Part shown: positions 1-35,576 of the stretch, one piece after another | Layout of the letters: each line of letters starts with the position of its first letter | Position numbering within the stretch: the first letter of the stretch is position 1 | Assembly (NCBI GenBank): GCA_029287395.1 | Contig: JARFRF010000194.1 | Location: 1 to 35,576, forward strand | Length of the DNA: 35,576 nt | DNA from: Methyloceanibacter sp. | Lineage (GTDB): Bacteria > Pseudomonadota > Alphaproteobacteria > Rhizobiales > Methyloligellaceae | Direction: 5' to 3' | The notes under the pieces: model-generated | Databases searched by the model: none | Told to the model about the DNA's origin: nothing | The model's input: the letters and a program-made list of their open reading frames with translations, nothing else | Program-made: the position numbers and the translations under genes

Positions 1-336
1 CGCAACTATAGGCGAAGCTAAAGCGCCTCGGGTCGAGAGCGGCGGTTGTACGTGTCGACTTTCGTCCGGGAGAAATCTGCGACTGGTTAGCGAGACCCCA
101 CCGGGCATAGTTACGGGACCGTTTCAAAGTCGCGATCTTAATCTTTGCCCCTGCGATTCCAGCACTCGCGTCAACGAAGCTTACCACTCGATTCAGACTT
201 CGGTGAGCTTGCGTTAAGCACATCGATTCAGATGTTCTTCAAACATCGCGCAGATGATCGTCCGCGTTGAACACAAAGCCGCGCATTGAACACCTGCCTT
301 GGGGAAGTCAGGGGCACGGCCGGACAAAGAGCCAAA
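1..336. other. Left-edge stretch without a recognisable gene
   Basis: I see no RNA gene and no recognisable protein here. One plus-strand frame stays open from the window edge to a TAA at 215-217 (about 71 codons), but its translation is rich in Ser, Cys and Arg and resembles no family I know, so it is not called. A short direct repeat (TCGATTCAGA) occurs near 188 and 222. The stretch probably holds the promoter of the Sel1-like gene, but no convincing -35/-10 pair is visible. Confidence 0.4.
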
Positions 337-624
337 ATGGGGGACGTCATGGCACGAATGGAACTTGGAACTGTCTTGGGTAGCCAGTTTGAGCCGGTGG
401 TTCAAACCGGTGGCGCCGATGCGCTTTTCGAGCTTGGAATGCTCTATGCGACAGGGTGCGATGTTGATGCAGACTTCATCGCCGCGCATAAGTGGTTCAA
501 CCTGTCTGCAGCGCGGGGCAACATGTCGGCGCGGGATTATCGCAGCGAACTGGCCCAGGACATGACCCCCGGTCAGATTGCCGAGGCGCAGCGCCAAGCA
601 CGCGAGTGGCTTCAGACCCACTGA
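337..624 (+). CDS. Small Sel1-repeat (TPR-like) protein
   Basis: The protein has 95 residues with this start. Residues about 27-62 form one Sel1-like repeat: the pattern ADALFELGMLYATG, then AAHKWFNLSAARGN, is the alpha-helical repeat core. The C-terminal part (residues 63-93) is a helical segment ending in an amphipathic stretch with Gln, Ala and Arg. Small single-repeat proteins of this type are common in Rhizobiales; Sel1 repeats usually mediate protein-protein contacts, and no enzyme activity is indicated. The frame is open upstream to a TTG at 286, but the N-terminal extension looks non-conserved. ATG at 337 or ATG at 349 (preceded by GGGGGAC) is more likely. It converges on the exported-protein gene at 675-1295. 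Family assignment is fairly sure; the role is unknown. Confidence 0.75.
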   Translation: MGDVMARMELGTVLGSQFEPVVQTGGADALFELGMLYATGCDVDADFIAAHKWFNLSAARGNMSARDYRSELAQDMTPGQIAEAQRQAREWLQTH

Positions 625-662
625 GGGCGGCAAGTTAACTGAGAGCGGACAGGTGCGAGTTT

Positions 663-680
663 GAGTAGACCGCTCTACTC
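663..680. terminator. Perfect hairpin between convergent genes
   Basis: GAGTAGA (663-669) and TCTACTC (674-680) form a perfect 7-bp stem with the 4-base loop CCGC. It lies where the plus-strand Sel1-like gene (stop at 624) and the minus-strand exported-protein gene (stop at 675) converge, and it overlaps the end of the latter. There is no T-run on either side, so a bidirectional transcription terminator or 3'-end-stabilising structure is an inference from position only. Confidence 0.35.
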
Positions 681-1295
681 GCCCTCGCCGCATTCTCTGA
701 ACATAGAGACCATGCAAGCCCAGCTGCGGCGCGCGAAGTTTTTGCGCGGCTTATCTGGTTCCTCTGCCGCGGGCGGGGGAGGCGGTGTCGCGATCTCTTG
801 ATCTTGTGCGCCGGCACCAATGCCTATCGCGGAGCCTGCGCCTTGCAAGCCCCGCCTCGAGGCATCGTAGGCCCGGCCCCCAAGCTCGAACAACGAATTG
901 GGTTTGTCGCTGCGATCGTCCTCGAAGGCTCGATTCTCCCGTTCCACGCGCTGGTTTAGCTCACGCAGACGCGGGTCGCTTGTGATGTTGCCGGGCAGAG
1001 CAGGGCCGTCATAAGTGTAGACTTTGAGCACGCCCGCGCATTTGGGGTTGGTCTTTGCCGCGCACGAGGCGTGGTTGCCCTCCTTCGATGCCCGCACCAC
1101 ACAGTAAAGCTTAAGGGCGTCGCTTTGTGTGACGCCGCTGCCTTCAAGTCGGCACCGGTAAGAGGCGTCGGGCGTTTTGCAGTTCACGCAAAACTCTGCG
1201 ACGCCAGCGCTTGCTAGGGTCGGCATAGCAGCGATCGTTATGCCGAAGCAGGCCAGGACAAGCCAGGTCGATCCGAAACGGATGCCGCCTCTCAT
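675..1295 (-). CDS. Exported Cys-containing protein of unknown function
   Basis: I do not recognise a named family. The 206-residue protein starts with a basic N-terminus followed by a hydrophobic stretch (about residues 9-28) and an A-S-A site near residue 30, a good Sec signal peptide. Six Cys residues follow at about 36, 39, 48, 65, 78 and 86, beginning with a CxxC pair, and two more lie near the C-terminus; this suits disulfide bonding in the periplasm. Residues about 110-130 are charged and may form a short coiled coil. A Gly/Ala-rich segment and a run of five prolines follow. The start is supported by GAGGAG eight bases upstream of the ATG. Upstream and divergent is the tRNA-Ser gene. 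Confidence 0.7.
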   Translation of the reverse strand: MRGGIRFGSTWLVLACFGITIAAMPTLASAGVAEFCVNCKTPDASYRCRLEGSGVTQSDALKLYCVVRASKEGNHASCAAKTNPKCAGVLKVYTYDGPALPGNITSDPRLRELNQRVERENRAFEDDRSDKPNSLFELGGRAYDASRRGLQGAGSAIGIGAGAQDQEIATPPPPPAAEEPDKPRKNFARRSWACMVSMFRECGEGE

Positions 1296-1423
1296 AACCT
1301 ACGCTCCTCGAAGATTAGAGAATGGAAGCGTAGCACACTGCGCCCTAGAGTAATATGGGCCTGTGGGCCTCTTCGGCACTCCCGGCACCGCTTATCCGCC
1401 ACTGGAAATCGCGCCGGCGCGTG

Positions 1424-1452
1424 TTGACCGTCCCGAACGGGACCAGTAAGCC
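1424..1452 (+). promoter_or_regulatory. Probable promoter of tRNA-Ser with inverted repeat in the spacer
   Basis: TTGACC (1424-1429) and TAAGCC (1447-1452) are separated by 17 bases and lie 12 bases before the mature tRNA 5' end, which fits a sigma-70-type promoter. The spacer holds an inverted repeat, GTCCCG-AA-CGGGAC (1430-1443), that could be an operator. The -10 match is weak, so the call rests mainly on the -35 box, spacing and position. Confidence 0.45.
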
Positions 1453-1464
1453 TTTGCCCTCAAC

Positions 1465-1555
1465 GGAGACGTGGCCGAGTGGCTGAAGGCGCTCCCCTGC
1501 TAAGGGAGTATACGTTAACCGCGTATCGAGGGTTCGAATCCCTCCGTCTCCGCCA
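1465..1555 (+). tRNA. tRNA-Ser (anticodon GCT)
   Basis: The 91-base gene folds as a class II tRNA. The acceptor stem GGAGACG (1465-1471) pairs with CGTCTCC (1545-1551), followed by discriminator G and an encoded CCA (1553-1555). The anticodon stem CTCCC/GGGAG encloses the loop CTGCTAA, giving anticodon GCT, which reads AGC/AGU serine codons. A long variable arm and the T-loop GGTTCGAATCC are present. No integrase or att-like repeat was seen beside it. Confidence 0.96.
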
Positions 1556-1651
1556 TTGCCTTAATTGGGCCATCGTAGTTCATGTCGCGTTGTGAGAGCG
1601 GTTGTCTGGTACATTGCCGCGAGATCAGGCAATAAACTGTGAAGTCTGCCC

Positions 1652-2590
1652 GTGCTCTGCAACCACACCATCCACAAAGACCATCACCATTTTGGCTGGG
1701 ACAAGACCGTTGAGCCGGTACTGACTGTGACACCTGGCGAAACGGTCGAGATGGAGACGATCGATGCTTCGGCCGGGCAGGTTGGGCCCGATACCACGCT
1801 CGAAGCATTTCTCGCGCGGGATACATCTAAGGTGAACCCCGTCACAGGGCCGATCTATGTCGAGCGCGCAGAGCCAGGAGATGCAGTCGCTGTCACATTC
1901 AGGGACTTTAAGCCTTCCGGCTGGGGTTGGACCGCGAACATTCCCGGCTTTGGGTTGCTCGCCGACCAGTTCACCGAACCTCGGCTACATATCTGGAAAT
2001 ATGATGCCCAAACGCTTGCACCGGCATTGTTCGGACCGGGCGGGGCAGTTCCGTTGCGCCCCTTTTGCGGAACCGTCGGGCTCGCGCCCGCAGAACCGGG
2101 TGTGCATTCGGTGATTCCCCCAAGGCGCGTGGGCGGCAATCTGGATATCCGCGACAATGCCGTGAATACGACGCTTTACCTGCCTGTCGAGGTCGCGGGC
2201 GGCCTGCTATCGCTTGGTGACACCCATGCGGCGCAAGGAGACGGGGAGGTCTGCGGTACCGCAATCGAAAGCCCCATGGTCGTGGCTGCGGAGATCGGCT
2301 TGATCAAGCAGGCGAACTTCTCCTTCCCACGGTTTGAAACGGAAGGGCCTGTGTCCCGCCAACTTGACGACAAGGGTTATTGGGCAACGACGGGGGTAGG
2401 TCCAGATCTCATGCAGGCTGCTAGAGACGCCGTTTCCGGGATGATCGACTGGATTTGCGCGATTACAAAGATGAATGCGGTGGATGCCTACATGCTGTGT
2501 AGCGTATGCGCCGACCTTCGGATCAGCGAGATCGTCGATGCGCCGAACTGGACGGTTTCGCTGTATTTTCCCAAGGTGGTGCTTCGCTAG
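1652..2590 (+). CDS. Acetamidase/formamidase family protein
   Basis: The 312-residue protein matches the FmdA/AmdA family, which hydrolyses formamide, acetamide or related short amides to ammonia and the acid. Family hallmarks are visible: a His-rich N-terminus (HxxHKDHHHFGWD) followed by the PGETVEMET segment; GPIYVERAEPGDAV near residue 65; a central CGTVGLAP segment and the GGNLDIRD segment (about residues 135-170); LSLGDTHAAQGDGEVCGTAIE near 205-225, the probable metal-binding and catalytic core; and the C-terminal VDAYMLCSVCADLRI. Length is close to the family norm. The start is GTG at 1652 without a clear ribosome-binding site, so it could differ slightly. Its context gives no pathway, so the true amide substrate is unknown; it is a cytoplasmic enzyme by sequence. 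Confidence 0.88.
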   Translation: MLCNHTIHKDHHHFGWDKTVEPVLTVTPGETVEMETIDASAGQVGPDTTLEAFLARDTSKVNPVTGPIYVERAEPGDAVAVTFRDFKPSGWGWTANIPGFGLLADQFTEPRLHIWKYDAQTLAPALFGPGGAVPLRPFCGTVGLAPAEPGVHSVIPPRRVGGNLDIRDNAVNTTLYLPVEVAGGLLSLGDTHAAQGDGEVCGTAIESPMVVAAEIGLIKQANFSFPRFETEGPVSRQLDDKGYWATTGVGPDLMQAARDAVSGMIDWICAITKMNAVDAYMLCSVCADLRISEIVDAPNWTVSLYFPKVVLR

Positions 2591-2615
2591 GGCTGCACCT
2601 GTATCTGCCGAGACG

Positions 2616-3110
2616 ATGATGAACAGCTCTCAGACTGAACCTGATCTTGATGCCGCGTTTATCGAGCGGGAGCGGAACCGTTTTGCCGGCCGGGCTCTGT
2701 CTTTTCTCGTCGCACTAAATGGGATCGCCGCGCTTGTGCTGCTCATAATTGTGGCGATGGAGCCGCAAGCGACCGTCGACCGCAAAGTCACAATGGCGAT
2801 GCTCGTGTTCAGCGGTGGTGCGCTGGCCGCGCTTTTCAGCTCTTTTTTGGCTTATCTGAATAGGACAGTCCGGATGGAGTCTCCTGGCCGTCGCGAGTTG
2901 CGGCGTGCCCTACGGCTGGTCGCTATCTTGGCCGTGGTAGGCAGCGGGGCTGCTTTTCTAATCGGCATGAATATGGTGGCCACGACCCAAGCTGAGAAGT
3001 CGAGCTCTCATCCCAAGGGCCGGCGGGAGGATAAGCCGCCCAAGCGTCCCGAGATCAAGAACGCGGCGCTGCCTGCAGGGGTCGTGCTGCATTGGAGCGT
3101 GCGCCACTAA
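2616..3110 (+). CDS. Small integral membrane protein, function unknown
   Basis: The protein has 164 residues from ATG at 2616 (a second ATG follows at once at 2619). The reading frame extends upstream into the amidase gene, but that part is the shadow of another frame. Three hydrophobic segments are evident at about residues 28-48, 57-79 and 93-115, separated by short Arg-rich loops. The C-terminal tail is Lys/Pro-rich and probably cytoplasmic. The gene starts 25 bases after the amidase stop in the same direction, so the two may be cotranscribed. I do not recognise a named family; coding status is supported by the clear membrane-protein pattern. Confidence 0.65.
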   Translation: MMNSSQTEPDLDAAFIERERNRFAGRALSFLVALNGIAALVLLIIVAMEPQATVDRKVTMAMLVFSGGALAALFSSFLAYLNRTVRMESPGRRELRRALRLVAILAVVGSGAAFLIGMNMVATTQAEKSSSHPKGRREDKPPKRPEIKNAALPAGVVLHWSVRH

Positions 3111-3130
3111 AATATTGAAATAATGTCGAT

Positions 3131-3322
3131 TTATGGGCCTGTGATTTCGCGTGTGAAGTCTGACCAAACCTGCTGTGCATCCTTCGTCGCGGCGTCGACT
3201 TTCTCGCCTACGACGTCCCAGTTGACGACTTTTTTCTCCGCGCTCTTCTCGCGTTGATCAATGACGTAGGCCGCGACGAACGTTAGCGCGATGCCCAAAA
3301 TGAACCCTGTCAGGAACCGCAT
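3131..3322 (-). CDS. Small single-span membrane-anchored protein
   Basis: The 63-residue protein begins with a hydrophobic N-terminal span (residues 3-20, FLTGFILGIALTFVAAYV), then a charged, Lys/Asp/Glu-rich soluble tail with several Trp residues. It looks like a signal-anchored small protein of a type often seen in alphaproteobacteria; I cannot name a function. The frame is open much further upstream, but that portion overlaps the AAC(3)-like gene and has no coding character. The chosen ATG has a strong AAGGGGGA ribosome-binding site three bases from the end of a hairpin (see 3326-3357). It lies downstream of the AAC(3)-like gene on the same strand, 131 bases away. Confidence 0.65.
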   Translation of the reverse strand: MRFLTGFILGIALTFVAAYVIDQREKSAEKKVVNWDVVGEKVDAATKDAQQVWSDFTREITGP

Positions 3323-3325
3323 AGA

Positions 3326-3357
3326 ATCCCCCTTACCCCGCGAAAAGTAGGGGGGAT
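3326..3357 (-). promoter_or_regulatory. Hairpin that buries the ribosome-binding site of the 63-aa protein
   Basis: On the minus-strand RNA, AUCCCCCCUAC (3357-3347) pairs with GUAAGGGGGAU (3336-3326) around a 10-base loop; ten of eleven positions pair and one is an A/C mismatch. The 3' arm contains the whole Shine-Dalgarno sequence, and the stem ends three bases before the AUG at 3322. No U-run follows, so it does not look like a terminator. Translational control by structure is an inference. Confidence 0.5.
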
Positions 3358-3453
3358 GATAGGGGCAGCCTTCGTAGAGATAAACCCCGATCGGCTCAGC
3401 CTTTAGCGGTTCGGCGTTGGCGTAAGGTGAGGCGTTGGCTGTTTGAGATCGGT

Positions 3454-4113
3454 CTATGGCTGCGAGAGGTTCCGGGTCATCCACTGCGCGCCGAAGTTGG
3501 CGATATCTGCAGCCTCGATAAGTTCTGCCGCCGCGTCCCCGACCTGGCCACGCCGGCCCCTTCCGAGTGCCAAATAGTCTCTCAAGATACGCGCGAAGTA
3601 GTCTTCGCCATCCACGGGAACAATGCTGTCTTCGTCGTCGAGACACTCCACGGCACGGATCGCAGACCCGCCGACACTCTTACAACGATAGTGGCGGCGC
3701 ACGCGGCGCTTGTTCGGCACGTCCGCCAGGTATTCCGCATAGTGTAAGACTGTCGTTGTGTCGGGGTTAGCACCAATGCGTAGGATCTTGCCGCCAGCTC
3801 CGCAGAGCTTTTGGAGCGGCGATCCGGGCCCATAATAGTCGTGCCAAGGCGCATCGCGGAGTAGCTTCTCGGCAAGCAGGGTCTCGCGCACTGATTCTGG
3901 CCGCTTGTTCACCCAGTCATGGGGGATGTTTGCGCCCAGGACCATCAGCAGCGTGCCTTGGTGCCCGACGGAAATTCTCAACGCCTCTAGGAGACCAGCG
4001 GCTCCGTTCTCAAGCGGGCCAATGGCTCGTAGCGACACGTGCACCATCACGACATCCCCAGGCGCGACACCAAGCGCTGAGATCTCGCGCGATAGCCGAT
4101 CCGCCGTGATCAT
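3454..4113 (-). CDS. AAC(3)-type acetyltransferase-like protein, internally shortened
   Basis: The 219-residue protein resembles the aminoglycoside N3-acetyltransferase (antibiotic_NAT) family, which transfers acetyl from acetyl-CoA to an amino group. The N-terminal part shows GDVVMVHVSLRAIGPLENGA (about residues 19-38) and GTLLM (53-57); the C-terminal part shows YGPGSPLQKL, GGKILRIGA, and TTVLHYAEYLADVPNKRRV (about 94-138). Typical members have about 260-280 residues. Here the central segment with the S/AHP...S..A.G motif and the FDP region is absent, an apparent in-frame loss of some 50 residues. The His of HYAE is kept. It follows lon by nine bases on the same strand and is probably in the lon operon. 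Resistance activity should not be assumed; it could be a degenerate or a specialised acetyltransferase. Confidence 0.7.
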   Translation of the reverse strand: MITADRLSREISALGVAPGDVVMVHVSLRAIGPLENGAAGLLEALRISVGHQGTLLMVLGANIPHDWVNKRPESVRETLLAEKLLRDAPWHDYYGPGSPLQKLCGAGGKILRIGANPDTTTVLHYAEYLADVPNKRRVRRHYRCKSVGGSAIRAVECLDDEDSIVPVDGEDYFARILRDYLALGRGRRGQVGDAAAELIEAADIANFGAQWMTRNLSQP

Positions 4114-4122
4114 GAGATGCGC

Positions 4123-6597
4123 TCAGCCGCTCGCCAAACGCCGCTGATCATCCGAGAGGTCGTTTGGGCTCTGTGCAGGGGTCTCCGGTGCACTGAGTGC
4201 CGCGGCCAAAGCATCGTCCACCGTGGACATCCAGACGAAGTCAACGGCTTCGCGAGCCGCCTCCGGAATATCCTCGAAGTCTCTGCGATTTCGTTCCGGG
4301 AGCATCACGGTTTTGATGCCAGCGCGGACGGCAGCGAGCACCTTGTTCTTCACGCCGCCGATCGGCAGCACAAGACCACGCAGTGAGATCTCACCGGTCA
4401 TGGCGATGTCGTTGCGGACGGTTCTGCCCGTGAAGAGTGACGCGAGGGCGATGAACATGGCAACGCCCGCGCTCGGCCCGTCTTTCGGGATGGCGCCAGC
4501 TGGGACGTGCAGATGGACATCCGAGTTATCGAAAACGCTCTGATCAATGCCCAAAAGGCCTGCGCGCACTTTGAGAAGAGACAGAGCCGCTTGGGCACTT
4601 TCCTTCATAACGTCCCCGAGCTGTCCGGTGAGGGTGAGCCGCCCTTTGCCGGGGACTTTCGTGCACTCGATGAAGAGAATGTCGCCGCCCGTCGGAGTCC
4701 ACGCCAGCCCTGTTGCAACGCCCGGTACGGACGTCCGCATGGCAACCTCGTTGTCGATCTTGCGGGCACCGAGAATGTCGTGCAGATCACCTTCGTCGAT
4801 GCGCATGCTCGTTTGGTCGCCTTCGGCGATCTGCATCGCGACGTGTCGGCACACAGCCCCAATCTCACGCTCGAGATTGCGAACGCCAGCCTCTCGCGTG
4901 TAGCCATCGATGATGGCCTGCAGCGCGGCTTCGGTGATATCGCACTGTTCAGGCGTAAGGCCAGACGCCTCTAGTTGCCGTTTGACCAGGTAGCGCTTTG
5001 CGATCTCGATCTTCTCTTCCTCGGTGTAGCCCGGGATCTCGATCACCTCCATGCGATCCCGCAACGGGGCAGGGATCTGTTCGAGAACGTTGGCGGTTCC
5101 GATGAACATCACCTTAGACAGATCGAACGGAACACCCAGATAGTTGTCACGAAACGTGCTGTTCTGAGCTGGGTCCAAGACCTCGAGCAGCGCGGCCGAG
5201 GGGTCGCCGTGAAAGCTCGGGCTGAGCTTATCCATCTCGTCTAGCATAAAGACGGGATTTCGCGTTTCGGCCTTGCGAAGCGCCTGAACGATATTGCCGG
5301 GCAGGGCGCCCACATAGGTACGCCGGTGCCCACGGATCTCTGCCTCGTCATGGACGCCGCCAAGACTAATCCGGCCAAACTTCCGGCCCATTGCTCGGGC
5401 GATTGACTGGCCGAGCGACGTCTTCCCAACACCCGGAGGGCCAACAAAGCACAGGATTGGGCTCTTCCCATCTGGGTTGAGCTTCCTGACTGCTAGGTAC
5501 TCGAGGATGCGCTGTTTTACCTTGGGCAGCCCGTAGTGGTCTTCGTCAAGAATGCGCCGGGCTTCGGCAATGTCGATCGTCTCTTCGGACAGCTTCGACC
5601 AAGGAAGCTCGATCAACCAATCGAGATAGTTGCGAACCATGCCGTGTTCGGCGGATGCCTCCGGCATACGCTCCAAGCGGCGCAGTTCTTTTTTTGCTTG
5701 AGTCTCAGCTTCCTCGGACATACCTGCCTCTTCGATGGCAGTACGCAGCTCGGCAATCTCGGCTTCGCCTTCCTCGCCCTCGCCAAGCTCCTTCTGAATT
5801 TGGCGAAGCTGCTCGCGGAGGATGTGCTCGCGTTGTCGACCAGACAGGGATTCCTGTGTCTGCTCGCCGATCTGCTTCGAAAGGCGCAAGACTTCGATCT
5901 GCTGGGCGAGCTCCCGCAGCACCTTATCGATGCGCTCAGACACATCGAAGGTCTCGAGGATATCTTGCTTCTCAGGCGGGCTGACATCCATAACGTTGGC
6001 GATAAAGTCCACCAGCATGGAGGGCGATTGAATTTGGTCAAGCGCGCCCCCGAGTTCCTCTGGAGCGTTTGGCAGCAGCGACAGTGCTTCGCGCGCACGT
6101 TCGCGCAGTTGATGAACGCGCGCTGCGAGCTCGGTCGAGAAGACTTCGGACTCCCCAGCCTCTTCGATGCGCGCCGCAAGGAACGGGTACCCGTCGAGCA
6201 TCTCGACAACCTTGAATCGATTCACGCCACGCACCACCAGATGATGGTTTCCGTCTGGCGCGGTCACGTAGCGCATGATTTCGGCGATCGTACCCACGCT
6301 GTGCAGCTGATCGGGTCCCGGCGCATCCGCCGCCGGATCGCTCTGAAGCAGAATGCCGACGTGCTTCCCACCCTGAGCGGCTGCCTGTGCGCCTGCAATA
6401 GTTTGGGGTCGCCCAACCATAAGCGGAGCAACGACGCCCGGGAACAAGACGGCGTTCCGCGTCGACAGCAGGATCACAGCGTCGTCGGGCAACTCTGGAA
6501 ACGCTGTCTCCGCCGGCTCTGCCGCGCTCTCGGACGGCGTCGTTTCATCCGCCGTTTTCAAGCTCTCTGTTTTCAGGCTTTGCTCATGTTCGTTCAT
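4123..6597 (-). CDS. lon: ATP-dependent Lon protease (endopeptidase La)
   Basis: Lon degrades misfolded and regulatory proteins in the cytoplasm as a hexamer. All parts are present in this 824-residue form: an N-terminal substrate-binding domain (about residues 35-230), a coiled helical region (230-320), an AAA+ module with Walker A GPPGVGKTS (about 386-394) and Walker B FMLDEMD, and the C-terminal protease domain with catalytic Ser in KDGPSAG (about 709) and Lys in GGVKNK (about 752). The N-terminus has an extra Glu/Thr/Ser-rich stretch of about 30 residues. The AAA+ region (GALPGNIVQALRKAETRNP, TANVLEQIPAPLRDRME) looks more like the Lon of deltaproteobacteria than the usual alphaproteobacterial one, and clpX and hup are not adjacent, so it may be a second Lon. 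ATG at 6597 was chosen; a GTG at 6627 would overlap the upstream Hsp20 gene. Confidence 0.95.
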   Translation of the reverse strand: MNEHEQSLKTESLKTADETTPSESAAEPAETAFPELPDDAVILLSTRNAVLFPGVVAPLMVGRPQTIAGAQAAAQGGKHVGILLQSDPAADAPGPDQLHSVGTIAEIMRYVTAPDGNHHLVVRGVNRFKVVEMLDGYPFLAARIEEAGESEVFSTELAARVHQLRERAREALSLLPNAPEELGGALDQIQSPSMLVDFIANVMDVSPPEKQDILETFDVSERIDKVLRELAQQIEVLRLSKQIGEQTQESLSGRQREHILREQLRQIQKELGEGEEGEAEIAELRTAIEEAGMSEEAETQAKKELRRLERMPEASAEHGMVRNYLDWLIELPWSKLSEETIDIAEARRILDEDHYGLPKVKQRILEYLAVRKLNPDGKSPILCFVGPPGVGKTSLGQSIARAMGRKFGRISLGGVHDEAEIRGHRRTYVGALPGNIVQALRKAETRNPVFMLDEMDKLSPSFHGDPSAALLEVLDPAQNSTFRDNYLGVPFDLSKVMFIGTANVLEQIPAPLRDRMEVIEIPGYTEEEKIEIAKRYLVKRQLEASGLTPEQCDITEAALQAIIDGYTREAGVRNLEREIGAVCRHVAMQIAEGDQTSMRIDEGDLHDILGARKIDNEVAMRTSVPGVATGLAWTPTGGDILFIECTKVPGKGRLTLTGQLGDVMKESAQAALSLLKVRAGLLGIDQSVFDNSDVHLHVPAGAIPKDGPSAGVAMFIALASLFTGRTVRNDIAMTGEISLRGLVLPIGGVKNKVLAAVRAGIKTVMLPERNRRDFEDIPEAAREAVDFVWMSTVDDALAAALSAPETPAQSPNDLSDDQRRLASG

Positions 6598-6619
6598 GGT
6601 GTGCACTTTAGTGATTGGC

Positions 6620-7015
6620 TTAGCCACCCTTCAAAAAAATCAACCTGAGGCATCCGTTCTCAAGCTCTTGCTCAATGAGCCTCAAGCGGCTGGAAATTGC
6701 GATACGTCGCTCAAACCGACCGTACGGAATCTCAAGCCGGACGATGTTGGCCCCGCGTCCCGCCGCCGGAATTGCGCGAACCCCGGTAACGATCAATGTC
6801 GAGCCTTCCACCTCGGCCTGCACGGCATCCGGGTGCACGCCTGGCAAAGCTGTGATCACGGTGACCTCGCGGTCGGTCTCTAGGATGTCGACCGGTGGTT
6901 CCCAACAGGCATGACTGGCATTGCTTGAAGGCTCGAAAAACTGCCGATGCAGCTGTTCCGCCTGTTTGAGCATGGCACAGGCTTCTGCGAACATTTGGGT
7001 CTTCGGATCACGCAT
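6620..7015 (-). CDS. Hsp20/alpha-crystallin family small heat-shock protein
   Basis: The 131-residue protein has a helical N-terminal arm (residues 1-35) followed by an alpha-crystallin domain from about residue 38 (WEPPVDILETDREVTVITALPGV) to the GRFERRI strand (about 103-109) and the final beta-strand. Such proteins hold unfolding clients for refolding or degradation. The usual C-terminal I-x-I/V anchor is not seen; the protein ends soon after the last strand with LKGG. ATG at 7015 was chosen because GAGG lies just upstream. The frame continues further upstream without such support. It is the first gene of a likely operon with lon, whose ATG lies 22 bases after its stop. A chaperone feeding clients to Lon is a reasonable inference. 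Confidence 0.88.
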   Translation of the reverse strand: MRDPKTQMFAEACAMLKQAEQLHRQFFEPSSNASHACWEPPVDILETDREVTVITALPGVHPDAVQAEVEGSTLIVTGVRAIPAAGRGANIVRLEIPYGRFERRIAISSRLRLIEQELENGCLRLIFLKGG

Positions 7016-7072
7016 TGTGCCTCGCTCAACGTCTCGTGTTCTGCAGGCAGATGTCAGAAAATCCTTGAGAGC

Positions 7073-7097
7073 TAATGGGTTCGTTGGCATGTGGAAG
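7073..7097 (-). promoter_or_regulatory. Possible heat-shock promoter of hsp20-lon
   Basis: Read on the minus strand, CTTCCAC (7097-7091), an 11-base spacer and CCCATTA (7079-7073) roughly match the RpoH-type pattern CTTGAAA...CCCATNT. The -10 match is good and the -35 match is poor. It would give a leader of about 50 bases before the hsp20 ATG. This is a weak call supported mainly by what it precedes. Confidence 0.25.
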
Positions 7098-7756
7098 TGC
7101 GCGCCGGGACCAGCGCGTCGCCTGCTTATTTGGGAACTCAACGGTCCCAATACAAGGGGAACGGGCGGTTAGGGCCCTTGAGCGACTAACAGTTTGGGCA
7201 CTTGGTGACCCCCGGCAGCGCTGGGTCGACAGTCGGCGTTTGCGTCACGCGGGGAGTTGGCGAGGCATATGCGTCGGACGGGTGATCGGCTGGACCCTGA
7301 CAGGCTTCTGGACCTGAGGCGCTCGCAACTTTGGCTCCGGAACGCGGTGCAGCTTGATCGAGAGGTTGTTGTGGTACTGCTCGCGCACGAACGGCTGGTC
7401 AGGAAAGCGGCCTGAGGGCTGAAAGCCGTAATAGAAGGGCCAAGCGTTTGATTTGGTCCACAAGGCTTCGGGCTAGTTTCCCGAGTGTTTTCAAGGACTC
7501 TGTGGCCCATTGGGCACGGGATTGTCCCTGTATGGTTAACAAAATCGCTTTGTCATTTTTGGCAGCCTATAATGGGCTGATTCTGAATGATAATTTGTGC
7601 GAGACAGAGGTTCTGTTTCGCGGTTGCGTACCGGGACCTATTTAGTTTTTGCTAACTGGGTTCGGCGCAAATGGACTGTGCGCCGGGAGAGCTCGCCTAG
7701 TTTTGCGTTCGTGGCTCTTTCGGCGCTTCCCGTTTCAGCCCTTGGGGGGCGGACTA
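7098..7756. other. Long gap between the hsp20 operon and rlpA
   Basis: About 660 bases separate the divergent hsp20 and rlpA genes. A possible 72-residue minus-strand ORF (7245-7463) is listed separately. A perfect TATAAT occurs at 7568-7573, but the nearest TTGTCA (7550-7555) is only 12 bases upstream, too close for a normal promoter. The part from 7520 to 7660 is AT-richer than its surroundings and is the best place for the rlpA promoter. No RNA gene or repeat was recognised. Confidence 0.4.
7245..7463 (-). CDS. Doubtful small ORF, Pro/Arg-rich
   Basis: The frame encodes 72 residues, starts with TTG directly after an in-frame stop, and has no clear ribosome-binding site. In its favour, third codon positions are rich in G and C over most of its length, as in neighbouring genes, and the composition (aromatic start WPFYYGFQPSGRFPDQPF, then VPEPKLRAPQVQKPVRVQP) is not random-looking. 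It could be a small exported protein with a missed start, the tail of a decayed gene, or chance. I recognise no family. Confidence 0.3.
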   Translation of the reverse strand: MWTKSNAWPFYYGFQPSGRFPDQPFVREQYHNNLSIKLHRVPEPKLRAPQVQKPVRVQPITRPTHMPRQLPA

Positions 7757-8869
7757 TTGGACAGAGAAACATTGGTTGGGCTGGGGCCGAGCTTGGGCCG
7801 CATCAGTTCTCTGGCCGAACGCGTTTTTGACCCGCGTCTGTGGTTTCCTCTGCTCGTTGTCTTCGTCGTAGCGCTCGGGATCTGGTCGGAACCTGCTCCG
7901 GTGGACGAGGAGCCCGATGGTCTGGCGCCGCGCTTGGTCCAAATCGGCGAGCCAGCCCCTAAAGGCGGTGGTCATTTCAAGATCGGGCAGCCCTACGAAA
8001 TCAATGGACAACGGTTCGTCCCAAGAAATGACCCGGATTATGATCGACGAGGTGTCGCGTCTTGGTATGGCGATTTGTTTCACGGGCGCCTCACATCTAA
8101 TGGCGAAATCTTCGATATGGAGCGCTTGTCGGCTGCCCATCCGACGCTGCCGCTCCCGTCCTACGTGAAGGTTACAAATCTCGATAACGGGCTGAGCGCA
8201 GTTTTGCGTGTGAATGACCGCGGGCCATTCCGCAAAGGGCGGGTGATCGATCTCTCCAAGCGAGCAGCCGAAGTGTTGGGTTTCAAGAGGGCCGGTACCG
8301 CCAATGTTCGCGTGAGCTATCTCCGCGAAGCGGGTCTCCAGGGCGACGACGCGTTGGAGCGCGACTACCTCTCGACGCGCGGCTACTCACAATATGCGGG
8401 CACCCGGGGTTCTGATGGAACGCCGGAGGTCGTGATCGCAGTGGCCGCGCCTGGGGAGCCGAAAGATCCTCCGATCCCCGAGCGAGCCCACCGGACAATT
8501 GTTTCTGCCGCTCAGCCTGCTTCGGTAAGTGCAGCGGCCTCTGATGGAACAGATGGGACCCGATTGGCTCAGCTGACCAGCAGGCGGGGCGCTGCGGACA
8601 TAACGGGCGCGATAGGATCGTCTTCGCCAGAAGAACCTAACGGACCGATAATCCAGGCAGGTCTTTTCAGGAACCCGAGTAACGCGCAGCGCGCGAAACA
8701 GACGCTCTCGGGCGTGGGCCCGGTCGAAATTGCACCGATCACGAACCGCGGCCAGACATATTACCGGGTTCGTGTCGGACCGTTTCTAGATGGCATATCG
8801 GCGGCTACGGCGCTTTCCGATGTTGCAGACGCTGGCTACGAGGGCGCGAGGCTCATATTGCAGAACTGA
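7757..8869 (+). CDS. rlpA: RlpA-like septal ring lytic transglycosylase with SPOR domain
   Basis: RlpA proteins cleave naked (peptide-free) glycan strands at the division septum. The chosen TTG start gives 370 residues: a short cytoplasmic start, a hydrophobic anchor (about 27-44), the double-psi beta-barrel domain (about 99-175), a variable linker of about 110 residues, and a C-terminal SPOR domain (about 297-368) that binds denuded septal peptidoglycan. Candidate catalytic residues Glu117 (GEIFD), His128 (AHPTLP) and Asp154 (VNDRGP) are all present. No lipoprotein Cys is seen, unlike E. coli RlpA. The frame is open to a TTG at 7649, but TTG at 7757 has a GGGGGGCGGA run just upstream and gives a sensible anchor. 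The D-Ala-D-Ala carboxypeptidase gene follows. Confidence 0.88.
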
Positions 8870-8872
8870 GTG

Positions 8873-8896
8873 TTGGCGGGGCGCCGGTTGATTTTT
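8873..8896 (+). terminator. Probable intrinsic terminator after rlpA
   Basis: TTGGCG (8873-8878) pairs with CGCCGG (8882-8887), including two G-U pairs, around a GGG loop, and is followed by TTGATTTTT. It starts three bases after the rlpA stop. The stem is short, so termination may be partial. Confidence 0.4.
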
Positions 8897-8982
8897 CACT
8901 GCTGACATTCGATATTGCTGTCGCTCTGGCGGCTATTGGGGCCGCCTGGCGAACCGCCGTTCCTCAAGCTCGATGTGGCCGC

Positions 8983-10194
8983 GTGCGCGCTTTGCGTAGA
9001 TTGAGAAAAACTGTATTGGCAAGAACCGTCTTGGCATGTGCCTTTGTCGCACTGTGTATGTCGCTTGTATTGGTGCCAAACCCTGCGGCGTCGAAGAAAA
9101 CGAGCGAGTTCAAGACTAAGGCCAAGACCGCGATCCTAATGGATCCGGGTGCCAATCTCATTCTATACGAGAAGGGGTCCGAGCAGCCCATTCCCCCCGC
9201 CAGCATGAGCAAACTCATGACGCTGGCAGTGGTCTTTCGCGAGTTGAAAGCGGGGCGGATCAAACTCGACGATACGTTCACAGTGAGCGAGCACGCCTGG
9301 CGAACAGGCGGTGCACCGTCGGGGACGGCTGCGATGTTCGCGCCGTTGGGCAATGCAATCACCGTTAGCGATCTCGTCCAGGGTGTAGCCGTCCAGTCTG
9401 CAAATGACGGGTCCCTCATTCTTGCCGAAGGGATCGGCGGGACGGAGGAGGGCTTCGTGAAAATGATGAATGACTATGCAGCGGAGATTGGCCTTACGGG
9501 TTCGACCTTTGTGAACCCGACCGGACTCCCTGCAGAGGGTCATGTGATGACCGCGCGAGATCTTGCGAAGCTGTCACGGCATCTGATCGAGACCTATCCA
9601 GAGTACTATCATTACTTCGGCCAGAAGGAGTTCCGTTACAGGGACAGATTCACTTTCCGGAATCGCAATCCCTTGGTCTGGGCTCCAATCGGTGTCGATG
9701 GGTTGAAGACGGGTTTCACCAAGGAAGCCGGGTACGGGCTTGTATCGAGTGCAAAGCGCGGGAACCAACGGCTGATATTGGTTGTCACGGGGCTTGAGAA
9801 AAAGAATGACAGGGAGCGCGAGTCCCGCCGAGTGTTGGAGTGGGGCTTCAAGAGCTTCCGGCCATTCCGGCTATTCGAAGACGGTCAGCAAGTGAGCGAA
9901 GCGCTGGTCTGGGGCGGCGAGAAGCACTACGTGCCGCTTGTGGGGGACGGCGCGATTGATCTGCTTCTTCCAGCAAGTGCAACCGGCGCAGTGTCGGGCG
10001 AGATCATTTATCAGGGCCCGATCAAGGCGCCGATCAAAAAGGGCGACCAGATCGCGACTTTGCGCGTGAAGTCGGCCGATCTCGCGGCGGTCAACGAAAT
10101 ACCGCTTTATGCGGGTGAAGACATAAACAGGAGCGGTTTTGCCAGCCGGGGCATCGACTCGCTTCTTGTGCTCGCATTCGGCTGGCTATTGTAG
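8983..10194 (+). CDS. D-alanyl-D-alanine carboxypeptidase (PBP5/6 type)
   Basis: This periplasmic serine DD-carboxypeptidase removes the terminal D-Ala from peptidoglycan pentapeptides and so controls cross-linking. The 403-residue protein has a basic N-terminus and a signal peptide (about residues 10-36). The three penicillin-binding motifs are clear: SMSK (74-77), SAN (139-141) and KTG (242-244). The PBP5-type C-terminal beta-domain follows (about 285-380), ending in a hydrophobic Leu-rich helix that may anchor it to the membrane. The start is GTG at 8983 with no strong ribosome-binding site; TTG at 8995 is an alternative. It belongs to the dacA/dacC/dacD group; I cannot say which paralogue. 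Confidence 0.93.
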   Translation: MRALRRLRKTVLARTVLACAFVALCMSLVLVPNPAASKKTSEFKTKAKTAILMDPGANLILYEKGSEQPIPPASMSKLMTLAVVFRELKAGRIKLDDTFTVSEHAWRTGGAPSGTAAMFAPLGNAITVSDLVQGVAVQSANDGSLILAEGIGGTEEGFVKMMNDYAAEIGLTGSTFVNPTGLPAEGHVMTARDLAKLSRHLIETYPEYYHYFGQKEFRYRDRFTFRNRNPLVWAPIGVDGLKTGFTKEAGYGLVSSAKRGNQRLILVVTGLEKKNDRERESRRVLEWGFKSFRPFRLFEDGQQVSEALVWGGEKHYVPLVGDGAIDLLLPASATGAVSGEIIYQGPIKAPIKKGDQIATLRVKSADLAAVNEIPLYAGEDINRSGFASRGIDSLLVLAFGWLL

Positions 10195-10220
10195 CGCTGA
10201 GCACGCGGGCCCAACACATC

Positions 10221-10868
10221 ATGCAGCAAGCCATCGAGATCGGACGTTTCATCACATTCGAGGGTGGCGAGGGCGCGGGCAAGTCCACGCAGGTTGGCAT
10301 CCTTGCCGATCGGCTGTCTCGTTCCGGACGCCCCGTTTTCGTAACGCGAGAACCCGGCGGGTCGCCCGCGGCCGAAGAAATCCGCGAGGTTCTTCTATCG
10401 GGCCAGGCGGCACAGTTTGGCCCTCTTGCAGAGTCGGTGCTCTTTGCTGTTGCACGTGGCGACCATATCGACAACGCCATTCGGGTCGCACTGCAGCAGG
10501 GTCAGTGGGTCATCTGCGATCGTTTCATCGACTCCACGCGTGCGTATCAAGGGGCAACGGCTGGCGTGCCGCGTGGCCTTATTAACGCGCTGGAGAAGAT
10601 CACCGTCGGGGCCCTTCTGCCGGACGTGACATTCGTTCTCGACATTCCTGTAGAAGAAGGGCTTGCACGTGTAGCGGCGCGGGCGGAAGGTCAGGAACTC
10701 GATCGTTTCGAGAGCCAAGAGCTCATGACTCATGAGCGCATTCGTCGTGGATTTCTCGATATCGCAGAGGAAGAGCCAAGCCGATGCGCTGTCGTCGATG
10801 CAAGCCAGCCGGAGGCCATGGTCGCCGAAGATGTGTGGGAGACGGTCTTACAGCGGCTTAATCCGTGA
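10221..10868 (+). CDS. tmk: Thymidylate kinase
   Basis: Tmk phosphorylates dTMP to dTDP with ATP in the dTTP pathway. The 215-residue protein has the P-loop EGGEGAGKST (about 14-23), the REPGGS segment (43-48), the DR motif CDRFIDSTRAYQG (about 99-111) that binds dTMP, and an Arg-containing lid near ARAEGQELDRFE (about 153-164). Length is normal for the family. It follows the carboxypeptidase gene by 26 bases and precedes holB, an order widely kept in alphaproteobacteria. Confidence 0.96.
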   Translation: MQQAIEIGRFITFEGGEGAGKSTQVGILADRLSRSGRPVFVTREPGGSPAAEEIREVLLSGQAAQFGPLAESVLFAVARGDHIDNAIRVALQQGQWVICDRFIDSTRAYQGATAGVPRGLINALEKITVGALLPDVTFVLDIPVEEGLARVAARAEGQELDRFESQELMTHERIRRGFLDIAEEEPSRCAVVDASQPEAMVAEDVWETVLQRLNP

Positions 10869-10925
10869 GCTGCGACCGATGCAGAGGTCTCGCCGGAAGC
10901 GGCTCCGTCCGGTGAGTGAAACCCT

Positions 10926-12056
10926 ATGAGCGCCGCGACCAAGAAGTCGGCATCCGCAGTTGTCGAGCCGGATTGTTTAGAGGGCTTTTCCAGTCCACGC
11001 GATGTCGATCGGGTGTTCGGTCACGACGACGCGGCTACAGAGTTCGAGGAGGCACTCCGTAGCGGGCGTTTGCATCACGCCTGGCTCCTTGTGGGCCCTG
11101 AGGGCATCGGTAAGGCTACGCTCGCCTATCGCTTGGCGAGAACAGTACTCGCTCATGCAGAGGCCGGCGATCTTCTGCCAGGCGCTCCCGGCGATGTCGC
11201 ACCAGATCAGCCGATTTTCCGAAAAGTAGCGGGGCTCGCGCATCCCAATCTTCTGCTGATCCGTCGGTCCTGGATAGAGAAGACCAAGCGCTACTCTCAG
11301 GTGATCAGCGTCGATGAAGTTCGGCGGTTGCGTAGTTTTCTCGGTAGCACGGCTGGCGATGGCTCATGGCGCGTCGTGATCGTCGACAGGGCGGACCAGC
11401 TGAACCAGAACGCGGCGAACGCGTTGCTGAAGGCGCTGGAGGAACCGCCGCCGGACACGCTATTTCTACTCGTTTCGAATGCTGAAGGTCGGTTGCCCGT
11501 GACCATTCGTTCGCGAACGCGTATGTTGCGGCTGTCGTCGCTGGACGAAGCGGCGTTGATTGACGCCGTCGACGCTGCATTGACCCGCGATGGCATCGAC
11601 GCAGATGAGGAAACGCGCCGCTTGGCTCTCGCTCTTTCGCAGGGAAGTGTCCGTCGTACGCTGGAGCTCGTTACCGGGGAGGGCATTGGGCTCTACAACG
11701 ACATCATCGCCATGTTCGAGGGGTTACCAGACCTCGATGGTGCAAAGGTGCAGCGCCAGGCCGAAAAGCTCGCCAGTATCAATGAGACGGAGCATCTCGA
11801 GCTCTATCTGACGCTGCTCTTGGGCTTGATCGAGCGGCTGGTGCGCTATGGCGCGACCGGTCAGGGCCTCGTGGGATCGGAGCCAGACTTCGCGCGGCGT
11901 CTGATCACGCCGGAGACATTGCGCGCCTGGGCCGAATCTTGGGAAACGATCTCCGCCGCACGCGCCGAGACGATGGCTTTGAATTTGGATCGCGGGCTGC
12001 TCGTTCTGAACAGCTGGTTTGGCCTTCAGGACCTAGCTTCACGCACACCATCCTGA
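10926..12056 (+). CDS. holB: DNA polymerase III subunit delta'
   Basis: Delta' is part of the clamp-loader complex that places the beta clamp on primed DNA. The 376-residue protein has an AAA+ fold with a P-loop-like GPEGIGKAT (about 58-66), the QNAANALLKALEEPP segment (about 158-172) that is a hallmark of the DnaX/HolB family, and the sensor-1/SRC-like region SNAEGRLPVTIRSRTRML (about 184-201). The remainder is the helical collar domain. Unlike E. coli delta' it retains a P-loop. It lies between tmk and metG, the usual position. No strong ribosome-binding site is seen before its ATG. Confidence 0.93.
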   Translation: MSAATKKSASAVVEPDCLEGFSSPRDVDRVFGHDDAATEFEEALRSGRLHHAWLLVGPEGIGKATLAYRLARTVLAHAEAGDLLPGAPGDVAPDQPIFRKVAGLAHPNLLLIRRSWIEKTKRYSQVISVDEVRRLRSFLGSTAGDGSWRVVIVDRADQLNQNAANALLKALEEPPPDTLFLLVSNAEGRLPVTIRSRTRMLRLSSLDEAALIDAVDAALTRDGIDADEETRRLALALSQGSVRRTLELVTGEGIGLYNDIIAMFEGLPDLDGAKVQRQAEKLASINETEHLELYLTLLLGLIERLVRYGATGQGLVGSEPDFARRLITPETLRAWAESWETISAARAETMALNLDRGLLVLNSWFGLQDLASRTPS

Positions 12057-12121
12057 CGCATGAACCGAGTGCGCTTGGCAGGCGGCGAAGGCAAGGCTAT
12101 GTCTCCGCGTAAGGAGACGTT

Positions 12122-13681
12122 ATGGCCGACAGACAAACTTATTACATCACCACCGCGATCTCGTACCCGAACGATGCGCCGCATATCGGCCATGCCTACG
12201 AGGCGGTTGCGACCGACGCTATTGCCCGGTTCCGGCGGCTGCAGGGGCGCGACGTGTTCTTCCTCACCGGGACGGACGAGCACGGCATCAAGATGCTGCA
12301 AACCGCGCGCAAGCACGGAATCGAGGTCAGTGCACTCGCCGATCGCAATACGCCGAAGTTTCGCGAGATGGTCGAGGTGCTCAATTGTTCCCACGACGAC
12401 TTCATCACTACACGCGAGGAACGCCATAAGCGTGCTGCGCAAGAACTCTGGCGGCGCATGCAGGCGGCAGGGGACATCTACTTGGATAAGTACGCCGGAT
12501 GGTACTCGGTACGCGACGAGGCGTATTACGACGAGAGCGAGTTGAGCGATGGACCCGATGGCGCCAAGCTCTCACCGCAAGGCACGCCGGTGGAATGGGT
12601 CGAGGAGGAGAGCTATTTCTTCCGCCTTTCTGCTTTTCAAGACCGGCTGCTCGCCCACTATGAGGCCAACCCTGAATTCATGGGGCCCGATACGCGTGCG
12701 AACGAGGTCAAAAGTTTCGTGCGCGGCGGCTTGCGCGATCTCTCCGTATCTCGAACTACGTTCGACTGGGGCGTGCCGGTCCCGGATGATCCCAAGCACA
12801 TTATGTATGTGTGGGTGGATGCGCTAACGAACTACATCACTGGCGTCGGCTTCCCGGACGAGTCGTGCGAGACCTACAAGAAGTACTGGCCAGCGGACGT
12901 CCACATTATCGGCAAAGACATTATCCGCTTCCACGCGATATATTGGCCCGCCTTCCTCATGTCTGCCGGCGTCGAGCTGCCGCGCCAGGTGTTCGGTCAC
13001 GGCTTCCTTTACAATCGCGGGGAGAAGATGTCGAAGTCGGTCGGCAATGTCGTCGACCCCAATGCGCTTGTACGTGAATACGGCGTCGACCAGATCCGCT
13101 ATTTCCTGCTGCGCGAAGTGCCGTTCGGTCAGGACGGCAATTACAGCCATGAAGGCATCGTTCAGCGCATCAATGCGGACCTTGCCAACGACCTCGGCAA
13201 TTTGGCGCAGCGCTCGCTATCGATGATCGCCAAGAATTGCGGTGGCGTGGTGCCCGAACCCGGTGACCTTACCGACAACGACAAAGCGATTTTGGCTCAA
13301 GCGGATGGGCTTCTGCCGCGATTGGAGGCGGAGATCGATGCCTTTGCAATCCACAAGGCGCTTGAAGCCATCTGGGCGTTGATCGCCGATGCGAACCGCT
13401 ACTTCGCGGGCGAGGAGCCTTGGGCGCATAAGAAGACCGACCCGGAGCGCATGGGGACGATCCTCTACGTGACGGCCGAGGTCGTGCGCCAAGCGGCGAT
13501 CCTGACACAGGCCGCGATGCCTGAAAGCGGCGGGAAGCTATTGGATCTGCTGAGTGTGCCGGAAGACGCGAGAGACTTCGGCAATCTTGGTGAAGCAGGG
13601 CGCCTCAAGCCCGGAACGGAGCTTCCGGCGCCGACGCCGGTCTTCCCGCGCTATGTCGAGCCGGAGGGCGAAGGGCGTTAG
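12122..13681 (+). CDS. metG: Methionyl-tRNA synthetase
   Basis: MetRS charges tRNA-Met with methionine. The 519-residue protein is class [10 protein letters not shown] (HIGH at 21-24) and EKMSKSVGN (KMSKS at 302-306) form the ATP site, and the anticodon-binding helical domain occupies the C-terminal third. The CP-domain region [19 protein letters not shown] lacks the Cys knuckle of E. coli MetRS, so it belongs to the shorter form, and there is no C-terminal tRNA-binding (OB-fold) extension. The ATG is preceded by AAGGAG at good spacing. It follows holB by 65 bases. In most relatives tatD follows directly; here a minus-strand gene pair lies between them. Confidence 0.97.
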
Positions 13682-13724
13682 ACGCGCGGCAATGCGGCGG
13701 GCAGGCCGATATTCGCGCGCCGCG

Positions 13725-13847
13725 TTAGTTGCCAACGCTGTCACAGAACGCCGAAACGAGGAATGCAAAGACCAGGGTACCGGCAAAGGCGAGTGCAAGT
13801 GTCATAGCCGGTAAACGCGGATCGACGAATTCGGTTCCAGTTTTCAT
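13725..13847 (-). CDS. 40-residue single-span membrane protein
   Basis: This small ORF has a strong start: GGAG overlapping the stop of the upstream gene (TAGGAG), then nine bases to ATG at 13847. The 40-residue product has a short polar N-terminus, a hydrophobic span from about residue 14 to 34 (MTLALAFAGTLVFAFLVSAF), and a Cys at residue 35 just past the span, with a short polar tail ending in a TAA stop. It lies 12 bases downstream of the exported glutaredoxin-like gene and is almost certainly translationally coupled to it. A role together with that thiol protein, for example through Cys35, is only a guess. I know no named family. Confidence 0.6.
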   Translation of the reverse strand: MKTGTEFVDPRLPAMTLALAFAGTLVFAFLVSAFCDSVGN

Positions 13848-13859
13848 AAGAAAAAACTC

Positions 13860-14186
13860 CTACCGGCAGTACCGCCGGATTTTGGGCGTGTCGAGTCCGC
13901 TCACTTTGTTCAGGCCAATCAGCATCTGGGGCACGGCCGTCGTGCCAAAGCGCGCTCTCATTTCAGCCTTAACGCGGGGGGTGTCCGCATCCAACAGCGT
14001 GTAGTGAATGCGGTTAAGATCGAGATAGGACAGGAGACGCCGGCACGTTCCGCACCAGGGAGCGCTATAGACGTAAACGCTCTTGCTGCAGCCATCTTTG
14101 GCCGTGCCTGCAGTCGATAAAGGCGAAGTCAGTATTGCGGCGGCAAGGGCGGCGAGAACCCTGAGCCTCCGCGTGCCTATCCACAC
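13860..14186 (-). CDS. Exported glutaredoxin-like thiol-disulfide protein
   Basis: With GTG at 14186 as start the product has 108 residues: a basic N-terminus and hydrophobic signal or anchor segment (about 6-26), then a glutaredoxin/thioredoxin fold. YSAPWCGTCRRL (CGTC at 45-48) is the redox-active CxxC, and TTAVPQM (about 82-88) holds the cis-proline of the family. A further Cys lies at residue 33, just before the fold, and another next to the C-terminus. The signal segment suggests action in the periplasm, unlike cytoplasmic glutaredoxins. The frame is open to a TTG at 14273, but the shorter start gives a proper signal peptide. No clear ribosome-binding site is seen. It is divergent from tatD and precedes the 40-residue membrane-protein gene. 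Confidence 0.75.
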   Translation of the reverse strand: MWIGTRRLRVLAALAAAILTSPLSTAGTAKDGCSKSVYVYSAPWCGTCRRLLSYLDLNRIHYTLLDADTPRVKAEMRARFGTTAVPQMLIGLNKVSGLDTPKIRRYCR

Positions 14187-14343
14187 CGCGTTGAGGTATA
14201 TTTGCCAATTAGGAGTGATGGTGGTCGTCCCATTGCTGCGTCGGCTTGTTTCGTCGGCCAAAGTGCTGCACAAAGGCCCGCCGCTCGGTTACGCGCGTCG
14301 GACCCTAGCAAACTGAACCGTAACGATATTTCATCTTTCCGTG

Positions 14344-15150
14344 ATGCTGATCGATAGCCACTGCCACCTCGATTTCCCGCAACTTCTGTCGGACTTGCCG
14401 GCGCTGCTCTCGCGTGCGGACGACGCCGGGGTAGGGCTCATGGTGACGATCTCGACCCGCGTTGCGAAGTTCGACGCGTTGAAGGAGATCGTTGAGTTGC
14501 ATGAGAACGTCTTTTGTTCCGTCGGGACCCATCCTCACAATGCAGCCGAAGAGCAGGATGTGACACTCGACGAGCTGATTGAGATCGCGCGTCATCCCAA
14601 GGTCGTTGCAATCGGTGAGGCGGGGCTCGATTACCACTACGACTATTCGCCGCGGGAGCTGCAGGCGAAGAGCTTCCGCGTTCATATTGCCGCTGCGCGA
14701 GAGACGGGGCTGCCGCTCGTCATTCATTCCCGAGAGGCCGACGAGGACATGGCAGCGATCCTCGAAGAGGAAAGCGCCAAGGGCTCGTTTCCTTTCGTCC
14801 TCCATTGCTTCACCAGCGGCGAGGACCTCGCGCGACGCGGTCTCGCTCTTGGCGGCTATATCTCGTTCTCAGGAGTTGTGACCTTCAAGAAGGCGGACAG
14901 CTTGCGCAGAATCGCCGCTTCGGCGCCGGCCGATCGGCTCCTCGTCGAGACCGACGCCCCGTACCTTGCGCCGGAGCCTTTCCGCGGGAAGACCAATGAG
15001 CCCGCCTATGTAGCAAAGACAGCCGAGCAGCTCGCCGCTGTCCGCGGTCTTGCGATCCAGGATTTCACGCAGCTTACGACCGACAATTTTTTCGGTCTTT
15101 TCAGCAAGGTGCCGCGCACCTCTCTGAAAGAACATTCAAACACCGCATGA
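14344..15150 (+). CDS. TatD-family metal-dependent hydrolase (DNase)
   Basis: TatD proteins are TIM-barrel metalloenzymes with 3'-5' nuclease activity. The 268-residue protein shows the expected metal ligands in order: DSHCHLDF (HxH near residues 6-8), GEAGLDYHY (Glu near 95), the HSRE His (near 130), the LHCFTSG His (near 156) and VETDAPYLAP (Asp near 205). ATG at 14344 was chosen over the GTG directly before it. The stop overlaps the start of the next gene in ATGA, so the two are translationally coupled. The tatD-MBL pair after metG is a common alphaproteobacterial arrangement. Confidence 0.93.
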   Translation: MLIDSHCHLDFPQLLSDLPALLSRADDAGVGLMVTISTRVAKFDALKEIVELHENVFCSVGTHPHNAAEEQDVTLDELIEIARHPKVVAIGEAGLDYHYDYSPRELQAKSFRVHIAAARETGLPLVIHSREADEDMAAILEEESAKGSFPFVLHCFTSGEDLARRGLALGGYISFSGVVTFKKADSLRRIAASAPADRLLVETDAPYLAPEPFRGKTNEPAYVAKTAEQLAAVRGLAIQDFTQLTTDNFFGLFSKVPRTSLKEHSNTA

Positions 15151-15944
15151 GCTTGAAGGCAACTATCCTTGGCTGCGGCACCTCAGGCGGCGTGCCCCGG
15201 ATCGGCAATCAGTGGGGCGCTTGCGATCCAGCAAATCCCAAGAACCGGCGCCGTCGCTGCGCACTGCTCGTCGAACGGACCGGTGACGGCGGCGTCACGC
15301 GCGTGCTCGTAGACACGCCGCCGGACCTGCGCGAGCAATTAAACGATGCAGATGTCGGCCTTCTCGACGGGGTTCTGTATACCCATGACCACGCAGACCA
15401 TGTGCACGGCATCGATGACCTTCGCATGGTTGCTTACAACGCACGGCGCCGCGTCGATGTGTACTATCTGAAGCCGTTTGGCGAGGTTTTGCGTCAGCGT
15501 TTCGACTATTGCTTCGAGACGCCGCCAGGCAGCGAGTATCCGCCGGTGTTGAACGGACATGACATTGAGCCGGGCGAACCGGTCGTCATTGATGGGCTAG
15601 GGGGGGCGATCAAGGCCATTCCGATTCTTCAGCAGCATGGCTCAAGCGAGTCTCTCGGGTTTCGTTTCAATGGTCTTGCGTACTCACCGGACGTGAGCGA
15701 TTTCCCAGAAGAGTCTTTAGGATTGCTGGAAGGACTCGATACCTGGATTCTCGACGCGCTGCGCTATACTGGCCACCCGAGCCATCTAAGTGTGGATGAG
15801 GCGGTGAGTTGGGTCGGACGCATGCGGCCGAAGCGCGCTGTATTCACGCACATGCACGTGGATTTGGACTACGAGACCCTCAAGGGACAGCTTCCCGAAG
15901 GCATTGAACCAGCCTATGACGGTATGGTCATTGCTGCATACTAG
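15147..15944 (+). CDS. MBL-fold metallohydrolase (PhnP-like)
   Basis: The 265-residue protein has the metallo-beta-lactamase fold of the PhnP/RNase Z-like branch. The N-terminal GCGTSGGVPRIGNQWGACDP (about 9-28) is typical of this branch, which often acts on phosphodiesters. The metal-binding signature THDHADH is at 79-85; further probable ligands are the Asp in YSPDVSD (near 181) and the His in FTHMHVD near the C-terminus. PhnP itself hydrolyses cyclic ribose phosphates, but no phn genes are nearby, so the substrate here is unknown. The start overlaps the tatD stop by four bases (ATGA). It converges on the SDR gene, with only 24 bases between the stops and no clear terminator. Confidence 0.9.
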   Translation: MSLKATILGCGTSGGVPRIGNQWGACDPANPKNRRRRCALLVERTGDGGVTRVLVDTPPDLREQLNDADVGLLDGVLYTHDHADHVHGIDDLRMVAYNARRRVDVYYLKPFGEVLRQRFDYCFETPPGSEYPPVLNGHDIEPGEPVVIDGLGGAIKAIPILQQHGSSESLGFRFNGLAYSPDVSDFPEESLGLLEGLDTWILDALRYTGHPSHLSVDEAVSWVGRMRPKRAVFTHMHVDLDYETLKGQLPEGIEPAYDGMVIAAY

Positions 15945-15968
15945 CTCTTGATCCAGCGAGACTTTCTG

Positions 15969-16682
15969 TCAACCGACTTCGATCGTCTGTCCGGTCTCCG
16001 TGACGCTGGGGAGGCAAAGCTTGACGATGGTCTCGGCAACCTTCTCAGGGGCTTTGATCGAAGCCGGGTCTTCGCCCGGAAAGGCTTCGGCCCGCATGGC
16101 CGTTGCCGTCGCACGCGGGTCGACCAGATTGACCCTGATCGGGCTGTCCGATGTCTCATTGGCATAAGTCTTCGCCAGCGTTTCCAGGCCGGCTTTGGAG
16201 ACCGAGTATGGCGCCCAGTAGGCCCGGCCCTGCGCGGCTACGCGCGAAGATGTGACGAAGACGACGCGACCGGCATCCGACAAGTGCAGCAACGGGTCTA
16301 GTGTCCGGATCAGCCGCCAGTTCGCCGTGAGATTGACCGCGAGCACCTTGTCCCACGTCTTCGATGGAATGTGGTTGAGTGGGCGCAAGCCGCCAAGTAC
16401 GCCGGCATTGCCCACAAAGATGTCCAAGCGGCCGAAGCGCTCATAGAGCGATGGGCCGAGCGGGTCGATCGCGGCACCGTTCTCCAGATTAAGCGGAATG
16501 ATAGTCACCACACCGCCCATCGCTGTTATCTCGTCATTGACGGCTTCCAGCGCCTTTCGGCTACGTGCGAGCAAGATCACATGCGCACCCTCGGCCGCGA
16601 GCATATGAGCCGTCGCGCGCCCGATACCCCGCGACGCGCCGGTGATCAGGGCAATGCGGTCTTTGAAATCTGTGCCGGTCAA
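15969..16682 (-). CDS. SDR-family NAD(P)-dependent oxidoreductase
   Basis: The 237-residue protein is a classical short-chain dehydrogenase. TGASRGIG (about 14-21) is the nucleotide-binding loop, and an Arg in LLARSRKALE (near 40) suggests NADP(H) preference. GNAGVLGG (about 92-99) corresponds to the NAG motif. The catalytic triad is Ser in FVTSSRVA (near 145) and Tyr-Lys in YSVSK (about 157-161). It starts with TTG, whose last two bases overlap the purF stop (TTGA); GAGG within the purF end serves as ribosome-binding site, so it is translationally coupled to purF. Substrate cannot be told from sequence. Confidence 0.9.
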   Translation of the reverse strand: MTGTDFKDRIALITGASRGIGRATAHMLAAEGAHVILLARSRKALEAVNDEITAMGGVVTIIPLNLENGAAIDPLGPSLYERFGRLDIFVGNAGVLGGLRPLNHIPSKTWDKVLAVNLTANWRLIRTLDPLLHLSDAGRVVFVTSSRVAAQGRAYWAPYSVSKAGLETLAKTYANETSDSPIRVNLVDPRATATAMRAEAFPGEDPASIKAPEKVAETIVKLCLPSVTETGQTIEVG

Positions 16683-18160
16683 CCGACCTCGGCTAAGAAG
16701 GAAAGCTGTTTCTGCTGCGGCGGGCCTTCTCGGTCGCGCAAGCGCGTTGGGTACTCGCCAGTGAAACAGTGGTCCGTAAACTGAGGATTGTCGTCGTCGC
16801 GACCGTCAAAACCCATCGCGCGATAAATGCCGTCAACGGAAATAAAAGCCAATGAGTCGGCGCCCATGAAGTTCCGCATCTCTTCAAGCGTACGGTTCGC
16901 CGCGAGCAGCTTGTCTTGGTTTGGCGTGTCGATCCCGTAAAAGTCCGGATGCGTAATCGGCGGGCTGGAGATGCGCATATGCACTTCTTTCGCTCCAGCC
17001 TCGCGCATCATCTGCACGATTTTCACCGACGTGGTGCCACGCACCACGCTGTCATCGATAAGGACGATGCGTCTGCCTTTAACTTGTAAGTCGTTCGCGC
17101 TGTGCTTCAGCTTGACGCCAAGTTGGCGGATTTGTTGCTCCGGCTCAATGAAGGTCCGGCCAACGTAGTGGTTTCTGATGATGCCAAATTCAAAAGGAAG
17201 TCCGGACTCTTGGGCATAGCCAATGGCTGCGGGTACGCCGCTATCGGGAATCGGGACAACCACGTCCGCATCCGTGGGCGCTTCCAACGCTAGCTGGCGG
17301 CCCATGGCCTTTCGCACGTCGTATACCGAGCGGCCATCGATGATGGAGTCGGGCCGCGCAAAATAGATGTACTCAAAGATACATAAGCGAGGCGGATTCT
17401 CGGGGACAAAACGGTGGCTCTCAAGCCCGTCGCGCGTTGCGATAATCACCTCGCCATTCTCGACCTCGCGAACGAACTCGGCGCCGATAATGTCGAGCGC
17501 GCAGGTTTCCGACGACAATACCCACGCATCGCCGAGACGGCCGAGTACGAGCGGGCGAATGCCGAACGGGTCGCGCGCGCCAATCAGCTTCTTATTGGTC
17601 ATTCCGACAAAGGCGTAAGCACCTTCGACCTGAAGCAATGCTTCGACGAAGCGCTCGACGAAGTTCCGCTTCTCGCTGCGTGCAACGAGGTGGAGAATGA
17701 CTTCGGTGTCTGTCGTCGACTGGCAGATGGCACCTTTACTGATGAGGTTCTCGCGCAAGGTCAGCGCATTTGTCAGGTTGCCATTATGGCAAAGCGTGAA
17801 TCCGCCGGACTCGAGATCGACGAATAGGGGCTGGACGTTGCGCATTATAGCGTCGCCGGTAGTTGAATAACGCACATGCCCAACGGCCATGTCGCCTTTC
17901 AACCGATCGATGACCGGGCGCGATGTAAAGTGGTCGCCGACGAGGCCCATCCGGCGCTCGGTGTGAAAGTGTTCCCCGTCAAAGCTCACGATCCCAGCCG
18001 CTTCTTGCCCGCGATGCTGAAGAGCATGCAAGCCCAGCGCCGTCAGCGCTGCTGCGTCGGGATGATTGAAGATGCCGAAAACCCCACATTCCTCGTGGAG
18101 TCGGTCGTCTTCGAGCCACTGGAGCGGCGTCGCTTGATCGAGTTGGTCTGTCACGGGCAC
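16679..18160 (-). CDS. purF: Amidophosphoribosyltransferase
   Basis: PurF makes 5-phosphoribosylamine from PRPP and glutamine, the first committed step of purine synthesis. With GTG at 18160 the precursor has 493 residues. A propeptide of about 24 residues precedes the nucleophile Cys in HEECGVFGIF, as in Bacillus-type enzymes. The glutaminase domain contains HVRYSTTG and CHNGNL; the phosphoribosyltransferase domain has PIPDSGVPAA and the PRPP loop VLIDDSVVRGTT. The cysteines expected for an iron-sulfur cluster in the Bacillus type are not obvious. The GTG was chosen because AGGGAAAGG lies seven bases upstream; an ATG at 18193 and a GTG at 18211 are in frame. It lies downstream of cvpA, a classic pairing. 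Confidence 0.96.
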   Translation of the reverse strand: MPVTDQLDQATPLQWLEDDRLHEECGVFGIFNHPDAAALTALGLHALQHRGQEAAGIVSFDGEHFHTERRMGLVGDHFTSRPVIDRLKGDMAVGHVRYSTTGDAIMRNVQPLFVDLESGGFTLCHNGNLTNALTLRENLISKGAICQSTTDTEVILHLVARSEKRNFVERFVEALLQVEGAYAFVGMTNKKLIGARDPFGIRPLVLGRLGDAWVLSSETCALDIIGAEFVREVENGEVIIATRDGLESHRFVPENPPRLCIFEYIYFARPDSIIDGRSVYDVRKAMGRQLALEAPTDADVVVPIPDSGVPAAIGYAQESGLPFEFGIIRNHYVGRTFIEPEQQIRQLGVKLKHSANDLQVKGRRIVLIDDSVVRGTTSVKIVQMMREAGAKEVHMRISSPPITHPDFYGIDTPNQDKLLAANRTLEEMRNFMGADSLAFISVDGIYRAMGFDGRDDDNPQFTDHCFTGEYPTRLRDREGPPQQKQLSFLAEVG

Positions 18161-18261
18161 GGGCCTTTCCCTATTGATAAATAGTCGCCCCATCTGGGGC
18201 TTCAATGCCACGCAACTGGATACTAATGACGCGCGTACGGGTTTCGAACGGAACGCTTCTG

Positions 18262-18804
18262 TTACTGCGCCGGAGCGCCGTCGGCTTCCGCATCAGAGCC
18301 TTCTTCCTCCTGCTTGGGAATGAATTCCTCAGGGTTGGTCGGCAGCAACGACTCGATGGCAACTTGGGTCCGCTCCAACAACGGGTAGGAGCGCGCGTTG
18401 CGGACCCAGTCTGGCTGGTCCCTGGCGAGCGCGGTGAAGAGAATAAAGACGATAGCCACGAGCAGAAAGCCGCGAGCCAAACCGAAGACAAAGCCAAGCG
18501 ATCGATCGAGGGCTCCAACCCGGCTGTCGAGCACCTTGTCTGAGATACGGAAGGTAATCAGGCTGACAACGATCAGAGTGAGAATGAACACCCCTGCCGC
18601 GAATGCGATCTGAGCGATGCTGGGGTTGTCGATATAAGGCGAGAGAACTTCGTAATAGCGCGGCGTGAAGTAAAGCGCGGCGACGGCGGCCATGGCCCAG
18701 GAAAAGATCGACAAGACCTCGCGGGTGAACCCTCGCACCATGGCGAGGAAGCCCGAGATAAGCATGATGACGATCAGTATGATATCGAGCCAGGAAATTG
18801 GCAT
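18262..18804 (-). CDS. cvpA: CvpA-family membrane protein
   Basis: The 180-residue protein matches the CvpA family by its N-terminus (WLDIILIVIMLISGFLAMVRGFTREVLS) and by the RVGALDRSLGFVFGLARG segment (about residues 96-113). Four membrane spans lie at about 5-22, 30-46, 62-86 and 107-126. The C-terminal 50 residues are polar, Glu- and Pro-rich, and probably cytoplasmic. CvpA was named for colicin V production and is linked to envelope stress; its biochemical role is unsettled. It lies between radA and purF, as in many proteobacteria. Confidence 0.9.
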   Translation of the reverse strand: MPISWLDIILIVIMLISGFLAMVRGFTREVLSIFSWAMAAVAALYFTPRYYEVLSPYIDNPSIAQIAFAAGVFILTLIVVSLITFRISDKVLDSRVGALDRSLGFVFGLARGFLLVAIVFILFTALARDQPDWVRNARSYPLLERTQVAIESLLPTNPEEFIPKQEEEGSDAEADGAPAQ

Positions 18805-18867
18805 GCCGCGGCGCTCCCTCGGGCGAGTGTTGTCAGACTATCACGATTCTCGCGGATGAAGCACGAA

Positions 18868-18898
18868 TGACCCCTGTTGTGCAATGACTTGAGGGTCA
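18868..18898. other. Inverted repeat between radA and cvpA
   Basis: TGACCC (18868-18873) and GGGTCA (18893-18898) form an imperfect stem with a long loop in the 119-base gap between radA (stop at 18924) and cvpA (start at 18804). It may be a weak terminator or an operator for cvpA-purF; nothing else supports either. Confidence 0.2.
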
Positions 18899-18923
18899 CA
18901 CTTCTTGGCAATCCACGACAGGT

Positions 18924-20306
18924 TTAACCCTCCGGCAGGGCGAACCAAGCGACCAATTCCTCGAGCTGGGAGACCGGGTTGAGCACGATCCCCTTGGCAT
19001 CATGCTCGGCGGGGCTTTTTCCGGCCGGCGCGACCGCTTGAACGAAGCCCAGCTTTGCCGACTCCTTGAGACGCTGGTCTGTGTGACCAACGGCCCGCAC
19101 AGCCCCCGTTAAGCTGACCTCGCCGAAATAAACCGTATCTTCCGGGGCAGCTCGCCCTGTGAACGACGATAGCAGCGCGGCCGCTGCCGCGAGATCGGCA
19201 GCCGGTTCGTTCAGTCTCAGACCTCCTGCCACGTTCAGGTAGACATCGTGGCCGCCAAGCCGAACACCACACCGTGCCTCTAGGACGGCCAAGAGCATTG
19301 AGAGGCGATTTTGGTCCCAGCCAACCACGGCCCTACGAGGCGTTCCCAGCACGCTATGAGCCACCAATCCTTGAATTTCCACAAGTAGCGGCCGTGTACC
19401 TTCCATACCTGCGAACACGGCTGTTCCCGGCGAACCGCGGTCGGTCTCGTTCAGAAAAAGGGCCGATGGATTGTCCACCTCGCGAAGCCCCTCCAGGCGC
19501 ATTTCGAAGACGCCAATCTCGTCAGTGGGCCCAAAACGGTTCTTTACGGACCGCAGGATGCGGAACTGATGTCCGCTGAGGCCTTCGAAGTAGAGCACGG
19601 TATCAACCATGTGCTCGATCACCTTCGGTCCAGCGATCTGGCCGTCTTTTGTCACATGACCAACAAGGATGAGGGTTGTGCCGCTGGCCTTCGCGTAGCT
19701 GATCAGCGCGGCGGAACAACCGCGAAGCTGCGAGATCGTCCCCGGCGCAGAGTCGATGCCTTCCGACCAAAGTGTCTGCACCGAGTCGATAATGACTAGG
19801 GCAGCGGGCGATCCCTTACTCAACGTCGCGATGATGTTGGCGACGTTGGTCTCCGTCCCGAGTGCGACGGGCGCGCCCGCGACGCCGAGGCGCCCTGCAC
19901 GCATGCGCACCTGTGCAGTGGCTTCCTCGCCTGACAGGTATATGACCTTTGCTCCGTCCTGCGCTAGTTGTGCCGCGGTTTGAAGAAGCAGTGTTGATTT
20001 GCCGATACCTGGATCGCCACCAACGAGCACAGCGGCGCCAGGTACGAGGCCCCCGCCGAGCACGCGATCAAGCTCCGCAATATTCGTCTTCAGTCGCGGC
20101 GCGTCTTCGGTCTGAGCGTCAAGCGTCTCGAAGTGCGCCTGCCGACCTTTGCCGCCTTTGATGGCGACGAGCGCAGGGCTTTGGGTCGGCGTGGATGCCT
20201 CCTCAATAAGCGAGTTCCATGCGCCGCATGCAGAGCATTTCCCCGACCAGCGCGCCGCGACAGCTCCGCAAGACTGGCAGACATAGGCTTTCGAAGTTTT
20301 TGCCAT
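18924..20306 (-). CDS. radA: DNA repair protein RadA
   Basis: RadA (Sms) is a hexameric helicase-like protein that promotes branch migration in recombinational repair. The 460-residue protein has all family features: an N-terminal zinc finger with Cys at 10, 13, 24 and 27; a RecA-like ATPase with Walker A GGDPGIGKST (about 97-106) and the Walker B region ALVIIDSVQT; the RadA-specific KNRFG motif (255-259); and a C-terminal Lon-protease-like domain (about 280-450) without a Ser-Lys pair. It lies 27 bases downstream of alr. Confidence 0.96.
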   Translation of the reverse strand: MAKTSKAYVCQSCGAVAARWSGKCSACGAWNSLIEEASTPTQSPALVAIKGGKGRQAHFETLDAQTEDAPRLKTNIAELDRVLGGGLVPGAAVLVGGDPGIGKSTLLLQTAAQLAQDGAKVIYLSGEEATAQVRMRAGRLGVAGAPVALGTETNVANIIATLSKGSPAALVIIDSVQTLWSEGIDSAPGTISQLRGCSAALISYAKASGTTLILVGHVTKDGQIAGPKVIEHMVDTVLYFEGLSGHQFRILRSVKNRFGPTDEIGVFEMRLEGLREVDNPSALFLNETDRGSPGTAVFAGMEGTRPLLVEIQGLVAHSVLGTPRRAVVGWDQNRLSMLLAVLEARCGVRLGGHDVYLNVAGGLRLNEPAADLAAAAALLSSFTGRAAPEDTVYFGEVSLTGAVRAVGHTDQRLKESAKLGFVQAVAPAGKSPAEHDAKGIVLNPVSQLEELVAWFALPEG

Positions 20307-20333
20307 ATTTTTTGTTGCTTCAGGCGTCTTTGC

Positions 20334-21644
20334 TCAAAAGCCGATATAGCGGCGCGTTGCGCGTCCGCCGAGGCTTGTTAGGACCTCGTAGTCGATGGTC
20401 CCAGCTTGAGAGGCCATCTCGTGCAGGCGCACATTGGGACCGAGGAGCTCGACCCAGGCGCCCCGTTGGCGGAAGGCCTCAGGCACGTCTGTGACGTCGA
20501 CGCTAACGAGATCCATAGAAATGCGCCCCAAAACCGGTGCCGCGTAGGGCCCGAGATAGGCCGTCAATCCCGTCTCGCCATCGCCAGCGGAGAGCGCTCT
20601 AAACAAACCATCCGCATAGCCGGCCGCGACCACTGCGATGCGGGTCGGACGATCAAGACGACGGCTGGCGCCGTAGCCAACGGTCTCACCCTTATCTGCT
20701 AATCGGATCTGCAGTACGCGTCCCATCAATTGCACGACCCTGCGGAAGGGATTTGCGCCTTGCCGCTGCGGATGGCCGCCGTAGAGCGCGACGCCCGGTC
20801 GAACGAGGTCATAGTGATACTGCCGTCCGAGCAAGATGCCTGCCGAATTGGCTAGGCTCGTCATAGCTTCGGGGAACGCCGCTCGAATGGTTTCGAAGCA
20901 GGCGCGTTGCTGTTTGTTCTTAGGACTGGTGTGATCGTCCGCGCAAGCCAAATGGCTCATTACCAAAGATAGCGCGACGGTCTGCCAGAGATTCGCCATA
21001 GCTCGGACTTCATCGATATCGCCAGCCGATAAGCCAAGGCGGTTCATGCCGGTGTCCACATGGATCGCACAAGGGAGGGCGCCGCTGACATTCGAGCAAT
21101 AGTTGGCCCATTCGCGTACCTCGCCGGCACTATTGAGAACCGGTCGAAGTCCGTAGTCGCGAAACGTGGCAGCTGTTCCTGGCAGCAGGCCGTTCAAGAC
21201 GTAAATCACGGCTTCGGGTAGCAACGTTCGCAGATCAATCGCCTCAGCGATCGTCGCGACAAAGTAAGTCCGGCACCCATTTTGCCAGAGCACCGCGGCT
21301 GCCTGCTCCATGCCCAATCCGTATGCGTCTGCCTTAACGACAGCCCCGCATTCCGCCGGGTGCGCGCGGTCGCGCAGGTCTCGGTAGTTTTCCGCTAAGG
21401 CGCTGAGGTCGATCGTAAGGATCGCCGTCTCGTGCGTCTCGTCGTTGACTGCGCGGCCACTGTCGGGTTGCGCCTTTGCGCCGACTACTCCATCCGGTCC
21501 GGAAGACGATCCGAGGCCGCGAGATTGGAAAACCGGGTGTACTCTGGAGAGAACTGTAGCGTCACCGTTCCCGTCGGTCCGTGGCGCTGCTTGCCCACGA
21601 TGACCTCGGCCTTGCCTGTCACCGCTTCCATGTCTTGTTGCCAC
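20334..21644 (-). CDS. alr: Alanine racemase, start codon uncertain
   Basis: Alr interconverts L- and D-alanine for peptidoglycan. Homology begins at ILTIDLSALAENY (codon near 21422); the PLP lysine is in AVVKADAYGLG (near 21335), and the C-terminal domain has the catalytic Tyr region GETVGYGASR and GRISMDLVSVDVTD. From there to the stop is about 365 residues, the normal length. The start is a problem: between the conserved region and the dnaB stop no in-frame ATG, GTG or TTG exists. The nearest ordinary start is a GTG at 21644, which would add about 70 non-conserved residues and overlap dnaB by 160 bases. A non-standard start or a sequence error near the junction is likelier. Coordinates give the open frame, not a sure gene end. 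Confidence 0.88.
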   Translation of the reverse strand: MATRHGSGDRQGRGHRGQAAPRTDGNGDATVLSRVHPVFQSRGLGSSSGPDGVVGAKAQPDSGRAVNDETHETAILTIDLSALAENYRDLRDRAHPAECGAVVKADAYGLGMEQAAAVLWQNGCRTYFVATIAEAIDLRTLLPEAVIYVLNGLLPGTAATFRDYGLRPVLNSAGEVREWANYCSNVSGALPCAIHVDTGMNRLGLSAGDIDEVRAMANLWQTVALSLVMSHLACADDHTSPKNKQQRACFETIRAAFPEAMTSLANSAGILLGRQYHYDLVRPGVALYGGHPQRQGANPFRRVVQLMGRVLQIRLADKGETVGYGASRRLDRPTRIAVVAAGYADGLFRALSAGDGETGLTAYLGPYAAPVLGRISMDLVSVDVTDVPEAFRQRGAWVELLGPNVRLHEMASQAGTIDYEVLTSLGGRATRRYIGF

Positions 21645-22975
21645 TGTCTGTGCTCTTCGGTGTTCTCGCGCGGCTGGCTGCGCTCTAGGTAATATTCCTC
21701 GCGGAATACAAACATTACCACATCAGCGTCCTGTTCAATGGACCCTGATTCACGCAGGTCGGCCAGCTGCGGCCGCTTATCATCCCTCTGCTCGACCTGG
21801 CGCGACAGCTGTGACAGCGCGAGAATAGGCACATGGAGCTCTTTGGCCAGGGCTTTTAATCCAGTGGTGATTTCGGAGACCTCCTGGACACGCCCTTCCT
21901 GAGCCCGGCGAGTGGAACCCGTTAAGAGCTGCAAGTAGTCAACAATGATAAACCCCCGCCCCCGGTGCCTTTTTAGGCGTCGAGCGCGGGCCGCCAGCTG
22001 AGCAACCGAGATGCCACCGGTCTGATCGATGAATAGCGGAAGATTCTGGAGTTCCTGCGAGGCTTCGACGATCCGATCGAAGTCTTGAGAGTCGATGCGG
22101 CCACGACGGATCTTTTCAGAGGAGATCTGGGACTGCTCGGAGATAATGCGAGTCGCGAGCTGCTCGGCGGACATTTCCAACGAGAAGAAGCCAACAACGG
22201 CTCCATCCGACGCTTCTCCCGTATGCGGATCGGCGGCATAGGCTTTTGCCACATGGTAGGCAATGTTGGTGGCAAGGGCGGTTTTGCCCATGGAGGGGCG
22301 GCCTGCGAGAATCACGAGGTCAGAGGCCTGAAGACCCCCCATGCGCTGGTCGAGATCAGCGAATCCGGTCGCTAGGCCAGACAGGCCTCCGTCGCGCTGA
22401 TAGGCATTAGCGGCCATGTCGATGGCGTCGGTGAGGGCAGAGGAGAACGGCTCAAAACCCGCACCGTATTTTCCTGTCTCGGCGAGTTCGTAAAGCCGCT
22501 GCTCTGCCTCCTCGATCTGATGGGACGGTTCTGCATCGATCGGCGAGTCATAAGCCGTGTTGACCATGCTCTCGCCGATATCGATGAGGTTCCGGCGAAT
22601 AGCGAGGTCGTAGACCGTTCGCCCATAGTCTTCTGCATTGATAATCGTGGTCGCATTGGCGGCTAGCCGTCCCAAATACTGCGGGACAGTCAGATCACCG
22701 ATGGCTGGTTCGGCCTGGAAAAAGGTCTTGAGCGTAATGGGGGTCGCACGCTTCCCACCCATAATGAGCTTGGCTGCACTCTCATATATGCGCCCATGGA
22801 GCGGGTCGAAGAAGTGGTCCGGCTTCAAGAAGCTCGAAACCCGATCCAGCGCTTCATTGTTTACGAGAATGGCGCCGAGGAGATCCTGTTCGGCCTCCAA
22901 GTTGTGAGGGGCATCCCGGTAATCGGCAGACTCGGGATGCGGCTCTGGAGGCGTTTGGCGAATCAGTGCGGTCAT
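21485..22975 (-). CDS. dnaB: Replicative DNA helicase
   Basis: DnaB is the hexameric helicase at the replication fork. The 496-residue protein has the N-terminal DnaG-interacting domain (PHNLEAEQDLLGAIL onward, about residues 23-130), a linker helix, and a RecA-like domain with Walker A GRPSMGKTA (near 230), the SLEMS segment, Walker B FIIVDYLQLL (near 348), and the LSQLSRQVEQRDDKRPQLADLRESG block (about 395-420). No intein is inserted. ATG at 22975 was chosen over a TTG two codons upstream. It lies downstream of rplI, a common arrangement, with a 184-base gap holding a 7-bp inverted repeat CCTGTGA/TCACAGG (23018-23054). Confidence 0.97.
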   Translation of the reverse strand: MTALIRQTPPEPHPESADYRDAPHNLEAEQDLLGAILVNNEALDRVSSFLKPDHFFDPLHGRIYESAAKLIMGGKRATPITLKTFFQAEPAIGDLTVPQYLGRLAANATTIINAEDYGRTVYDLAIRRNLIDIGESMVNTAYDSPIDAEPSHQIEEAEQRLYELAETGKYGAGFEPFSSALTDAIDMAANAYQRDGGLSGLATGFADLDQRMGGLQASDLVILAGRPSMGKTALATNIAYHVAKAYAADPHTGEASDGAVVGFFSLEMSAEQLATRIISEQSQISSEKIRRGRIDSQDFDRIVEASQELQNLPLFIDQTGGISVAQLAARARRLKRHRGRGFIIVDYLQLLTGSTRRAQEGRVQEVSEITTGLKALAKELHVPILALSQLSRQVEQRDDKRPQLADLRESGSIEQDADVVMFVFREEYYLERSQPRENTEEHRQWQQDMEAVTGKAEVIVGKQRHGPTGTVTLQFSPEYTRFSNLAASDRLPDRME

Positions 22976-23159
22976 GCCCAAGAGTAGCCAATTGCCAGGG
23001 GTGGGCCAGATGTCAGTCCTGTGAACATCGGGGAGATCGGGCCCAACTCACAGGTTGATAGAGCCCTCAGCGTAGCTGCTCCAGAAAAGAGGCGGGATGA
23101 CCCTGCTTCTGCTGACCGCTGCGGTGGCTGCCTCTCGGCGAAGTGGCGCTGCCTGAGGA

Positions 23160-23807
23160 CTATTCCTTGTTCTCGTTCTCGTCCGTGCCAGTCTCGTCCG
23201 AGGTCTCGGTCTCGTCGCGGCTCTCAGGCTCATCGGCCGCTTGCGGCTCCGCGCCTTCCTCGAAGAGTGCTTCCCCAGCGGCCAGCGCTTCTGCAGCCTC
23301 TTCTTCCTCTTCTGACAATTCTTGGGTCACGTCTTCGCCGCGGGCCTGACGTTCTGCTTCGTCTTCGGTGCGGGCAACGTTTACGATCACCGTTGGAACG
23401 ACCTCGCCGTGCAAGGCGAGGCGTACCTCGTGCAGCCCCAGGGTTTTAATTGGTCTGTCGAGGAGCACTTGTCGGCGTTCGATAGAGAAGCCGCCTTCGG
23501 TAACGGCGCTGGCAATGTCGCGCGTTGATACGGAGCCATAGAGCTGGCCGGTATCGCCAGCTTGACGGATGACGACGAAGCTCTCGCCAGCCAGTTTCTC
23601 AGAGACCGCCTCGGCCTCGGTCTTGCGCTCAAGGTCGCGTGCCTCAAGCTGAGCCCGCTCGTTCTCGAAATGCGCCCGATTGGCTTCGGTTGCGCGAAGC
23701 GCCTTGCCTTGCGGCAGAAGGAAGTTCCTGGCGTAGCCGTCCTTAACGGTCACGACGTCGCCGATTTGTCCAAGGCGTCCAATGCGCTCCAAGAGGATAA
23801 TTTCCAT
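23160..23807 (-). CDS. rplI: 50S ribosomal protein L9 with long acidic tail
   Basis: L9 binds 23S rRNA near the L1 stalk. The N-terminal domain with [16 protein letters not shown] (about 21-36) is typical, followed by the long connecting helix and the C-terminal domain (about 80-146). The protein has 215 residues, whereas the family norm is about 150. The extra 69 residues carry 29 Asp/Glu and only 4 Arg/Lys, and are probably disordered. The start is certain: AGGAG lies eight bases upstream of the ATG. It is the fourth gene of the rpsF operon. Confidence 0.96.
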
Positions 23808-23840
23808 TGTTGAGTACTCCTAGTCTTCTGGTCGTCAGCG

Positions 23841-24848
23841 TTAGCTTTGATCGTTGGTGTGGTTGGTGTTGTTCTGGCTCTGCGTAGTCGCCGCGCGTCC
23901 CCTCAGCCCGAATAGAGGCTCACCGAGGCCAAGAATGGCGACGAGGATCGCGACCCAGCCAAGTAGCAGTACTGCCAAGTAAAGAACCACCAGCAGTGCG
24001 GCGCGGAACGGCATGCCGAGCGTGTAGAAATGGATCACCGCGAGGCCTTGAAGAAGATACGCAATCAAGAAGGCGCCGGCGAAGCCCGATGCGATCAAGC
24101 CGATGACACCTGGTATGAACGACATTGCCAAAGCCACCGCAAAGGCAATGACCATCGCGTTCGGGATCTCGAGTTGGTGAAAGTTTGGCCATGGACGCAA
24201 GGCGTGGCCCGAGCCCTTCGCAATAGTTCCGGCCAGCCACATATTGAACAACGCGATAGTGATCCAGACGATTGCAATGACCGCGGGAAGCGCGCGGGTG
24301 AGAAGCACTCGCAGGTTCTCGGTCGCCTCGGCCGTCCAGACCTCCTCATCAACACCAAGAGCGTCGCGTATCACCGGCATCATTTCATCGATCGTCGCTT
24401 GGTAACGCACCATGTCTGGGCCAAGCAGCAACACGAGGAACATCGCGATCACGCCCGCTATGACAGCAGCGGCCGCAACAAGCCGGCCCGGCGGATACCA
24501 TTCGACAGTTTGCTTGCCTGCGTTCGCTGGATCCGGAACGGTCCGGCTTTGTAGAGCGAGATGAACCAAAATCGCAGCCGGTACAGCAATCGTGACTGCG
24601 AACACAAGACCCGGTGAGGCACCGAGTGCGATCACGGCGAGAACCGTGCCGACGAAGCTCGCCAGCGTCACAATCTGCTTGCCGCACGCGAGTCCAGCGA
24701 GGCAGAGCGGCAGCGGACAAATGTAAAGAATGAGACCAGCCAGCGCCGCCGACTTGACCGCGGATGCAAAAAGCACCGCTGAGACAAGCCCTGCGCCTCC
24801 GCCTATGATCAGGTGTGTCGGCATCGATTTCGCTGTCCCGCTGTCCAT
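23841..24848 (-). CDS. DUF2232 integral membrane protein
   Basis: The 335-residue protein is a polytopic membrane protein with about eight hydrophobic spans, Gly/Ala/Val-rich, and a polar Asn/Thr/Gln C-terminal tail. Its place between rpsR and rplI and its composition identify it as the DUF2232 protein found at this site in many alphaproteobacteria; it is related to YybS-type proteins, and its function is not known. A charged loop of about 40 residues lies in the middle (near 165-190). No good ribosome-binding site precedes the ATG at 24848; another ATG lies eight codons in. A strong hairpin lies just upstream. Confidence 0.88.
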   Translation of the reverse strand: MDSGTAKSMPTHLIIGGGAGLVSAVLFASAVKSAALAGLILYICPLPLCLAGLACGKQIVTLASFVGTVLAVIALGASPGLVFAVTIAVPAAILVHLALQSRTVPDPANAGKQTVEWYPPGRLVAAAAVIAGVIAMFLVLLLGPDMVRYQATIDEMMPVIRDALGVDEEVWTAEATENLRVLLTRALPAVIAIVWITIALFNMWLAGTIAKGSGHALRPWPNFHQLEIPNAMVIAFAVALAMSFIPGVIGLIASGFAGAFLIAYLLQGLAVIHFYTLGMPFRAALLVVLYLAVLLLGWVAILVAILGLGEPLFGLRGRAATTQSQNNTNHTNDQS

Positions 24849-24860
24849 CTGAGGCGGTTA

Positions 24861-24883
24861 GGGGTGGAAAATGCATCCACCCC
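24861..24883 (-). terminator. Stable hairpin between rpsR and the DUF2232 gene
   Basis: GGGGTGGA (24861-24868) and TCCACCCC (24876-24883) form a perfect 8-bp, mostly G-C stem with a 7-base loop. It lies 83 bases past the rpsR stop and 12 bases before the DUF2232 start. No T-run follows on the minus strand, so it may stabilise the 3' end of the rpsF-rpsR message, reduce read-through, or limit DUF2232 translation. Which of these applies cannot be told. Confidence 0.4.
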
Positions 24884-24966
24884 AACTTTGGTGTTCCAGT
24901 ATCGTCGCTCGAATCGTCAGGAGCCCCGGTGAGCTCCCATCAGGCCCTCGCCCTTGGTCCCCGGAC

Positions 24967-25212
24967 TTACTGAATCAAGTAAGGCAGAAAACCAAGGAAC
25001 CGTGCCCGCTTAATCGCGCGCGCAAGTTCGCGCTGCTTTTTTGCGGAAACTGCGGTAATGCGGCTCGGCACCATCTTGCCGCGCTCGGACACGTAACGCT
25101 GCAAGAGCTTGACGTCCTTGTAGTCGATCTTGGGAGCCTTGTCGCCGGAGAAGGGGCAGGTCTTACGCCGCCGATAGAACGGGCGGCGAGCTTGCATCGC
25201 GGTCGTGCTCAT
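24967..25212 (-). CDS. rpsR: 30S ribosomal protein S18
   Basis: The 81-residue protein is S18, which pairs with S6 on the 30S platform. [14 protein letters not shown] (about 9-22) and the basic core [39 protein letters not shown] are family signatures. The single Cys in KTCPF remains from the zinc-binding form. Its ATG overlaps the rpsF stop in ATGA, with GAGGATG inside the rpsF end as ribosome-binding site, so S6 and S18 are made in a coupled way. Confidence 0.97.
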
Positions 25213-25673
25213 TGGGAGTCATCCTCGTTGGCATCTTTGGGGGCGGCGGTTTTTTCCGCGTTAGATTCGCGGGGCGCGCGTTCTCCGCGGTCGCCGCGAT
25301 CATGATCCCGGTCACGGCGCGGGCCACGTCGTCCGTCGCGCTCATCGCGATCAGAGCGGCGCATCATCGCAGATGGGCCATCCTCATGCTCATCCACACG
25401 AATGGTCATGAAGCGGATAACATCCGTGGAGAGACTCATTTGGCGTTCCATCTCGGCCACTGCATTGTGAGGAGCGTCGATGTTCAGGAGAGTGAAGTGC
25501 GCCTTGCGGTTCTTCTTCACGCGATAGGCAAGAGATTTGAGTCCCCAATACTCAGTCTTGGCGACCGACCCGCCGTTGTCCTCGATCAGAGTACGGAAAG
25601 TCTGTTGCAGGCCCTCGACCTGCTGCGTCGAAACGTCCTGGCGTGCCAGGAACACGTGCTCATAGAGAGGCAT
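25209..25673 (-). CDS. rpsF: 30S ribosomal protein S6 with charged C-terminal tail
   Basis: S6 binds S18 and 16S rRNA on the 30S platform. The core (about residues 1-95) has [15 protein letters not shown], the [24 protein letters not shown] segment and the VIRFMTIRV strand. The remaining 55 residues are dominated by Arg, Asp and Glu and are probably disordered, giving 154 residues against a family norm near 95-135. The ATG is preceded by AAGGAAAGG. It is the first gene of the rpsF-rpsR-DUF2232-rplI operon, and a probable promoter lies about 210 bases upstream. Confidence 0.97.
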
Positions 25674-26024
25674 GGTCTGCCTTTCCTTCTTTCTTTTTTG
25701 CTCCGGCGCGAAGCCTCGTCATGGGCGCGATGAAGGAAAAGCCCAAGAAACAACTCTAAAGAGCGCAAGCCCAGAAGAGCGGAGACACGGGAGGGCGGAT
25801 ATTTCCTGCCGTCTGGCCGCGCGAGCGCTGGCACAGAAACCGTCCTCCGTTCAGCCTCCGACCGAAGCGGTTACTGAAAAATGGGACTTATAGTGGTTTG
25901 CGCGGGGTTTGCAAGGCAGTTGGGAAGCTAGACGCGCCGAATATCTCGCCCCGCTTGACAGGTCAGATTGAAACAGTGTCTCTGGCCGGATACCAACCAA
26001 CAAGACGCCGTTTTTTCTAACAAC
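25674..26024. other. Divergent control region between rpsF and fabD
   Basis: This 351-base gap holds no gene that I can support. On the minus strand it contains a leader of about 200 bases for rpsF, with a purine-rich ribosome-binding region next to the start and several GC-rich potential hairpins, for example CCG-CTT-CGG near 25865. On the plus strand, TTGACA at 25955-25960 may be the -35 box of a fabD promoter; the expected -10 position (near 25978) has no good match. The rpsF promoter is listed separately. Confidence 0.5.
25887..25914 (-). promoter_or_regulatory. Probable sigma-70-type promoter of the rpsF operon
   Basis: On the minus strand TTGCAA (25914-25909) and TATAAG (25892-25887) are separated by 16 bases. 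Both boxes match the vegetative consensus at four or more positions. The spacer region includes two copies of GCAAACC four bases apart, the first overlapping the -35 box. Transcription from here would give a leader of about 205 bases before rpsF. Confidence 0.5.
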
Positions 26025-26966
26025 ATGACCATTGCTTTCGTTTTTCCAGGCCAGGGGAGCCAAGCCGTCGGCATGGGCGCTGCGTTGGCCCAAGCCTTTC
26101 CCGCGGCCAAGACGGTTTTCGACGAGGTTGACGACGCCTTGGACCAGAAGCTTTCCACATTGATGTGGGAAGGGCCGGAGGCGGACTTGACCCTAACGGC
26201 GAACGCCCAACCCGCGCTGATGGCAGTTTCGATGGCTGCGATGCGGGCTCTTGAGACAGAGGGCTTCGCGTTGTCAGACAAAGTTGCCTACGTCGCAGGA
26301 CACTCTTTGGGTGAATACGCCGCACTGGCCGCAGCTGGAGCGTTGAGCCTTGCCGATACGGCACGGCTGCTAAAGACGCGCGGCCGAGCCATGCAGGATG
26401 CGGTTCCGGTCGGCGAGGGCGCCATGGCCGCGTTGCTGGGTGCTGACTTAAAGCAGGCGCAGGAACTAGCTGAGGCAGCGTCCGAGGGCGAGTGTTGCCA
26501 GGCGGCAAACGACAACGCTCAGGGTCAGGTCGTTATCTCCGGCAAGAAAACAGCTATCGAGCGGGCTGTGGCCTTGGCGCCTAAATTCGGAGTCCGCCGC
26601 GCGGTTCTGCTTCCGGTTAGTGCGCCGTTCCATTGTGCGCTGATGCAACCCGCCGCTGATGTCATGGCGGAGGCGCTGGCGTCAGTCATGATATCTGCGC
26701 CGGCCGTGCCGCTCGTCGCGAACGTTTTGGCTGAACCCATCATGGATCCGGAGGACATTCGCTCTCGTCTCGTGGAGCAGGTGACGAGCATGGTGCGTTG
26801 GCGGGAGACGATGCAGTTTCTTGCGAGCAATGGCGTTGACGCGATGTATGAGGTTGGCTCGGGTAGGGTGCTGACTGGAATGGCGAGGCGCCTCGATGGC
26901 GTAGAGGCGCGCAGCATTGGGACGCCTGAAGAATTGGAAAGCGCCGCAGCCGCATTGAACGGCTAG
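26025..26966 (+). CDS. fabD: Malonyl-CoA:ACP transacylase
   Basis: FabD moves malonyl from CoA to acyl carrier protein for fatty-acid synthesis. The 313-residue protein begins MTIAFVFPGQGSQAVGMG, the family N-terminus; the catalytic Ser is at 94 in GHSLGEYAAL and the His at 203 in SAPFHCALM, with Gln11 in the oxyanion hole (GQGSQ). The frame is open to 25968, but ATG at 26025 matches the family start. The ribosome-binding site is weak. fabG, acpP and fabF follow on the same strand. Confidence 0.96.
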   Translation: MTIAFVFPGQGSQAVGMGAALAQAFPAAKTVFDEVDDALDQKLSTLMWEGPEADLTLTANAQPALMAVSMAAMRALETEGFALSDKVAYVAGHSLGEYAALAAAGALSLADTARLLKTRGRAMQDAVPVGEGAMAALLGADLKQAQELAEAASEGECCQAANDNAQGQVVISGKKTAIERAVALAPKFGVRRAVLLPVSAPFHCALMQPAADVMAEALASVMISAPAVPLVANVLAEPIMDPEDIRSRLVEQVTSMVRWRETMQFLASNGVDAMYEVGSGRVLTGMARRLDGVEARSIGTPEELESAAAALNG

Positions 26967-26997
26967 ACGCGCGCAGAGCTTAGGGAGGGACCCGAAT

Positions 26998-27735
26998 ATG
27001 TTCGACCTCAGTGGGAAGGGTGCTCTTGTAACGGGTGCAACTGGCGGCATCGGCGGGGCGATCGCAAGAGCCTTAGTTGATCAAGGCGCGACTGTCGCTA
27101 TTTCAGGAACGAATGCTGCAAAGCTGGAAGAGCTTTCCGGCGAACTCGGCGATCGCGTTTCTGTGCTGCCCTGCGATCTTCGTGACCGGGCAGCAGTCGC
27201 TGCCCTTGCAGAGGATGCGGAAAAGGCCCTCGGCCAAGTCGACATCCTCGTGAACAATGCCGGCATCACCAAGGACAACCTCTTTATGCGTATGAAGGAT
27301 GAAGAGTGGGACGATGTCTTGGCGGTCAACCTCACGTCGGTCTTTACGCTGACGCGCGGAGTCCTCCGTGGCATGATGCGCCGCAGGGGTGGGCGCATCA
27401 TCAACATCGCGTCGATTTCGGGTGTTTTTGGGAATCCAGGGCAGGGCAACTACGCAGCCTCCAAGGCCGGTCTAGTGGGCATGACCAAGTCTTTGGCCCG
27501 GGAAGTCGCCGCGCGTGGAATCACCGCTAATTGCATTGCTCCCGGTTTCATCTCCACACCGATGACCGATGCCTTGACCGAGAGGCAAACCGAGGCTATT
27601 GCCGCCGCTATTCCGGCGCAAGCCTTCGGCAAGCCGGATGATATTGCCGCCGCAGTCGTGTTTTTCGCAAGCGATGAAGCGTCTTACGTCACTGGCGAAA
27701 CAATGCACGTGAACGGCGGGATGATCATGGTCTAG
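26998..27735 (+). CDS. fabG: 3-oxoacyl-ACP reductase
   Basis: FabG reduces 3-oxoacyl-ACP to 3-hydroxyacyl-ACP with NADPH. The 245-residue protein has TGATGGIG (12-19), NNAGITKDN (about 86-94), and the catalytic Ser139, Tyr152 and Lys156 (NYAASK). The C-terminal VTGETMHVNGGMIM is typical of FabG. The ATG has GGGAGGGA eight bases upstream. It follows fabD by 31 bases and is clearly in the same operon. Confidence 0.96.
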   Translation: MFDLSGKGALVTGATGGIGGAIARALVDQGATVAISGTNAAKLEELSGELGDRVSVLPCDLRDRAAVAALAEDAEKALGQVDILVNNAGITKDNLFMRMKDEEWDDVLAVNLTSVFTLTRGVLRGMMRRRGGRIINIASISGVFGNPGQGNYAASKAGLVGMTKSLAREVAARGITANCIAPGFISTPMTDALTERQTEAIAAAIPAQAFGKPDDIAAAVVFFASDEASYVTGETMHVNGGMIMV

Positions 27736-27833
27736 AGGCCTTGGATACGGCGATCGTACTGGGCGTGAAGTGAATTTTTGCAAACCAGTCTTCGAGTTAG
27801 GGGCTTCTGGCAATGTCATTTAGAGTATGTTAG

Positions 27834-27849
27834 GCAAACGGCCGTTTGC
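27834..27849. promoter_or_regulatory. Perfect 16-bp palindrome in the fabG-acpP gap
   Basis: GCAAACGGCCGTTTGC reads the same on both strands. Six bases downstream lies TTGACA (27856-27861), a perfect -35 box, itself within a second inverted repeat GGGGCT...AGCCCC (27851-27873). The expected -10 position near 27880 has no good match. A regulator-binding site for a separate acpP promoter is a reasonable inference; a hairpin affecting the fabG-acpP message is the alternative. Confidence 0.45.
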
Positions 27850-27986
27850 GGGGGCTTGACAAAGAACAGCCCCACCGCGATCAACCCTCCGGAAGAACCA
27901 TTAGAGGGTGACTTGGGCCGGGGGCTTGTGCTCTGGGGTACGCGAGGCCACAAGGATTTGAGAGTTGAAGGGACGGTGAAGAGGAT

Positions 27987-28223
27987 ATGAGCGATATCTC
28001 TGAGCGCGTAAAAAAAATTGTTGTCGAGCATCTCGGCGTTGAGGCCGATAAGGTGACTGACAACGCAAGCTTCATCGACGATTTAGGGGCAGATAGCCTA
28101 GACACAGTCGAATTGGTGATGGCTTTCGAAGAGGAGTTCGGTTGCGAAATTCCGGACGACGCTGCCGAAACTATTCTCACGGTAGGCGACGCCATCAAAT
28201 TTCTCGATAAGAACTCGGCTTAG
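27987..28223 (+). CDS. acpP: Acyl carrier protein
   Basis: The 78-residue acidic protein carries growing acyl chains on a 4'-phosphopantetheine arm attached to Ser37 in [10 protein letters not shown]. The helical pattern and length are normal ([21 protein letters not shown] start). GAGGAT lies directly before the ATG. It lies 251 bases after fabG, in a gap with a palindrome and possible promoter, which suits the much higher expression that ACP needs. Confidence 0.98.
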
Positions 28224-28334
28224 TGCGGGCTCCTGGATCGGCCTGGTTGCTGATCTATGAGTTCAGACCACGAGCGATCCGGCCCGGTGGGGCCGATCCT
28301 CACACCCAATTTCGAAGGATCTGGCTTAGCCGCG

Positions 28335-29600
28335 ATGCGACGTGTGGTCATTACAGGTCTCGGTCTCGTTTCACCCCTAGGCTCTGGCTATGAGGCGGGG
28401 TGGAAGCGTCTGACGGCGAGTGAAAACGCCGCGAAGCGGATCGAGGACTTCGACGTCTCCGATTTATCGTGTCAGGTTGCCTGTCAGGTCCCGAGGGGTG
28501 ATGGCAGCAACGGTACATTCAATCCGAGCGATTGGATGGAGCCGAAGGAACAGCGCAAGGTCGATGATTTCATCATCTACGCCATGAGCGCTGCGACCCA
28601 GGCACTGAACGATGCGGGCTGGCAGCCGACGTCATATGAAGATCAAACCCGGACAGGCGTTCTGATCGGTTCCGGCATCGGTGGTCTCCAGGGTATTGAG
28701 AAGACGTCACTCCTGTTTAACGACAAGGGGCCACGTCGGGTGAGCCCGTTTTTTATACCTGGGCGTCTGATCAATCTGGCCTCCGGCTATGTCTCGATTG
28801 AGCATGGACTGAAAGGGCCCAATCACTCGGTCGTAACGGCTTGCTCCACAGGCGCCCATGCGATCGGCGATGCTTCTCGCCTTGTCGCATTTGGCGATGC
28901 GGACGTCATGGTGGCCGGCGGCACCGAGTCTCCGGTGTGCCGTCTGTCTTTGGCTGGTTTCGCGGCATGTCGTGCGCTCTCGACCAACTTCAACGATGCG
29001 CCGCAAAAGGCCTCCCGCCCCTATGATCGTGATCGCGACGGTTTCGTTATGGGGGAGGGTGCCGGGGTCGTCGTGATTGAGGAGCTCGAGCACGCCAAGG
29101 CGCGCGGCGCAAACATCTACGCCGAAGTTATTGGGTATGGGCTCTCAGGTGACGCCTTCCATATTACGGCGCCGGCAGAAGATGGCGATGGCGCCTATCG
29201 GTGCATGACTGCAGCAGTCAAGCGCGCTGGAATTGACGCAGCCGATATTGACTATATCAACGCGCATGGAACATCCACGCCTATGGGCGATGAGATTGAG
29301 CTGGGTGCGGTCGAGCGCCTATTCGGCAACGCCGCCGGCAAGGTTTCCATGTCTTCTACGAAGTCAGCGACGGGACATTTGTTGGGCGCCGCTGGCGCAG
29401 TCGAGGCGATCTTTTCTGTCTTGGCCATCCGGGACAACATTGCCCCCCCAACGCTCAACCTCGACAACCCTTCCGTCTCGACCGCTATAGACCTCGTGCC
29501 GCATAAAGCGCGGCAACGGAATATCGACACAGTGTTGTCGAACTCGTTCGGCTTTGGTGGCACCAACGCTTCATTAGTGATGCGTCGCTACGCAGCCTAG
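28335..29600 (+). CDS. fabF: 3-oxoacyl-ACP synthase II
   Basis: FabF condenses malonyl-ACP with acyl-ACP to lengthen fatty acids. With ATG at 28335 it has 421 residues, beginning MRRVVITGLGLVSPLG as in its relatives. The catalytic residues are Cys170 (TACSTGAHA), His311 (NAHGTST) and His348 (TGHLLGAAG). The frame is open to an ATG at 28257, which would add 26 residues that look non-conserved. GAAGGA lies rather far (about 15 bases) from the chosen start. The DWMEPKEQRKVDDFI segment and SPFFIPGRLINL are characteristic of alphaproteobacterial FabF. Confidence 0.96.
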   Translation: MRRVVITGLGLVSPLGSGYEAGWKRLTASENAAKRIEDFDVSDLSCQVACQVPRGDGSNGTFNPSDWMEPKEQRKVDDFIIYAMSAATQALNDAGWQPTSYEDQTRTGVLIGSGIGGLQGIEKTSLLFNDKGPRRVSPFFIPGRLINLASGYVSIEHGLKGPNHSVVTACSTGAHAIGDASRLVAFGDADVMVAGGTESPVCRLSLAGFAACRALSTNFNDAPQKASRPYDRDRDGFVMGEGAGVVVIEELEHAKARGANIYAEVIGYGLSGDAFHITAPAEDGDGAYRCMTAAVKRAGIDAADIDYINAHGTSTPMGDEIELGAVERLFGNAAGKVSMSSTKSATGHLLGAAGAVEAIFSVLAIRDNIAPPTLNLDNPSVSTAIDLVPHKARQRNIDTVLSNSFGFGGTNASLVMRRYAA

Positions 29601-29687
29601 CGTTTCAATGGTTGTCGGGCTAAACACCCTTTCGCCATATTTGCTGGGAAAGTGGCGCAATTACTCTAAGGGTCGCGCTCATCTAGT

Positions 29688-31226
29688 ATGACATCGTCGC
29701 GAAACACCCCACCGCCTCCGCCGAAAGGTGGCCGTCGCCAGGTCATGATCGATCCGGCGACTGGCAGGAAATACCTTGTTGATCCCGTCACAGGACATCG
29801 GACCCCATATGGGCAGCCCCAAGCTGCGCAAACAACGCACCCACAAGCTCCGCAACAGCCTGCTCAAGCGCCACAGCGTCCGCCTCAGGCTGCGCCACAT
29901 CCACCTCAAGCGCCGCAACATCCCACTCAGGCCGCGCAACGACCGGCTCAACCTGCCCAGCGACCGCCCCTGGCGGCGCAGCGTCCTCCTCATGCGCCGC
30001 AACGTCCCCCGGTAAACTTGGCGGCAGACAGTCCCGCCGAGGCGCTTGTGCCGCAGCGGCCGCCGGAGCTGCCGGCTCACGACGAGGAAGAAGAATATTC
30101 GCGGCCGGTGCTGCGAATGTTCGACGGGTTGCTGAACTTCGTACTTATTGTGCTCGTCGCGGTTGCAGGTTTCTTCTACTTCCTGAAAGTCGAGTTCGAT
30201 CGACCGGGTCCGCTTGAGATCTCTACGATTTTCGTCGTGCCAAAAGGATCGAGCACGACCTCTATCGCGAACCGGCTTACCGAAGAAGGCATCATTTCGG
30301 ACACGCGCATCTTCATGGCGTCGATCTTTTACTTCATGAGGCTCAAGGGCGACGGGACGCTGAAGGCGGGTGAGTATCAATTCGACAAACATGCGACTAT
30401 GCGTGAGGTGCTCAACACCTTGGTCGACGGGAAGTCCGTTCAGTACAGGATTACCTTTCCGGAAGGCTGGACCAGCGAGCAGATCGTCAAGCGCATCTCG
30501 GCAAATGCAGAGCTAGACGGTGTTGTCAGTGCGATACCGCCAGAGGGCTCCTTGCTGCCCGACACATACAGCTTCGGGACAAGAGACTCGAAGGACGATA
30601 TTCTTGAGCGGATGCACGCCGCGCACCGCAAGTTCCTCGCTCAAGTCTGGGACGAACGCGACCGGGACATCATGGTCAAGACGCCGGAGGAGGCCGTAAT
30701 TCTGGCCTCCATCGTTGAGAAGGAGACGGGCGTGGCCGAAGAGCGTCCACGAATCGCAGCCGTCTTCAATAATCGGCTTCGCAAAGGTATGCGCTTGCAG
30801 TCGGACCCCACCATCATCTATGGCATTTTTGGTGGGTCGGGAAACCGAGATCATCCCATCACACGGGATGAGCTCAAGGAGAAAAACCCCTACAATACTT
30901 ACCAAATCAATGGTTTGCCCCCGACGCCTATCGGCAATCCCGGCAGGGCTGCGATCGAGGCAGTGCTTAAGCCAGCGAAGACCGACGAACTCTATTTTGT
31001 TGCCGATGGCACGGGGGGTCATGACTTCTCGAAAACACTTGCCGAGCACAATAAGAAAGTCGCTAAGTGGCGGAAAATCGAACGCGAGATCCGTGCGCGG
31101 CAGAAGGCCGAGGAAGAGGCGGCCAAGTTGGCGGCAGAGCGGGGCATGTTGTTGCCGGAAGGCGAGGACGGCCTTACCGCAACCGGCGGTCCAGTAGGAT
31201 GGCCGCAGCGCAATCCGGTTCGATAG
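29688..31226 (+). CDS. mltG: Endolytic transglycosylase MltG with Pro/Gln-rich N-terminus
   Basis: MltG (YceG family) cuts nascent glycan strands at the inner membrane and so sets their length. The 512-residue protein has a cytoplasmic N-terminal part of about 145 residues, one membrane span (about 149-166), a LysM-like segment (about 180-250) and the catalytic domain. ASIVEKETG (340-348) contains the conserved Glu pair of the active site, followed by VFNNRLRKGMRLQSDPTIIYG and YNTYQINGLPPTPIGNPG. The N-terminal part is unusual: residues 43-108 are almost only Pro, Gln, Ala, His and Arg in short repeats. The C-terminal tail is charged. It follows fabF, the usual order in this group. Confidence 0.95.
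   Translation: MTSSRNTPPPPPKGGRRQVMIDPATGRKYLVDPVTGHRTPYGQPQAAQTTHPQAPQQPAQAPQRPPQAAPHPPQAPQHPTQAAQRPAQPAQRPPLAAQRPPHAPQRPPVNLAADSPAEALVPQRPPELPAHDEEEEYSRPVLRMFDGLLNFVLIVLVAVAGFFYFLKVEFDRPGPLEISTIFVVPKGSSTTSIANRLTEEGIISDTRIFMASIFYFMRLKGDGTLKAGEYQFDKHATMREVLNTLVDGKSVQYRITFPEGWTSEQIVKRISANAELDGVVSAIPPEGSLLPDTYSFGTRDSKDDILERMHAAHRKFLAQVWDERDRDIMVKTPEEAVILASIVEKETGVAEERPRIAAVFNNRLRKGMRLQSDPTIIYGIFGGSGNRDHPITRDELKEKNPYNTYQINGLPPTPIGNPGRAAIEAVLKPAKTDELYFVADGTGGHDFSKTLAEHNKKVAKWRKIEREIRARQKAEEEAAKLAAERGMLLPEGEDGLTATGGPVGWPQRNPVR
29814..30011 (+). repeat. Degenerate short tandem repeats coding Pro/Gln-rich tract
   Basis: Inside mltG, variants of PQAPQ, PAQ and QRPP recur through residues 43-108. The DNA shows repeated CCNCANCG-type units with many substitutions, so the array is old or under selection for composition rather than sequence. 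Such tracts can change length by slippage. Confidence 0.6.
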
Positions 31227-31373
31227 CGAGTCCTGTGCTCGACATCTGGTTCCAATCAATAGTCGACGTTGTAATTGCGTCTTGGGCGATTCGGTTCCGA
31301 CTCGGGTATAAAACGCGCAAATGACCGTCCGCGCGGCGGCACTCATCAAGCCGGGTAGGGGTGGGTACAACCA

Positions 31374-32261
31374 ATGGCCTTGAAGAGCATGACCGGATTT
31401 GCCCGGTCCGACGGAAGCCACGGCGATGCTCGTTGGCATTGGGAGGTCCGCAGCGTCAATGGCCGTTCGTTGGATTTGCGTCTGCGTTTGCCTCCCGGGC
31501 TAGAGCGGCTTGAGCCGCAGGTCCGTGCGCTGTGTCAAGAAAAGCTGGTGCGTGGCAATTGCACCGTCTCACTTTCGTTGAAGCGCGAGGCCGGCCAGCC
31601 GGAAATCCGACTGAACGAGACTGCGCTTAGCGAGGCACTGGCCGTGGCTGAGCAGGCACAAAGACAAACATTTCTTCAGCCGGCCAAACTCGACACGCTT
31701 CTTGGCATGCGTGGCGTTGTCGAGGTTGCCGAGCCCGAGGAAAGCGAAGAGCGACGGGAAGCACTCGCTTCCGCGCTGCTCGCGAGTCTATCGGCGGCGC
31801 TGGATCAACTAGTCACTGCGCGCATTGCTGAGGGCGAGCGACTTGCGGAGGTCATTGGAACTCAGCTCACGGGGATTCAAACGCTGGTTGCTCGGGCGAC
31901 AGACTGTATGTCGAAGCAGCCCGAGCTGATCGCGGAGCGGCTTCGGGAACAAATCGCTCGGTTGGACGAGGCTGGCGCGTCAATGGATCCGGATCGCTTA
32001 TATCAGGAAGGACTTCTCCTCGCAGCCAAGGCAGACATTCAAGAAGAACTCGAACGGCTCACGGCCCACGTGGCAGCGGCTCGGGAGTTGATCGACAGCG
32101 GTCAGCCCGCCGGCCGCAAGCTTGAGTTTCTTGCACAGGAGTTCAACCGGGAAGCCAACACAACGTGTTCCAAAGCCATTGATATTGAAGTCAGCAGAAT
32201 CGGGCTTGAGCTCAAGTCTGTGATCGACCAACTGCGCGAGCAGGTTCAGAACATTGAGTGA
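31374..32261 (+). CDS. YicC-family endoribonuclease-like protein
   Basis: The 295-residue protein has the YicC N-terminal signature ALKSMTGFARSDG, then WEVRSVNGRSLDLRLRLPPGLERLEP (about 23-48), and the C-terminal DUF1732 block with LAQEFNREANTTCSKAIDIEVSRIGLELKSVIDQLREQVQNIE. Members form hexamers and have been linked to RNA cleavage. The yicC-gmk pair is widespread. A possible promoter, TTGGGC (31282-31287) and TATAAA (31307-31312), lies upstream with a 19-base spacer. The next gene, gmk, starts ten bases after the stop. Confidence 0.93.
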   Translation: MALKSMTGFARSDGSHGDARWHWEVRSVNGRSLDLRLRLPPGLERLEPQVRALCQEKLVRGNCTVSLSLKREAGQPEIRLNETALSEALAVAEQAQRQTFLQPAKLDTLLGMRGVVEVAEPEESEERREALASALLASLSAALDQLVTARIAEGERLAEVIGTQLTGIQTLVARATDCMSKQPELIAERLREQIARLDEAGASMDPDRLYQEGLLLAAKADIQEELERLTAHVAAARELIDSGQPAGRKLEFLAQEFNREANTTCSKAIDIEVSRIGLELKSVIDQLREQVQNIE

Positions 32262-32270
32262 GGCCTATAG

Positions 32271-32915
32271 ATGAGTTCTCCAAAAGAGACGATCGATCGC
32301 CGCGGCCTCATGCTCGTGCTGTCTTCACCATCGGGTGCAGGGAAGACGACGATTGCGCGGCGTGTTCTTGCTGAGGATCCCGAGATTACGGCCTCCATTT
32401 CGCATACCACGCGGCCCAGGCGTCCGAGCGAAGTGGACGGCAAAGACTACCACTTCGTCGACAAACAAACGTTCACGCAAATGCGCGACCAAAAGGCTTT
32501 CTTAGAGTGGGCGCTCGTGTTCGACAATTTTTATGGAACGACGCGCGCGCCCGTTGCAGAGTCGCTAAAGCGGGGTCGTGACGTTCTGTTCGACGTGGAC
32601 TGGCAGGGCGCGGAGTCGCTACGGACGCAAGCAGGGCAAGACGTTGTCTCCGTTTTCGTACTACCGCCGACAGCCGGCGCTCTTGAAGAGCGGCTGAAGG
32701 CCAGGGCGCAGGACTCCGACAACGTCGTAGCTCGCCGCATGGCAGGCGCGAGTAACGAGATTCGAGCGTGGGATAAGTACGACTACGTGCTCATCAATTT
32801 TGACGTCGACAAGTCCGTAGAGGCGGTGCACGCGGTCCTTGCGGCTGAGCGGCTCAAGAGATCGCGGCTCACAGGGCTACAAGGCTTCGTCGAGGGCTTG
32901 CTGACCGAACTCTAA
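32271..32915 (+). CDS. gmk: Guanylate kinase
   Basis: Gmk turns GMP into GDP with ATP. The 214-residue protein has the P-loop [10 protein letters not shown] (18-27), the GMP-binding segment [22 protein letters not shown] (about 43-64), [12 protein letters not shown] (about 82-93), DVDWQGA (about 108-114) and the lid-region Arg-rich RRMAGA. GAGG precedes the ATG. It ends convergent with rsmA, and the two stop codons overlap (32912-32915), so no terminator lies between them. Confidence 0.97.
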
Positions 32916-33784
32916 TTGTTAGCGGCGCCGGTTTGTGGGGGCTCGACTGATAGCGTGTTTGCGATGCGGCAAAAGTCCGCGACCTGCAAGGTTTCGGCTC
33001 GCGCCTTCGGATCGAGACCAAGACGAGTCAAGAGCCGCTCCGGATCGGATGTGACTTGTTTAAGGCTAGCGCGAAGCATCTTGCGTCGCTGACCGAAGGC
33101 GGCGGCGGTCACCCTTTCCAGCATCTCGATATTGCATGCCGGTGCCGGGACCTCTTTTGGGACGAGGCGGACAACGGCTGAAGCGACCTTGGGTTTCGGC
33201 GTAAACGCGTCTGGCGACAGCGAGAACAGGATGCGCGGGTTCGAGCGCCATTGGGACAGGACTGAGAGGCGCCCGTAGTCCTTAGTGCCTGGCGCCGCGA
33301 CGATGCGTTCGGCGACCTCCCGCTGAAACATGAGCACGAGACTGTCAAACCAGGGAGGCCATGGTTCAGATTTCAGCCAACCCACGAGAAGTGACGTGCC
33401 GACACTATATGGAAGATTGGCGACCACGCGCGCTGGTCTCTTGATCCGCAGTGCCGGGAAATCGATTTCGCGTGCGTCTCCGCTTACGATTTCTAGGCGA
33501 CCCGGGTAGGCCGCGGCAATGCCTTGAAGTGGCGGAAGACAGCGCTCGTCACGTTCGATGACGATGACATTCGCAGCGCCCTCCATGAGCAAGGCGCGTG
33601 TTAGGCCACCAGGACCAGGGCCGACCTCGAGGACACTGACGCCGTCTAGTGGCCCGGCCGATCGGGCAATCCGGCGTGTCAGATTTAAATCGAGAAGAAA
33701 GTTCTGCCCGAGACTCTTCTTCGCAGAGAGGCCCGCTTCTCGAATGACGTCGCGCAAAGGCGGCAGGCCATCCGGGGTGGTCAT
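32912..33784 (-). CDS. rsmA: 16S rRNA dimethyladenosine transferase
   Basis: RsmA (KsgA) dimethylates two adenines near the 3' end of 16S rRNA late in 30S assembly. The 290-residue protein has [17 protein letters not shown] (about 24-40), SAM motif [17 protein letters not shown] (about 50-65), the acidic [16 protein letters not shown], and motif [10 protein letters not shown] (about 124-131). The start overlaps the pdxA stop in ATGA, so it is translationally coupled to pdxA. The surA-pdxA-rsmA order is conserved in many proteobacteria. Confidence 0.96.
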
Positions 33785-34809
33785 GCGCTGGCCGGTGCGG
33801 TCTGAGCGCTCATCCGGTCGGCGAGCCGAAGCGCTTCGATGAGACTCGTTGGGTTTGCTCTACCCGTGCCCGCTATATCAAAAGCTGTTCCATGATCGGG
33901 CGACGTCCGAACGAACGGCAGCCCCAACGTAACGTTGACGCCCTCTTCGAAAGCGAGTGTCTTGAACGGTATCAAAGCTTGATCGTGGTACATGCAGATC
34001 GCAACATCGTAGCGCTTGCGCGAAGCAGCGTGAAAGAGCGTATCCGCCGGGTAGGGGCCGCTGACATCGATACCAGCATGTTGCGCCGCGACGATTGCAC
34101 TCCTTATCATATCAACCTCTTCGCGGCCGAGGTTTCCCTCTTCTCCAGCGTGTGGGTTCAGTCCGCTCACGGCGATGCGAGGTCTCGCTAGCCCGAACCA
34201 CCGCCGCATATCGTGGTCCGTGATGGCGATCGTCTTTGCGAGCAACTCGGAGGTCAGCGCGCCTGGCACATCCTTTAGCGGAACATGAATGGTGGTCGGA
34301 ATGACTTTGAGGATACCGGCTGCTAGCATCATAACAGGGTGCGGCACCTGTCCATCCTTTTCGGCAAGTGCTGCCAGATATTCCGTGTGCCCTGGAAACT
34401 TGAAACCGGCTTTATATAGGTGCGACTTCGAGATCGGGTTAGTGACAACGGCGCTTGCCTCGCCCGACTTCACCATCTCGACGGCCGCGTCGATCGAAGA
34501 AATCACAGTTGGCATCGCACCTTGCTCCGGGCTGCCCGCACGTACGGGACTTGGCAGAGGAACTGAGAGAACCGGCAGCGCCTCTGCAAATAGCTCGATT
34601 GCTTCGATGGGGCGCGTCACAGTCTCGATGTGAAGGGATAAGCCAAGCTGCGAGGCACGGTCTTCCAAAGTCAGCCTATCACCGAGGAAAATAAAGGGTG
34701 GTAGCCGCTCGCGGTGGCGGGCACAAAAGGCGAGCAAGGTAATATCCGGACCGATGCCCGCTGGGTCACCAATTGTCAGAGCGAGGGGCTTTGCGATCGG
34801 GGAAGACAT
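33781..34809 (-). CDS. pdxA: 4-hydroxythreonine-4-phosphate dehydrogenase
   Basis: PdxA oxidises 4-phosphohydroxy-L-threonine in the DXP-dependent vitamin B6 pathway. The 342-residue protein begins [16 protein letters not shown], the family signature. The metal-binding His residues are in FPGHTEYLA (near 140), GLNPHAGE (near 212) and [12 protein letters not shown] (near 265); [14 protein letters not shown] and [19 protein letters not shown] are also typical. The gap to surA upstream (42 bases) contains a small hairpin CCTGG-TTGC-CCAGG (34828-34841). Confidence 0.97.
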
Positions 34810-34851
34810 GCGGAAGTGCCTAGCACGCCTGGTTGCCCAGGAACATCGTCC

Positions 34852-35576
34852 TCAGCGGTACTCGATGAACGCCTTTTGGCGGACCTCCTCGAGATATTCG
34901 TCCGCTTTCGCTCTGATTGCTTCACTCATAATCTTCCGCTCGGTCTCTTCGCGAACGTCGAGGCCGCCTGTGGGCGCAGCCGACTGACTTGCGCACACGG
35001 CATAGAGCTCGACGCCGGCCCGCGTTACTGTCGGTGGGGTCATCTGCCCAACCTTAGCGTTGCGCACAAGGATACGACCTGGGGAGCCCAGCATCGACGC
35101 GTCCTGGGTCCTAAAGTTGCGAACCGTCGCGCCTTGGACACCTTTGGCAAGGCTCTGGACACTCCCACAACCACTGAACCTAGCCCGCAGGTTCTCCGCC
35201 TCAGCGACCTTCGCAGCGACAGTCTTTTGGTTCGCGCCGCTGGCTAACGGGAGCCGAAGTTGTTTGATGCCGCCCGAGGACGAGCCGCCGCCCGATAGGG
35301 CCAACGCTTCGTCGATCTGGGCATCGTTAACGTCTACTTCGCGACGAAACTTCTGCATAGCGAAGCGCTGCCAAACGATCTGGGCGCCAACACGGTTCTT
35401 GAGGGTCTGGATGCTAACGCCAGAGCTCTTTAGGGCCGTCGCTAGGCCATTTACGTCGAGATTATTCTGCGCGGCCATGCCTTCCAGAACTCGGTTGATT
35501 TCCGCCTCACTTGGCGTGATCCCGAGCTTTCGGCCCTCTTGAATCTGAAGATGCTCCGTTATGAGCATTTCGGTCG
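34852..35576 (-). CDS. SurA-type peptidylprolyl isomerase/chaperone, partial
   Basis: The C-terminal part of a periplasmic SurA-like protein, cut by the window edge; the frame continues beyond position 35576, so the ATG at 35568 is probably internal. The visible 240 residues include the SurA N-domain helices (LITEHLQIQEGRKLGITPSEAEINRVL, then NRVGAQIVWQRF) and a degenerate rotamase-like region with the AKVGQMTPPTVTRAGVELYAVC strand-loop-strand. SurA chaperones outer-membrane proteins. Position upstream of pdxA fits surA; lptD would be expected beyond the edge. One Cys pair (near residues 134 and 193 of the visible frame) is unusual for SurA. Confidence 0.85.
   Translation of the reverse strand, partial: TEMLITEHLQIQEGRKLGITPSEAEINRVLEGMAAQNNLDVNGLATALKSSGVSIQTLKNRVGAQIVWQRFAMQKFRREVDVNDAQIDEALALSGGGSSSGGIKQLRLPLASGANQKTVAAKVAEAENLRARFSGCGSVQSLAKGVQGATVRNFRTQDASMLGSPGRILVRNAKVGQMTPPTVTRAGVELYAVCASQSAAPTGGLDVREETERKIMSEAIRAKADEYLEEVRQKAFIEYR

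Follow-up and report, generated by a model that had tools for sequence, protein, structure and literature searches.

A probable small membrane-protein gene behind the gene of a predicted exported glutaredoxin-like protein in one clade of Methyloceanibacter

At this locus two open reading frames sharing one strand, one for a predicted exported glutaredoxin-like protein and the other for a hydrophobic peptide of 40 residues, lie between two genes of the opposite strand. The arrangement raises the question of whether the pair forms a working unit and what the small product would contribute to it. The window, the whole stretch of 35,576 nucleotides that we analyzed, is a contig from a genome that is 81% complete. 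The initial annotation had placed the pair between metG and tatD, and both frames are found there, together with the following features.

12122 to 13681, forward strand: flanking open reading frame that we take to be metG, converging on the pair; its homologues adjoin tatD.
13725 to 13847, reverse strand: 40-codon open reading frame with an ATG start, a predicted single-span membrane protein of no named family with homologues in six other genomes.
13848 to 13862, reverse strand: stop codon of the glutaredoxin-like gene (13860-13862), followed by the 12 nt that precede the small-frame ATG; a GGAG shares a base with the stop (TAGGAG).
13860 to 14186, reverse strand: gene of the predicted exported glutaredoxin-like protein, 108 amino acids from a GTG, start uncertain; CGTC site, conserved Cys33 and Cys107.
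14246 to 14272, reverse strand: 27-nt conserved element upstream of the glutaredoxin-like gene, a candidate promoter or operator.
14341 to 15150, forward strand: flanking open reading frame that we take to be tatD, divergent from the pair; an alternative ATG start at 14344 is possible.

It had also been proposed that metG and tatD are normally adjacent and that the pair is inserted between them. Of 41 genomes, 38 have a tatD homologue at E ≤ 1e-60, and the loci that we compared cover 30 of those 38 places. The glutaredoxin gene lies beside tatD in 11 of the 30 loci and is absent from 19. Consistent with the proposed insertion, metG adjoins tatD in 18 of those 19 (the same-genus genomes among them being G002, G006 and G016); the other, L061, has no metG in view. 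Fourteen same-genus genomes could be assessed at this place, and 11 of them carry the glutaredoxin gene at tatD (G000, which is the genome of the window, G001, G003, G004, G005, G007, G008, G009, G012, G013 and G014). Three more without a tatD match at 1e-60 (G010, G011 and G015) are outside these 14 and inside the 17 same-genus genomes searched whole.

The small open reading frame follows directly behind the glutaredoxin gene in seven of these 11 genomes, and no other convincing place was found for it. It is complete in G000, G004, G005, G009, G013 and G014, so that start and ribosome site are kept in six of the seven, and the hydrophobic segment and the stop in all seven. In G003 (L007, 1810-1950) the ATG is lost while the hydrophobic segment and tail are kept, reflecting either decay or an unusual start. 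The window peptide alone matches five other same-genus genomes at E values of 1e-15 to 8e-15 and G003 at 0.012; the strong profile score of G003 arises by construction, its row having been in the profile. In G001, G007, G008 and G012 the glutaredoxin gene lies between metG and tatD with no small frame after it. Because the seven carriers form one branch of a tatD tree of 20 rows, with support of 100/100, the small gene most likely has a single origin, by birth or by acquisition, in the common ancestor of one Methyloceanibacter clade. Neither the glutaredoxin-only state nor the absence of both genes is a single branch of this tree.

From the glutaredoxin stop to the ATG of the small frame there are 11-12 nt in six genomes (12 nt in the window), and the GGAG that the initial annotation described as overlapping the stop has one base in common with it, giving TAGGAG in five of the seven genomes (G000, G004, G005, G009 and G014); G013 reads TAAAAGGA, with AGGA as the ribosome site. 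Because the ribosome site shares a base with the glutaredoxin stop in most genomes, the small protein should be made only when the glutaredoxin frame is translated. With linkage in seven of seven genomes, the coupling of the small gene to the glutaredoxin gene that had been claimed appears to hold, and it is probably translational.

The small frame keeps company with the glutaredoxin gene rather than with metG. In G000 and G005 metG comes directly after it, whereas metG is about 0.8 kb away in G004 and G014 and about 1.25 kb away in G003, the glutaredoxin gene and the small frame remaining together. Another frame stands between the small frame and metG in G004 and G003; in G013 there is no metG within 1.3 kb and a long frame takes its place, and in G009 the contig ends on the metG side. 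The frames found on this side (L003 2040-2588 in G004, L006 2262-3308 in G013 and L007 2162-3148 in G003) are three different ones, which suggests that it is a spot that takes up DNA. The G003 frame, presumably of FkbM methyltransferase type from its look, sits between a 13-codon repeat of the end of metG (2001-2039) and the metG gene (from 3200).

Upstream of the glutaredoxin gene, the 27-nt element has one match per genome in seven genomes with up to 3 mismatches allowed, always at this place, and a backward control gave none. We rejected the element as a regulon motif on account of this single place in each genome. A consensus scan found no sigma-70-like site. After the small frame, the window fold is no better than shuffles as an intrinsic terminator (z 0.02; among six folded loci z runs from -2.78 to 0.27), and none of the three sites returned by a terminator pattern scan is downstream of the small frame.

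Counted as 108 codons, the glutaredoxin frame runs from a GTG at 14186 to its end at 13860. Because no in-frame ATG precedes the CxxC site, because this GTG and two TTG codons are all possible starts and because the 20 nt before the GTG hold no clear ribosome site, the N-terminus of the window protein is uncertain. The protein matches PF00462 with an E value of 2.3e-8 (34.6 bits, cut-off 22.9), and all 11 glutaredoxin rows match at E ≤ 0.01. Judged by eye, 10 of the 11 rows have an N-terminal hydrophobic segment (the L011 row has none in frame) and 10 have small residues ahead of the first cysteine. The matches and the hydrophobic N-termini uphold the initial description of a glutaredoxin-like protein with an export-like N-terminus. 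In L011 (1417-1755, from the fragmented genome G007) no start codon precedes the CxxC in the glutaredoxin frame, the N-terminal part being apparently encoded in a different frame through an assembly error or real decay; this row was aligned without its N-terminal part, and the G014 row, L004, was excluded from both protein alignments and profiles.

Four cysteines are invariant in the 11-row alignment, C45 and C48 of the CxxC site and C33 and C107, one near each end of the mature protein. The outer two probably join in a disulfide that would close the ends of the domain, as suggested by conservation, since the structure predicted for the window protein without an alignment (mean pLDDT 51) was not good enough to rely on. 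P86 is also invariant, and we take it to be the cis-proline. The active site is CGTC in the seven genomes with the small gene and CPYC or CGYC in G001, G007, G008 and G012.

Glutathione use in this family is associated with a GGCDD loop, which is a feature of the types that use glutathione rather than of PF00462 as a whole. At this point the glutaredoxin rows read xGxD, with G97 invariant and D99 in at least 90%, and the GG(C)DD motif of the glutathione-using GrxC type is missing. Among named types the best NCBIfam score, for YruB (TIGR02196), is 37.3 bits against a cut-off of 88.55, and GRX_bact (TIGR02181) reaches 27.7 bits against 90. The nearest solved structures by sequence are glutaredoxins of cytoplasmic type, the best being 2klx (E 3.3e-10, profile positions 35-101). 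Families DsbB and DsbD_TM are over their cut-offs in all 17 same-genus genomes, and the pair is therefore an addition to the Dsb system, not a substitute for it.

Relatives of the glutaredoxin-like protein were sought with a profile that, like that of the small protein, includes rows from the genus itself, so that scores inside the genus are high by construction. At E ≤ 1e-6 the profile matches 11 of the 17 same-genus genomes and none of the 13 others of the family. At E ≤ 1e-10 it matches at least 24 of 297 genomes of the order (8 of the genus) when the best 16 candidates per genome are scored, and at least 33 of 398 genomes of the phylum (one being the window's own) with the best 11, so that misses are possible in both searches. 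We inspected 27 loci, of which 24 gave a frame and three none. Among the 24 frames, 16 have the GGCD loop typical of ordinary glutaredoxins, six have an export-like N-terminus by eye, and two have neither. One of the six (L082 in G268, of the same order) has an N-terminal cysteine, a CPAC site and a C-terminal cysteine. No small hydrophobic open reading frame starts within 120 nt downstream of any of the six. A single scan of a contig collection returned one distant Acidobacteria frame only, of 86 residues and with no export segment. Elsewhere in the phylum, L099 (G352, around 1527) fuses an N-terminal region, presumably DUF4124-like, to a glutaredoxin domain with CGVC. The window's own assembly contains a second gene for a predicted exported glutaredoxin-like protein (L018, G000:C94, 1457-1762), with no metG seen next to it; its CPYC site is of the type found in most glutaredoxin-only genomes, and its neighbors are a large frame for a membrane protein and two small frames that look exported.

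The small protein has one hydrophobic segment, at residues 17-35 with a mean Kyte-Doolittle value of 2.34, and ten residues are invariant in its six-row alignment (L19, A20, G23, L25, A28, L30, V31, F34, D36 and S37). Charges, judged by eye, point weakly to an N-in/C-out topology. The window peptide matches no family in Pfam or NCBIfam, and the six members together gave a single chance-level Pfam match (E 0.34).

Taken together, these observations lead us to propose, tentatively and at somewhat less than an even chance, that the locus is a bicistronic operon of an exported four-cysteine glutaredoxin and an evolutionarily young, clade-specific single-span membrane protein that is perhaps its adaptor. 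Both genes would be read from one transcript, and the shared base between ribosome site and stop would make the small product depend on glutaredoxin translation. The glutaredoxin would act outside the cytoplasm as a dithiol protein of thioredoxin fold (CGTC), with the outer two cysteines as a structural disulfide. Since the full GGCDD loop is missing, its partners in disulfide exchange would more likely be proteins than glutathione, and it would work alongside the usual Dsb system. The product of 40-44 residues would be a single-span protein of the inner membrane that anchors or displays the glutaredoxin at the membrane, or at one membrane substrate, working through helix packing and the conserved FxDS tail and taking no part in thiol chemistry.

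A nearly equally likely explanation is that the small protein, though real, is a new membrane peptide independent of the glutaredoxin. Its gene would have been born, or have landed, behind the glutaredoxin gene and would borrow the promoter there, and its product would target the membrane or a different complex, much like certain small E. coli membrane proteins related to stress. YohP, with 27 amino acids, is a small membrane protein with membrane-wide effects according to the available part of its source (PMC12719787). The narrow range of the small protein fits such an origin, with no convincing relative outside the genus in searches of 30 family, 297 order and 398 phylum genomes (at most the best 18 candidates being scored per genome for the phylum, so that misses are possible) and no match on plasmids. 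At E ≤ 0.001 the order and phylum searches gave only two weak matches outside the genus (G261 in the order, G374 in the phylum), both inside longer frames; we judged them to be chance and did not count them, nor did we count 18 weaker profile rows (E 0.0014-0.071, 17 of them in open frames of more than 250 amino acids), taken as chance hydrophobic matches. The four glutaredoxins at the same place that do without the small gene (G001, G007, G008 and G012) likewise favor independence, and they imply that an adaptor is dispensable for such a glutaredoxin. Set against this are the linkage in all seven genomes despite insertion of DNA on the metG side in at least three, and the one-base overlap between ribosome site and glutaredoxin stop in five of the seven.

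To judge whether the small frame is coding, we compared its last 37 codons, excluding the first 3-7, whose length varies. The dN/dS ratio is 0.15-0.62 in 20 of 21 pairs, the remaining pair lacking synonymous changes; for the glutaredoxin domain 18 of 21 pairs fall at 0.07-0.35 and the other three at zero, so the small frame is the less constrained of the two. When substitutions were permuted, amino-acid changes fell below expectation (p < 0.03) in nine of the 11 pairs tested, of 21 possible, the amino-acid count not being significant for L005/L006 (p 0.12) and L006/L007 (p 0.079). In three tree-independent pairs the true frame has fewer amino-acid changes than permutation predicts (Fisher p 0.00085); the five other frames give 0.83, 0.89, 0.25, 0.033 and 0.85 in the same pairs. 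With this codon conservation, and with homologues next to the glutaredoxin gene in six further genomes, the small gene of the initial annotation stands, and the 40-codon frame is probably a real protein-coding gene.

It is by the same comparison very improbable that the conserved stretch is instead noncoding, an RNA element or 3' untranslated part of the glutaredoxin mRNA. Such an element would account for a dS below that of the glutaredoxin domain in many pairs (0.41 against 0.78 for G000-G005) and for the one wrong frame at p 0.033, which is frame -1 and is free of stops in all seven genomes. The lower dS is however not found in all pairs (1.25 against 1.10 for G000-G003), the strongest constraint lies in one frame, and the start, ribosome site, hydrophobic segment and stop are retained as described above. 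Conservation also ends at the stop codon: in six pairs the 60 nt beyond it are 58-67% identical with gaps, within the shuffle range, whereas the core of the frame is 73-90% identical in the same pairs. Rfam gave no match at the stretch.

The initial annotation had conceived the pair as a redox unit of two parts, with Cys35 of the small protein, just past the membrane span, exchanging disulfides with the CGTC site. This idea is not supported, and we give it hardly any credence, because residue 35 is cysteine in only two of the seven genomes (G000 and G013) and phenylalanine in five (G003, G004, G005, G009 and G014), no cysteine at all being present in G009 or in the readable part of G003. The cysteines of G005, and of G004 and G014, stand at other positions. 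A two-component thiol relay calls for a conserved cysteine in both partners, and the comparison of these sequences thus excludes a relay through the small protein as a function shared by the family.

For the docking reading, an evolutionary extension would be that a membrane adaptor born de novo in one Methyloceanibacter clade made a soluble periplasmic redox protein membrane-docked, through translational coupling and contact between helices. We regard this extension as unlikely; if true, the recruitment of a new small protein into a redox module could here be dated. The pair in any case represents a probable, unnamed and clade-specific small membrane-protein gene with a likely partner, and, as the state without the small gene survives in four same-genus genomes, gain of the gene is directly testable. 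These methanol-consuming bacteria belong to a genus that is in culture, a closed genome and RNA-seq having been published for M. caenitepidi Gela4, as stated in the part of the source available (PMC6417678). The locus also adds natural glutaredoxin-like proteins that are predicted to be exported to a field in which, in the accessible portion of a 2023 E. coli study, a presumably glutaredoxin-like backup of DsbA coupled to periplasmic glutathione is suggested (PMC10344953). Among the titles and abstract openings listed on exported or periplasmic glutaredoxins and small membrane proteins there was no such pair, and a search for Methyloceanibacter with glutaredoxin returned no literature.

Compared with the PF00462 glutaredoxins of the cytoplasmic GrxC, YruB and NrdH types, the window protein shares the domain, the CxxC site and the cis-proline region, but differs in its export-like N-terminus and two further invariant cysteines; GrxC has GGCDD where the window protein has xGxD. 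When exported to the periplasm, E. coli glutaredoxin 3 reportedly makes disulfides in a glutathione-dependent manner (Eser 2009, as cited by later papers), unlike what would be expected of the window protein, which has no complete glutathione loop. There is a likeness in layout to CcmD, a small single-span protein encoded near CcmG, a periplasmic protein of thioredoxin fold. Here too a predicted small single-span protein is encoded near a gene of predicted thioredoxin fold, but the window peptide shows no sequence match, and we rejected it as a CcmD homologue in the absence of a Pfam match. For the glutaredoxin itself a counterpart is GSU2812 of Geobacter sulfurreducens, for which the part of the source at hand mentions no small partner and our comparison extends to domain make-up, leaving aside cysteine pattern and neighbors: it combines a signal peptide with a glutaredoxin domain, the same build as predicted for the window protein (PMC7726332).
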